From positions 41,862,612 to 41,926,611 of the forward strand of contig OZ007575.1 of the NCBI GenBank assembly GCA_963931925.1: a stretch of DNA of 64,000 nt, given 5' to 3'. Positions 1-64,000 of this stretch are shown here, piece after piece. The DNA is from Onchidella celtica (taxonomy: Eukaryota > Mollusca > Gastropoda > Systellommatophora > Onchidiidae). The position numbers were made by a program, and so were the translations under genes. The notes below the pieces were generated by a model that did no database searches, had not been told where the DNA came from, and saw only the letters and a list, made by a program, of their open reading frames with translations. Position 1 is the stretch's first letter; each line of letters begins with the position of its first letter.

Positions 1-180
1 AATACTCCTTAATTAATTATTCTTTCAGATTTCCTTTTTATTGTCCTCCTCTTTTTTGGTTGAAAGGGTAGAGGCAGGGTGAGAGATTCGATAAAATTTA
101 GGACAGAGGATAAGGACAGGACTGGGGGTAGGTACGTTTACGTGCTGGTCTCTAGGGCAAAACGCACGTGTAAGTAACAA
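1..180. repeat. Direct repeat, copy A (cut by window start)
   Basis: This stretch starts with an AATACTCCTTAATTAATTAT-like sequence, then a TTTTTTGGTTGAAAGGGTA core and a purine-rich GGCAGGGTGAG tail. The same order of blocks recurs at 1556-1735 on the same strand. The copy may begin before the window. No coding potential is seen, and the repeat class is unknown. Confidence 0.6.
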
Positions 181-1555
181 CAGCCTTTTCAGTAAAACGC
201 CTGGCTTGCACCATTATTGATTCTTCAAACCAGTATCGTACATTTTCTTTCATCATTGAATCTTCAGATCATCTTCAGATATATATACGTTTTTTGAGTT
301 CTTTATCATTACTGCAATTCTGTACTGAAGCTCAGTTTTCATGTGTACGGAAACGGAAACGGCATTGGAGACGTCAAAATCCCTTCAAGCAGTGAAACAG
401 AAAGAATGTTTTCATATGTATGGAAAGGCTATTTCCGAACATATTGATTATGGAAACATTCTTTCTTTTTTACCACTTCGTGGATTTTTGATGTTTCATT
501 TGCATTGCCGTTTAAGTGCGCACGCGTGAAGACACAGCTTTAGCCAGGATTCTGTTTACGTAAAACCATCGACGCATTTCATGCAATTAAAGTTGATTGT
601 TATTGTCTCCCCCCCCCCCCCAAAAAAAACAACAACAACACAACAACAGCTTTTAGGTATTGTTTTCTTTATGAGAGCTACAGAAAATCCTACATGAGTA
701 AGCTATTACAACAAGTGCCGATAACCCATTGGCTTCCTAATGGAAGCTTTTTTTGTTGTGCACTTGTGTATGAGCACGTGTGTGTTTGTTTGTATGTGGA
801 ATGTGCAATATATCTGTGTGGGCCGTGGCCAACTGCGCAGTTACATAACATTGTGGGAAATTACCCCCCTTTCAAGTCCCAGCCAACACCCCCTCCTTTT
901 TTTTTTGTATGCACATTTTGTCTTGACTTTGATGCTCTGTCACGTCACCCTAGAAGATGTTCATACTGATGACATTCGTGACAAGAAAGGAGTTCATAAA
1001 AGACGTCTTAAACAAAGAGAAAAAGAGAAGAAAAAAACGGGCTATATAATAAAACTAGGTACCATAAATCTAACCCACGCACGTATTGAACTTAAAGAAT
1101 AAAAGTTTACACTGTTATACTTCTGAATACTTGAGTCAGAGTTGAGAAACATTAGCATGCGACACCCGAAGTTGTAAATCAATTTAAACTGTAAACTTCC
1201 AGCAGTAAATGTGTGCATAAAAATTTCGTAAGTCACGATTAATGAAACAATTTTCCCACCGAGATAATGAGTTATTGACTCATACGATGTTGTAAATCGG
1301 TGGTGTCTCAAAGAGCTGAACTTTGTGCGTGGCAGAAACTTGTATCAACATATTTGTATAATCTTTCTGCATAAGGCAGGGGACTGGAAAGTGCATAGCG
1401 AGCACATCCTTGAACTTGACGGATTGTGGAGAAAGGGGCATGGCCAAATACAAGAGAAAGAATGTTGTTACAAGTACGTATGTCCCCCAAGTGTTTCTTT
1501 TTGCGCTAGGGGATACGTATTTTAAATCCGTTTGTGGCTAGAGAGCTCCTCCTGA
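181..1555. other. No gene recognised
   Basis: Only short chance ORFs (under about 120 codons) with unprotein-like composition occur here. There is a C-run followed by an A-rich tract at about 608-650. It lies between the two copies of the 180-bp direct repeat. Nothing else is recognised. Confidence 0.6.
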
Positions 1556-1735
1556 AATACTCCTAACAACAGCCTTAATTAATTATTCTTTCAGATGTTC
1601 TTTTTGTTTTCCTCCTGTTTTTTTGGTTGAAAGGGTAAGGGGCAGGGTGAGGAATTCGGGAAGATTTAGGGTTGAGGCTAAGGACGGGGTTAGGGACAGT
1701 TACGTATAAGATTGGGCCCCTATTGCAGTTCCAAG
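1556..1735. repeat. Direct repeat, copy B
   Basis: This is the second copy of the sequence at 1-180, in the same orientation about 1.55 kb downstream. It shares the TTAATTAATTATTCTTTCAG start, the TTTTTTTGGTTGAAAGGGTA core and the GGCAGGGTGAG block, with small indels. It may be a dispersed repeat or the two ends of a tandem duplication. Confidence 0.6.
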
Positions 1736-1849
1736 GCAAGACTGTCATGTCCCAAACTTTTAACGTTTGAAAAACTGATTTTAATTCATCACATAAATGC
1801 AAAACCATCAGTATCTTTTACAAAGAAAGGGCTTTCTGGTGATATACTG

Positions 1850-2055
1850 GATAGTTTTGAAATAAAGCATTAAACAGATATATTAGAAAATATTTGAATT
1901 GAACAATTAAACAGATAGATTAGAAAATGTTTGAAATAGACCATTAAACAGATATATTAGAAAATGTTTGAAATGGAGCATTAAACAGATAGAACAGAGG
2001 ATGGTGTTTGAGATAGAGAATTAAACAGATAGATTAGATAGTACTGCAAATAGAG
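1850..2055. repeat. Minisatellite, about 45-bp unit
   Basis: Four to five diverged tandem units share the core ATTAAACAGATAGATTAGAA and a TGTTTGAAATAGA segment. The A/T-rich array is non-coding. Confidence 0.75.
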
Positions 2056-2236
2056 TAAATAAAGACCAGCCGGCATATTTCAAATATGGCACACCCTGTG
2101 CGAGAAGATCAAGCACTTTCCGTTAAAAGTGGAAAGGCAAACTGAGTTTTTAGTGAAAGGTGATTATTTCAATGACAGAAGAGGCGGAAAGGAACTGACG
2201 GCCCAGACTTATGCCATATTATTTTTTTATTAGCGA

Positions 2237-2396
<160 letters not shown>

Positions 2397-2399
2397 CAT

Positions 2400-3200
2400 T
2401 CTCGTTCTTAACTGAATGCACACCGACCCCATACCAATCAACCATACAGTAAATACCAAATTTGCGGCATATCGAGAGGTCACAGTACTGCAAAGCTGAA
2501 GCGCCATTTCAAATATCCGCAAACATACACACACAGATTATTTAGCATTTTTGAAAAACGTTGCAGAGAAAGACAGCGAACAGGATGGTCAGTGAACGTC
2601 GAAGAGTGTCTAGGGTAGTAGTTTGAAGAGACCCAAGCCTTCGTAAATGATCACCAACCATGGCGAAGACTAGAGGTCCCGCTCATCAACTGGGTTGCTG
2701 TACGACCCCCCTGGGAGTTCAAGGCCAAAGGCACGGCAAAGCAGTAAAACCCCCAATAATCATTTCGCCCAACATTCTTCAGAACTCATGATCAGATGTG
2801 ATGTCACAGCCACTTTTCATATTTGCCATTTGAATAACTTTTTAAAAAATATTAATATTACTCTGTTCAATGGAATAAAAAGTTATTATTCAAAATAATA
2901 TTACGTCGTTCTTATTCGAAATTAACTGTGAAATGCAAAATTACGTCATTAAAAATGGATTCGGCTTAAGAGAAAAACGATGTCCATGTCTGCTCTGTAA
3001 ATTTGTTGTGGAGAGGCCATTTAGGCAGAGACAGTATGAGAGATAAATTTTCAGCACGAGCGTTAGTGACAGTTGCTAGAAATAACACATTTTTGTAAAA
3101 CTTGGTAAAATAAGGCACATTCCACTTGTGGAATTTCGTGGGACGGAATTGCTAAGTGTAAGGTGGATTGTTACAGTAGTGAATTATAAGTCTAACATGA
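2400..3200. other. No gene recognised
   Basis: No ORF with protein-like composition, no RNA gene and no clear repeat is visible in this interval. Confidence 0.5.
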
Positions 3201-3757
3201 TGTTTCATTTCAGTGAAGAATATTAAGTACATGGTGAGATTTCTTTTCAGAAAAATGATAAGTTCATGATGCGGTTTCTCCTCAGTGAATGATAAGTACA
3301 TGGTGAGATTTCTTTTCAGAAAAATGATAAGTTCATGATGCGGTTTCTCCTCAGTGAATGATAAGTACATGGTGAGGTTTCTTTTCAGTGAATGATAAGT
3401 AGACGGTGAGGTTTCTTTTCAGTGAATGATAAGTACATAGGGCATTTCATTTAATAATTAGTACAAGGTGAGTTTTCAATTCAGTGAATGATAAGCAATG
3501 GTGAGGTTTCATTTCAGTAAATGATAAATAATAACGAGGTTTCATTGCAGCCAATGGTACTTTCATGATGAGGCTTCATTTCAGTGAATGATAAGTACAC
3601 GACGAGGTTTTATTTCAGTGAATGATAAGTACATGCCGAGGGTTCATTTCAGTGAATGATAAGTACTTGCCGAGGTTTCATTTCAGTGAATGATAAGTAC
3701 TTGCCGAGGTTTCGCTTCAGTGAATGATAAGTACACGACGAGGTTTTATTTCAGTAA
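3201..3757. repeat. Minisatellite, about 35-38-bp unit
   Basis: About 15 tandem units of the form TTTCAGTGAATGATAAGTAC followed by a short variable ATGGYGAGG segment. A higher-order doublet near 3235-3370 is repeated almost perfectly. The array stops near 3757 and resumes at 4486, so it has been split by inserted DNA. Confidence 0.9.
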
Positions 3758-3867
3758 ACTAGATGAAGTTCCCGGCATTATCCGGGATAAACCTGTGAAC
3801 CCACCCTTCCATCTCTCTTTTTTTTTTTTTGGGTCTAGAAAGCTTCCCATATTTAATATTTTACAGT

Positions 3868-4475
3868 CTTACTACAGATTTCATGCGCACCAGAGCACTA
3901 CCAACGCATTTGTGGTAGGGAAATTGCGCGCACCGAATTGAACGCATACACTCGAGCCAAAAAGTTAAGCAACCTTCACTAACAAGATTTGTGAACTCTT
4001 GCCATTCAATTATTGACTTTTTTGTTTTTGTATAAAAGAAAATTTTGTTTAAGTCATTAAGCCCCATTTTTGGGGTGGGTAAAATGAAATTGAATGTGAT
4101 TTCAGACTTACATAACAATAAATTGATTCCAATGAACGTGTTTGAATTAATTGAAAAATAAAGTTGTCAGTTCTGAGCTGGGTTGCTTAACTTTTTGGCT
4201 CGAGTGTATTAATACATCGTTTCCGGTGCGTCGGGCTTACTACAGGGAGCCAAAACAAAGATCATTGTAGTTTACTTTTTTACAATTTTTTATTTAAAAA
4301 TACCTAAAACTTGAGTCAAGATAAACGGTCAATACAAAAGCGATTGGACCAGATTCGTTGACACTTAGGAAACTTAACTTTATAATTTTTGAAACTATTA
4401 CTTAGGCTGTAGCGTCGAGCAAAAAATGGGTCAAAATTGCACCACAATGAATTACTCACGCCGCTATTTTTTTTT
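3868..4475. repeat. Dispersed repeat, copy 1, interrupted by a MITE
   Basis: With 3949-4206 removed, this aligns by eye with 54775-55085. Shared blocks include GCGCACC near the left end, AGATCATTGTA, AAACTTGAGT, and a right block containing AAAATTGCAC followed by ACAATGA and TTACTC. It lies inside the minisatellite. The class is unknown. Confidence 0.55.
3949..4206. mobile_element. Tc1/mariner-type MITE with TA duplication
   Basis: The termini are inverted repeats: the left begins CACTCGAGCCAAAAAGTTAA and the right ends with its complement (TTAACTTTTTGGCTCGAGTG). The arms run for about 28 bp. A TA dinucleotide flanks each side (3947-3948 and 4207-4208). The 258-bp A/T-rich interior has no transposase. 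The paralogous repeat at 54775-55085 lacks this insert, which supports a real insertion. The superfamily is inferred from the TA duplication. Confidence 0.8.
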
Positions 4476-4485
4476 TATAATAAGA

Positions 4486-4590
4486 TGATAAGTACATGGC
4501 GAGGTTTCATTTCAGTGAATGATAAGGACATGGCGTGGTTTTAATTCAGCGAATGGTAAAATCACTCTTGGGTTTCATTTCATGTCTTGG
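4486..4590. repeat. Minisatellite, resumed after insertion
   Basis: These are further copies of the unit seen at 3201-3757 (GATAAGTACATGGCGAGGTT and variants). They lie downstream of the inserted repeat and are therefore the severed end of the same array. Confidence 0.8.
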
Positions 4591-4626
4591 TTGTTCTTCG
4601 CTGCTGTCTCAACACCTGAACATTGT

Positions 4627-5047
4627 ACCAAAGATACTAGACACAGTAAGATGTGACAGCTAGTGGGCTTAGTGTGCACAGACTTTGCACTGCCACCTAG
4701 CGCGAATGGGCGGAAGTCATGAATAATAGCGTATTTTACAAAGCCAAATAGGGAAAATCTTGAATTTTTTTCAGCTAGCGCTGTAGGCCTTGATTGGTGT
4801 CACTTATTTTTTAATTATAACTTCAATCGCTGTTGGAAAACACTGGCTTTTTTTTTTATTTACTTCAGTCACAGTGGCACCGTCACAAATTCGCATCATA
4901 AATTTATCATTATATCGAGCTTTCTTTCCATGCTATGGGCCATGGGCCCCACCCCCAGATCAGCGCGCAAACTGTGTGCACGATTGTTTTAGAGGAACAA
5001 AGAAGGTGCACGTATTGTCTCATCTTATCGTTTCTGGTATCTTTGGT
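4627..5047 (+). mobile_element. Non-autonomous TIR element, family T1 copy 1
   Basis: This 421-bp block has imperfect terminal inverted repeats of about 30 bp starting ACCAAAGATACTAGA and ending with GTATCTTTGGT. A second copy in opposite orientation lies at 19503-19919. The copies share the GTGCACGATTGTTTTAGAGG-like segment and the GGGCCCCACCCCC segment on opposite strands. No transposase is present and no flanking duplication is clear. Confidence 0.65.
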
Positions 5048-6199
5048 TATACTGAACAACGGCAACAAAATATGCCTCCCTACGTGTGAATAAGTACCGA
5101 CTGGACTGGAACAAACATGGAAAAATACGTACTAGGAGGTTTCCTATTATCAGTTTGCATGGAGAATACAGCAGAACCTTTTTTCACACCAAAGGAAACA
5201 GAATGAGGTGACTAATAATATATAATGAAAAGAACAGACAGCTACTGGAATTTTAGTAGAATCATTTTGGCGGTGCTCCTGTTTCACCTATGCCCACAAA
5301 ATTAAAAAAAAAAAAAATTCATTCTCTCAGAGTGGTTCTATATTAAATTTTGTATATTTTGAAGCACTCTATTCACACCCAACGTTTGCTGCCTTTACCA
5401 CAATGTTGCACAATTCAAACAGAAACAAAAAAAAAAAAACTTAAATGATTTTACTTTTTGTCTGTACAAAAATCATAAATTCTATAAGGCTATATCTGAG
5501 ACGCAGTTTCGGCCCTTGTCAGACAGCCACTCACAATGACTGCCTATGAGACATCGTAAGACATTAGTGAGGTTGAGCCCCTGCCCCAGGGGATTCGTAT
5601 TAATTGGAACCTACCACAGCCGGGGTCAAGACGATCTAACATCTCCTCTACTGCGTCTCATCTCTCCGTAGCTGATAAACCAGTGTTCATTTAGATAATA
5701 CCTTTCAGAGAAATCAGACAAAAGGAAAGTTTATTTATGTGTAAAAGTATCTTGGAAGATCCGTGAGCATTGTTGAATATTAACCAATTGTGTCATTGTG
5801 ACACAAACAAAGCTGTGCAAAACCACATTGTTGTCACGAAATGAACCTTTGCTGTTGCAATAACGTTCTCCTTAAGAATGTATCTTTTCTTGTTGTATCA
5901 ACAGATGATTGTAAAATTGTCTTGGTGATAAAATTCGACACCTCATTTAGCATTTTGTATACATGGACCACGAGATTCCGCCCTCCGCTAAATGACACAG
6001 TCACACACTACTAATGCACACCGTATCTGTATATTTCATTATTGGAACTAATAATTGTTCAAAATGGAAATAGTTATATCACTCTCCGTCGAGTGGGCAG
6101 AAAAAAAAAAAAAGCTACAAACATTCGCTTTAATAAACAAACAAACAAAAAAAACAACAACATCTGAACCACAAGCAAACGAAAACCATAATGATAACC
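5048..6199. other. No gene recognised; contains one short dispersed repeat
   Basis: No convincing coding sequence is seen. The segment at about 5885-5965 is repeated in inverse orientation at about 18725-18810; both contain TTGTTGTATCA (or its complement) and a block resembling CACCTCATTTAGCAT. The rest is unassigned A/T-rich DNA. Confidence 0.45.
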
Positions 6200-6328
6200 C
6201 GCCGACCGGCGCTGCACTGTGGCGACGACGTGCCTGCTCCAGTTGTAACTGTGCTGCAATGGCACAAAGGCAAATTTCCCAAAATGGGATTAAAGAGTTA
6301 TACAAATACAAATACAAAATACAAATGA
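6200..6328 (+). mobile_element. SINE 3' fragment
   Basis: This matches the 3' part of the SINE at 17090-17705. Shared blocks are GCGCTGCACTGTGGCG, CGACGTGCCTGCTCCAGTTG and an ACAAAT-type repeated tail. The tRNA-like head and body are missing, consistent with 5' truncation. Confidence 0.75.
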
Positions 6329-6713
6329 TAATTTTTAAAATCCCTTTTTTTTCTTTCGGGAATTTTTATGATTATTTGCCATGACAGTCATGTAGGCCTG
6401 GAATTTTCTTACTTCTTAGGTAATAACATATTAAAACAATAGATAATAAACACAGTTCTGAGAAATGCGCGCTCTTTCAATCACACATCTATTACAATGA
6501 AATTAAGTGGCCGTTTTGATTTTTCATTTTTCTCATCCTCAAAGTGAAAATTGTATATGGTGCATTGAGACAATACTGTCTTGCCTGGGTTTTAATGTGA
6601 GATATGAAATGTGAAGTTAGACAGGATCTCGCGCACTGCTGAGGCTGAAACGATTCTGTCTCAAATAGTTCTGGTCGCGTCAAAACTGTCTTCAGTCTTC
6701 AGTCAGCTGGCTA

Positions 6714-6719
6714 AAGAGA

Positions 6720-6794
<75 letters not shown>
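6714..6794. repeat. (GA)n microsatellite
   Basis: A run of about 80 bp of GA dinucleotides with single ACAG and AATG interruptions. Confidence 0.95.
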
Positions 6795-6795
<1 letters not shown>

Positions 6796-6853
6796 CCGCG
6801 CACTGAGCCAAACCAGTCGCGAACAAACCTGACACAGTGTGTAACCAGCCTTA

Positions 6854-7050
6854 GGGGTAAGCCAGACCAAGGCTGGCCTAGGCCCCACACTGGTGGCTCG
6901 CCACCTAATTATTATGCATCACACTACAACACTACTCACAACCCAAACCGCGGCTGTATGGGCAGTTAGTAGTGTTATAGTGTGATGTATAATAATTAGG
7001 TGGTGTGCCACCAGTGTGAGGCCTACGCCAGCCTTGGTCTGGCTTATCCC
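6854..7050. mobile_element. Harbinger-type MITE, family H1 copy 1
   Basis: This 197-bp element is almost entirely inverted repeat. It starts GGGGTAAGCCAGACCAAGG and ends with the diverged complement, with arms of about 85 bp. It is flanked on both sides by TTA (6851-6853 and 7051-7053), which fits the TWA target duplication of PIF/Harbinger elements. A second copy at 54045-54251 also sits between TTA triplets. It has no coding capacity. Confidence 0.8.
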
Positions 7051-7149
7051 TTAGATGCTTTTTATTCATTGCGACATTTAGAAAATTGTCATGGGATTGG
7101 TGTTACATACTACATGCTACGGATTTGAGCCAGATTTACATGTTTTCAA

Positions 7150-7227
7150 AGATTGTTTGCATGATTCTTCTGTGTATTTTGATTTGGCCGTCAGGCCTAC
7201 AATAAACTGAACTTGAACTTGAACATG
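7150..7227 (+). mobile_element. Retroposon 3' tail
   Basis: A small hairpin (GGCCGTCAGGCC) is followed by AATAAA and a tail of repeated TTGAAC hexamers. This is the usual layout of a LINE or SINE 3' end. Upstream extent and family were not determined. Confidence 0.5.
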
Positions 7228-7299
7228 TAACCATGGCCTAGGCGAGCTCCATCGAAAATTAATTGCTCGGCCGACTAATTGATGATGATAAATCAAGAC

Positions 7300-7490
7300 A
7301 TTGCGTTTCAGTCAGGTTAAACTAATGGGCTGGTGCGCATGGTCTCACTGAAACAATGTCGTGACGCCACCACCCAACTCATCGGCGATTAAGATCGGCT
7401 GCTGTGCGGCCTAGGCTTATAATTATGTACGCAGATTTTTAAAGATAGTACAATTTCGCCCCCACGAAATTATTTGGCCTTTTCCACCCA
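7300..7490 (+). repeat. Diverged repeat, left copy (upstream of element E1)
   Basis: This aligns by eye with 16140-16330. Shared blocks are TCACTGAAA, a CACCA-CAACT region, ACGCAG followed by a T-run and AAA, and ATTTCGCCC followed by ACGAA. The two copies flank retrotransposon E1, so this may be a duplication or a dispersed repeat. Confidence 0.5.
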
Positions 7491-7851
7491 TATCGGTTTC
7501 ACTTAAGTTAATCCTGGACTGGATATAAAGTAGTCCTGACTGACGTGTGACTCTCTCGAGCTTTGTTTTACTGCCGGTCATTACAGGGCACATTACATCT
7601 TCACTTTCTTCAAGCCTCCTCCAGCAGGCTGAGAGAACTTAACTGCTGTTCTCAGTCTATTCTTGAATTATAGTCAACCGGATCATGGGATGGACCTTTA
7701 AATTACGTCTTTACGATTATGCGAAACTATTGGCATAACTGGATCCCATTTCGGGGGCCGTGTGGTTAAACTGTCGTAAGAGGGTTTTTACACATTTTTT
7801 CGAGACGTGAAACACTGACTGACTTTCTTTATCAGATTTAACAGTTAAAGA

Positions 7852-8923
7852 TGTCACGAGCGAGTGAGCGGGGGTCAGTGAGTGCGGGGAAGGGAAGTGA
7901 AGCGTGCATGTTGTGAGTGAAGTTGAGGCGTAGTAGAGGCAAAATCTGAATAGTCAGATCACTGCAAGTTAAGAGTCCAAGGGGATAGACGTGAGAGAGC
8001 AGACGGGAGATTGTGTGTTTTCCAGTGATGACTGGTAGGTTGAACTATGATTGATAATTATGATGATTGATGTACTATGTTCTCCTATGACCATGATGTA
8101 AATAACTTATATGTGAGGAATGTGAAAGTCATTGATTACTGTGTATAGAGATGGGCGCAATGAGCGATAGATGTAAGTTCGGATCATGGATTCGTAGCGA
8201 GTCTGAGTGCTGTGTGGTACGGTAGAGGTGTGTTACCGTAAGAGGTGTGGTGAGTGAAAGGTGGACTATTGTGTGTACGCTTGATAGTTCGTAATGAGTG
8301 GTGAAGTGGATAGTAATTGTATGGTGTTATAGAAATGTAATGTTATTCTTATAGGTGCCGGGGTCGGGCAGAGAAGCCACCCGCGGTGAGCGGACTTGTG
8401 CCGGGCTTGGGCCGAAGGCTACCCACAGGCCTGCCTGAGTGAAGCTGTCGCTCAGGACAGCGGGAGCACATGAGTCGTGGCAGTCTGGCCACAGACAGGG
8501 ACGTTGTTATTGTCCTTGTTGTTATTAAGATGTTAATGTGCTATTGAGATACTAATGTGCTATTGATATACTAATGTGCTATTAAGACATCCAGGGGAGA
8601 TTGAGATACGGAGATTAGGTTGAGCAGGAGCCAATAAGAGAGGCCAGCAAGTAATATATATATGGATGTGAGGCTGAGGCCAGAGCATAGTTAGGAAGTA
8701 ATTATCGGGTTGTGGACCCGGAGAAGAATGAATGTTGGGAATACTGACCATTGAATGGTATTTGAATTGAGTTAATGTAATGTATGTAATTGCACAGATA
8801 TCTTATCTTATTATATAATAAATGTGTGAGTCTGTTTGGTTGTTCTGTTAAGTGTTATACTTGTTCGTTCGTGATTGTTGTCCTGTCATAATTATTACAT
8901 CTCCCAGTCTGGGATTTGTGACA
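7852..8923 (+). repeat. E1 5' LTR
   Basis: A 1,072-bp LTR with TGTCAC/GTGACA ends. The first 554 bases are identical to the 3' LTR. The remainder has nine substitutions plus two length-variable A/T spots. Near 8529-8590 three short tandem units of TAATGTGCTATT type occur. U3/R/U5 limits cannot be placed confidently, and no strong TATA box is seen. Confidence 0.95.
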
Positions 8924-8924
8924 G

Positions 8925-8938
8925 TGGGGGATCGTCCG
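8925..8938 (+). other. E1 primer binding site, tRNA-Pro-like
   Basis: TGGGGGATCGTCCG begins one base after the LTR. It differs at one position from the first 14 bases of the tRNA-Pro primer site known from murine-leukaemia-type retroviruses (TGGGGGCTCGTCCG). It should prime minus-strand synthesis. The match ends after 14 bases. Confidence 0.7.
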
Positions 8939-9902
8939 TTTAGTCACCTGTGGTCATTTTGACATTGTGTATTCGTCCGTTTAGTTGTATTTCTGTTGTG
9001 TTAGGAATTTGTGCTGTTGTCTTTTGTTCGTTGGATGTATGGGAATTTGATGATATGATTTATGTATATTTATGAATATGTATTGATGCATGTATTGCTA
9101 TAAATATGTACTAATGTGTAATTAAACTTTTCAGAGAGACAGTGTGTGTGCGTGCAGCCTGAAGGAGTCAAGCAGCCAGAGCTCCGAGTAAAGGAAGAAG
9201 TAAAGTCAGAACTTAAAGTTAAGTAAAAGTCAAAATTTTTGTGCCCTGGATTGTGGGCTGTTCCTTTAATCTGTCTTTTTCTCTGTTTTTGCTGTTTTTG
9301 TCGTTATAGATTACACGGGCCGTGGAGTGGGTTTGCTGTGGTGAACGTAGTTTATCCTCTTCGGGAGGTGGGCTAAACTTTGGAACTTCGTTCATCACAG
9401 TGAACAGTTCTTTAGGGCTTTGTGATTGTTTAGTTGTAGCATCGATATCTTCTCTGTTTTGCAGGAAGACGTATTCTCTTGTCCCCCTTGCCTCACCTAT
9501 CTGTAGATACGTTCTTTTTTTCAGGCTCTGTTCTTGTTCGTACCTTGTAGTGTAATCGGCGTAGTTAGGTTGCATTTTTTTTCTCATTATATTTTTTTTT
9601 AGAAGTCTTCGTCCTAGTCTGGTTCGTTGTCCTTGATGTCCTTGTGGTCCTTCTACTGAATTTCCTCATTCTTGTCTTTTCTAATCTCTTTTATTACTTA
9701 ATAGTGCTATACATTTTATGAACATAGAATTAGTTAGAGAGTATGCTATAGAATGCTCAGTTAGGTATTTTTCTGAATTGCAATTGAAAATAGTGGTTGT
9801 TATTATATGTAGTGGCATAATTTCAGGTCTCGGGTCGCGTCGTTTATGGTAGCTGCATAGACAGTTATTAGATTTTAAATCGTACAATTATAAATCCGTG
9901 AA
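8939..9902 (+). other. E1 untranslated leader
   Basis: About 960 bases separate the primer site from the gag ATG. They are T-rich on the plus strand. An antisense reading frame at 9219-9587 has no recognisable domain and is treated as chance. No coding function is seen. Confidence 0.7.
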
Positions 9903-11003
9903 ATGGCGGATCTCGTTGAGCTCATGAAAGTGGGTATGGAACTTGGCCTTGAAAGCGTAGAGCTACGTAGCTGGATTAAGGAGCAGCAGGCGGAATTGCG
10001 CGATGAGCGTGCTAAAGATAGAGAGCGAGAAAGAGAAGCTAGGGATAAGGAACAGGAGAGGGAGTTAAAGTTAAAGGAGATAGAGGCTAGGGATAAAGAG
10101 CATGAGAGAGAAGCTAGGGATAAAGAGCATGAGAGAGAAGCTAGGGATAAAGAGCATGAGAGAGAAGCTAGGGATAAGGAACAGGAGAGAGAGGCGCGAA
10201 TAAGAATCGCGGAATTGGAAATCAAGAGGAATGCGCCAACAGAAACAGTTGAGCGGCAGGGACAAAATAAAAGTGGTGTTCGGATTAAGCTGCCTACGTT
10301 CGACGACCGGAAGGACGATATAGACGCCTTCCTTTACAGGTTCGAACTAAATGCACAACTGCAATGGGGGGAGAATAAGAAGTTATGGTCCACGTACCTG
10401 GCGTCCTTATTGCAGGGTCGAGCGTTAACCTACTTTAAAGAGTTACAGCGCGAAGACGTGCATGATTACGATAAGCTGAAGTCTTTGCTGCTTCGCCGAT
10501 TTGCGCGTACGGAGGAATATTTCCGGGAGAAGTTTAGGCGAGCACGTGCGGATACCAGGGAGGACTTTGCTGCCTTCGTCGCCAGATTGACGGAGTATTT
10601 TACGAACTGGTTGGACTTGTCGCATGTTGGCACAGATTTTGTTAAATTGAAGGACCTAATGATCCGTGACCAGCTATACGCGTCGTGCCATAAGGATTTA
10701 GTGGCTTTTCTCAAAGAAAACGAACCCGCGGCGGTGCAGGAGGCGTCAAGGTTGGCGGAAGCATACCGTACGGCACATCCGTCCAAGCCAGTGGCGAGGG
10801 CGTACGTGCAGGATGCTGGTTACGTCGCCGTGGTTGAGGGGTCGCCGACAGGACATAGTAGAGACAGGTCGCGTCAGCGTGGTGGCTTTAAGGGGCAAGC
10901 CCCGGTCCCACGCAGGGGTATTGCCAATCACCGGCATATGGAGCCGGTAAGTTTGACCGAGCAGGAGGGCGAGATCGCGGTAATGGCCGAGGGCGTTTCG
11001 TAA
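9903..11003 (+). CDS. gag: E1 Gag polyprotein (SCAN-like capsid)
   Basis: A 366-codon structural protein that should assemble the virus-like particle. Residues about 25-107 form a very highly charged, probably helical region (Arg/Glu/Lys), part of it built from nine-residue tandem repeats. An LPTFDD motif near residue 128 opens the capsid region. Residues about 204-291, from EEYFREKF to EAYRTAH, resemble the SCAN-like C-terminal capsid domain seen in many gypsy Gags and vertebrate SCAN proteins. The stop at 11001 lies before the zinc knuckles, which are in the -1 frame. An open -1 frame overlaps from 10892. Either a frameshift signal or a one-base change separates Gag from nucleocapsid. The start is the first ATG after the leader and opens a clean frame. 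Confidence 0.9.
   Translation: MADLVELMKVGMELGLESVELRSWIKEQQAELRDERAKDREREREARDKEQERELKLKEIEARDKEHEREARDKEHEREARDKEHEREARDKEQEREARIRIAELEIKRNAPTETVERQGQNKSGVRIKLPTFDDRKDDIDAFLYRFELNAQLQWGENKKLWSTYLASLLQGRALTYFKELQREDVHDYDKLKSLLLRRFARTEEYFREKFRRARADTREDFAAFVARLTEYFTNWLDLSHVGTDFVKLKDLMIRDQLYASCHKDLVAFLKENEPAAVQEASRLAEAYRTAHPSKPVARAYVQDAGYVAVVEGSPTGHSRDRSRQRGGFKGQAPVPRRGIANHRHMEPVSLTEQEGEIAVMAEGVS
10038..10193 (+). repeat. 27-bp coding minisatellite inside E1 gag
   Basis: Tandem in-frame 27-bp units encode ARDKEHERE or close variants. Three perfect units (10086-10166) are followed by a variant unit, and a related one lies at 10038-10064. They lengthen the charged helix of Gag and are likely to vary in number between copies. 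Confidence 0.9.
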
Positions 11004-13288
11004 CCTTTGCCGATGATCGACGGCAGAGGGACTTTAGTTCCAGTCGCGATGGGTCACGGGGACCCAGGTCTTGCGGAGCACAGGGAGCGGAGTGTTGGAC
11101 TTGCGGACGCGTAGGGCATTTTTCTCGGGATTGTCGGGCCGCGAAATGTTGGAACTGCGGAAGAGCAGGTCACATCAGGGTTAATTGTCCTGCAAGAGGG
11201 ATAGCGGCGAACGTGGATGGCAATCATAGTAGCTCCACTCAATGTTCCCCTAGTAAGTTTCACCATGCAGCCGCGTGTGTTACATCGGACAACGCAGGCG
11301 GACAGTATTCTAAATGTCCCAGTTGTGAAAAATTATTATCTTCCGGTGTTTTGCCTTGTGGGAGAAAGATTCCCGTTATTAATTCATGTCATACAGGGGG
11401 TGGTCTTAGGGTTTATCCGGGGTTTGTTGGGGACGAACCGGTGTCGGTTTTGCGTGATACAGGATCTACCGTTGTGGGAGTGCATAGAGTCTGCATTCAC
11501 GAGTCACAGCTTACGGGTGAGACTGTCCCATGCATTCAATTTTCAGGGGCCATTGAAAAATTACCCATGGCAAAGATAGTGATTGATACAACTTTTCTTA
11601 GCGGGGAAGTCGAAGCAGTCGTTGGGGTTTTCCCAGGCGCCCAGCTCATCATTGGTAATGGATCTCGGGTAGTTTCCCCTTCTGAGGAGCATGTACAGGC
11701 ATGGGCACAATCTAAAGGTATTGACTTTTGTGCCGCAGTCGAGACACGTCGACAAGTAGCTGATAAGGGTAAAGTTAGACCTTTGGCAACGCCAGCGGTC
11801 AACCTTGATATCACGCCAGAGCGCTTGGCGAGATTACAAAAGGAGGATCCATCATTGAGTCCATGTTTTGGGGAAGCGCGAACTGAGAAAACGAGGAAAT
11901 ATAAGAACGGTCCATCTTCCTTTCTTATCCAGGGGGGCATTCTGTTCCGTAAATATGCCACAGTGGCTTCCGTTCTAAAGCAGGTCGTTGTGCCAGCGTT
12001 GCTAATTGCAACAGTATTGCGGTTGGCCCATGATGTCCCATTAGCGGGTCATATGGGAATAGCTAGAACCAAGGAGAGAGTCCTTAAGAATTTTTATTGG
12101 CCATCAATCCACAGAGATGTACGGTTGTACTGTAAGACGTGCAGTGCGTGCCAAAAGACGACGCACACGGGTCGTACACCCCAGGCTCCTCTTCAAAATA
12201 TCCCCACGGTTTCGGAGCCTTTTAAGAAGGTTTCGATTGAACTTGTTGGCCCCATTCACCCAGCTACTGATAGGGGGAATCGGTTTTTTTTAACGGTCAT
12301 TTGTAATGCTACGAGATGGCCAGAGGCGGTTCCTCTTCGTACCGTAACGTCAGAAGCAGTCGCGGAAGCGTTGTTTCGAATCTTCGTTAGAGTAGGAATA
12401 CCGGAACAGATTTTGTCTGATAGGGGCGCGCAGTTTACGTCGGATATGATGAGGGAATTCTTTCGCTTATTTAGCATACAGCCCATCACTACCACCCCAT
12501 ATCATCCACAGGCTAATGGCATGTGCGAGAGACTAAACTCGACGCTAAAGTCGATGTTGCGTAAGGTAGCTGCTGATCGCCCTAAAGATTGGGATAGATA
12601 TATCCCTGCAGTATTATTCGCGTATAGGGAGGTATGTCAGGAGTCAACAGGATTCTCTCCGTTTGAGATGTTGTATGGTCGTAGTCCTAGGGGTCCAACT
12701 GATGTTCTTCGGGACATGATGACGTCGCCATCATCGGGAGACGATGAGCAAGTTTCAGTGTTTCAGTACCTTGTTGATTTAAGAGAGAGATTATCTTCAG
12801 CGCCCACTATTGCGGAAGAAGCTTCTAGTGTCGCTTCAAAAAGAGCAAAAACCTATAATGATAGAGGGTCCAAACTGCGAATTTTTAAGCCAGGAGACAA
12901 GGTTTTGTTATTATTGCCTACGGATCATAATAAGTTATTAATGACATGGAAAGGTCCGTATACTATTGAGCGAGTCGTTTCGAAGGTAGATTATGCTATT
13001 CAGATTGATGGATCAGTTAAGGTTTTCCATGTTAATATGCTGCAGAGATTTTATGAGAGACCAGAGTATCTGTGTGCTCAGACGAAACCAAAGGAGAGTG
13101 TCTTCTCTATTGCTTGTACGGGGGTCGTAGACCAGTCAGACAGTGACGTGAACGACACTGAGGTACAGGAAGAGGTACAAATTCAATTGCCGGAGTTAAC
13201 TCCGACACAAGGTTACAGGGACGTAAAATTTAGCCCTGACCTTACGAGTTCACAGAGTAGGGAACTTCAGACTTACAGTAATTTTTAA
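10892..13288 (+). CDS. pol: E1 nucleocapsid-protease-integrase reading frame
   Basis: This frame opens at 10892, in -1 relation to gag, and has no obvious start of its own. It carries two CCHC zinc knuckles (about 11096-11190: CWTCGRVGHFSRDC, CWNCGRAGHIRVNC), a retroviral-type protease motif LRDTGST (about 11453) with a later LIIGN, then a full integrase. The integrase has an HHCC zinc domain (H near 12030 and 12050, CKTCSAC near 12130), a core with SDRG (D at 12419) and CERLNS (E at 12527) spaced D-35-E, and a C-terminal domain with LLTWKGP-like MTWKGPY. The first catalytic position reads IELVGP (codon 12239), Glu instead of Asp. It ends just after the integrase tail, at the RT deletion junction. 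Zinc knuckles package RNA, protease processes the polyprotein and integrase inserts cDNA. Confidence 0.9.
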   Translation, partial: GASPGPTQGYCQSPAYGAGKFDRAGGRDRGNGRGRFVTFADDRRQRDFSSSRDGSRGPRSCGAQGAECWTCGRVGHFSRDCRAAKCWNCGRAGHIRVNCPARGIAANVDGNHSSSTQCSPSKFHHAAACVTSDNAGGQYSKCPSCEKLLSSGVLPCGRKIPVINSCHTGGGLRVYPGFVGDEPVSVLRDTGSTVVGVHRVCIHESQLTGETVPCIQFSGAIEKLPMAKIVIDTTFLSGEVEAVVGVFPGAQLIIGNGSRVVSPSEEHVQAWAQSKGIDFCAAVETRRQVADKGKVRPLATPAVNLDITPERLARLQKEDPSLSPCFGEARTEKTRKYKNGPSSFLIQGGILFRKYATVASVLKQVVVPALLIATVLRLAHDVPLAGHMGIARTKERVLKNFYWPSIHRDVRLYCKTCSACQKTTHTGRTPQAPLQNIPTVSEPFKKVSIELVGPIHPATDRGNRFFLTVICNATRWPEAVPLRTVTSEAVAEALFRIFVRVGIPEQILSDRGAQFTSDMMREFFRLFSIQPITTTPYHPQANGMCERLNSTLKSMLRKVAADRPKDWDRYIPAVLFAYREVCQESTGFSPFEMLYGRSPRGPTDVLRDMMTSPSSGDDEQVSVFQYLVDLRERLSSAPTIAEEASSVASKRAKTYNDRGSKLRIFKPGDKVLLLLPTDHNKLLMTWKGPYTIERVVSKVDYAIQIDGSVKVFHVNMLQRFYERPEYLCAQTKPKESVFSIACTGVVDQSDSDVNDTEVQEEVQIQLPELTPTQGYRDVKFSPDLTSSQSRELQTYSNF

Positions 13289-14018
13289 ACGATTGCCTCA
13301 TTTTGGGTTAACTGCTAAACCCGCAAAGATGGATTTGGCATGTCCAGAAATAGTATTCATAGGACATCTCGTGGGTAGAGGTATTCAGAGACCTGAAATA
13401 ACAAAAATTGAGAAATTAGTAGGGTTACAAATCCCTAAGACAAAGAAACAAGTGAGAAGCTTAGTGGGAATTTTAAATTATTACAGGAAGTTCATTCCTA
13501 ACTTTTCCTCCTTGTCATCTCCTCTTACTGACCTTACTAAGAGGGGACAGCCCGATAAGGTCCAGTGGACGTCTGTTTGTCAGACAGCATTTGATAAATT
13601 GGTGACAGCATTATCATCGTCTCCCATTCTGATATTGCCAGATTTTCGATCTAAATTTATCCTCAGAACAGATGCATCGGACTCTGGTATCGGCGCTTGT
13701 CTTCTACAGGAGAAGAACGAATGTTTCCATCCTGTATGTTATGTCAGTCGAAAGTTATTGCAGAGAGAAAGGAAGTATTCTGTAATAGAGAGGGAGTGTC
13801 TTGCCATTGTGTGGTCCGTCCAAAAATTAGGACGTTATCTGATGGGACGAGAATTCTACATCCAGACAGACCACAAGCCACTAACGTTTTTGTCTAAGAA
13901 TCGTTCATCCAGCCCTCTCTTATCTAGATGGGCATTGGCTTTACAGACGTATACGTTCGTCATTCAACCGATTCCAGGAACCAGCAATCATATCGCCGAC
14001 TACCTTAGTCGAGCCTAG
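13272..14018 (+). pseudogene. pol: E1 truncated reverse transcriptase-RNase H
   Basis: Only the last part of reverse transcriptase survives: GLTAKPAKM, the IVFIGHLVGRG connection motif, and the KKQVRSLVGILNYYRKFIPN thumb-like segment. A complete gypsy RNase H follows, with RTDASDSGIGACL, ERECLAIVW, TDHKPLTF and HIADYLSRA containing the expected acidic residues. The fingers and palm, including the YxDD box, are absent. By comparison with element E2, roughly 200 codons have been lost at about 13280. The frame is also shifted relative to the upstream integrase frame, with a stop at 13286-13288. The enzyme cannot polymerise. RNase H itself looks intact. Confidence 0.9.
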
Positions 14019-14442
14019 GTGAAGATTTCAGTGGCTTACACATCGGGGGACAGGAACATTCGGCAGACAGAACAACGAAGAGTCGCCGATTGTGCACAAT
14101 TGGAAACGTATGTCACCAGAAATTGGGAAACATATGAACATTGACAGTGATCTGTGTGAACGAGTCGTCGATCTTAAAACATTGACATTATAAATATTAT
14201 ATGAAGAATGGTTGATAGGTTGATTGATTTTGATTCTGTATTAGGTATTATGTTTTAGTTAGGTATTGATGATGTGATACATATATGCATAGTGCAGGGC
14301 AAATTGATCGCCATATTTTTCCCTGATTTCGGTATCATATGTGCTATGGACATTAGTGGGTCATATTTATGTAAATATTGCTCACGCTCACTCGTCGACA
14401 ATTATCTTGATGCGATTTGAAATTAATTGCATTAATTTTTTT
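14019..14442 (+). other. E1 3' untranslated region
   Basis: About 420 bases between the RNase H stop codon and the polypurine tract. No ORF of interest is seen. Confidence 0.7.
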
Positions 14443-14456
14443 GGGGTGGGGGATGA
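14443..14456 (+). other. E1 polypurine tract
   Basis: GGGGTGGGGGATGA directly precedes the 3' LTR, the expected position of the plus-strand primer. Confidence 0.75.
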
Positions 14457-15531
14457 TGTCACGAGCGAGTGAGCGGGGGTCAGTGAGTGCGGGGAAGGGA
14501 AGTGAAGCGTGCATGTTGTGAGTGAAGTTGAGGCGTAGTAGAGGCAAAATCTGAATAGTCAGATCACTGCAAGTTAAGAGTCCAAGGGGATAGACGTGAG
14601 AGAGCAGACGGGAGATTGTGTGTTTTCCAGTGATGACTGGTAGGTTGAACTATGATTGATAATTATGATGATTGATGTACTATGTTCTCCTATGACCATG
14701 ATGTAAATAACTTATATGTGAGGAATGTGAAAGTCATTGATTACTGTGTATAGAGATGGGCGCAATGAGCGATAGATGTAAGTTCGGATCATGGATTCGT
14801 AGCGAGTCTGAGTGCTGTGTGGTACGGTAGAGGTGTGTTACCGTAAGAGGTGTGGTGAGTGAAAGGTGGACTATTGTGTGTACGCTTGATAGTTCGTAAT
14901 GAGTGGTGAAGTGGATAGTAATTGTATGGTGTTATAGAAATGTAATGTTATTCTTATAGGTGCCGGGGTCGGGCAGAGAAGCCACCCGCGGTGAGCGGAC
15001 TTGTGCCGGGGTTGGGCCGAAGGCTACCCACAGGCCTGCCTGAGTGAAGCTGTCGCTCAGGACAGCGGGAGCACATGAGTCGTGGCAGTCTGGCCACAGA
15101 CAGGGACGTTGTTATTGTCCTTGTTGTTATTAAGATGTTAATGTGCTATTGAGATACTAATGTGCTATTGATATACTAATGTGCTATTAAGACATCCAGG
15201 AAAGATTGAGATACGGAGATTAGGTTGAGCAGGAGCCAATAAGAGAGGCCAGCAAGTAATATATATATGGATGTGAGGCTGAGGCCAGAGCATAGTTAGA
15301 AAGTAACTATCGGGTTGTGGACCCGGAGAAGAATGAATGTGGGGAATGCTGACCATTGAATGGTATTTGAATTGAGTTAATGTAATGTGTGTAATTGCAT
15401 AGATATCTTATTTTTATATATATTAAATGTGTGAGTCTGTTTGGTTGTTCTGTTAAGTGTTATACTTGTTCGTTCGTGATTTTTGTTGTCCTGTCATAAT
15501 TATTACATCTCCCAGTCTGGGATTTGTGACA
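14457..15531 (+). repeat. E1 3' LTR
   Basis: A 1,075-bp LTR, identical to the 5' LTR for its first 554 bases and then slightly diverged. It ends GTGACA and is followed by AAAGA, the second copy of the target-site duplication. Confidence 0.95.
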
Positions 15532-15543
15532 AAAGATATTAAA

Positions 15544-15570
<27 letters not shown>
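15544..15570. repeat. (CA)n microsatellite
   Basis: A short CA dinucleotide run eight bases beyond the target-site duplication of E1. E1 therefore inserted beside a microsatellite. Confidence 0.95.
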
Positions 15571-15574
<4 letters not shown>

Positions 15575-17085
15575 AACAAAACGTTATTTAATCTATAATG
15601 TCCTGTGTGTGTGTGTGTGCAGGGCTCTATTCTAAGAGGATCACTGCTCTAGGCATTTGCACCTCAGTTTTTCTTGTTCTTGTTCTTTTCTTGTTGTTTT
15701 TTTGTTTCTTTGTTGTTGTTGCTGTCATCTCTCTGGCTTTCATAGCCCTCAAAAGGGCTCTCATTTGGGTTCCTCTGTTCTGTTATTGATCTTGTTCCTT
15801 TTCTTTCTTCCTTGCCGGCTAGCCCTCAGAAGGGCCATAAGTAAGCATGCCAACTGTCTCAGTTTTTTTGGAAAAAAGTTATATTTACGATGTAGATTCA
15901 TAAAATATCAATGTATGTGATAAAAATGTTTAGATGTTAATAGAAGCACCCGTGTGCCAACTTTGAGGTATTCTATAAATCTGATCTAGGAAATGAATTT
16001 ATTGGATGCTGTTTATTTTGTAAGACTGTAATAAGGCGTGTCCTCTTTATGTATTAATCCACATTTTATTTCTGAAAAGAGGAAGACTTTGTCTATAGAA
16101 AAGTGTGCTTTGCTTACATGAATACTGATATGCTACAAACCGACTGTCTTAGGATTGGCTCTAACCAATGGACCGTACGCGAAGACTCACTGAAAGTCAA
16201 TGTCGCAACGTCACCATCAAACTAGCTGGCCGATTTTAATCTGTTGGTGAGCCCCCAGGCTAATGTGCACGCAGTTTTTTAAACTTCATACGATTTCGCC
16301 CGGACGAAGTGGCTACAAATGGACTGTCTTCAGATTACATAAAAGAACATAACTCGGCAGAAACATTTCCCATTGCGCTCACCTAATTGCCGTCTTTAAT
16401 GTAGGCAATAAAATTATTAATTATTCGCCGAGACTGCTGGCAGACATTTTTCTTATTCCAGAAAGTATGTCGCATATTATTGTGGCTGCTCTGCTTTTTA
16501 AATTTTATTCTTTTGTAGTTATTCTAATTAACTGTGTACATTTTTTTTTTAAAATGAGCTCGATGTAATGTCAATAAAAATGGGAGGGCGGGGTCACTTT
16601 TCAGTTTTGACCATCTCACTCAAATGCCTGCGTAATCCATCTTAAAATGTCAGTCACCATCCCCTGTTTCATCACATTTCTAGATTATCCAAGAGCAACA
16701 GAATAATACACACGAAAGCCAACAGAGAAAGATACACAAGATTCGCCTCAACAGGACCTTATTGCTGGATGTGTCCGGTCGTTCACAAGGTTCCTTACCA
16801 TGTTACTTCGTGTAATGTGAGTGTTACTGAATTTATTGAGTTACGGTGTGTTCATGTAATGATGTGTAAAGTGTGTGTACCGTGTATATGTTTTTAAACG
16901 CCCTGTGAACGAGAAACTCCCTCATGGGATAATGAAATGATTCTGTCCTCATCTTATCTTTTTTTTTTTTTTTACAGAAGAATATACTTTCCAGCTTGTC
17001 TTTCCTTCACTGGCGATCGTTTTGCCTGTCACACAGCGACTTTAATAATATGCTTATTTTTCACTGCATTGTTTGAACAGAAGAG
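15571..17085. other. No gene; contains right copy of diverged repeat
   Basis: No ORF with recognisable domains. The part at 16140-16330 pairs with 7300-7490 across element E1. A T-run occurs at about 16962-16975. The rest is unassigned. Confidence 0.5.
16140..16330 (+). repeat. Diverged repeat, right copy (downstream of element E1)
   Basis: Same orientation as 7300-7490, with the same succession of blocks (CTCACTGAAA, ACGCAG plus T-run, GATTTCGCCC, ACGAA). Identity looks moderate, so the duplication is older than the E1 insertion. Confidence 0.5.
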
Positions 17086-17089
17086 CGAT

Positions 17090-17705
17090 TGGTGTGACAA
17101 GGTGGTCTGGAGGTAAGGTGCTCGCCTCTCATGCCAAGGGTACCTGGTTCAAAATCCGGCCCATGCAGGCATGTTGGAAATTCACGAAATATCATAAAAA
17201 CCACAGAAAAACTGTGGGGTCGCAGCAGGGCTAGAAGCAAAGTCAAAATTGGGCAAAAGGAAAAGGTTGTATGTCGTTTGGGTTTTATTTATCACGCGGG
17301 GTTTTGCAGGCATGTTGGAAGTTTGGGATTTTTCTCATATTTTCGTGTCCCTGATCCTATTGAGGGGTAGGATCGAATATCTAGTCTTCTCGGATAAGGA
17401 CGAAAAATTTGGAGAGCCCGTGTGCACGTTGCGCACGTTAAATATACCTTGGCAGTCGGAAATCGTAAAGAGCAGGGCGAACAGGCCGCTGCCCCGGAAA
17501 AAATCAAACAAAATTCATCCACCCCTTCCCCCTCATCTCTTCATCCTCCTCCCCCCCCCCCCAAAAAAAAAAACACCGCCGCCCAGCGCTGCACTGTGGC
17601 GTCGACGTGCCTGCTCCAGTTGTAACTGGGTGCCACGACACAAACGCAAATTTCCTAAATGGGATCGAAGTAGTTTGCAAATGCAAATACAAATAATAGG
17701 AACGG
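17090..17705 (+). mobile_element. tRNA-headed SINE, longest copy, with an internal insertion
   Basis: The head (about 17095-17160) looks tRNA-derived: GTGGTCTGGAGG resembles an A box and GGTTCAAAATCC a B box. It leads to a body found in two other copies (TCTTCTCGGATAAGGACGAA, GTGCACGTTGCGCACGTTAA). A 3' domain follows (GCGCTGCACTGTGGCG, CTGCTCCAGTTGTAACTG), and the tail is an ACAAAT-like repeat. A 15-bp direct repeat, GCAGGCATGTTGGAA, occurs at 17165-17179 and 17306-17320 and brackets about 126 bp of extra DNA. It looks like a target-site duplication. The SINE would be transcribed by RNA polymerase III and needs a LINE in trans. Confidence 0.7.
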
Positions 17706-19135
17706 CCAGCTGAAAACAAGATACAATGTACCCCTTAATGTTTCACATACATTAAATAAAAAATGTTATTATGGTATTGTCTGCTACCTTTTCCCACCCT
17801 CCCTACTGTAATTTATCATCCCCAAGCTCGCTATGTCATGTGAAGAAACAACATTAAATCAGTAAAAAAAACAAAATAAAACATTGTCGAGTTGAACAAA
17901 GTAAAAACCGAGTTCACCAACCGGTTGATGTGTACAGTTTACACTATGCTTCTTTCAAATATCCATACCCATTGCACTATTCGCTATAAACGAACCATGC
18001 ACATCACTTTCAAAAACAATTTTGAATGATTAAATAGTTATGATTAGCCGCTCAACTCCAGCAGTCTTGGACCCTTTTGCCTGACAAATGACTCGAAATG
18101 AAACAGAGAAATCCCATACAAACAAAAAACGTATTTTGAAAATTTCACCAGCGTAATCAAAATTGAGGTGGAACTATAGTGCAATAAAACTTACACGGAA
18201 CTATTTAATTCCACTTGTGAAATTTAAATTAATGAAGCTCTAATTACCAAACAGAAATAAAGTACCTAAATAGACGGTGAAAGGCACAAAGTAGCCAGTA
18301 TCGTGCCGACGCGCCGTAAAACCCGAGCTCGGACTCAAACCTGGAACCAATCAGATTCTGAATCTCTTAACCCAGTGATTTTACACCCATTTCACCGGTC
18401 CTATTGCATAAATTATAATCTATCTACACTTAGGAATGAAATGCTTGGGCGGACAGAATTTACAGCATGAATGCATTATATCCGTGTACTGACACCCCTT
18501 TAACTAAATTTTATGGCCTTCTAAGACAAGGCAAGCAACTCTGTATTCCTACATCCCCACACAATGCTTGGTTGTCTTTGCCGCCATCCTGCTTTGTTTT
18601 TACGACACTCGCTTAATTGCAGTATAAATAGAAGCATTCACTATCAAATCTTGTAGATGATTCTTATGAATTCCACCAGAACACAATTATCTCGGCATAA
18701 TAGGAAACGCTTACCCGAGGTGCTTCCTGACACATACTATGCTAAATGAAGTGTTGAATCAATTCACCAAGACATTTCTAAGCAAACACCAGCTGATACA
18801 ACAAGAAAGACATTTTTATCAGCTCTATTTGGTTTCAAGTTACCATTATTTGGGGGATTATAACTTACGCAAGGATTCTCTGTCATAAAGGCGGACTATT
18901 TCGTGGCCTCCTTTTTATTGGTAGTATACAGATCCGATTGTGAGTTTTTGTAGAGTTTGAGATGCGCAAATGAACCGAATTTCTACAAAGTAACAAAAAA
19001 AAAAAAACACCCACGGAAACGTGCTGATGAAGTAAAGCTGATATAAGCGTGGAAACATATCGTAAAACTAAGTAAGACTTCCAGAAAATCTCTAAGTGAT
19101 ATCATAGAAAGGTAAATACATCGCTGGCGACAACA
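17706..19135. other. No gene recognised; candidate upstream region of host exon
   Basis: A/T-rich sequence without coding signal. It includes the motif TATCGTGCCGACGCGCCGT at about 18299, which recurs near 34750 and 40973. A short repeat at about 18725-18810 is the inverse of 5885-5965. Confidence 0.45.
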
Positions 19136-19416
19136 ATGACGAAGAGCAATCATTTGTTCACCATCACACCACCTGGTCACTCAGACATTCCCGACTCCAG
19201 CGAGCCAGCATCTCCAAAAGGCAGCATTCTGAAGACAGTGACCTCTAGCAATGGACGCATCAGTACAAACCCTAATTGGAAGTCCCCTAGTGAGAATGGA
19301 CCGTTTGATGGCAATGACGTGTTACAAGCGAAGAAAAAAGTGCGTCACAGCATCATCTCCATGGACTCCACTTTCGACCCTTCTGAATTGGAGCTGCCTC
19401 TCCCGAAGAGAGTGAG
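19136..19416 (+). CDS. Candidate host exon, product unrecognised
   Basis: An open frame of about 94 codons starts at an ATG in good context (AACAATGA) and ends at a consensus splice donor, GAG then GTGAGT, at 19417. The frame would otherwise stop two bases later, as expected for an exon boundary. The peptide is hydrophilic and Ser/Pro-rich, with several Ser-Pro or Thr-Pro sites (ITPPG, PASPKGS, KSPSE). It has two basic clusters (QAKKKVRHS near residue 70, LPKRVR at the end) and an acidic stretch between them. This composition suits a regulated nuclear protein, but I cannot name a family. It could be a first coding exon or an internal exon whose acceptor I cannot place. No neighbouring exon was found in the window. 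Confidence 0.5.
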
Positions 19417-19502
19417 GTGAGTCAGTTAAATACAACGTTGGCATCATCCCATTTTACTGATTTTAATAACTTCTTTGTACTGTGCATATCAAAATGTATG
19501 AA

Positions 19503-19919
19503 ACCAAAGATACTAGATCTAGATACAATGAAATGAGACACTGCCTTCTTCGTGCCTCTAAAACAAATCGTGCACGGAGTTTGCGAGCTGATCGGGGGCG
19601 GGGCCCATGGCGCTTTGAATGAAAAGAATGCTTGATATAATGGTAAAGTTATGATGCTGATTTTTTTTTCAGTGCTACTACGACTTTAAAAAAAAAAAAA
19701 GCTGGAGTTATAATTACAAAATAAGTGACTTCAGACAAGACCTACAGTCCTATAGCGACAGCTGAACAGTGTACAAAATTCAATATTTCCGCTATACTGG
19801 CTTTGTAAAATACGGCATTGTTCATGACTTCCGCGCATTCGCCTCTAAGTGGCGGTGCGAAATCTATGCACTCTTTAAAGGACTCACTGTCTCATCTTAT
19901 TGTCTCTAGCACCTTTGGT
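19503..19919 (-). mobile_element. Non-autonomous TIR element, family T1 copy 2
   Basis: A 417-bp copy of the element at 4627-5047 in the opposite orientation. Its ends are ACCAAAGATACTAGA and CACCTTTGGT, and internal shared blocks include GGGGCCCATGG. It lies only 86 bp after the candidate exon, so it would be intronic. There is no transposase. Confidence 0.65.
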
Positions 19920-20774
19920 AAAACCACAAAATGCAGATTTTTTTCTTTCCTTCTATCTTTGTATTTCTGTTCTTTTTCATCACGTATATCCAAAAATATC
20001 CTTCAAAACTGCAGAAAGCAATTTAATATAACAAAGACTCGTGTGCATCAAAATAAAAGCAGCAGTCCCTGACCTGTGATTATGTTTCATGACACTATCA
20101 ATTCTGTCAGTGGCAAGAGCAGTGCACTGTCATGTTGACAATACGACATTTTTAACTGTTCGGGGGTTCTCTCCCTCCGATGAGCCCCTGTGGTGTAGTT
20201 TGCCTATGAGTTTCAGTTCCAATTTTAAATTTTATTTTTAATCTATCAAGGAATTTTTACAATTATTTTTCAGTACTCTGGATACTGGAAAATCAACATC
20301 TTTCACCTTTCACCTTTCACCTAGTGTAGGCCTTGTCCATCCATCTAGTGCAGGATGTACCCCCTCCCCCCGCCCCCGGCAATGACTTCCATTTCCTTCC
20401 CTCATCCATGTTGTTCCCCCTCTCTTTTCGTCCTGTCAGCCTCTTCCTGGTCGTCCTCGTTTTCTTTTACCTGTCCGTGGTTGACATTCAGTACTGCGTT
20501 TTGTCCATCTGTTGACATTCATCCTTCCCACATGTCCGGCCCAATTCCACTATTGTTGAATCATGAATTTTACTATGTCCGTTAGCTTTGTTTGTTTGGA
20601 TATTTCAGCTTGGGGAATTTTATCTTGTAGTCTGATGTTACGCATTCTTCTTGCCATTGCCCTCTGGGTAGTTCTTTATTTGTCCGTAAGTTGTTTTGTA
20701 ATCGACCACGTTTGGCAACCACGGGTAATCGTTCGAATAATGCACAACATCTTAATTTGATTAATTAAAATAGG
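19920..20774. other. No gene recognised
   Basis: Short pyrimidine-rich ORFs at 20333-20760 have Ser/Phe/Leu-rich low-complexity composition and no domain. Nothing else is seen. Confidence 0.5.
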
Positions 20775-20893
20775 AGTGTGTGTGTGTGTGCGCGTGCGTG
20801 CTTGTGCATGTGTGTATTATGACTGTGTGCGTGCGTGCACGCCTGTGTGTATGTGTCTTTGCATCTATGCGTGCACGCATGTGTGCGCGTATA
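20775..20893. repeat. GT/CGTG-rich microsatellite
   Basis: Degenerate GT repeats with interspersed GCGTGC and CACGC units, followed directly by a short AAT-repeat run. Confidence 0.75.
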
Positions 20894-20897
20894 TAAT

Positions 20898-20966
20898 AAT
20901 AATAATAATAATGTATAGCATTTATATGGCGCATATCCATTTAAAATGCTCTATGCGCTTTACAGA
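20898..20966 (-). mobile_element. LINE 3'-UTR fragment
   Basis: An ATT/AAT trinucleotide tail sits next to TAGCATTTATATGGCG and ATGCGCTTTACAG. Read on the minus strand this is a CTGTAAAGCGC... 3' UTR ending in a trinucleotide tail. It is the same family as 22897-23040 and 27583-27935. Confidence 0.6.
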
Positions 20967-21278
20967 AACAACATGTCAACCACAGAGCAGAATGGAGCTG
21001 CCTGCGAAGCGCTCAACACACTGCACTGCTTCTTTCTCTCTCCCTGTCTCGCTCACTCTCTCTCTCTATCTCAGAGCAAATTGTAACGCAGCCTGTTAGG
21101 CGCAGTTCACAACTCACAACAGTTCGCACTCACAGCAGTTCACAACACACAACTCAAATAATATTTGAATATTTATTAATAACAATATATATTTAATAAT
21201 GAATAATAAATTTTGTTGCTGCTGGTGGGGAGGGGGGGGGGATGATATGGATAAATTTTAATCTACTAATTTCAATTT

Positions 21279-21475
21279 TCAATTTTGCCCGGGCAGCGGC
21301 CTTTCGGCCTGCTCTTTACGATTTCCAACTGCCAAGGTATCTTTAACGTGCGCAACGTGCACACGGGCCCTCCGAATTTTTTCGTCCTTATCCGAGAAGA
21401 CTAGGTACTCGATCCTACCCCCCATTAGGACCAGGGACTTGAAAATATGAGAAAAATCCAATTTCCAACATGTAT
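21279..21475 (-). mobile_element. SINE fragment (body only)
   Basis: The minus strand reads through the same body as the SINE at 17090-17705, with CATGTTGGAA, GGGTAGGATCGA, TCTTCTCGGATAAGGACGAA, GTGCACGTTGCGCACGTTAA and a final GCCGCTGCCCGGGCAAAATT. The tRNA-like head and the 3' domain are missing. Confidence 0.75.
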
Positions 21476-22574
21476 GTATATGTGTGGGTATGTATGTGCG
21501 GGTGTGTGTATTTTCTACCACAAGAATTGACCGTACCATTCAGAAGCGATAACGAGATCCCTAGCACACGCTGAACACACTACAGATGGCGAACAAACTG
21601 ATCCTCTCGCGAAATAACTTCTCTGACACAACGTGAAATGACAACTGCGTGAAAATGAAAGCAGGCACTTCTTCGGCTCTTTCCTCTCTATGTCAATTAG
21701 TGTTACAACCGTGTGTCTTCTTGACAATAACCGCGCGAATTGTTGGTGGGCGCTTCTAATAAGGTCTCCTTCTGTCCTATTATTCGGTTACATTCTGTCT
21801 ATCGTCTTGCTTAATGCTAGCACAATATGATCATTTTCGCGTCGACGTGCTCCCTCCAGATTCAAACCCAAAATCTTTGCAACATTTGCAGCCGTACGTA
21901 ACATTATCATAACAAAAGATTCTCTCAAGTTATAAACCAGACCTGGAAGGTAAACGAAGTGGACTTTTACCTTGCCTAAAATTGTCATCGTAGGTATGAA
22001 CTGTTCAAATATTGGGTACCAATGCCTGCAAAGTGAGTGACATATCTATATCACTGAACCTGCACTACATTTCCACGCTCGGATTCAATGGCTGCACGAG
22101 TTAAAAAACAGAAACAAAAAATGACTATTAAAAAGGTTGTATTTCGTCCAAGAACCTTCTAAGTAAAAGTCCATGACCAATTGCAACTTTTTAGAATCCT
22201 ATAGTTTTCTGTACACCAGATATTATTGTATTATATACTAAAGATTTCAATCCCTTGTTTTCTTTCTTTCTTTAATCTTTTCCTCCACTGTGGCTGGGGA
22301 GAACTGATGGACTTGAAAGATTATCAGGAAAAAATATCATCCTATTTTCTGTTTGTGTGTTTTTGTGTTATACATTGACAGAGACGACAATTTCATAGTT
22401 TTCGGGCTTTTTCTTTCGGCGTATCATTAAAGAAAAAAATATCATAGTATTAGCTTGGCTGTGTGTATTGATTTGGACAAAATGTTATACATACACACAC
22501 ACAAAAAAATAATAAAACCACCAAAAACTGTGGGGTCTTTTTCCTTTTGCGTTGGTTGTACCGTTTCTTACGCC
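21476..22574. other. No gene recognised
   Basis: No domain-bearing ORF. Short microsatellite-like stretches (TG and CA runs near 21480-21515 and 22490-22505) occur. Confidence 0.5.
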
Positions 22575-22772
22575 AGGGTAGCCACACAAAGGCCACACGA
22601 ATTCGGTCACCGAGCCACTAGGCGCTTTAGGTGAGAAGAATCGCACTATATAATTTCAACAAATGCACACAGAGCCCACCTAGATTCGGTCCGTTTATAT
22701 AGTGCAATTCTTCTCACCTAAAGCGCCTAGTGGCTCGGTGACCGAATTCGGTGGCCTTTGTGTGGCTACCCT
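22575..22772. mobile_element. Long palindromic (foldback) element
   Basis: Two arms of about 78 bp are nearly perfect inverted repeats. The left arm starts AGGGTAGCCACACAAAGGCC and includes GAATTCGGTCACCGAGCC and CTAGGCGCTTTAGGTGAGAA; the right arm is its complement. A loop of about 42 bp separates them. The transcript would form a hairpin of roughly 78 bp. No flanking duplication is obvious. It is probably a MITE. Confidence 0.8.
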
Positions 22773-22896
22773 TTGGCTTTGCCACATTGCAGCCTTTTTT
22801 CTTTGCCAAATTTTGACTACCTTGGTTTAGGAGAGACTACATCTTCCAAATGCCAACTTAGCAAGAGAAATAATTATTGATAGGAAAGAACAATAA

Positions 22897-23040
22897 TAAT
22901 AGTAATGATACATAAAATTTATCATAGCCCTTCATCCCATTAGCAAATAGGCTCTGGGCGCTTTACAACATTTGTATCGCGTAAATCACACACACAATAC
23001 ACAGGCATACTCAGGGAAAACAAAACCTTGATGAGCGTTC
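22897..23040 (-). mobile_element. LINE 3'-UTR fragment
   Basis: This shares with 27583-27730 the blocks CTTCATCCC, AGGCTCT, CTTTACAACATTT and AAATCACACACAC, in the same orientation. It is the 3' UTR of the LINE family whose coding end is kept at 27718-27927. Confidence 0.65.
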
Positions 23041-24151
23041 AGAGTGTAAAAAGATCCAACAATAATAATAACCTGCAAAGTAAGATTATACTGTATCCTT
23101 CCATCCTACCTTTACTTAATACCTTCGGGTCACCAAAAAAAGCAATAAACGTCACAGATTATGAAGTGCAAATCAATGTGAATTGAAGGTCAAAGGGCAC
23201 ACCCACCGATCACGAATGATGACAGGGATGAGCCGGTGTATTATTATCTTGACAGTCCTGGCTCCATTAATAACTGACCACCGGCCATCGTGCATGAGAC
23301 AAGGTTCAGCGGGCTATCCACTTAATCAAAGACAAGAGATTTAATGCATTTTTATTGTATCGAAGTTGCTACCATTTCTACCTGCCTAACTGCCGCTTCA
23401 TATTTTCTTAATTACATTATTCTTTTACTCATTTTGAAAGGAATTATCGATAAAAAAAAATTTCAGTATTGTTTCATTAGTTTGTTAAATTTACTAATGT
23501 TATTATTAATTCTGCCGAAGTGTTTTGTATGCGAAAACTCAATTTGCTAAAAAATTTTAATTAATTTATGATTAATTGGATATTTTTCATGTTGGTTATT
23601 CCTAACTTGTTTAACTTTATTGTTGTTGTGGTGGTGGTGGGTTGTTTTTTTTTTGGGGGGGGGGGGCGGGGGGAGCACATTTGAAGTTTGTCTCAAAGAA
23701 CTCTGCTTCAGTGCCGTAGGTTATTTATACGAGTAATTCATTAAGCCCTTAGGAAAAGGCAGAGGGCATTTTTTTTTTGTTGCACGACAAGTTTTCATAC
23801 ATCTCACAAAGACATGTCAATATTTTGCATGCCCTGAAAACGTTTGAAGGTAGGTGTTCAAGAGATTGATAGGCAGGAAAAGCCGCTGGCAGTGGACGAA
23901 AGTGTTAATGTCGTGATCAAGACAGATAGACACCTTTGCTCTTCCTGATCTTCACATCATTGTGACGTCTCTGTCGCAGCGGTTTCCGAGTTTTTTGTTT
24001 CTCCGACACCGTCCCTTAAAATCAAAATTGCCATAATCAATCATTTTTTATATCATGTTTTGTATTCAAAAGCCTAACCATTTCGTCCACCTGTTTTGAT
24101 TCGTAAACGTCTTTAATTGGCATTTGGACTTACAGTGTATTTCTAGTTCTC
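23041..24151. other. No gene recognised
   Basis: A/T-rich sequence with a G-run at about 23655-23675. There is no coding evidence. Confidence 0.5.
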
Positions 24152-24393
24152 GACCTTAGCTCTTGCTTGATCCAACTCCACTTTTTGGCGCAACTGAGAA
24201 ATTCGAAGAAACGTTCTGCTTTAGTGTTATGATGAGAAGTTAGAATAATTCGGAACTGTGAAACAGCTTGATAAATGCCATAAGGCATTTTAAACAATAA
24301 TTTATTGTCGAAGTGTGCATTTGTTATACATCTTTTGCGTAAGATCTCTAGTTTTTCAGAAAATAGAGATAAAACGAACAAGAACTAAAGTTG
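24152..24393 (+). mobile_element. MITE family M4, copy A
   Basis: This is one of four copies in the window, all in the same orientation (the others are at 26263, 36358 and 41552). The shared core runs TCCAACTCCACTTTTTGGCG, GAGAAATTCGA, GTGAAACAGCTTGATAA, GTGTGCATTTGTTATAC and TTTTTCAGAAAA. Ends are short inverted repeats of the form GACCTTAGCTCTTG and CAAGAACTAAAG. There is no ORF of interest. Confidence 0.75.
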
Positions 24394-26262
24394 TGACTGG
24401 TTTAATACCTCTTTGATGGATGAAAGGAAATTCTCCAGTCAGATGAGTCAACAGTGTTCATTCTCGTCTCATGTAATGTTACTCCCTCTACTGTCTGTTT
24501 TGCTTTCTCTCGTCTAAAAAAAAAAAAAAGCAGCTGCTGGAATACATTCTTGTACTGTCATGTTACGAGGATTGGCTGAATGATAAATGGCTGAAAAATC
24601 GGGTGAGAATTAAGGCAAGTTAACTATATGCCATTGTAATCGTAGGAATGTGATCGTGGATAAAAGCTCGATAATGTTATTCGTTCTACTGGCATAAAAG
24701 CCTTAATTCGGGAACCAAAGCCCGTACAATACGGGGAGGTTCCCCGGTCTTAACCCTATATACCTTATAATGTTTCACCCGTGATACACTGATATTGATC
24801 ACTCGGTTGCAGTTCCCACAACAACTCAGCGCGAGAAAAGTACGTTATTTTTTAGTATTTTCTACAATATACACATATCAACTGAATGGTCATGAAAAAC
24901 ACCTAATTATGTTCCTAAAAACCATATTCTCACGAAATCAGGATTCGGCCACAAGCAAAAATGGGGCGGAGCTTAGAGGGTTAAGGTGCTTCTATCAATT
25001 GCAACAGAAGAGAAACAAAAGACAGAACTTGTCACTTTCTGTGCCGTTGGTGAACAATGGCAGTGTGTAGCGCCCACTAATGTGGTAGCGACAGAACTGG
25101 TTCATACGGGTGCAATTAGAACAGGACATTTCGCGCTGTTGAGTCACAGCAGGAAGAGAAGGCTTGTAGCACACTGAAGTAATGATGAATCAGCTGGTAG
25201 TTCGGCGGCAATTGCTCATTCGATCATTGCACGATTAAAATGTCCAGGGGGTCACACTGTTCTTTCTACCCACCCAAGGTGTCTGCTCTGTTGGGCCCCC
25301 ACATATTTAAACAGCTTTGATGCATAACTAAATCTGTGACTTGCAACGAATGCACGTAAGAGTAAAGGTCAATGGATTTGATTTGAGTAGTACTGGCGAA
25401 AGTGGCGTACACATTGACATGTTCACAGCATCAAGGGCAGTAAGTCGTTTAAATGTTCGGTGAATAACGGTCTGGAATTACCTCCCGTGACAATAGACCA
25501 AAGTGCACTGAGGTTAACAAAAAACTGATAATTTTTTATATCTGCATATGTCTGACATTGGTCCGGTCTTTTCGGATGAAATGTTTGAATTATTTCACAA
25601 CTTCGGGCTCCTTACCACTGTGGGAATAAAATTCTACATTAACAACTATAGTAATTCGCTATAAGAAATTCACCATGACATAATAATTATTTAAATCTGT
25701 AGTGAATAGCTTGTAGGAATCAACACGTTTGAGGGAAGATGGGGACACAGAAGACCAAAATGAAAAAAAACCATGCTCAGCTATAAGTGAAAAAGTAAGG
25801 CAAACCTCTGTGACAGACTCTTACAGATTACCCCCCCCCCCCAAAAAACCTCATTCGCTAGAACAGGTGTACGGGTACCAGGTGCAGGCTTATTCATAGA
25901 GAAAGGACCTGATTAAGACCCTTAGGGGCCCTAAGCACTTAAAAGATTTTGGTGCCCCCGTATATTAATATGTAATTCAAAAAAAAAAAAAGAAAAAAAA
26001 ACATTAAAAATTTTTGAACGCCAGTCTTATATGCCAACAAAATACTTTAATTTTTTCATTTGTTGGACCATGGTTCAGCTGCGCCATTTGCATTTGTGCA
26101 CCGTATGGTCATGGTCAATCCGGCAATGAAAAGTTTCCGTGGCGCCCCCTCCCCACGCCTTTCCCTTGATGGCCTGTGCACGTGCACGTTTTGCTTATGG
26201 TTTTGGTTAATTCAGCCCTGCATAGAGACTAGAATAATTATGTGGACAAGATGACAGTTCGA
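24394..26262. other. No gene recognised
   Basis: Homopolymer runs occur (A-run near 24518, C-run near 25832, A-run near 25980). The stretch near 25908-25960 (GGGGCCCTAAGC) recalls the GGCCC-rich repeats at 37161 and 50330 but is too short to assign. Confidence 0.45.
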
Positions 26263-26519
26263 GGCCTTGTTGTTTATTCCGACTCCACTTTTTGCACAAC
26301 TGAGAAATTCGAGGTTGAACGTTTGCGGCATTATTTAAAATGATAAAAGATTAGAATAAATCGGAACTGTGAAACAGCTTGGTAAGTGCCACAATGCATT
26401 TTAAACAAGTGTCAGTGTGTGCATTCGTTATTCCTCTTCTAGATACTAAAAGATCCCCAGTTTTGGTTTGGGTTTTTTTTCTCCAGAAAATTGAGATAGA
26501 ACAAACAAGAACTAAGGCC
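26263..26519 (+). mobile_element. MITE family M4, copy B
   Basis: Same core as copy A with CGACTCCACTTTTTGCACAA, GAACGTTTGCGGC and GGAACTGTGAAACAGCTTGG. It ends GAACAAACAAGAACTAAGGCC, whose complement resembles the left end GGCCTTG. Confidence 0.75.
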
Positions 26520-27582
26520 AAGAAATTTGAAGGATAATGTTTGAGCAGGCAAGAAAATTCAATCATTTTGAAAGATTTGAATTTTTCTTTTAGGGAAGAA
26601 CACAGAGTGGTCCACGTTATTTCGTTAATGGACCATTCACAAAGTACGAATGCTTGATATTGCGATTTTTGACATGCCCTATCCTTCTCTCATGTACGTT
26701 TCCATGTGCTTAAAGTGTTTACACGACCCCCCCCCCCCATACACATACACACTGTATTGAAGGTATGGCCATTAAAATGTTGAATCTCCATGACAAGTTA
26801 TCCTAAAATTTTAACTGACTTATGAGCTATTTAACTTTCGCTGAATCCTTACAAACATGTGTGTGTGTGCACCCACAAAGTAATTTAATGATTTTTTTTT
26901 TCCCTCGCATCTTTTTTCTTAATAATCATTTCGTCACCACAACTGGAAAGCCGCATATGTTAAGAACCCCCACCTCCCACCTCCCCCTTTTTTTTGTCTC
27001 TATCATCTCTACGCCGCCCCCCCCCCTTCCCCCCTCCTTCCAAATCTCCCACACACCTACCCAGCCTCTAGCTTGCATAGTTTAAAGGCAGGCCTAGCCC
27101 TCAACGTTCAGCCTTTTGGCAAACACTGAAGAACAGATTTTTATTTTGGAAGCTCATATCCGTACAAGATGCGCTGCGGGTCCACGTCAGAAATAATTAT
27201 TTCATGGATCAGCAGGCATGATACCTTTTTCGCATGTGGGCGAAATCCACACACTATGTTAACAGCATCTCTCCTCCCGGAAGCTTTTTGGTCCAAAATC
27301 ACGACGTGTAAACATCAGTTCTACAGATGACCCGGGAAGTAGAGCAAACGGTAGATCCTGGAAACGAATATAGCCATTGTAAATCAGGTCATTAGTTTGT
27401 TGACAGATGCTTGAGGTTGAGGTAACCATCTCAGGCAGTGCTGGAGATTATAAAGTTGACAGGAGCAAAAAGGAAATACAATGGTAAACAACAACAACAA
27501 AAACAAAAAAAGAAAGCCATTTCAAAATATGAGCCATATTGGATAATTTATTGGTTTCCCTCGTCTTAGGAATAACAGACAA
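26520..27582. other. No gene recognised
   Basis: C-rich tracts at 26728-26740 and 27017-27035 and pyrimidine-rich DNA give low-complexity ORFs. No gene is supported. Confidence 0.5.
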
Positions 27583-27935
27583 TAATAATATAATACAAGG
27601 CGTTTATATAGCGCTTCATCCCGTTAACGACCAGGCTCTAAACACTTTACAACATTTATATCATATAAATCACACACACCATACACAGGCATGCTCCAAA
27701 ACGAAATAGATGGACATTCAGAAGGTAAAAAGATGACTTTTCAGCTGATGTTCAAAAGACATAAAATGTTCAGTCTCTCTCAAAGACAGAGGCAAAGAAT
27801 TCCAAATCTGAGGCCCTTGAAAAGAGAACGATTTTTCACCCGTGGTCGTAAGGGACATCGTAGGAATGTTAAACCTTATAGTGTCTGCAGATGATCTAAG
27901 ATGTCGTGATGGTACATAGATAGTCAAAAGATCAG
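27583..27935 (-). mobile_element. LINE 3' end: C-terminal coding remnant plus 3' UTR
   Basis: On the minus strand, 27927-27718 encodes a remnant ending with GPQIWNSLPLSLRETEHF and a LKSHLF end. This is the typical C-terminal tail of Jockey/CR1-type LINE proteins. It is followed by a 3' UTR (GGCTTGGTCG-like, AGCGCTATATAAACGCC) that ends in an ATT-repeat tail. The rest of the element is missing, so this is a 5'-truncated insertion. Confidence 0.75.
27718..27927 (-). pseudogene. LINE ORF2 C-terminal fragment
   Basis: About 69 codons containing RSSADT, TTTGEKSFSFQGPQIWNSLP and a final SHLFTF. In CR1/Jockey-type LINE proteins this sequence follows the reverse transcriptase domain. No RT motifs remain upstream. 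It is a dead fragment of the 27583-27935 insertion. Confidence 0.75.
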
Positions 27936-30104
27936 TTGGTGCTTATTTGTACTTACATTTGTGACACGGGGAAGCCAGCTTATAAATTATTCGTTTTTCT
28001 ACCGGTAGCCAGTGCAAGCTCTGCAATGGAGGTGATTGTAACAGGGTGACAGATTGGCAAGGTGTAACTAGCGTGGGAAGATAGTTGACGGCGGGGAGAC
28101 AGAGTTATTGTAGGCCAGAGGGGGAAAGTAAGGGATGCAACGGAAAGCGCGTTGACACCCGAAAAGGGTAGTGTTTACTTGACCGCCGTACTTGACGATC
28201 AGATCACCTGGGAATTGCTTGGGGGGTAGAGATGCTTCAATAGTATTTGACGTGGAGTCGACGGGGGTGGCTATTAGGATAACTAATGTACACTCGGTGA
28301 GCGTCTTGGGACGCTACCTGACTGGGTATAAATCCCCGAACGCTCCTTCCAACTTCAGACCGCTGAGAGCACTCACCAGCTTCGTGCCGAAGAGGAGACC
28401 ACAACTGCAACTGTAACTTCGTACTAGCCTTGTGAGTGGGGAGGGTCAGGGAACCCGCAATCATCCTTTGTCAGAGCGTGGTATCTTTGGTATCTTGTCG
28501 GCATTTGAGCTGTTGCTGAGTGGTAAGTTAATTGTACGATGTATGTGTATTTTACTTAATGTTCATAATAGTAGAACCTAAATCTAGTGGGTTTACTTTG
28601 GTATAACTACTGCCTCTGAGAGAGTCACGGAAACGCCGTTACATATGTGTTACGAAACCTTATAGGATGGGGCCTGTTAGAGAGAGCGTTATTCCTCGTG
28701 GGGAACGTGTAAATATCATTAAAACTGTATTGATCGTTTATTCTATTGCCTATATGGGAGCCTATGGAGTATGGGAGCTGCAGCCTGACTTATAACAGTG
28801 TCAGCGGTTTAAAGTATTAATGATGAATATCCGTCATGGAGTAAGTATGGAAGTCATGCCTTCCAGCAGTAGATTAGGAAGTTTCGATTGTTTTTCTACA
28901 GAGGAGGAAGAACAACACCTTCTTGGCTTCTCAACTTCTTGTACTTTGATTAACGACATCGTGGCTTCTTGGCTTCCCGACCTATTGGTACCTGCCGATA
29001 CCTGTTGATCTAACTGCGCAGTCAAGCCAGAGTAGAGAGGAAGAACCAGCTCCCAGATAGCGCCATACACCCCTAAAGGAGAGGTTTCCTTATGCTAAAT
29101 GTACCCATGTGTTTTATAAAATGTGCTAGAAATTGAATATTACGAAGCCTTTTAATTATCATGTACTGATTTGCATTGATTTCATTCCATCGAAATTCAC
29201 GTGAAATTGTATGACCTATGTTCCTATTATTATTGAATGAATTAATAATTATTGTATAGATAAGCAATACAGATATCGTTTGTTATAACTTATAGAAGAG
29301 AGATAGCGTGTTTGTGCCGTGCCTATCACGGCTGGTGTCAGAAGAAAGTTAGTGAGAGGAAGAGTGAGAGAAAGTGGAAACATCACAGTGATGCATGATG
29401 TTTTTCTTCTCCCCAACATACACTAGGACCTACACTTTCTGCCAGGTTTCTACCACTGTATTTCTTGCCACGTTTTCTGTACGAGTAGAGGCTTTCTCTT
29501 ACAAATTAATCTTACCAGCGGGATGTTAGTGTCTTCTGAGCCTGTATTAACTTCTTCTTCTAAAGAACGTATTGAATGAGTTTCAGTACCACCCATTAGC
29601 AATCACGTCCTAGATCTATTTTAGAAAGAAGTAGTAGTACACAGTACAAGTAGGCCTACAGTGTTAACGGGGAGCGGACTTGCGTATAAGCGCGGGAAAA
29701 TGATCATTTTCGTTCAAGCCGTCTTGACAAGAGTGTGTGACGTCATGTACTGGTGTGCTCCAACTCACCCGTGTTCTTGCCACGCCTCTCTGTCAACTTG
29801 CCACCAGTCTAAACAGTTCCTCTAATAATTTAATATTTGCCATTTCCCTCAAGGCGCCACGGTACAGCTTGGCTTAATAATGCTGTCTAATTCGGGCCTT
29901 TTTTATTATCATCATTGGACCCTTCTCCTTTTCTCCCTCTTGTCTTTTGTCACCAATTTGCTGTTGCCATCGTTTAGCTGTTTTGCCATCCCATATTTAC
30001 ACCTGGCAAAATATGAAGCCGTCGAAACTATGTGCAGAATTTTAGTTGCAAAACGTAAATACGTTGACATCAAAAGCCGACGAAGGAATGCTAATTGTTC
30101 TGTT
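27936..30104. other. No gene recognised; promoter-like site inside
   Basis: A TATA-type core promoter candidate lies at 28327. A TGTCAGCGG motif near 28799 and TGGTGTCAGAAG near 29334 resemble retrotransposon primer sites, but no LTR could be bounded. No gag or pol reading frame is present. Confidence 0.4.
28327..28359 (+). promoter_or_regulatory. Candidate core promoter (TATA plus initiator)
   Basis: TATAAAT at 28327-28333 is followed 30 bp later by TTCAGACC, an initiator-like TCA. The surrounding sequence lacks a gene and may be a decayed LTR. Function is inferred from spacing only. Confidence 0.35.
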
Positions 30105-30340
30105 TTCCTTCTTCTTCTTCTTCTTCTTTTATAGTTGGTTCGTCTATAAGACGATTCCCCAACTGCACTATAGTATATGCGACTGAACGTCGCTCCTCTG
30201 AGGCTAAAAGCAGGGTAAAACCTTACATAGATGTTAAGACCATTTAAAAATATATTAGTTGTATAAAGTCTTTTGTATATATAACTCTGGTATAAATATC
30301 TCTTGGTTTCCAGATTGTGCACAGAAATACAACCCGCACT

Positions 30341-32866
30341 TTAGTTACAATGGTAGCTGCAACGGATAATAATGTTCTTAAATTCATTGTCGAAAGTCGT
30401 TGCAGACGATAGTGTTTGGACTTCTGCCGGGAGGTTGTTCCACATCCTGATGACATTAGGGTAAAAAGAATAAAGATGGCTGTTAACCCGTGAGCTTGGG
30501 ATGTTATATTTTATATTATTCCTTCTGTTGCCTCTGGTATTAATGGTGAGGTGGTTCAGTGGGATATGGATATTTCCTTTCCTGCCTTTATAAAATATTT
30601 TTACTTTGTTTTTTGCTCTCCTCTCTTCTAATGGTGTCCACTCGAGGTCTCTCATCATTTTATTTACACTACTACTTCTAGTATAGACATTTGTCACAAA
30701 GCGGGCAGCTCTCCTCTGGACCCTTTCCAGTTGGTCTATGTTTATTCGACAGTGGGGGTCCCAGACACTGCAGCCATACTCTAGGGAGGGCCTCACAAAG
30801 GTGTTATAGCATTTTTCTTTTACTTTCCTATCGCAGTTAGAGATGTTCCTTTTTAGAAATGCTAGTATACCATTTGCTTTGTTACATGTGTTATTAATGT
30901 GTTGGTTCCATGTAAGTTTTCTGTCCAATGTAACTCCCAAATATTTAGCCTCATGTGTTTCGCTCAATATTTCGTCGTGTATAAAGTAGTCTGAGGTGAT
31001 GTTGTGTTTTTTATTTGAAATTCTCAGGACTTGGCATTTATTGGGGTGGAATTCCATACGCCAGTCCCTCTCCCATTTTTGTAGACTGTCTAGATCTTTC
31101 TGTAAAATTTCCGTATCTTCTTTTGAGTTTATTGTTCTATAGAGGAGGCTATCATCAGCAAACAGTCGTAATTTAGTGCCTGGAGAGATCTTACTTGGCA
31201 TATCGTTAATATAAACTAGGAATAGTAAGGGGCCCATTACAATACCCTGGGGTACTCCCGAAAGAACAGCTGCAGGATTGGATGACTTTCCATCAACGAC
31301 GACTATCTGTGTTCTATTTTCTAAGAAAGACTTAATCCACTTCAAAGTACTGTTTCTAACTCCATAATGGTTTAGTTTAGTCAAGAGGCTAGCATGGTGC
31401 ACTTTATCGAAGGCTTCACTGAAATCTAATAAGATGGTATCAGTCTGCGTGTTGTTATTCAAGTCATTAACAAAATCATTGCAAGTTGTGACCAGCTGGG
31501 ACTCACACGACCTGTGTTTTCTAAAACCATGCTGTACATGTGTTAAAACTGAGTGTTTCTCGAGATGCTTCATGATGCTGGTATGCAAGATATGCTCTAA
31601 AAGTTTACAAGATATTGATGTCAGGGAGACTGGTCTATAATTTTCAGGACTAGCTCTATTTCCTTTCTTAAAAATGGGTACTACATTTGCTTTTTTCCAG
31701 TCTTCCGGTATTTTTCCTTGTTCAATTGAAGCTCTAAATAACAAAGTGTAAACAGGGGCAATTTCCTTGGCACAGAGTTTCAGTAATTTGGCGGGAATTC
31801 CATCAGGCCCTGTAGCTTTATTTTCGTTAAGGTTTTCCAAAAGTTTCAGTACTCCATTTTCTGTGACAAATATTTCATCCATATCCGGCAGTTTGGCATC
31901 ACTCAGCTCTCCCGAGAAGACTCCCCCTGGGTCGGAAAAGACCTTACAAAATTGAGTATTTAAGATATTGGCTCTTTTTTGGGCATCTTGCTGTGGGTGC
32001 CCTCTCTCATCGTTCAGTGCGGCTACTCCTAAGTTTTCTTTATTTTTACTTTTCACATATCTCCAAAGTTTTTTACTGTTATCAGATGAATCACTTATCA
32101 TCTCATGGATATAATTATTATGAGCTTTCCGGCATTCTTTCTGTGTCAATCTTTGAATTTCTAGATATTTGTTTTTCACTCGTTCGGAGTTGCACTGTTT
32201 CATTTTTTTGAACCATTTATATTTTTTCCGAACTAATCTTTTCGTTAAAGTATTTATCCAGGGTTGGTGAATTTTTGTGGATGACATTTTTGTTGGGACA
32301 TTTTCCATGATCATGTTCAAATTTAACTTGATACAGTCCCAGAGTTTGTTTGCGTCAGTTTTTGAAGAGTGGTATTTCATGAAAAAAGTGCCAAAAGTTG
32401 CTGCCTCCCTTTTCAAATTATTTTCGTCTGTCTGATTCCATAGGTAAATCTGTCGCCTAATAGGTCTTTTCTTAAAGGGTTTCAGTTCTGAATCAATCTG
32501 GACTATGTCATGGTCCCCTAGTCCAGGAAGAATTTTGATCTCTCTTGTAAGGTTAGGGAAATTAGTAAAGAATAGGTCTAACAGTGCATCTCCTCGAGTG
32601 GTCTCTTTTACTGCTTGCTCTAGGCCTATATCCGCAGCACTGTCTAAAAATAGGTCATTTATTTCTCTTAAGTTTTGGCAACTCTTCACATTTCCTTCTT
32701 CCCAGTTTATATCAGGTAAATTGAAATCTCCTCCTATCCAGATGGTAGCCTTTTTGTTCTTTTGGTAGGCACTGAGAAGTTCATTACAAATGTTCTTACT
32801 AGTTTCCAAGTCACTACCAGGAGGTCGATAGACTGCACCCACAACAAGAGGAGGTTTACCCTGCAC
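30341..32866 (-). CDS. LINE ORF: endonuclease C-terminus and reverse transcriptase
   Basis: This 841-codon frame continues the LINE polyprotein after the frameshift. Endonuclease motifs are VVGAVYRPPGSD, WIGGDFNLPDI and GLGDHDIVQI. Reverse transcriptase follows with KATGPDGIPAKLLK, NYRPVSLTSISCKLLEHIL, LLDFSEAFDKVHH, GVPQGIVMGPLLFLVYIND and the catalytic LFADDSLLY. The tail has KYLGVTLDRKLTW, RRAARFV and MWNNLPAEV, as in CR1/L2-like elements. Its product nicks target DNA and primes cDNA synthesis from the nick. The apparent start at 32866 is a GTG inside the endonuclease and is not biological. The true start lies in the preceding frame. No stop interrupts the RT domain. Confidence 0.9.
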   Translation of the reverse strand: MQGKPPLVVGAVYRPPGSDLETSKNICNELLSAYQKNKKATIWIGGDFNLPDINWEEGNVKSCQNLREINDLFLDSAADIGLEQAVKETTRGDALLDLFFTNFPNLTREIKILPGLGDHDIVQIDSELKPFKKRPIRRQIYLWNQTDENNLKREAATFGTFFMKYHSSKTDANKLWDCIKLNLNMIMENVPTKMSSTKIHQPWINTLTKRLVRKKYKWFKKMKQCNSERVKNKYLEIQRLTQKECRKAHNNYIHEMISDSSDNSKKLWRYVKSKNKENLGVAALNDERGHPQQDAQKRANILNTQFCKVFSDPGGVFSGELSDAKLPDMDEIFVTENGVLKLLENLNENKATGPDGIPAKLLKLCAKEIAPVYTLLFRASIEQGKIPEDWKKANVVPIFKKGNRASPENYRPVSLTSISCKLLEHILHTSIMKHLEKHSVLTHVQHGFRKHRSCESQLVTTCNDFVNDLNNNTQTDTILLDFSEAFDKVHHASLLTKLNHYGVRNSTLKWIKSFLENRTQIVVVDGKSSNPAAVLSGVPQGIVMGPLLFLVYINDMPSKISPGTKLRLFADDSLLYRTINSKEDTEILQKDLDSLQKWERDWRMEFHPNKCQVLRISNKKHNITSDYFIHDEILSETHEAKYLGVTLDRKLTWNQHINNTCNKANGILAFLKRNISNCDRKVKEKCYNTFVRPSLEYGCSVWDPHCRINIDQLERVQRRAARFVTNVYTRSSSVNKMMRDLEWTPLEERRAKNKVKIFYKGRKGNIHIPLNHLTINTRGNRRNNIKYNIPSSRVNSHLYSFYPNVIRMWNNLPAEVQTLSSATTFDNEFKNIIIRCSYHCN

Positions 32867-33591
32867 TCTAATCTTACAGAGAACAGTTTCTCCTGCTTCC
32901 TCACTAGGTATTTTTTCACTAAGTTCTTCTTCACTGCTATCAAGACCCCACCTCCCCTTCTCTTCTTCCTATCATTTCTGTAGATTTCATAATCATCATT
33001 AATTGAAATTTCACTGGTTTTTATATTTTCGTTTAGCCATGTTTCTGTTCCGATGATTACGTCAGGTTTAGTTTCGTTCAAAAATGAGCTCAGTTCTTCT
33101 TTCTTGTTCCAAATGCTTTGAAAATTTATAACCTGGGTTCTGAACGTGGTTTTCTCTTTGGCTGGCTCTTTTTTCTTGGATTTGGGGTGTGGGGTTGACG
33201 AATATTTTGGTTCAAAGATTGGTATTTCTGTGTTACTTTTATTAGTATCTAAATGTTGTAAGATATCAAAACTATTGTGGGATCTTGATCTACTACAGTC
33301 TAAGTTTAATTGAAAATCAGTGAATAAGCTGGAACTAAAATTTGGCATGCCACACTGGATACATTCCCATGCGGCACTGCTATTGCCCAGTGTTTCATAC
33401 ATTACTGAGTTTATTCCCATACAGTCGATGTGGTACCAGCGGTCACAACTATCACATGCGATGGCCCTCGTTTTCCAGGTACATTTTTTAAGGCAAACGG
33501 GGCAAGGGGGGAATCTAGTCTGGGGTCCAGGGTTGAGCTCCACGTCACCCGATAATGACAGTAGTAAGAACAATACCAGAGAGATGTTCAT
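32734..33591 (-). CDS. LINE ORF: signal-like leader, 2A, PHD finger, endonuclease N-terminus
   Basis: The chosen start (33591) opens with a hydrophobic run, MNISLVLFLLLSLS, joined directly to GDVELNPGP, the conserved 2A ribosome-skipping motif. Skipping before the last proline would release a 22-residue leader. The leader resembles a secretory signal, so 2A may also act as a targeting switch. A PHD-like C4HC3 zinc finger follows (CPVC, CDSCDRWYHIDC, WECIQC), then a basic linker and the first endonuclease motifs (KPDVIIGTETWL, GGGVLIAV). The frame then departs from the endonuclease, near 32940, because of a probable one-base indel. The frame is open upstream to 33918, so a longer start is possible; that extension has a second hydrophobic segment. 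Confidence 0.8.
   Translation of the reverse strand: MNISLVLFLLLSLSGDVELNPGPQTRFPPCPVCLKKCTWKTRAIACDSCDRWYHIDCMGINSVMYETLGNSSAAWECIQCGMPNFSSSLFTDFQLNLDCSRSRSHNSFDILQHLDTNKSNTEIPIFEPKYSSTPHPKSKKKEPAKEKTTFRTQVINFQSIWNKKEELSSFLNETKPDVIIGTETWLNENIKTSEISINDDYEIYRNDRKKRRGGGVLIAVKKNLVKKYLVRKQEKLFSVRLECRVNLLLLWVQSIDLLVVTWKLVRTFVMNFSVPTKRTKRLPSG
33523..33549 (-). other. 2A ribosome-skipping motif GDVELNPGP
   Basis: The nine codons encode the full conserved 2A core, D-V-E-x-N-P-G followed by P. In characterised 2A peptides the ribosome fails to join Gly to Pro and carries on. APE-type LINEs of several invertebrates are known to carry such motifs. Activity here is inferred. Confidence 0.85.
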
Positions 33592-35166
33592 TGTATTTGA
33601 AGAACTATTTATCCTAAATTTCGGACTGGTTCTAGATCTATATCTACTTTTCTGTCCGAGGACAGACCAGGTGTTTATTAATGAGGTCCTGGATTTAGGC
33701 GAGTTGACAACACTAAATTTCCAGTTGTTATAATTAGCCTCATGTTTAGATCTAGATCTAATATCCCATCTACATCCAAGTGAATACAGTTCTGGTCTAG
33801 ATCTATATAATAAAACGGTGAACAATAAACTTATCGACATTAAGAGGAGAGATCTCACTATCTCACTCTTGATAATGGCACAAGACGTGGACTTCCCACC
33901 GGCACAAGCGGTCGCCATATTGGAACTTTTCAGTCCACCCTTACCTTCCAGTTATAATCACAATCTGGGACCAAGAGATTAAAAATTTAGTCAAATTATA
34001 ATTCCCATTCACTTCCAATTCATATAAAAGTACAGTGAAAACACTGTTGGTATAATATACGTATTAAAAATTGGTAAATTCATCAAAATGGGGGTGTAAA
34101 TTTGGAGCTCTCAGAAAAAGCGTCGTCTCCTCGACCGGAAGTGCTATTCCTACATAAATCAATAAAATATAACGAGGTATTCACACTCTGTCTACCAGGT
34201 TTATCCTGGCCATGTTGGTATGAAGGGAAATAAAACACCACAAACACTTACCAGAGAAATGTTAAAACGTCTACCTGATAATCCCCCAAACAGGTTTTAA
34301 ACCTGCTGTCAGAAATTTCACGAAATGGACATGGCAGGCAGAATGGGATGAACAAACAACAAATAAAAAGCGCTCTGTCCATGATGAGCAGTGTGCTCAT
34401 ACCTCCGAATTAAGTTAGCGACCTTGTCTGGGTCATAGCCACCATACACCGTTTTTCACCTGGTGAGGACGATCCCCCAGTATATAAAGCGTGTAATTGC
34501 CAACTAACGGTGAATCACAATTATTGATTAAAAAAATGTGGGTTCCACTCAAATCCAGAGAAGGCACCAGGCCCACCAGGCCCTTTGATCCACAAAAAAA
34601 ATTATTCTCGGATGTGTTCCCACAGGGCATAAGATCCATCCTGAGGGAGGCTGACATCTTGGTGTTGATTTTAACAGATTTTTTGGACATATTTACAAAG
34701 TATTTTCACGGGCCTTTCCCAATAAATTTGTGAAATTCAAAGCTGCAGTTATCGTGCCGACGCGCCGTTAAGCCCAAACTTAGTCAATCATAGCACACAT
34801 ACACATTCATGCAGCCCGGCATACACACTCTCTCACACACACACACATGCACTTATATAACCCCCCCCCCCCCAAGAAAAATCATGAGACGTAAGGATGT
34901 TGACAGGAGCGCTGTGTACTAACCTTTACATCGTCACACTTACTGGTCATTTATCATTGGGGAAGAGGATTGAGGCTGCTCTTGACGGAAGGTATAGGTA
35001 CAAATTCACGCATTCCATACGTCAAACACAGCGATATCTCAGGTCGTTCTAGAACAGATGACAGGCGGAAGACGGATGTGTCTCAAATAGTGAGGGTTCT
35101 CACCCCGGACATGGCTCTATCATAGTATTAGATTCTTTTTTTTTTAACCATTGTCTCTAAGCGTAA

Positions 35167-35425
35167 CAGGTTTCGAAACAGGGAAATGGTCCAGGAATTT
35201 TACTACAAATTGTCAAACACCAAATTTGCGTGATTCATAAACATGTTATAATCAGATGGAAAATTTGGAGATAAGTTACTTTAATGGCAATGTATCCAGG
35301 TTTTGGAACAGGAAAATGGTCCAGGAAATGTGTTCTTTAAATTGTCAAACTCACAACATTGTGTAATTCATAAAGTTATTATATTTAGATGGAAAATTTG
35401 GAGACAGGTTACTTTAATGGCAATC
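35167..35425. repeat. Tandem duplication, two units of about 130 bp
   Basis: Both units run from GGTTTYGRAACAGG through AAATGGTCCAGGAA, AAATTGTCAAAC, ATTCATAAA and ATGGAAAATTTGGAGA to GTTACTTTAATGGCAAT. They are moderately diverged and non-coding. Confidence 0.85.
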
Positions 35426-36002
35426 ATTCCGAAGGCGTTATCAATACTTAAGTTAAACTCTACGATTACATGATATGTTCTTTGATGTTTAGATCTAGTA
35501 TGATTTTACACATTTAAGTGAGGACGTCAATTTTGCGAAAACCCATCATGTCAGACAAGGACTGTTTAAAGTTAAATTCTATGGTCACTGATGTGACAAA
35601 AATGGGCTTGGTATTTCCCGGAAGGAGTTCAGAAATGTACGGTGGATTTATTTGGCTATAAGGTCATCCTTCGAACAGAGTATGGAAAACGTTAAGCTCC
35701 TTGAATGGCGCCACCAGTGACACTCAAAGAGTATGAGCACCTGTCTTTGGTTTCTAATGTATCGAAATGGGCTGTCAGCGCGGTTCTGAAATAAGGAAAT
35801 AAGGATTTCAGTTAGAGTTAGTGAATTTAATTGATGATGGTTTTCGGACAGACACACAGAGAGAGAGAGAGAGAGAAAGAGAGAGGGGGAAAGAGGCAGA
35901 GAGAGAGAGACTGTAGAAAAAAAGGCGACGGCAGAGGCAGTATTAAGATTGATATGACACTAATAAGAAAACGACCCTGAGATCTCATCCTTATCCAAGG
36001 TT

Positions 36003-36095
36003 TTATTGTTATTATTATTACTATTATTATTGTTATCATTACTACTACTACTACTAGTATTATTAGCAACATTATCGTATTATTATTATTATTAT
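36003..36095. repeat. (ATT)n/(ACT)n microsatellite
   Basis: Imperfect ATT and ACT trinucleotide repeats that yield Leu-rich and Ile/Val-rich chance ORFs on both strands. Confidence 0.9.
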
Positions 36096-36357
36096 ACAAA
36101 GAATCCAGTAACTATGAATGAAATGTACCGCTTTCCACTGAATACAAACAGATGTCCAGATGCAGTTAAAACAATGCATACAATAGCACATTGTACAAAT
36201 CCCCTTGTACTAAACCCTTGTCATTTACATATGAGTGCTAACGAGGTGTCGGGCAGCAGCAGTCCAGAAAGATGTTGTCGGGACAGGCCCATCCTGAGAT
36301 ACACGTGTACAGTGACAGCTTATAGACGCCCACACAAACCTATAGCGCGGCATGCCA

Positions 36358-36599
36358 GCCTTACTTGTTATTTGCTCCAGTTCCATTTTTTATTTTTTTT
36401 TTTGCACAATTAAGAAAGTCGATGTTAAACGTTTGCGGCTTTAGTATTAAGAATAGGAGTTGGAATAAATCGAAACTGTCAAACAGCTTGATGAGTGCCA
36501 CAATGTATCAAAGCGGGCATTTGTTATATCTCTTCTATATACTAAAATATTTCCCGTTTTTTCAGAAAACGGAGATAAAACAACCAAGAACAAAAGGCA
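36358..36599 (+). mobile_element. MITE family M4, copy C
   Basis: Ends GCCTTACTTGTT and AAGAACAAAAGGC form a short imperfect inverted repeat. The core has GTTAAACGTTTGCGGCTTTA, AAACAGCTTGATGAGTGCCA and GCATTTGTTATATCTCTTC, as in the other copies. Confidence 0.75.
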
Positions 36600-37160
36600 C
36601 AGCACATGTACACGGCGCCACAAAAAGAAACAAACACTATAAACAAGACATGATAATATACATTCTCATTAGTAGCCATGACAGTCAGCAGTTATCACTG
36701 TCTTGGAAGAAATGACATTTGAAATGTCATGACCATCATTAGTCATGACGTCCCCCCTTTCTGCATTGTGTACAGGAAATTTAATGGGTCTCGTCCTCGT
36801 CACGAGCTGCAAAAGGGAATTCCCTCACCTGGCGTCCCGCATTCTGATTGGTCAGTCGGCCACTTTAGTATTATAATGCCTCTCACAGGTGTCCACCCAA
36901 AGTTAATCTTGATAAACCAGTTAAACAGTAAAATGTTAACAGAATCACGCAATCCCCCCTTGAGCGAAAGTTAAAACTTTAATTAAATCTCGACCGTGTG
37001 ACCTACCTAACGTCACGATTTTCCCCGTGTTAATTATTGTTTTGCCATTCATCATTTTCATAGTTCTAGCATGTTTTGCATTTAACTTTTTTTCATGTCT
37101 TCGTAGGTTATCAATATTTATATAATTACGTCATCACACCCTCCCCTTCCCATCTTCTTC

Positions 37161-37280
37161 CTCAGGGCCGTTTTAACATCAATATGGGGCCGCTCGGCAA
37201 AGGGAGGGTTTCAAAATCCAATGTGAATTTACATGTATGGTGCCCCTAAACCCTTGAGGCCCCCGGAGCCCAGGGTGCTC
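37161..37280 (-). repeat. Dispersed repeat, hAT-like end, copy 1
   Basis: On the minus strand this aligns with 50330-50475. Shared blocks are GGTTTAGGGG, a CATACATG/CATGCATG block, AAATT-ACATTG, and CCCATATTGATGTTAA ending in ACGGCCCTG. A CAGGGC-type end is typical of hAT elements, but an 8-bp duplication was not found. Confidence 0.5.
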
Positions 37281-38034
37281 ATGTGTTAAGCCTGTTCTGC
37301 TCTCCCTCATCCTTAATCCCATGTGCATTGTACATAGACTAGGGGCAAACCCCTCGGCTTGCTGCGAGCGTATGTGCTTTGTGAATTGTCCTGAGGTCAA
37401 ATTAATGTTTACGTCCTTCACAGGCCGTGTCCATGTCAATGATGTCGAAGGTTACAGGAAATGATCTGGGCAAGTATTGGTCAAGACAGTTTCCGGAAAT
37501 TGGTTGAATGAATGACCGTTCTGACAATAGCCGGATCCATGTGCGATGCGTGTAGCTGTTTTCGGGGTCCCTATTTAGACAATCATATGTCTGAACTGAC
37601 TTTTTCCCGTTAGCCATTTCTGTCGTCATAAGTTATAGATTTGTATTACATAATATTAATCATCAAAACTAGCAATGCCCTTTTCCCTAGGTTAAAGTCC
37701 GGATTGAAAGTTATCGCCTTCTTCTTCTTTTACTTCTTTCGGTTTCAAATACTCAGACAAGACCTCCAGGCGGCTCTTTTCTATGAAGTCCATAGTCAGC
37801 TGCAAGTTCTCTACCCAGCCCTATGGGTTTTCCTCGGCATTTTTGTCAGTGGGCCATGTTTCTGATCTTATTCAAGCATGCCGTGTTCAGGCCGGGAATT
37901 TTGGCCTGTGTGTAGCCATTGGCGTGGCCTGAACTGGCAGTTTGCAGGTCATGCAAGGGCCATGTACAGGCTACCTACAGGCATTCCTCAAGGCAAACTT
38001 AAGTCGTGAGTGGCCGGCTTAGCGAGATATCAAT

Positions 38035-38145
38035 GTAAGCCCGGAACGTCACAGCCAATTGCTGCCAGCAAAACGTACACCCAAGAAATAATGGCAGAAA
38101 CTGGTTATGTCTGACCAGGCTTAATATGATAGAGTCTTCTAGGAT
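38035..38145 (+). repeat. Dispersed repeat, copy 1
   Basis: AAGCCCGGAACGTCACAGCC, then TTGCTGCCAG, GTACACCC, ATAATGGCAGAA and a GTCTGACCAGG-type block, in the same order as 52193-52290. The class is unknown. Confidence 0.65.
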
Positions 38146-39210
38146 TTACTGAGAAAATATAAGAAACTAGCTAAGTTCCCGGCCCTGCCCGGGATAAATC
38201 GATTTATTAGTTTCAGTTCTGGGTGATTATTATGGTCCTGCTACATTTTGCCGTTCCTTTAGCTTTATTTTATTTTTGTTTGTTTGTTTTTAGATACGTT
38301 TTACTGCTCTCCCTTTGCGCGTTGACGTCCTGCGCGTCCCGCCAGCATCCGTCAAATGGCTGTGATTTGCGCACGGGTTAGTTTGTTTGCACATCGCAGG
38401 AAGTGATAACGTCATGTGTTAATGGAAAAGAAATATTATAATATATTCCTAGGCATATTGAAAACACAAACCTGTACTTTTGGCCCTACGGCGTCAATCT
38501 CCCAATTCCAGGCCATTCTTTTTCCTGGTCTAGGCACATTGAGAACACACATACAAAGTTTCATACTTGATAGTCTTAGAACTCAAATCTCATCATTCAA
38601 ACCAGTCCTAACCGGAAGTTGTTTTGTAAGTGTGATACAGACACCGGAACCAATCTCAATTACATTAATTTGCCGAAAAAATAGATCGAACGCCAGTGTG
38701 TGGCAACCTAGCAACTAATACAAACGATCTGCGAGTTGTTAATTATTTTTTTATTTTTTGTGCCGGGGACACGACGACAGTCTATACTATGCGTTGTATA
38801 AAATCTGAGGGCCACCGAATCAGCATTAACAGAGGAGTAGCGAAAGGTGCGCTGCAATTGTCGTAAGGTTTCACTTTTATTAATATAGATTATGGTGTGC
38901 ACTTCTTATCTGCCTGTACCGTTCCGGGCTCCCAGTATGATAACCTCCTTAAAGCAGCTTATAATGGACAAGTCTGTAATAATGACGTGTTCCGGATTTT
39001 GTTCATCTGCTTCATCCATCTGACACTCACCAAAGCTATCTGTACTTTAGATCTTCCGTTTTCCTAATTTTCCAAACACTTCTCATTTTCCTGACTCAAG
39101 TTTCAATGCCCGTCCACATTTGTTGAGAGTGACTGGTTACTCCCATTTTCCGCCTCCACGCCCACCCCACCCTCGTTGTCATGATCTCATTCTGGGGATC
39201 CAGTGAGTAG

Positions 39211-40260
39211 TGTTAGGGTGATCCGACCCTTAGAATAAAAAGGTGGGATTGTATAGGTTAGTGGACTCACGCCCTAAGGCGGTGAGTTTTGCAAGCAGTG
39301 CACGGGGCACGTGAACCCGGCATGATTTCGGAAGGTGAGACAAGAAACTTTCACAGGGTTTGGCCGGAGGTATATAAGCTTAAGTCGCCATTGTTTAAGC
39401 AGAGAACGGCTGTGGAAATCATTCGATCCAGTGAGGTTCCTCTCGGCTCGAGCTCCAGGGCCTGACAATAGTAGAGCGCAGACAGAATAGATACAAGTGA
39501 AGACGAAGTGGAGTGACCGTGTCGTCATCCAGAGAATTGATATACACGCCTCGTCGCACTAGGCCAAAAGTGCGAACCGTGTCCTTTGGATCTACGCTCG
39601 TACTTGGCTACGAGCGTATAATGGTAGGCAATCCATAAGTCCACACAATAGAGACAGGGATTACTAGATCAGCCCAGTGACGGAAGCTGAGTAGGAGGAA
39701 AGCCACCTGGCAATCCTCACAATAGAGACAGGATTAATACAGTGTAGAATGATAGTGTGTGTGGAAAGAAAGAAGTATTGAAGTCATTCATAGAAAAATA
39801 ATCTTTTGTAGACGTAGTACGTAGAGATTGTATCTCATGTTATATTGAATGCCTTAGTTGTATCCCATGTGAGATTAGAGCTCTTGAATTACAGTTAATA
39901 AGTTCGGCGACAAGCTGGAGTTCCCACAATGGGGCTTTGATGTAGCCACTAATTAATGCAGTCCTATTTAATGTATCTGCAATCCTATCTATTGTATCTG
40001 CAACCATAGTTATTGTATCTGCAGTCCTATCTATTGTATCTGCAAACATATTATTGCATCTGCAAACACATTATTGTATCTGCAATCATACCTATTGTAT
40101 CCGTAGTAATAAAGTAGTATGGCCCTTCAGGCCTATATATATTCAACAAGTGTGTTATTAATTATTATGATTGTGCCTGGACGAGTGTGAGTGGCCTTTC
40201 GATTAGTCGAATGCGCTATTATCCCCAAGACCTTACTCACCTCGAACATTGACACTCGTT
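39211..40260 (+). repeat. Possible solo LTR
   Basis: Begins TGTTAGGGTGATCC. It has TATATAAG at 39371, a long transcribed-looking region with tandem repeats, and AATAAAG at 40108 followed by a small hairpin (GGCCCTTCAGGCC). The same style of polyadenylation hairpin occurs in the LTR of element E2. The right end and duplication were not identified, so this remains a candidate. Confidence 0.3.
39958..40106. repeat. Minisatellite, about 24-27-bp unit
   Basis: About six imperfect units built on ATTGTATCTGCAA and a CCTATCT or CATA spacer. Confidence 0.85.
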
Positions 40261-41551
40261 CAGCATATTAGGTAATACTCTGTGGGTGGATTAAATAATC
40301 AGGCACATCGACTGTACAGCCTCCAAACCTTTAATCTAATCGCAACCTTGTGATTTAACACTGACGCCATTCAGTGGGAACCGTTTCCAGTACATTTCTG
40401 TGAATGTTTAACCCCAAGAGGACCCTTGCGCACAAAATTTCCGATTTCTCTTCTGTAAGCGAGGCTGTGGAGCGGTTCACTAGTAAAAGGACATCATTGG
40501 AAGACCGTCAGTTACGACTCATAGGCAAAGAACATTATGGTGGACAGTGGCCATCAAGACGTTACGTTCCTTTGTCATACACATAACATTATTATGAATG
40601 ATGGATCTAGACTACCTGTCGCCCAACCATTGAAGGAGATCAAGAACACAGTAATCTACACCGTTCGAGGTCAAGCTATAGTTCACAGTACATCGAAATT
40701 TCCTTCTCTTTCAGCTGGACCACTGATCAACTTGCGTCATAGCCCAGTAGACAAGGCGTTACGGAGAAATTATTTTGTTAAAAATAGATCTTAACACCCT
40801 TTACGGCAATGAGACCAAATAACACTGTTGCCAGCGGCCCATTGGCCAATCCCGTTGATTATGACAGAGGATTATCTGGTGTTTGTTTTGCACTTTTTTA
40901 AATAGGAATTTGAGGGCTGAACGCCGGCCCAGATTAAGATAAAGAAACCTTGAAAGGCCTGAACTGGCTATTATCGTGCGACGCGCCATTTAACCCAAAC
41001 TCAAAATTCATTTTTAAACTTCCACCATATATCATTAGCAACACTGTGCTTGTGTTAGAGTTAAGTAACAGTCAAGTACATAAAAAAAAAAGAAAATTGT
41101 TTCATAGCAAGGCATTTATAGATTGTAAATACTTGTCCATTCCAACATTATCAAATGCAAGTAAACCACCACGCAGTGCCGAATTTACACCCTGAGGCCC
41201 GAAGTTATATTAGAATACAATGCTTGGAGACCCTTTGTCAAAAAATGACACCAGAAGATCTCAAAGAGTCGAGTACAGAAACAGGACTTTGGGCATCACA
41301 AAAGAAAAAAAAACCATAATAAAATGTGACTTTTTGTAATGGATTAGTATTATGCTATTTAAAAAGTGAAAATTGGAATTAATAAAATTTAACAGCCAAA
41401 GAAAAAAAAATATGTCTGAAATTGTGTGAGTCCCTTGTGGATTATGAGGCCCTAAGCTGTAGCTTATTTAGCTTAAGCCTAAATCTGGCTCTGCCCACCC
41501 AACCCCCCCCCCCCCACTCCCCTCCCCAACTCCTCCATTCTCCCGAAATAT
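40261..41551. other. No gene recognised
   Basis: No ORF with domain signal. It includes ATCGTGCGACGCGCCATTTA at about 40974, a variant of the motif near 18299 and 34752. A C-run lies at about 41503-41515. Confidence 0.5.
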
Positions 41552-41790
41552 GGCGATCTTGTTTGTTCCAACTCCACTTTTTTCGCAATTGAGAAATTCG
41601 ACGTTAAACGTTTGCGGCTTTAGTATCATGATAAGGAATTAGAATGAATAGGAATTGTGAAACAGCTTGATAAGTGCCACAATCCGTGTTAAACAAGTGT
41701 CAAAGTGTGCATTTGTTATACCTCTTCTGCATACTTATAGGTCTCCAATTTTTCAGAACATGGAGAGAGAACAAACAAGAATTAAGGTCG
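41552..41790 (+). mobile_element. MITE family M4, copy D
   Basis: Left end CTTGTTTGTTC and right end GAACAAACAAG are perfect 11-bp inverted repeats. The core includes GTTAAACGTTTGCGGCTTTA, GTGAAACAGCTTGATAAGTG and GTGTGCATTTGTTATACCTC. Confidence 0.8.
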
Positions 41791-42382
41791 AGATGAGATG
41801 AACCAATTCTCATTTACAGAATGATTTCCATCAGGTAACATAATGCAGGAGCCGAAACTCCTGGGCTTCATTGCCTAGACTGATTGCTCATTTGGGAGTA
41901 TTTTACTTCATGCAAGATTCGAAGTCCATCCATCTATCAAGCTGCGAAAATTATGTAACCAACTGCATCAAGTTTCTCAGGCAGAAATAGAGATTTACCC
42001 AGATTTATGATCGTGCGGCTCTTGAAATACTTGGCCGGGCTTGGAGTATCCGAAGACATCATGAGATCTTGTGTCCACGTCAATCAATCCAGTAAATCTT
42101 TGACTGTGATATTAATGACTCATGAAATACTGCCGACAGAGCTCTGAAAACCTCTGGTTGACCCTGCATGGCTGGGAGAATGCCTAGATGGCTGTTTCCG
42201 CTGGATTAGCTGTTTTGCTGCATGTCAAGCATTGTTTTCACTGTCGTATTTCGATAGGACCAGTTTCTTTCTTGTTAATATTTTCTTCTTGGGCGTCTTT
42301 CTTTCACTCTCTTTCTCTGTCCCTCTTTCTTTCTCTCTCTCTCTCTCTCTCTCTCACATACACCTCTGTCAGTCTGTACGTC
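41791..42382. other. No gene recognised
   Basis: Unassigned sequence ending in a CT-rich tract (about 42300-42356). Confidence 0.5.
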
Positions 42383-42700
42383 TGTGGTCCGTCCGTCCGT
42401 CCGTGGTCCGTGCGTCCGTCCGTCCGTGGTCCGTCCGTGGTCCGTCGGTCCGTCCGTCCGTCCGTCCGTGGTCCGTCGGTCCGTCCGTCCGTCCGTCCGT
42501 GGTCCGTCCGTGGTCCGTCCGTCCGTCCGTCCGTCCGTCCGTGGTCCGTCCGTCCGTGGTCCATCCGTCCGTCCGTCCGTGGTTCGTCCGTCCGTCCGTC
42601 CGTGGTCCGTCCGTCCGTCCGTGGTCCGTCCGTGGTCCGTCCGTGGTCCGTCCGTCCGTCCGTCCGTCCGTGGGTCCGTCCGTCCGTCCGTCCGTGTTCA
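42383..42700. repeat. GTCC/GTGGTCC tandem array
   Basis: About 318 bp of CCGT tetramers punctuated by TGG inserts (GTCCGTCCGTGGTCC units), in a partly higher-order pattern. No stop codon arises, so several frames are open on both strands and give PSVR- or TDGR-type low-complexity peptides. The array lies next to the broken 3' end of element E2. Confidence 0.95.
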
Positions 42701-43316
42701 CCAGCCTTCTTACCCATCGATCCTGCATAGCCAAAGGGTTATTTTCTTATTAAAACGTCTTATTATAGCACTTTCCTTCTCTGATCTAACTTTTCATTAA
42801 ACAATGCCCTTTCTGTCATATCGCCCCTGTTGCATCTGGGCATGGCAAAAATCTTAAAGAGCCAAAACTAAAAACACACTTTCTGAGGACTATTTTCACC
42901 AAGTCTTCCACAAGTATAACAATAGATATCAGATTCTAATAAGAATCAAAGCAATCATCGAGTCTTGAATTTGAGCACATGCCTGTCCAGATAGATCCTG
43001 TATACCACACAGATTCACCAGCCTACCCATGTAAGCAACACTAGAGTAGACGAATCTGTGCGTTTACTCATTGTAACGTCCTTTCAAATGTTATTAACGT
43101 GGAGCACTGAGACAATTTTTCTTCCCAGGGTGTCTTTCCAGATTCGAGCAGCAATTCTGACAATACCATATTTACTGCAAAATTGAACTGCGCCACTTTC
43201 CTTGGTCTCAGAATGTCCGTAATTAGTGGGACAATATAGTGTGATCTCACCCCCGGTCTCTGAATGAGGTGGTAAAATACTATTCCCCTCAACATGAGAC
43301 AGACTCTTAAATAAGT

Positions 43317-44225
43317 TTAAACCAACCGAGACAACACATCGGCCTGTAAGTTTTCATTTCCAGGGATGGCTCGAATGACAAACCTGTACTCCTGGAGCGC
43401 GAGGCTCCATCTAGTTAATCGAGCATTTTTAGCCCTGTTTGATTTGAGAAACAACAACGGACGATGGTCCGTTTCAATGATAAACTGTCTCATAAGTAAG
43501 TAACGAGAGAATGCGCTAACGGCATAAATAATTGCGAGACATTCTCGCTCGATGATTGCGTAACGGCATTCTCGATCAAGTAATTTGCGGCTGGCGTACA
43601 GACATGGCCGCAAAGAATTTTCACGTTCCTGGAGTAATACCGCTCCCAATCCCTTGTCCGACGCATCTGTACGGACAACGAATGTTTGGTTTATATCCGG
43701 TAGTATGAGAATGGGAGACGTAGAAAATAAGCGCTGGACGGTCCGAAGGGCATCAGCGCATTCGGTAGTCCATGTTACCTTGTTAGGAAAGTTCTTCCTT
43801 GTTAGGTCCGACAACGGGGCCGTAAGCGATGAAAAATTTGAGATGAACCTTCTATAGTAACTTAAGAAGCCCAATAAACTGCGAACTTGCTTCTTTGTCT
43901 GAGGGGCCTGAAGTTTTAAGATTGTAGTGATCTTCTTGTCGTTCGGGGTCTGAACGCCGTGGGCAATCGTATGGCCCAAAAAATTTATTTGTTTGTAACC
44001 AAGAAACACCTTACTCGGTTTAGCGGTAAGGCCGGCTCGACGAAGAGCATTGAAGACTTCCCGAAGGGCCGCTAGGTGGCCCGACCACTCAACTTGGTAA
44101 ATGCAAATGTCGTCGAAGTACGACAAAACGGAGTTTATATTTTGGAGCACTATTATCATACGCGCGAATGTGGCAGGGGCCGTAACCAACCCAAAGGGCA
44201 TATAGCGCCACTGCATGAGGCCCAA
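43317..44225 (-). pseudogene. pol: E2 reverse transcriptase core and RNase H
   Basis: Contains RYMPFGLVTAPATFARM, the catalytic VLSYFDDICIY, INFLGHTIAHGVQ and KKQVRSLLGFLSYYRRFISN, then RNase H with RTDASDKGLGAVLL, ERECLAIIYAV, TDHRPLLF and LQADVLSRL. The frame is intact for 302 codons, but it is separated from the RT fingers by stops near 44300. The YxDD box that E1 has lost is present here. Confidence 0.9.
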
Positions 44226-44323
44226 CGGGGTCTGAAAAGCGATATATTGCTTGCTATTGCCTTCAAGAGGAATTTGCCAGTGGCCCTAGGACAGGTCAAT
44301 TTTTTAAAATATTGTTGCCCTCG

Positions 44324-45166
44324 CTAATTGTGCAAACAGATCCTCTTGGTTAGGGATCGGTTCGGCATCATATATCGTAATCGCGTTAAGTTTACACAAA
44401 AGCGCACGGTATCATCCTTTTTGACTAAGACGATGGGTGAGCTATATGGGCTCGTCGATCGTTCTATTACCCCCATATGAAGCATGTTACGCACCTCGGC
44501 CATTATGGTATCCTGTGCGTGTAGAGGGCGCGGGTACGGCTTGACGAAGACGGGTATATCCGTCTGTAAACGTATGACATGCTGTACCAGTGAGGTGCAA
44601 CCCGGCAAATCTGTAAACACCGTAGTAAATTCCGCCAGCAAATCTGTTATATCTTGTCTTTGCGACGGAGACAGATCTGGATTGATATGTACATCCGACG
44701 CCCTTTCCGTAGCTTGCAATGTAGGAATTGATGTATTGATGTTTATGGGGTCATTATCGCCAATTGTGACCACGTTGCGACGATTATTCCGATGATTACG
44801 CTTGTCCGATAGATATTTCTTGAGCATGTTAATATGAAATAATTTATCCTGCCTTCGTATATTAATCATGTAATTAACTTTGGAGATCCTCTTCTTGACC
44901 TTAAAAGGTCCTTTCCACGTGAGGAGAAGTTTGTTGTTTGTCTCCGGTAGGAGAACAAGGGTCAGGTCTCCGGCGGCGAGGGTTCGCAACTTGCTTCCCT
45001 GGTCGCGATATATTTTATAGCTGTCAGCTCGACAACCTGCAAAGCGCTGGGCTGTCTCACATGCGCTAAAAATCCTATGTCGAAGGTCGACTACGTATCG
45101 ATACGCGGATCGCGTATCGCTATCATCGGCCTTTGAGCCCGTGAATAAATCGTGAATTATAGACAT
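44324..45166 (-). pseudogene. pol: E2 integrase C-terminus joined to reverse transcriptase N-terminus
   Basis: Starts with the integrase C-terminal region (YRDQGSKLRTLAAGD, LLTWKGPFKVKK, LFHINMLKKYL) and passes, in the same frame, through a spacer (INPDLSPSQRQDITDLLAEF) into reverse transcriptase (KPYPRPLHAQ, MGVIERSTSPYSSPIVLVKK, RFCVNLTRL). This single reading frame directly shows integrase preceding reverse transcriptase. It ends in frameshifts and stops near 44330. Confidence 0.9.
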
Positions 45167-45471
45167 TGGTCCGTGTGGTTTACGCCCATATATTTATTCA
45201 AACGGAGAAAAACCGGTCGAAGCGTTTGGTAATTCCCGGAACGCAAAAAGGATAGCGGGAAGCTGACATCCCAATCGTTTGGCTTATCAGCAGACACTCG
45301 CGCAAGCATAGCTTTCATGCTGGCGTTCCACCTCTCGCAGCATCCATTTGGTTGTGGGTGGTAAGGCGATGTTAATCTTTGCTTAATACCTACCAATTCT
45401 AATACTTTCCTAAACAGATCAGAGGTAAATTGAGGTCCTCTGTCTGACAAGATCTCGGTTGGAAAACCCAC
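45157..45471 (-). pseudogene. pol: E2 integrase core fragment
   Basis: Continues the integrase in a new frame with GFPTEILSDRGPQFTSDLF (second Asp) and HPQPNGCCERWNASM (catalytic Glu), D-35-E-like spacing. After ADKPNDWD the frame shifts again near 45255, and the remaining residues are out of frame. It has no start codon of its own. Confidence 0.85.
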
Positions 45472-46607
45472 GCGTGCAAATTTAAAATGGTAAGAAGGGC
45501 CTCAGCCACATGGTCAGCTGAGATGTCCTTTAAGGGGATGGCCTCCGGCCAACGAGTAGCGTAGTCAATAAGGGATAGTATAAATCGGTGGCCTCTGTCC
45601 GATTTCTCCAGAGGCCCAACTAAATCTACGGCTACGGGCTGGAACGGTGTGCAAACCAATGGCATTTCCTGTAAGGGGGCCCGCGATGCTCTTCTCTTAG
45701 GGGTACGTTTTTGACATATGTCACATGTTGACACAAAACGGTTAACATCGGCATAAACACTCGGCCAAAAGAAATGAGATAATATTCGTGATTTAGTTCT
45801 AGCTTTTCCTTGGTGGCCTGATAACGAAGTGCCATGTGCCAAACGAAGTATGTCGCGTCGGAAGGATCTTGGGACAACGAGTTGAAGGATTGTCTCACGT
45901 TTACCTCGGAAGTTCCGGTACAATAAGTTATCCTTCAATACAAACTTCGAAGTATCCGGCGCTGCAGGGTCAACCTTAGCGAACAACGGTTTCGGTGTTA
46001 TATCAGAACGCTGTTCGTCATAAAATATGGTGGGAGTTACGTCAAAATCGAAAGCAGGGGTATGTAATGGACCCTCAGGTTTGCGACGTGTTTGTTGACG
46101 TGTGGTCCCATATGCGATGTCAACGTCCTCGCTCCAGATTTCTAAATCACCGGCAGGAAATTTTGGAACTTGTGGTATATTTCCTATGATCACATCTGCG
46201 ACTGGATTTGGTAGTACGCACGCGGCAACAATACCTGTAATAAAAGGAGTGTCAACATAAATCTCCGCCAGACGGAACCGCTCGACGGATCCGCCGAAGG
46301 TTATACAAGTCGCCTCTTTATCGAGAAATTGTGTGGGGCGGACTAGCGACTCTCGAACGCCGATCGTTGTGCATCCGGAGTCTCTCAGCACAGACGCAGG
46401 TATCGCAATGACGTGGCCCTTATAAAGTGTTAACTCGCCCAGCTCATGTAGGGCTGACATGACTGGAACGGCGTTTAATTGACATCTGTCTTGAACGCGA
46501 CCGTCGTCCTCATAAGGTGGCGATCTGACCGAACAAGAATTGCTGGTCTCTATCTTAGCTGTACAATGTCTTTGCACGTGGCCAAATCTATTGCATCTGA
46601 AACACAT
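45399..46607 (-). pseudogene. pol: E2 nucleocapsid-protease-integrase N-terminal part
   Basis: Starts at a single CCHC zinc knuckle (CFRCNRFGHVQRHC); the upstream basic region reads in the same frame. Protease has VLRDSGCTTIG and VIIGN. Integrase has the HHCC domain (H in LAHGTSLSGHQG, CDICQKRT) and the first catalytic Asp in VAVDLVGPL. After DHVAEALLTIL the frame leaves the integrase, near 45480, so the protein is cut before the second Asp. E1 has two knuckles at this place; only one is seen here. Confidence 0.85.
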
Positions 46608-46708
46608 AACGCGCTCATCATCGCGAGGGGCTCGACCCTCAAAACGAACACGCTGAGGTGGTCGCTGAGGCCGGCTATAACCCGTGCTCTGGTAGCTTCC
46701 ACGACGTG

Positions 46709-47731
46709 TTAAGGGCTGAACGAATAGCCCTGGTATCCGGGACGTGGAGAGGGTATATTTCTACGCGGACTCTCCGATGGCCTATAATATGGTGGCCCTG
46801 ACTGAGCCCGAGGATTTGGGGCCTGGCGACGGGTTGATCGCGACCGCTCAGGCGCGGCCGGCGGCGTTTTGCCGATGCTGGCATAAAATGGCTCACTATT
46901 TTTTGCTTTGGCCATCGAACGGTTTGGGTGGGCGGACGCGTACTGTTCCGCCCATGACGTGATTTCGTTTGAGTTCTTCGGTGCTCTCTCTTTGAGATGG
47001 GCAACCAAGTCGGGATGACAAGCCCCATAGATTTGGTCTTTCAGGAGCAGGTCATATAGTTCCGAGAAACTACCGCGCGTAACGCCCGCAAGCTGGATCC
47101 AACGATCTAGATAATGTTTTAGTCGGTCCACGTATGTCGAAAAGTTCTCGGTCGGCTCCGGCTTACACCCTCGAAATTTCTGATGGAATCCATCTTCAGT
47201 GTGCTGAAATCGTTTCAGTAACGCCTCAACCTTGAGGGCGTGAAAAACCTCAAGGGCCTTGCCTGTAAGCAAGTTAACAAGGCAAGCAGTGTATGTCGAT
47301 TGATCCCACCCGACGGACCGAGCATGAAGTTCAAATCGATGCAAATATGAGTCGATTTGATCGATTTTATCGTTGAATACGGGTAGTTTAGGTTTACACG
47401 TAATGTTGTTGGACGCAGAAGTAGGAGTCCCGATTGACTGACGTTCCAACTTTTTCAACGTAAGTTCACGTTCTCTCTTCTCTCTATCGGCAGTTTCTTT
47501 TTCTCTTTCTCTTTGTTCCTTCTCTCTTTCTCTTTCTTCTTTTTTCTCAGCTCTTTCTCTTTCTGCCGCCTTCTCGGCTCTGTCTTCTCTTTCTCTTTCT
47601 CTTTGTTCGGCCCTTTCCTCTCTTTCTTTATCACGGTCTTCTTTTATCATCATCTCGCAACAAGCACCACGTTTCTCTTTTGGTATACCGAAAGCCTTGG
47701 CCGCTTCTAGATATTTCATTAAGTCGGTCAT
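46709..47731 (-). CDS. gag: E2 Gag polyprotein (SCAN-like capsid)
   Basis: An intact 340-codon frame. After a short N-terminus (MTDLMKYLEAAKAFGIPKE) there is a long Arg/Glu-rich helix (residues about 33-95). It is followed by LPVFNDKIDQIDSYLHRFEL, the same capsid entry motif as E1 (LPTFDD). A SCAN-like segment follows (HTEDGFHQKFRGCKPEPTEN to EQYASAHPNR). The C-terminus is basic and Pro/Ser/Tyr-rich (RPSESPRRNIPSPRPGYQG). The stop falls just before the zinc knuckle, which lies in the -1 frame, exactly the relation seen in E1. It forms the particle and binds RNA. The retained frame in an otherwise dead copy suggests limited time since insertion or chance. Confidence 0.85.
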   Translation of the reverse strand: MTDLMKYLEAAKAFGIPKEKRGACCEMMIKEDRDKEREERAEQREREREDRAEKAAERERAEKKEEREREKEQREREKETADREKRERELTLKKLERQSIGTPTSASNNITCKPKLPVFNDKIDQIDSYLHRFELHARSVGWDQSTYTACLVNLLTGKALEVFHALKVEALLKRFQHTEDGFHQKFRGCKPEPTENFSTYVDRLKHYLDRWIQLAGVTRGSFSELYDLLLKDQIYGACHPDLVAHLKERAPKNSNEITSWAEQYASAHPNRSMAKAKNSEPFYASIGKTPPAAPERSRSTRRQAPNPRAQSGPPYYRPSESPRRNIPSPRPGYQGYSFSP

Positions 47732-48414
47732 ACTGTTGCTTATTATAACGCCGCTCTATGAATAGGGAGTTCTACTATTCCCACAATATTATTTAGGTTT
47801 ATTATCTCTCTCTAACTACGACTCACCAAATTATTTATTCAGCGTGTCGACTGACACGTGAATCACAGGCACAGTATGTGTATATAAGTAGTCTCAATCG
47901 CTAAATATGCTTTGTTATGACTAATAGCTCTCTCTCTCAAGATCACAAGGCAATAATTGTATGCCAATTTCTGTAGCAGACACTTTGCTGCTTTTAATGT
48001 AACAATATCTCTCCCTCTAATGTGCAGTATCAATAATAAGCTGCAACAAAGTGTATCTCTCTCTCTCAATACGACGTGGCAGTGTCACAAATCTGTTAAC
48101 TCACTGCAATAAATCTCTCTTCCGTCAAAACCAGATTAACACTCTTTCAACGTGTCGCTATGCACGTGAAATAATCAGGCATATATTATAAATACAAATG
48201 GTCAATATACTATGAAAGGGTGATAAAAAAAATACACTGAACAGGACGCTAGACTTACACGTAAAGAACGAACGACAACAAACCCGACAGCCTGAAACGT
48301 ATGTATAGAAAGGTAAGAAGAGGGACAGGAGAGACGTCTTCCTAAAGAGAGGGGGAAGAAAAAAAAAAACGCCACAATCTATACGAATAAACAGATCCCT
48401 ACAGAAACTATACG
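47732..48414 (-). other. E2 untranslated leader
   Basis: About 680 bases between LTR and gag, with scattered GAGAGAGA tracts (minus-strand sense). No ORF of interest is seen. Confidence 0.65.
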
Positions 48415-50103
48415 TGTCACAACAAATCCCCTCGGGTTATGAATACCATCGATGCACTCGCTGCAGCCGACTGGCACAGAAGATATGTTATATCGCGATC
48501 CCGTCCAACCTACCAGCTAACTAAACTAAACATGAAAAAAAAGAGAAATAGTCTGTCAAATACCAGGCAGGACAGCATTCACTCCCCCAAATACAGACAA
48601 AACCAGGTGGGATTACTTAACTGATTTGTAGGGGCTTAGATGGTACATGTAACTCCCTCAATCCGCAGCACAACGGCCACAGTCCCTCCTGTCTTTTCCC
48701 TCGAGTCGTTGAAGTGTCAGTCCCGCGCCGTTGTCCTCAGGTCAACGGGATCCGCCAGGTGGACATGAAATAAGAAATAATAAAATACAACAGTATACAA
48801 AGTATAAAAAGTTAATTAAATTAAATCTAAGTGGTGGTCGTCGGAGAGGTCACATACGCTGGTTTGGTGTCCCGACGTCAAGTTCTTAGGGTGTCCGACT
48901 CCAGATGTCAGAAGTGGGATTTTGGGGATAATTGCGTTGTTGTAGGTCCCCTCCAGATGTCAACGAGTGGTTTGGTGGATGTAGTAGACTCACACCCGAA
49001 ACATTCATACCACAATAACTAAGCAACACAGGATAACTTATGTTCAGGCCTGACGGGCCATGTGATCATAATACAAGATTCGACTGCATAATTTAGGGTA
49101 ATCACAATCATAGATATTACATAAATGGCATCTACTACTGAAACTCTAGCAAGTCTATCTAAAATAGGGTATCGAAACGTATGGTACTATGCACTCTTGA
49201 AGTGCACCTATCCAGGACTACGGTTCCTAAAGTGTAAACAAATTCAATTTGGTCGGTCTCGCTTTCATACAGTCAGCAATAGCACCTAATCAGATAATTG
49301 ACTGACTCATAAGGCGTAGCAGCACTCTCTAATAATTTTCACAGTAATACTTTACAAAATATCTATGCTGCTCCACACTAAGGAGTATACAGCTGGGCAA
49401 TGAACATAGTTCAATCTCATACACAATCTAACAACTCATTACACATCTAGTAAAAGTATATTCAATGTCCTTCTCTTCGTCACAATGGGGTGACGGAAAA
49501 ACTGTCACAGTTCCTGGCACGAACACATACGAGGGCTCTCACCATTTCCTCGCTCGCGATGGTTTTGCGAGCGAGAGAGTCCAATGTAAGCGGTGTGCAC
49601 ACTTAAGCCTGGTGCACAGAGGCGTCGTCACTGTATAGGTCTCTTCACAGCGCGAATCTTTTTGTCTGTCATCTCCACTCAGGTAGGAGGCCCCCGTGAC
49701 TCGTCCTTTCGCCAAATGCTCGAAATATGAATCCACTGATCTTAGTATGTGTGTTAGCTTTTATACCCCCCGATGGTTACTAAGGGTCTCCCTCCCGATT
49801 GGACGATCAAGGACCTAGCCACGACAAACACAAGTTTGTCTTTCAGTTAATCCTGACTGCTTTCTCAAAAGGATATGGACACAACTCAAAAACCTACACT
49901 AGAACTTCTACAATCTTACTATGTAAACAAGAAAATTCCACACGCACACCAAAATCAAAGGGTTAACTTAATGTTTACAAACTTCACTCACACATCCCTC
50001 ATCACGAAATCCGTGGCTCGATTAATAGCTAAACGCGTTTCATATTCTCCCAAAATAAACCCAACCCATGACTAACAGAAAAGAGCTCACGCGGCTCGTG
50101 ACA
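48415..50103 (-). repeat. E2 5' LTR
   Basis: Minus-strand sequence starts TGTCACGAGC and ends GGGATTTGTTGTGACA, like E1 (GGGATTTGTGACA), and has TGTCAC/GTGACA inverted ends. It contains a TATA box and initiator at expected spacing and a hairpin GGCCCGTCAGGCC near 49050. No partner LTR is available, so the limits rest on similarity of ends to E1. No clear TGG primer site follows it. Confidence 0.7.
49733..49765 (-). promoter_or_regulatory. E2 LTR core promoter
   Basis: TATAAAAG on the minus strand (49765-49758) is followed 28 bp downstream by ATCAGTGG, a TCAGT initiator with the A at 49737. This would place the U3/R boundary about 366 bp into the LTR. Confidence 0.6.
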
Positions 50104-51449
50104 ATAACCAAATTTGACATCGGAACACGCACATGAATCATAAATGTTATCTTGTCAAAAAGACATGTCTGTAAAGGAGAAAGCTGACTACTCTGTGCTG
50201 TGTTGTTACAAGTGTTCTGAGTGGACGAAGACATCCTGTCGTTCCAGCTATATTTATCTCGAGCTGACAGACCATCAGTAAAGTGATGAGGTCAACCAGG
50301 CACGGTGTGCACGGCTTGGTCTTAAACGCAGGGGCACAATAGGCAGTTACCTAGGGGCCCCAAGGATTTAGGGGGGCTCCATGCATGCAAATTTACATTG
50401 ATTGTTTGAAACGGAGAAGAGATTCCTTTCGCTTTGCCCAGGGGCCCATATTGATTTTAAGACGGCCCTGATGTGTGCATGGAAAATAGACTGCTATGAC
50501 CATGAGCGGACTGGGCTAGTGGTCAGCTATAGAACTCACAAAAGACAGACACAGACCCAGGCAGCACCCGACGTCAATCCGTCGTAGATTTGTACAGGGA
50601 TTCCGTAGGGTTAGTAGGATTACCGCAGGAGCGGAATCCCTACATCAAACCGACGTCGGTCCGATTTCGTAACCAGAGGACCTGCGTACAAAACGGTGTC
50701 ATTCCTATGTGCACATTTCATGTCAATCCTACGTGTGGAATTCGCATAGGGTTGTCCGTTGAGGACCGTCTGTGTTTCTGAGCTGAAAAAAAAAAAACAT
50801 AAGACATGAAACTTTCTTGTTCAAGATAGTGAAACTTAATCATTTCAGTAATGACTCACGGCCTACAGGAGCGTCGTTCTAGAATAAACAACGAACCAAA
50901 AACAGCATAGGACTGTATGCACACACACCCACACATACACACAAAAAATTGACAGGAAATGCAAAAAAAAAAAAAAAAATGTTGCATCCGGCTTTATTCT
51001 TTGTCCAATTTCTATTTTGCAAGAGAAAAAAAAAAAAAGCCAGTCACATGAAATTATAAACCACATCGAAATTTCGAAACAGCACATTTTTCATTCTATT
51101 ATATGATATTGCAAAGTGAATTTGACTTAGATTGGCCAAAAGTTGTTTTTGTGCCCATAGCATTTGCAATGCCAGGCAGTCCCCAGGGCAGTGGTAGAAT
51201 GGTTACTTAGCTTTGACCTCGGGAGAGAGAAGTTCCACGGCCGGATTCAACTAAGTTGGTGAAATGAAGGAGAAATAATTATAAGAATTGTTGCATGAAA
51301 TTTTTCTCACTGCTGAGATTCTTGTGACTATTTTTGCATAATCATTGCGAGCGTTTTATTCTTTAACTGGAAATCTTTTCATTTTTTTTGTTACACATGA
51401 AAAGGTACCCGGCAGTCCCAGGGATAAATCAATGCTCCGATCCTTCTGT
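50104..51449. other. No gene; repeats and small hairpin
   Basis: Holds the hAT-like repeat at 50330-50475 and a small inverted repeat near 50598-50641 (GGGATTCCGTAGGG and GCGGAATCCCT). A weakly tRNA-like stretch lies near 51188-51245. No gene is supported. Confidence 0.45.
50330..50475 (+). repeat. Dispersed repeat, hAT-like end, copy 2
   Basis: Counterpart of 37161-37280 in the other orientation. It runs from CAGGGGCACAATAGG to TTTTAAGACGGCCCTG, so its ends are short imperfect inverted repeats (CAGGG/CCCTG). Confidence 0.5.
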
Positions 51450-51676
51450 GTGTGTGTGTGTCCTTGTTCGCATTTCTGTTTCTCTGTCTGTCTCTGAGTG
51501 TCTGTCTGTTTCTGTGTGTCTGTCTGTCTGTCTTTCCCTGTCTCTCGCACTGTTCCCCACCTTCTATCTCTCTCTCTCTCTCTTTCTCCGTCCCTCTCTC
51601 AGTCTGCCTTCCTCTGTCTTTCTGTCCGTCTGTCTCTCTCTCTCCCCGTGACTATCTGTCTCTCTCACTGTTCCCC

Positions 51677-51711
<35 letters not shown>

Positions 51712-51745
51712 TGTGTCTTCTGTCTCTCTCTCTGTTTATTGAATT
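51450..51745. repeat. Compound TG/TCTG/TC microsatellite
   Basis: TGTG, TCTG and CTCTCT tracts run for almost 300 bp and produce overlapping Ser/Leu/Val/Cys-rich chance ORFs in several frames. Confidence 0.92.
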
Positions 51746-51985
51746 TCTTAAGAAATTCGATTTTCTTTTCATTCGTTCTCATGGTACATTGGTCTTGCAC
51801 ATATTAGGATATTTTTTTAATACTGCAAGAAAACAATGCGGCATTCACTCCATTACTGGAGGCTTTGCACTCACCTAGCTCTTCGATGCACAGACCCATG
51901 TCAAAAGATAATTAAATATACGCCTGCTGCACATTTAAGATACTGATTGATACACTAACACACGTATCCTCGTCTGTAAATTGTG

Positions 51986-52018
51986 CATTTGTGTGTGTGT
52001 GTGTGTGTGTGTGTGTGG
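51986..52018. repeat. (GT)n microsatellite
   Basis: A GT dinucleotide run of about 30 bp. A run of 16 G follows at about 52170-52185. Confidence 0.9.
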
Positions 52019-52192
52019 TTATTGTTGTTTGGAAAGGGGTGCGAAGGGTGCTCAAACACTGTGCATATAACAAACAAAAAGACAAAGTGACTTGATACCC
52101 TGGCCCGTTCGTACATGAGACCAATAAGAAAACAAGAAAAAAAAAAGCAGTCACAAACCACAAGTTAAAGGGGGGGGGGGGGGGGTTACTAA

Positions 52193-52290
52193 GCCCGGAA
52201 CCTCACAGCCAGTTGCTGCCAGTAAAAAGTACACCCGAGACATAATGGCAGAAGCTGACTGTTTCTGACTGGGTTTAGTATAATAGCCGA
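52193..52290 (+). repeat. Dispersed repeat, copy 2
   Basis: AAGCCCGGAACCTCACAGCC, TTGCTGCCAG, GTACACCC and ATAATGGCAGAA match 38035-38145. An inverted piece (CTGCCAGCAACTGGCTGTG) lies at about 52566, so this may be one end of a TIR element of about 400 bp. Confidence 0.6.
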
Positions 52291-52709
52291 AACACAGAAT
52301 ACCGAGACCAACCATTCCTTTTCCCACTATTCATTGTGTCCACAAAATGCGCGCGTATAAATACGACGAGTACTACTCTTTTTGATTCAATTTTGAAGGG
52401 GTGTGGTGTGAACTGTTGTATTGCTGACATCAGTGATACGCGTGCAAGTCGACGGGCGGAATATGACGAACTGATGCGTTTCGGTATCCCGTGTCTCGGA
52501 TAATAGGGTTTTTCTAGATTTTCCAGGAAAATGTAGAAAGTTGTTCTGAGTATAATTATTTTGTCTGCCAGCAACTGGCTGTGCCGTTTCTGACTTAGTA
52601 TGATACCCTCCTAAACCGATCAACACTATCGGAGCCCAGCCCAGAACTTACTGGAGAAAAAGAAAGAAATGCCCGTGGTTGTCTCCTGGCAATCCATACA
52701 GATTGGACT

Positions 52710-52721
52710 TAAGATAAGATA

Positions 52722-52752
<31 letters not shown>

Positions 52753-52772
52753 ATAAGATAAGATAAGATAAA
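52710..52772. repeat. (GATAA)n microsatellite
   Basis: About twelve AAGAT pentamers with one short interruption. Confidence 0.95.
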
Positions 52773-53590
52773 TTTTATTCGTCCTTGTACAAGGAAATTT
52801 GTTTTGATCGTTGAATACATAACAATACAGTTACAGAAGCAGAAAGTATGATATATAGCGCGCACACACACATATATACACACACACTGATAAATTAACA
52901 AAATTAACAGTGCACACAATATGCTTCCCTAACTAAAACACATTGACCTGACACGCAGGACATAATTCAACTGTGCACAGATTACGTTCTCCGCTAGCTC
53001 ATCCATCGCCGTTGGTCGTAAAGAAATGAAATTTTCAGGAGTGGTAAGAATTCATCTCAAGCTAGATTTGGGTAAAGAAAAATGTTTGACTTATGTCGTA
53101 TGCTTGCTCCGCTTTTTTTTCTTTGTGATCCAATTATCTTGGCGAGTGTGTGATTGCTGTCAAGCAGGTGGTTGATGGCTGCTTCTGGCAATGTCTACTT
53201 CTGTCCTAATATTCTGTTATTTATTCTATCTATTCACTTGCTCCTTTCTAGCACAGTGTGACTGTTATCGTGTCGGCGTATTTTCTCTAAATTTAAACTC
53301 AACGTGTCAGCTTTTTGGGCCTCCTGGCCATTGTCAACCTGTGACGTACTGCTGTTCATTGCAAGTCCCGTGCACATGTGCATCAATCGAGAGTGAATCA
53401 GAATTGGTGTTGCAATTTGTTCGTTATAAAAGATGATCCATTTTTGGATCCAATAGTCCCTATAGCCTGTCTTGCAAATTTTAGAACAATGCATGGTGGA
53501 AACGCTGTCACAAGCGTACATGCATGTCACTGGTCTTAGCGATTGGCTATATAGTTTTAATAATTCGATTATTTTAAACATAAAAGGCAG
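52773..53590. other. No gene recognised
   Basis: No ORF with domain signal; nothing else seen. Confidence 0.45.
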
Positions 53591-53793
53591 ATGCTGGAGA
53601 ATGCGCCACAATTACCTGGTGTACATCGTGGAGAATGTCTCACAATTGCCTGATGTACATTCCGGAGAATATGTCAGCACAATTGCCTGGTGTACATGCA
53701 GGACAATGTGTTATAGTTGCCTCCTGTATATGCTGGAGAATGTGTCGTAATTGGTTGATGTACGTGCTGGAGAATGTGTCACATTATTGCCTG
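53591..53793. repeat. Minisatellite, about 36-bp unit
   Basis: Five to six imperfect units of GCTGGAGAATGTGTCACAAT plus TGCCTGGTGTACAT. Some frames stay open, giving repetitive peptides (for example LPDVHSGEYVS), but the units differ by indels, so coding is unlikely. Confidence 0.88.
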
Positions 53794-54044
53794 AACCTTC
53801 CCTCCACCCACGGTTAATCCGGGTATCAATGTTGTCACGACAATCGATTTACAGACTATGCAGCTTCCTTATTAACTTGAACCTAACCTAACAAATAAAT
53901 TTCTTTCAGTTTTTCTTCTTTTTAATCGAAAAAAATAATGACAGTGTCCAAAAAAGACCCCCAAAAACTCGCTTCTGGCGGGGTCTCTGGCCTACCATAA
54001 TGTTATATTATTCTGATATCACCTTGCTTCTTCCAGACACATTA

Positions 54045-54251
54045 GGGGTACGCTAGACCAAGGTTGGCGTTCGCCTAGCCCCACACTGGTGGTTCATCAT
54101 CTTATTATTATGCATCACACTAAAACACTACTCATAACCCACACCGTCTCGGTGTGGGCAGTTAGTAGTGTTATAATGTGATGCATATTAATTATGTGAT
54201 GAGCCACCAGTGTGGGGCTAGGCCTACGCCAGTCTTGGTCTGGTTTACCCC
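54045..54251. mobile_element. Harbinger-type MITE, family H1 copy 2
   Basis: A 207-bp element that is largely inverted repeat. It starts GGGGTACGCTAGACCAAGG and ends with the diverged complement ending TTTACCCC. It is flanked by TTA at 54042-54044 and 54252-54254. The interior matches the copy at 6854-7050 (GCATCACACTA, CAGTTAGTAGTGTTATA). Confidence 0.8.
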
Positions 54252-54610
54252 TTATGCTCGTTATCGTGTCGATGTGTTTTCTCAGAGCTCAAATTCAAAC
54301 TCGCGCATGAGATTTTGTTTGTCCTCACGGCAGATTAGCCTGTGCGTGACTAAAAAACGTGCCGGGACCAGCAATACTGAACTGTCGTATCCTGATTAGA
54401 TGGACTCCAAAGACGGATCTTCCTGGTTGAAATATTTAAAATTCAATATTTGTATTTGAGACCAGACGTGAACCGTAACCAGAAAACTACCCCAGAATTG
54501 TACTGGTATTCAAAAACCGCTTTCATAACAGGATGAAATGAGACATTATAAAATTTGAAGATCTGTACAAATGATTTTTTTGTCTTTTTACTACATGGGG
54601 TACCAAGATA

Positions 54611-54710
<100 letters not shown>

Positions 54711-54774
54711 CCTGTAATAACATAAAGCCTTCCTACAAAAGTCTCGTAAGCCAAGACGCTACGCACTCGTTACT

Positions 54775-55085
54775 ACGTAGGGAAAGTATGCGCACCAAAC
54801 TGAATGAGTGCCAAATATAGCCGCCCATGCCCTGGGCCCATCATGGGGATCGAAGAAAAAAGAGATCATTGTATTTTACAATTGTGCAATATTTTCAAAG
54901 CACTGCATGAAACTTGAGTAAGCACAATAAGTTAGATACAAATGCTACTGAGTTAGAATAGCTGACACTGGAGGATATCTATTTCATAAATTTTGAAATA
55001 GATCTTTATGTTGTAACCTTGAACAGAAAAAAAGGAAGGGGCGGCGAAAATTGCACGACAATGATTACTCCCACCGCTATATTTT
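54775..55085 (+). repeat. Dispersed repeat, copy 2, without the MITE
   Basis: Aligns with 3868-4475 after removal of the MITE there. It shares GGGAAA-T-TGCGCACC, AGATCATTGTA, AAACTTGAGTA and an AAAATTGCAC-ACAATGA block. It acts as an empty site for the MITE. Confidence 0.55.
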
Positions 55086-58049
55086 TCAATAACAAGATGG
55101 ACGATGACTCATTAAATTCGTCTACCTTTAAAGGGCAGTTATCTATGTGCACTTACCGAAATGCGCAGTTTGTCGGGGTTTTGTTTTTTCTCTTGGAATT
55201 GAAAACGCCAAAGTGGCAATTGGTTGAATTTGCCAAATGAAATTTGAAAGCCGACACACAAAAGCTAAATTATTCAAAGAAAATCCGAAGGCCTACGTGA
55301 CAGAGAGACGCTTTAGAACCAGTCGTACTGCACGGATGTGTCACATTTCGAGTGTTTGTCTTCACCTCTGTAAAAGTTTCTTTTTTGCGGTTTTCTGTGG
55401 AGCCGGTACCTGGCACTTCACCGGATTCGTTGAATGCTCATGAAAAGCATTTGAGTTATTATTACCAGCTGCCCTATGTCAAATGTCGAAAAACAAAACA
55501 AAAAAGATAGTCTTTTTGTTAGTCGTCTTTTCTTCATTCGTAAAATTTAATGTGTTAATCTACGTGGCGAAGACAATATTGTGTATTTTTCGTATGTGTG
55601 CTAGTGCGTGGGTGTAGGTCTACGTGCTCGGAGACCCGGATGGCGGGCGAAATTAAGGGAGGAGAGGAGAACGTCGCTATTAGAAGCAGATCAGGTCCGT
55701 ATAAGTGCGCAGCAAGAGACAAGCATTTTGACCACTTCAGAGACGGGGACTAGGATTAGCTTGGCTTAAGAGAGGTGGCGGGAGAGGGGGAGGACCGGCA
55801 AAGCGAGCTGCCAAGAGTGGGGGTTGGGAAGATTAAGGGGGCGTGGTCTAGATCCGGGAAACAACAGAGCAAATAATATATTAAGGAAAGCATACGTTGA
55901 AAATGTGACGAAACCCGCCAAATGAACTATATCGACTACTGCAGGAAAAGTCGCTGATCAGGACACAAAACAAGCAAAGCGACGCGTTATTTGTGAATCA
56001 GCTGCGCCAGCTGTCTGGCGGTATAAATTCAAGTCCCAGTCCGTGCTCGCCAGTTTCGATTGTTTTGATCATGTGAAACGCTTTTGCCGAATCTTAAAGG
56101 ATTTATAATAAGTATGGATGAGGCAGTTCTTCTTGTTTGATTTGTCGTGAAGTGCACGGAAATCTTGAAGATTGAACATTGAGACAGTTTTTTTTTTGTT
56201 TTATAACTAATTGGACTCCATGCATTTGGAATATTTAAATTTCGGCGAATTTAACCAACACATTTTTCGGGCAAAGGTTTAACAGGAAAAAAGTATAGGC
56301 ATTAAAAAAAGCTGCAGATTAAAGCTAACATGGAATTGCTTAAACTGTTTTCTCATCTAGAGCCTCCACGTTATAACTCAGTCAAGCATTCTACAAAAGA
56401 AGTGATTATCATTCCTTAATTGTGTGTAGAATAGATGGTCATGAAATAATGATAAGATATAAATCTTATGATGTGATTTGAAGAGTTGGTGGAGTTTTTG
56501 TTGTTGTTTTTTTTTTTGGTACAGTTGATGCATTCTAGTGATGGGATAAAATGATCTTATCGCGAATAGGATTCTAATAGTCTTTGCAATGTGTTTGAGC
56601 TTAGGGAATATCATGTCATATTGCAGCAGCGCGATCATTTCATTCTCGATAGAAGAAAACAGTGCTATTTGGTTGTTTTAGTAGGATTGGCTATGTTTTC
56701 ATCTTCTTTAGTGAAGCGATCGGCGTTTACTTCCGTGTATGAGCAGGTGTAAGTCGATTTGACAAGTTTCTTTGCTCAACTTTCGAGAGCTTTGCCAGAA
56801 TACCTCTGTCGGTGATCAACGGAAGAGTTGAGCATTGTTGCAAGTTATTACAAACTAAAGTGTGCATTGCTTTGTTTCAAAGTTGACGGCGATGTGACAC
56901 GAACTACATGCAACTCCACAAGACATTTAGTTTTGAGTGCGACATTGGACATAATAATTAGTATATTGGTGGACTGAAACATAAACTTCACGCGACTTGT
57001 TTAGAGTTGTGTACCCCCACAAGATTATTTGAACTGTGCAAGTCGCTGGACGCAACTGAAGTGGTGGAGTGCACCGCTGTTTCTGAAGACCATCGGAACT
57101 GTGTACGCATTTGGGTGTCTAGAACACGTGTGGTTACAAAAGAACGTTGCTTTGGAACTGACATTTCAAGTTTTAAGCACCCACCATGGGAACTTCTAGA
57201 AAGAGCATTGACCACAGAGATAGTCAAAATACAATATGCGAAAGCAGGTTGGTACAGAAGGCCATTGAATTGCTTCCAGCTCCTCGTTTTGGAGGGTAAA
57301 AAGTGCTTTCTTTAAGCATGACGCCCTATTTGTTCTCAAACCGCTGCATGACGTTATTATTTGAAGTTATTATTTTTAAGTGTTTTTCAATGTGTTTCAT
57401 CATTTTTCATTTACTAACAAATATGTTTGTTTTATTTTAAACCTTCGCACGTTTCTAAATTGAAAACACTCACAGCATCTCTTCTCTTCATTATCACTGG
57501 TTGGGAACCCTAACAGGTTACTACCATGTAACAGTAGAAAATAATGTTAAGAGCAGATATCCAAATCAGTATAGCCCAAAGGAAACTCTTAAACCATTTA
57601 CAATGGTGCAGTCTTGCATTTCAGTGGAAACACCTTTCCAAATTTCTGACCCTAATAGCCATTTCGGCTGCCATCAATGAGTTTGCATGCGTGATGTTGG
57701 TGGGGTTCAGATAAACGAATTACCCGGATTAACTCTGCATTAATTCAACACTAGAATGTTTAAACAAAATGCAGGTTTGCTCTTTGCTGGGTATTCTGTT
57801 GTAGTTTAAAAAGCTTATTATCTTTTTCCTCATTTTTGTTTTTGTCCTTTTTTTTTTCTAATGCAATGTGTAGCATGACATTTCTTAATGTTTTGCTCAC
57901 AAATCAATATCTTTCCTGGGTTTGGTCACTTTACATCATGCTGTGTTAAGCTGGTAGTATCATCTTAAACAGAGTAAAGAGACTAAAGACGACACTGAAT
58001 ATAAAAATAAAGGTAAAATAAGGGGCCGATTTTAAAAAGTGGCTGACAT
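55086..58049. other. No confident gene; promoter-like site inside
   Basis: The 57007-57315 frame (102 codons) has mixed, protein-like composition but no recognisable motif, start context or splice sites, so it is not called. A TATA-initiator pair lies at 56022. Confidence 0.4.
56022..56057 (+). promoter_or_regulatory. Candidate core promoter (TATA plus initiator)
   Basis: TATAAA at 56022-56027 follows a GGCGG and precedes CCAGTTTCG by 29 bp, near the animal TATA-to-start distance. The upstream 300 bases are G/C-richer than the surroundings. No downstream coding exon could be identified. Confidence 0.35.
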
Positions 58050-58120
58050 TTAACAATAATGATGATGATGACGATGATGATAATGATGATAATAATGATA
58101 ATGATGATGATGATTGATAC
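58050..58120. repeat. (GAT)n/(AAT)n microsatellite
   Basis: GATGATGAC and AATGATAAT trinucleotide repeats. Confidence 0.9.
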
Positions 58121-59014
58121 AAATATGGCCCAGAAACTGTATTCTGGAGTGATCAGTTTGGCGATCTCCTGTCTTGTCGGATATAGTGGATAATCATTTA
58201 TTATCAGGGTGCATATAATGAGTCTACCATGGATTTGAACCTACCCCTGCTGGATATAATGGGCAATCTTTTATTATCAGGGTTGGTGTAGTTGAACCTT
58301 CATTGGCTCGACTCTACCTCTGTCGCCTCACTGTAAACGCGGCGAAGTGTCTATTTTTGAGTTCTGCCGTGTTCAGAAAAAATACCGTATGTCAAAGAAG
58401 GTCAAATTCAGTTTCTAACATCTGTTATAGAATGAAGTGTGCTTACCTTTCCATCTGATTTATAATGTTGTATGACTTATGGTTTCTTTTGAATATCACA
58501 AAGTGGAGCTTGAACAAAGATTAGGCCTAGAGCAAAATGTTTTTTTGCGTTTCCCCTAAAGTTTTGTTTTAGACATTTACGGCGTTTTTTCATCAAACAG
58601 CAGAGTTGACGGGGTATCGCATTCGGCTCCACGTTCCGTTTTAATGGCAAGTGGTCCGAAATCAGGTCGCTGTCTGATATTTTATTGTCTTACCCATTCG
58701 AGTCGTGACCGAATTTGTTCTTAATGTCGAATGTAAGGTTAGATAAATAATAAATATGCTATTTACTAGGCTATAATGGATTCGTAGATTTCCCCTTGTT
58801 GCTCATCGGAGCTGAAACCGGATTTGGTTTTCAATGTAAACTTGGTATTTACATTATTGATTGAGGGTTTCTTATTTATTGAGGTTGTTTCTATGTGTCT
58901 TTGTTTTAGGAGGTCTCGCTGCCATTGACATTTACACCTCACATTCCTCGTTTTTATCTTTCTTGTTCTTGTTTCTGTGTGTTTTTGTGGTAGGGATTGG
59001 TGTTTTATATAGAA
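58121..59014. other. No gene recognised
   Basis: No coding or RNA gene signal. Two related short segments lie near 58195-58225 and 58260-58285 (AATCWTTTATTATCAGGG), a local duplication of about 65-bp spacing. Confidence 0.45.
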
Positions 59015-59185
59015 TTCTGCCTAGGCAGCGGTCTTGTTCGACCTGCTCTTCTGGTCTTTTAACTGCCAAGGTATCTTCAACATGCGCAACGTGCATACAG
59101 GCCCTCCGAGTTTTTTGTCCTTATCCGAGAAGACTAGGTGCTCGATCCTACCTACCATAGGATCAGGGACAGAAATTTTGACAAA
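59015..59185 (-). mobile_element. SINE fragment (body only)
   Basis: The minus strand carries the same body as 17370-17520: GGTAGGATCGA, TCTTCTCGGATAAGGAC, GCACGTTGCGCATGTTGAAG and ACCTTGGCAGTT. Head and 3' domain are absent. Confidence 0.7.
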
Positions 59186-59298
59186 TTATAGTCTTTTTAT
59201 TACTTATCGACATTTTGCTCTTTTTTGAGTAGCAAAAAGAGAGATGAATTTTCATCGAAAGGATGGAAAACTATCATCGGAAATGTCATTGTGTCTAA

Positions 59299-60088
59299 GG
59301 CCCAGCTCACATAGGACGACACGCGAAACGAGAAACGCGAAACAGAAAACGCATCATGCGTGAGAACAAAAGTGGTACCAATGATTTAAACGGCAATGTG
59401 CACATAGGATGTAACGACACGCCAGAAAAGCGAAAAGCGTCTGTTGACGTGAGGAGGCAAAGTTAACATGTTCACTTTTCGTGTGACGTTTCTTGTAGTT
59501 TCTTGTGCAACTGCAGTGAAAGCGCATTATTCTGCTACTGCGTTGTTGCTGTTCTTCTTCTTCTTGCTGCTGCTGTTGTTGTTGTTCTTCTTCTTCTTCC
59601 TGTTGTTGCAGTTGTTGTTGTTGTTGATGATGATGATAGGTTTATTTTAGCGATTTTATTTTACTCACCCGAGAGCCAAGACTAGTTTTTCTTCGGCTGA
59701 TATAATTGGTTCCCGCCAGTTACAACCTACAGTTTGTAAACGTGGCAGCACCAGTGACATGAGTTCGTTATAGGTTTGGTATGACATTCTTAAGTAATTA
59801 AAGAACCATGTCTCGTCCTTACGCTCCATCAATGAGCAGAATGTTATTTGAAATTCTCCTCTTGTACTCCTTAACATAAAATGCTCACGGCACCAAAATA
59901 ATGCTACCTTTTCTCTTTTTTCTTATCTTTCTCAATAACACTAATGCAATCAATGTGTCTTCATTTGAGGAATCCATTTTGTCAACTGGCCTACATGAGA
60001 GCATGACTAGGCCAATGTGATGAGGTGACGTGTGGTGTGAGGTGTTTCGCGTTTCTCGTTTCGCGTGTCTTCCTATATGAGCTGGGCC
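59299..60088 (-). mobile_element. PIF/Harbinger element, internally deleted
   Basis: Terminal inverted repeats of about 45 bp begin GGCCCAGCTCACATAGGACG on the left and end with CATATATGAGCTGGGCC-like complement on the right. They include a CGCGAAACGAGAAACGCG motif. TAA flanks both ends (59296-59298 and 60089-60091), the TWA duplication of this superfamily. Inside lies a minus-strand transposase N-terminal remnant. At 790 bp the element is far shorter than an autonomous copy. Confidence 0.85.
59665..59877 (-). pseudogene. Harbinger transposase N-terminal exon remnant
   Basis: About 70 codons with ERKDETWFFNYLRMSYQTYN, NWREPIISAEEKLVLAL, matching the N-terminal part of PIF/Harbinger transposases (HARBI1-like: FFNYFRM, REPISPEERL, LRYL). 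The DDE catalytic domain is missing. The frame ends at LALG in a sequence reading G then GTGAGT, a consensus splice donor, so this may be a former first exon rather than a random truncation. It could not produce active transposase. Confidence 0.75.
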
Positions 60089-60199
60089 TAAGTGACCACC
60101 GTCCTGCGAATGGCACTTCAGCTAATAGTAATAGCAAAATAATAAAAATAATAATAATAATAATAACAATTGTACTGATAATTGAGTCACACAAGGCAA

Positions 60200-60329
60200 T
60201 GTGGCAACTTGTATAAACCTGGCAATGGGGAGCGCCAACGGCAAGCACTTGATGACCAACATGGCGGACAGACAACACGCGTCACGGCTAGAGTAGAAAG
60301 AATACGCCCTATAAATCCTGTACAACACA
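60200..60329 (+). repeat. E3 probable 5' LTR
   Basis: The sequence from TGTGGCAACTTG to TACAACACA directly precedes the primer site. TATAAA at 60212 lies near its start. The partner LTR is outside the window, so the left limit is a guess. Confidence 0.4.
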
Positions 60330-60343
60330 TGGTGTCAGAAGTG
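60330..60343 (+). other. E3 primer binding site, tRNA-Leu-like
   Basis: TGGTGTCAGAAGTG is the kind of primer site complementary to the 3' end of a leucine tRNA that short-LTR gypsy elements use. Confidence 0.6.
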
Positions 60344-60751
60344 AAAATCGACGGAAATTTTAAGCATCTTCTAGGACATCTAGATGATCAATAGATCTAT
60401 ACTTTAAAGCCTAAAAGGGACCAAACGGGTCCTGAACGAAGTGTTGTGTTAACCTTGCATTTTACCCACGTGGGCCACTGTGCTGTGTGAACTGTGACTG
60501 TTAGTTTACTACTGAGCAGATCTAATCTAGGGCTGGATCTAGACAATAACCACTAACTCTAGCATAATAGATCTAGACCAAGAACTGTTCGAGTACTGTT
60601 GAAGTGATATAGGTTAGATCTAGATCTAAACATTATAGATTTAATCTAGATTTACCACCAGTTTGTTTTGACCAAATTTGGAAGGTTTCCCACCCGTGAC
60701 CTGCAGATTAAGAAACTTACAGTCAAAATAACAGTAACATTTAGAAACAAG

Positions 60752-61351
60752 ATGCCTAAACTCAATCCCCCAGAAACTATAGATTTCCAGCATCCGAAGT
60801 GGAAAGAATGGAGGACGAGATTTAACAGATACAGAATAGCCAGTAAATTATCCAAAGACAGTGGGGAAGTCCAAGTTGCGACACTAGTCTACTCGATGGG
60901 CAAAGAAGCTGAAGATATTTTTGCCAGTTTTACATTCGAAAATGGACAGAAAAACAATTTTGATTGCGTTCTACAAAAGTTTGAAGAACACTTCATTCCA
61001 AAGCGGAACATAATTTGGGAGAGATCGATTTTTCACAAACATATCCAAGAGGAGGGTGAAACAGTTGAAGAATGTATTAGAATTCTTTACAAGCTTGCAG
61101 AATACTGTGAATTTGCGGATAGAGACACACAGATAAGAGATAGATTGGTCATAGGACTAAAAGACAAATCAGTATGTCAGAAACTACAATTAAAAGAAGA
61201 CTTGACATTAGAGAAGACCAAAGAAATTTCTCTTAATCATGAACTGATCAAGACACAAAATGAAGCAAGTGCAAAAATAGATGCAGTAAAAATGAAAAAA
61301 AGGGAAAGAAAAGCCTCACAGAGGGAAGAAGTACAGGGACCCAAAACCTGA
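60752..61351 (+). CDS. gag: E3 Gag
   Basis: About 199 codons from the ATG of MPKLNPPETIDF, chosen because it starts the capsid region with a clean context (AAGATGCC). Residues up to about 110 (WKEWRTRFNRYRIASKL, VATLVYSMGKEAEDIF) match the capsid of mag-type gypsy Gags. The next part (FEEHFIPKRNIIWERSIFHK, ETVEECIRILYKLAEYCEF, IRDRLVIGLKD) is the retrotransposon Gag domain. The C-terminus is basic. The frame stops at 61351 before the zinc knuckles, which are in another frame. An A-run at about 61296 is the likely site of a one-base indel. There is no coiled-coil N-terminus, unlike E1 and E2. Confidence 0.85.
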   Translation: MPKLNPPETIDFQHPKWKEWRTRFNRYRIASKLSKDSGEVQVATLVYSMGKEAEDIFASFTFENGQKNNFDCVLQKFEEHFIPKRNIIWERSIFHKHIQEEGETVEECIRILYKLAEYCEFADRDTQIRDRLVIGLKDKSVCQKLQLKEDLTLEKTKEISLNHELIKTQNEASAKIDAVKMKKRERKASQREEVQGPKT

Positions 61352-62984
61352 AGCAAGATTTAGCTTTAATGACAGGAAGTATCAAGGTCAGGCCAGTGGT
61401 CACTCATCAAAAGAATGCACTAAATGTGGACAAACTCATGCCTGGGGTAAATGTCCAGCATTTGGCAAGAAATGTTATAACTGTCAAAAACAGAATCACT
61501 ACGCATCAATGTGTCGACTGAGTAGACAATCCAACAGACCAAGTCCAATTACTCCAAAACAAGTCCAAGAAGTAGATTTGAGACAGGGTCAAGAAGAACT
61601 TGAGGATTGTTCAGATTACTTTATTGGCTCCGTCGTTTCAAACGTTCCACCATGGACTACCAATGTTGAAATTTTGGGGGAAATGATAGAATTCAAGATC
61701 GATACTGGTGCTGATGTAAACATTCTGAATCAACAGACATGGAAACAACTAGGTCAACCTTCACTTGATGTATCAAAGGCAAGTCTGCTGAGCCCAGCAG
61801 GAAAAATTTGTACTTTGGGAAGATTTAAAGTAAAAGTCAGTGACAGCAAAGTGGACATGTATGTAGTCAAGAATACAACTTGTAATCTCCTTAGCAGATC
61901 TACGCCTATTCACATGGGATTAGTGAGGTTGGTGAACAGTGTAACCCAGTTTGGCAAAGTAAACTGTCAACCAGTGAAGATAAAACTAAAGAGTGATACC
62001 AGGCCTTGTGCTGTACCTGTATCACGTAGAGTGCCTATACCCCTTATGAAGAAAGTAGAATCAGAACTCCAGAGGATGAAAGATAAGGATATTATTGAAG
62101 AAATCAATGAACCAACAGAATGCGTATCCCCCATGGTTCCAGTCTTAAAGCCTTCAGGAGACGTTAGGATTTGTGTGGATCTCAAGAAACTCAACCAAAA
62201 CGTCGAAAGAGAACGGTACATCTTACCAACAATGGACGACATCATTTACAAACTAAAGGGTTCAAGAGTATTTTCGAAGCTGGATGCGGCTTCAGGTTAT
62301 TTACAAATACCACTTGATGAAGAGAGTGCAAAACTTACAACTTTCATTACACCAATGGGAAGATTTTACTTCAAAAGACTTCCATTTGGAATTTCGTCAG
62401 CACCTGAAATATTCCAGAAAGTGATGGAGAAAATACTTGAGAACATAGATGGAGTCGTACGTTATTTTGATGACATGCTCATCCATACCAAAGATGAAGC
62501 AAGCCACACAAAGACATTGCTAATAGTAAAAGAAAAGCTCCAGAAGGCAGGATTAAAACTGAATGAAAATAAATGTACATACTACCAAAGTGAAGTCAAG
62601 TTCCTCGGACATATAATCTCAGAAAAGGGTGTGAGGCCTGATCCAGAGAAAATAAATGATATCAAAAACATGGAAGAGCCAAAAGATATTCCTGAGCTAA
62701 GACGGTTTCTAGGAATGGTCCAGTATCTTGGCAGGTATATCAAGAACCTCTCAACAATACTGAATCCGTTGAACCAACTTTTACAAAAGAACTCAGCATG
62801 GTACTGGGGAGCCGATCAAAGGAAATCATTCGAAACAGTCAAAGAATTACTGTCAGATTCAAACACATTAGCATTTTTTGATTTGCAAAAGGAAACTGTA
62901 GTGAGTGCTGATGCTAGCAGTTCTACTCCAGAAACACAAAGAAAGTTGGAGACCAGTTGCTTATTGCTCAAGAACACTGACTAA
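61352..62984 (+). pseudogene. pol: E3 nucleocapsid-protease-reverse transcriptase
   Basis: Two zinc knuckles at about 61398-61515 (CTKCGQTHAWGKC, CYNCQKQNHYASMC) lead to protease (FKIDTGADVNILN near 61694) and a full reverse transcriptase: SPMVPVLKPSGDVRICVDLK, FSKLDAASGYLQIPL, LPFGISSAPEIFQKV, catalytic VRYFDDMLI, KFLGHIISEKGV, and the LRRFLGMVQYLGRYI thumb segment. RNase H begins at VSADASS but lacks the glycine-containing segment that should follow. The frame then shifts near 62940. Domain order is the standard gypsy order. RT itself looks intact. Confidence 0.88.
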
Positions 62985-64000
62985 AGCAGAGATGAAGTAT
63001 GCCCAAATAGAGAAGGAATGTTTAGCTGCTACGTGGGCTTGTGAAAAATTTGAGAAGTACTTGGTTGGAATGGAACATTTTGTTTTCAACACTGACCACA
63101 AACCTTTAGTGCCATTGATCAACAACAGACACCTCATAGAGTACCCCATCAGATGTCAGAGACTTTTAATGAGACTCATGAGATTTAAAGTCAAAGCAGT
63201 GCATATTCCTGGGAAAGACATGGTTGTTGCTGATGCATTGTCCAGAAGTCCATCAAAAATCTGCACAGAAACTGAACTACAAGAAAATGTGCAACAATAT
63301 GTGTATGAGGTTATGTCATCATGGCCAGTATCAGATGCAAAACTAGACCAGATTAGAAGAGAAAGCAGAATGGATGAATGCCTCAACACAACGATGGAAT
63401 ATGTCCAACATGGATGGCCAGAATACAGAGAAGATGTGAAAATTGCAGCATTGAGTATGTATCCATTCAGGGGAGAACTCAGCTTAGTGGATGGCATCTT
63501 GGTACGAACAGACAGGATTGTTATTCCATACTCAATGAGACAAGGAATAAAAGAAATCATCCACGAAGGTCACTTTGGAATAACAAAATGCCGAGAAAGA
63601 GCAAATCAAAGTGTGTGGTGGCCCCAAATCAGCCATGAAATCAAAGAAATGGTATCAAGATGTAAACACTGCATTACAAAGAAACCTACACAGAGGAAAG
63701 AACCGCTGTTACCGTCAACGCTACCTGACCGACCTTTTCAAAAAGTGGGAGTTGACATTTGTGAATTTCAAAAGAAATCATACTTAGTATTGGAAGACTA
63801 TTATTCCAGATATATAGAGATTATGTACTTGCCCAACACAACTTCTTTCACAGTGATCAGCAAACTAAAGTGTTGTTTTGCAAGATATGGTATCCCAAGC
63901 TGCGTAGTATCTGACAATGCCAGACAATTCACATCAGATGAATTTGTACAATTCTCCAAGAAATGGAATTTCCGACATGTCACAAGTAGCCCAAGATTTC
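62941..64000 (+). pseudogene. pol: E3 RNase H C-part and integrase, running off the window
   Basis: Continues in a new frame with WRPVAYCSRTLT, QIEKECLAATWA, NTDHKPLVPL and VVADALSRS of RNase H. Integrase follows with an HHCC domain (HEGHFGITKC, CKHCITKK), first Asp in VGVDICEF, and second Asp in PSCVVSDNARQFTSDEF. The catalytic Glu lies past the window end. No stop occurs over 1,060 bp. Truncation here is only due to the window. Confidence 0.85.

Follow-up and report, generated by a model that had tools for sequence, protein, structure and literature searches.

A 2A (StopGo) motif near the N-terminus of the ORF in APE-type non-LTR retrotransposons is reported to have been found by Odon et al. 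(2013), and Luke et al. (2014) are said to have advanced the idea that 2A limits the polymerase there, substituting for ORF1 down-regulation.

In the 2A/StopGo peptide of FMDV, the D(V/I)ExNPGP core follows a leucine-rich segment that lodges in the ribosome exit tunnel (PMC12846837), and this tunnel holds 30 to 40 residues (PMC2978324). When a signal-2A-GFP polyprotein was expressed in yeast, the upstream part went to the ER and the downstream part to the cytosol; 2A can, moreover, be inhibited when the sequence that precedes it is engaged in the translocon (PMC2978324). In a sea urchin NLR, the 26-residue 2A is itself both the N-terminus and the signal (PMC4981915). Among LINEs, the Type IIIA elements of the CR1 and L2 lineages are described as apparently single-ORF, with a PHD finger at the N-terminus, and the terms "signal peptide," "hydrophobic," and "transmembrane" do not occur in the main text of that description (PMC4120745). 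Such LINEs are thus described as starting with the PHD finger, and the 2A at their start has no settled role. For the esterase ORF1 of CR1-type LINEs, a membrane role in replication was proposed from its lipid binding (PMC3905857).

A PHD-endonuclease-reverse transcriptase LINE with a 2A motif

The window, that is, the whole stretch of 64,000 nucleotides of Onchidella celtica DNA analyzed here, holds a LINE copy (Table 1) whose ends are the commonest stopping points of similarity to other copies and which has 34 long matches to them at 90.8 to 99.2% identity. On the minus strand, 33591 to 33523 encode MNISLVLFLLLSLSGDVELNPGP, and the same frame continues into a PHD finger and the first part of an endonuclease. 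The octapeptide D(V/I)ExNPGP is present as DVELNPGP, with the leucine-rich stretch SLVLFLLLSLS upstream of it, and from this motif skipping at NPG/P would be expected. A PHD finger, an APE endonuclease, and a reverse transcriptase were all detected by Pfam in one ORF of the sister copy L017. One other copy, L011, was scanned as well, and its PHD finger scored slightly below the curated cut-off (23.5 versus 24 bits). In the window copy, the endonuclease is interrupted by a frame change between 32968 and 32734 (frames 32734-33951 and 30341-32968).

The initial annotation had recognized an APE-type LINE that carries a 2A motif and a PHD finger, and it had proposed a genome-wide search for the family. 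The domains above bear out the identification, as does the search: a degenerate DNA pattern for GDVELNPGP had 204 exact matches in the 1.14-Gb genome, whereas the reversed control had 0. Thus, the motif is not a chance occurrence, and the LINE is dispersed and multicopy. A second 2A family in this genome was rejected as far as two further patterns reach: D(V/I/M)E, with codons that begin with C excluded at x, had one match, as did its control, and G(V/I/M)E had two, one of which is, by its letters, a mutated copy, while the other is not LINE-like.

For comparison of copies, we used the window copy and 40 stretches (L009-L048) from the first 100 places listed; L001-L008 were left out because they represent the same places as L009-L016. 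All 41 copies align with one another around the 2A motif. An unbroken downstream frame of 1069 to 1085 codons is present in 11 of them, and in 7 both the leader and the downstream frame are open.

Elsewhere in the window, ORFs at 9894-14018 (plus strand), 43317-47755 (minus strand), and 60650-62984 (plus strand) resemble, by eye, those of Ty3/gypsy-type LTR retrotransposons, with gag-like, zinc-knuckle, RT-like, and integrase-like stretches.

Table 1. Features of the LINE copy in the window
Feature	Positions	Strand	Details
LINE copy, ~4.0 kb	30108..34145	minus	5' end near 34145, 3' end near 30108
Short GAA repeat	30105-30128		LINE 3' end falls inside
5' untranslated region	33919..34145	minus	2 short uORFs; one-base indels common to several copies
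Predicted leader with 2A, 131 codons, ATG 33918 to Gly of NPG	33526..33918	minus	pI 10.4
Hydrophobic segment near the N-terminus (aa 23-37), putative signal or signal-anchor	33808..33852	minus	KD15 mean 2.46
MNISLVLFLLLSLS, leucine-rich segment of the 2A peptide	33550..33591	minus	"signal-like leader" of the initial annotation
2A/StopGo core GDVELNPGP	33523..33549	minus	bond predicted to be skipped: Gly (codon end, 33526)/Pro (codon start, 33525)
PHD finger	33352..33504	minus	Pfam PF00628, E 6.6e-06 in sister copy L017, position transferred to window
APE-type endonuclease (approximate)	32500..33102	minus	Pfam PF03372/PF14529 in L017, transferred to window
Reverse transcriptase domain (approximate)	30926..31669	minus	Pfam PF00078, E 7.4e-38 in L017, transferred to frame 30341-32968

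The leader probably starts upstream of the 2A peptide

The Met of MNISLVLFLLLSLSGDVELNPGP had originally been taken as the N-terminus of the ORF, so that the protein would begin with MNISLV. This premise is probably wrong. The frame upstream of MNIS is open for about 110 more codons, up to ATG 33918, which has A at -3 and G at +4. Among the 32 copies with a complete 5' end, the frame from this ATG to the 2A is open in 27, including the window copy; four of the five exceptions have private frame-breaking indels, and one has a stop. Three of the nine copies that were dropped as 5'-incomplete (L011, L012, L014, L015, L016, L026, L034, L040, and L044) are also open in the leader, which brings the total to 30 of 41. 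Indels tell a similar story: those common to at least two copies fall at four positions in the leader (one of them a 6-nt repeat array) and are all multiples of three, whereas the 5' UTR has five one-base indels common to at least two copies (Fisher p 0.008, with the repeat array counted twice), a contrast weaker than this value, since an AGATCT repeat that varies in units of 6 nt accounts for some of the indels in the leader, and these would be multiples of three anyway. Translation starting at ATG 33918 is thus supported by sequence, and the element is well supported as a PHD-endonuclease-RT LINE with a single long ORF predicted to begin about 110 codons upstream of MNIS.

The AGATCT repeats lie at 33640-33860 of the window (minus strand) and in the aligned copies; they encode Arg-Ser dipeptides and vary by 6 nt, so the leader frame survives their steps. 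Upstream of the leader, two uORFs in its frame, at 34083 and 34008 (minus strand; 24 and 5 codons), are each closed by a stop, and a further ATG lies at 34023 within the first of them. A splice-donor-like sequence, GGTAAG, is found just 5' of the leader ATG (about 33930-33950, minus strand) in the 12 copies displayed.

If translation were instead to start at MNIS, a 22-residue peptide would serve as both signal and 2A, with skipping giving a cytosolic polymerase and failure leading to export. On the one hand, experiments have demonstrated the same arrangement in SpNLR2A6 (PMC4981915); with A at -3, the ATG of MNIS could be reached by leaky scanning; its Met is kept in 39 of 41 copies; and a few of the relatives surveyed below (P0026, P0052, P0057, P0162, and P0166) carry just a short N-terminal hydrophobic 2A peptide. 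On the other hand, the upstream frame is open in those 27 of 32 copies, where its start also has G at +4, and the 2A would then not lie at the extreme N-terminus, as it does in the NLR. In addition, a Met before the leucine-rich segment is not fixed (51 of 129 relatives), and it is gone from L038, where the leader and downstream frames are intact; among the relatives with NPGP, 112 of 129 have leaders of at least 60 aa. MNIS was accordingly rejected as a conserved start, and we consider initiation there very unlikely in this family. Dual targeting of the NLR type would fit the few relatives with short leaders better than it fits the window family.

Two hydrophobic segments in the leader

Besides the hydrophobic segment touching the 2A, the leader has a second, more strongly hydrophobic one further upstream, at aa 23-37. 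In all 30 copies with an open leader, the mean Kyte-Doolittle hydropathy of this N-proximal segment over 15 residues is 2.46 to 3.09, and in the window copy it ends 94 residues ahead of the G of NPG. Loss of leader hydrophobicity among copies had been named at the outset as an observation that would speak against a signal-like leader; hydrophobicity is kept, as the 12 residues before the 2A have values of 2.05 to 2.68 in 41 of 41 copies, and MNISLVLFLLLSLS shows few changes across them. The proposal of a signal-like leader stands in part. A link to an ER signal is plausible, but the stretch touching the 2A matches the StopGo leucine-rich segment, as seen in the 129 relatives, where Leu accounts for 45 to 74% of residues at positions -11 to -7, counted back from the N of NPGP. 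For that stretch, the leucine-rich part of the 2A/StopGo peptide is a better reading than an N-terminal signal, and the segment at aa 23-37 appears to be the better signal candidate.

The frame of the leader is kept while its sequence is nearly free

Substitutions between subfamilies are distributed differently along the ORF. From MNIS to the 2A, subfamilies A and B differ by 6 synonymous and 1 nonsynonymous changes (p 0.0009), and other pairs with B-type copies by 6 to 7 versus 1; the corresponding counts are 4 versus 3 for D with A or C, 2 to 3 versus 2 for D with B (subfamily D is a single copy, L013), and 0 versus 0 for A-C. In the leader upstream of MNIS, dN/dS is 0.26 to 0.63 in pairs among A, B, C, and D except A-C, with six pairs tested and significance reached in two of them, A-D (p 0.011) and B-D (p 0.0008); it is 1.93 for A-C and 3.89 for A2-C (13 nonsynonymous and 1 to 2 synonymous changes). 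The polymerase part has dN/dS of 0.13 to 0.23 in the five measurable between-subfamily pairs. In the leader, changes common to at least two copies number 10 synonymous versus 31 nonsynonymous and show no excess at third positions; from MNIS to the 2A, they number 5 versus 1. Amino-acid constraint on the leader of this family is weak. Taken together, the substitution and indel patterns indicate that the leader frame is kept and that its sequence can vary almost freely. Since this holds for the middle of the leader, position would seem to count more than sequence. No homologue of residues 1-110 was found among 117 candidates at E 0.1.

The better preservation of the 2A segment than of the leader (6:1 for A-B; 5:1 versus 10:31 for shared changes) would also suit a scheme in which the 2A just limits the amount of polymerase, replacing ORF1 down-regulation, and the leader is a passive spacer whose hydrophobic start has no ER role. 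A passive spacer, however, leaves unexplained why 88 of the 113 leaders described below have hydrophobic N-termini, versus 23.6 when shuffled, despite the turnover of their sequences, and we regard this scheme as unlikely.

A hydrophobic N-terminus is common among 2A-bearing relatives

Two homology searches, each followed down to its best 120 matches (of 433 and 331, respectively), yielded 200 different proteins; named relatives among the matches listed include Pinctada, Nucella, Branchiostoma, and Amphiura, together with one bacterial genome bin. NPGP stands directly before the PHD Cys-pair pattern in 129 of the 200 listed relatives and elsewhere within the first 300 residues in 3; the other 68 lack NPGP, and 13 of these have a PHD-like pattern near the start. 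Besides the 17 relatives with leaders shorter than 60 aa, among which P0026, P0052, P0057, P0162, and P0166 have a single, NLR-like N-terminal hydrophobic 2A peptide, there are 112 with leaders of at least 60 aa; with our own, these make a set of 113 leaders in 86 sequence clusters. Their starts were presumably picked by gene callers (108 of 113 begin with Met). We scored a leader as positive when any 15 residues inside its first 50 had a mean Kyte-Doolittle hydropathy of at least 1.6; such a score differs from signal prediction, and the "signals" of these leaders are hydrophobic stretches.

By this measure, an N-terminal hydrophobic stretch is present in 88 of 113 leaders, and in 70 when each of the 86 clusters is represented once, compared with a mean of 23.6 and a maximum of 32 of 113 in 50 rounds of shuffling. 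For windows at internal Mets the figure is 21 of 1709, and for the relatives lacking NPGP it is 9 of 68. Leader by leader, the trend is less clear: in the first set (n = 81), 51 exceeded their own shuffles at p < 0.05, but only 17 did so at p < 0.01. The overall result holds with other windows and with a second scale (69 to 88 of 107 Met-starting leaders versus shuffled means of 17.7 to 28.5). Where the middle is long enough for comparison (n = 54), 43 N-termini pass versus 6 middles, and after single-linkage clustering at 50% polymerase identity the trait is found in 35 of 40 clusters. Averaged over the leaders, hydropathy peaks twice, around residues 6 to 20 and again at -6 to -15 before NPGP, and in 87 signal-bearing relatives the hydrophobic window lies 51 to 222 residues from NPG (median, 82; the measurement itself imposes a minimum of 33). 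The positive n-region expected of a typical signal is weak: net charge ahead of the N-terminal segment (n = 88) is positive in 32 leaders, zero in 49, and negative in 7. Any Met is present in the 20 residues that include the leucine-rich segment in 51 of 129 relatives versus 34 expected from background, an excess that parallels that of other hydrophobic residues.

The remaining 25 of 113 leaders fall below the hydrophobicity threshold; with a wider search zone, the trait is found in 92. Its absence is scattered on a polymerase tree, with little more clustering than when labels are shuffled: the rows lacking it need 17 changes, and 57 of 500 shuffled label sets are as low. In at least one case, P0009, absence resembles a late start call, judging by comparison with P0007 and P0010. 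In P0025, P0027, P0028, P0032, and P0048, there is no clear N-terminal hydrophobic stretch, and repeats such as QAARAAG, RAPRGAR, and QASREAR are seen.

The 2A region of these proteins also varies. Many octapeptides in the 129 relatives deviate from D(V/I)ExNPGP (GIEPNPGP, DLHPNPGP, QIELNPGP, and others), and these natural deviations offer a ready set for probing the limits of StopGo. P0080, P0155, P0172, and P0175 have a hydrophobic start and an altered 2A core (NPNAGP, HPGP, NPGS, and HPHPGP). P0124 and P0127 are similar around the PHD start to P0121, P0122, and P0129, but have Met where those have NPG/P (MPRRPKYPC in P0124 versus NPGPRRPKYPC in P0121), as if a start codon had replaced the 2A.

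The same architecture would equally be expected if the leader were a fast-evolving membrane or secreted accessory protein, replacing ORF1 or countering the host, which the 2A merely separates from the polymerase. Leader bodies are recognizably conserved in some groups (28 to 46% identity in the first cluster, at 54 to 70% polymerase identity), and the membrane role proposed for CR1-type esterase ORF1 proteins provides a precedent (PMC3905857). Even so, the 113 leaders form 86 clusters without detectable similarity at the cut-off used, and the leader of the window family is weakly constrained and has no homologue in the search described above. Nor are glycosylation sequons enriched in the leaders (58 versus 63.5 shuffled), a count that gives no support to the leader as a glycoprotein. 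An accessory protein seems to us rather improbable.

A proposed role in docking translation at the ER

The reading we prefer, with a probability of about 0.6, is that a signal-bearing leader docks translation at the ER and the 2A then frees the polymerase into the cytosol. The 131-codon leader would open with a hydrophobic signal or signal-anchor near its N-terminus, continue through a middle under loose constraint, and end in the 2A/StopGo peptide. Translation would begin at ATG 33918, a step supported by sequence. The hydrophobic segment would then emerge some 54 to 64 codons before the 2A is complete: it is separated from NPG by 94 residues, of which the exit tunnel would hold 30 to 40, so SRP could dock the polysome on the ER before the 2A acts. 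Next, as predicted from the motif, the bond would be skipped at NPG/P, leaving the leader membrane-bound and PHD-EN-RT as a free cytosolic protein with an initial Pro. The benefit, which is speculative, may be that the LINE mRNA is translated and the RNP is formed at the ER or the outer nuclear envelope. Docking of the polysome at the ER is the function that we favor for the leader.

The initial proposal had the 2A setting a choice between staying and export. Since the hydrophobic segment would be exposed well before the 2A, in contrast to the NLR, the 2A most likely parts an ER-engaged leader from a cytosolic polymerase; that is, it would keep the leader from exporting the polymerase rather than decide between the two fates.

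A variant would have the leader in the translocon lower 2A efficiency, so that ER docking sets the ratio of free polymerase to membrane-trapped fusion. Some reporters indeed had 2A inhibited by ER-translocated upstream sequences, and the 51 to 222 residues between the hydrophobic window and NPG in the 87 relatives (at least 33 by construction) would be compatible with such an effect, but the inhibition varied with the construct (PMC2978324), and we view tuning of this kind as quite unlikely.

The layout common to many relatives suggests that such LINEs make use of membranes. More tentatively, and with less than even odds in our estimate, a large group of animal LINEs regarded as single-ORF may encode a hidden ER-targeting leader split off by 2A; its signal would dock the polysomes of the element at the ER or the outer nuclear envelope, StopGo would release the polymerase at that site, and RNP assembly would be membrane-localized without an ORF1 protein. 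If the docking model is true, the signal-bearing leader gives the 2A a clear job, the release of the polymerase from an ER-bound chain, and LINE replication would be tied to membranes, a link proposed earlier from the lipid binding of the ORF1 esterase (PMC3905857). It also raises a testable question, whether the leader and the LINE mRNA reach the ER. As a practical caution, the starts of LINE ORFs should not be called at the first Met before the 2A or at the PHD finger.

Comparison with known systems

Among the papers listed by literature searches, judged by titles and the beginnings of abstracts, there is no report of signal sequences in 2A LINE leaders; the novelty of a signal-bearing 2A LINE leader is provisional. 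As 2A-bearing APE-type non-LTR retrotransposons are reported to do, the window family has its 2A towards the N-terminus of the LINE ORF.

The family resembles the Type IIIA PHD LINEs in having PHD, endonuclease, and RT in one ORF and no separate ORF1, but differs from them as described in its in-frame signal-like leader before the PHD finger (PMC4120745). It shares with FMDV 2A the same core and a leucine-rich segment, although the version in the window sits in a LINE and its activity is a prediction from sequence (PMC12846837). Unlike the esterase ORF1 of CR1-type LINEs, which has a lipid-binding enzyme domain, the leader bears a signal-like sequence (PMC3905857). The sea urchin NLR likewise combines a hydrophobic N-terminal sequence and a 2A in a single reading frame (PMC4981915); in the NLR, however, the two are one and the same peptide, whereas in the window LINE a distance of 94 residues separates the hydrophobic segment from NPG.
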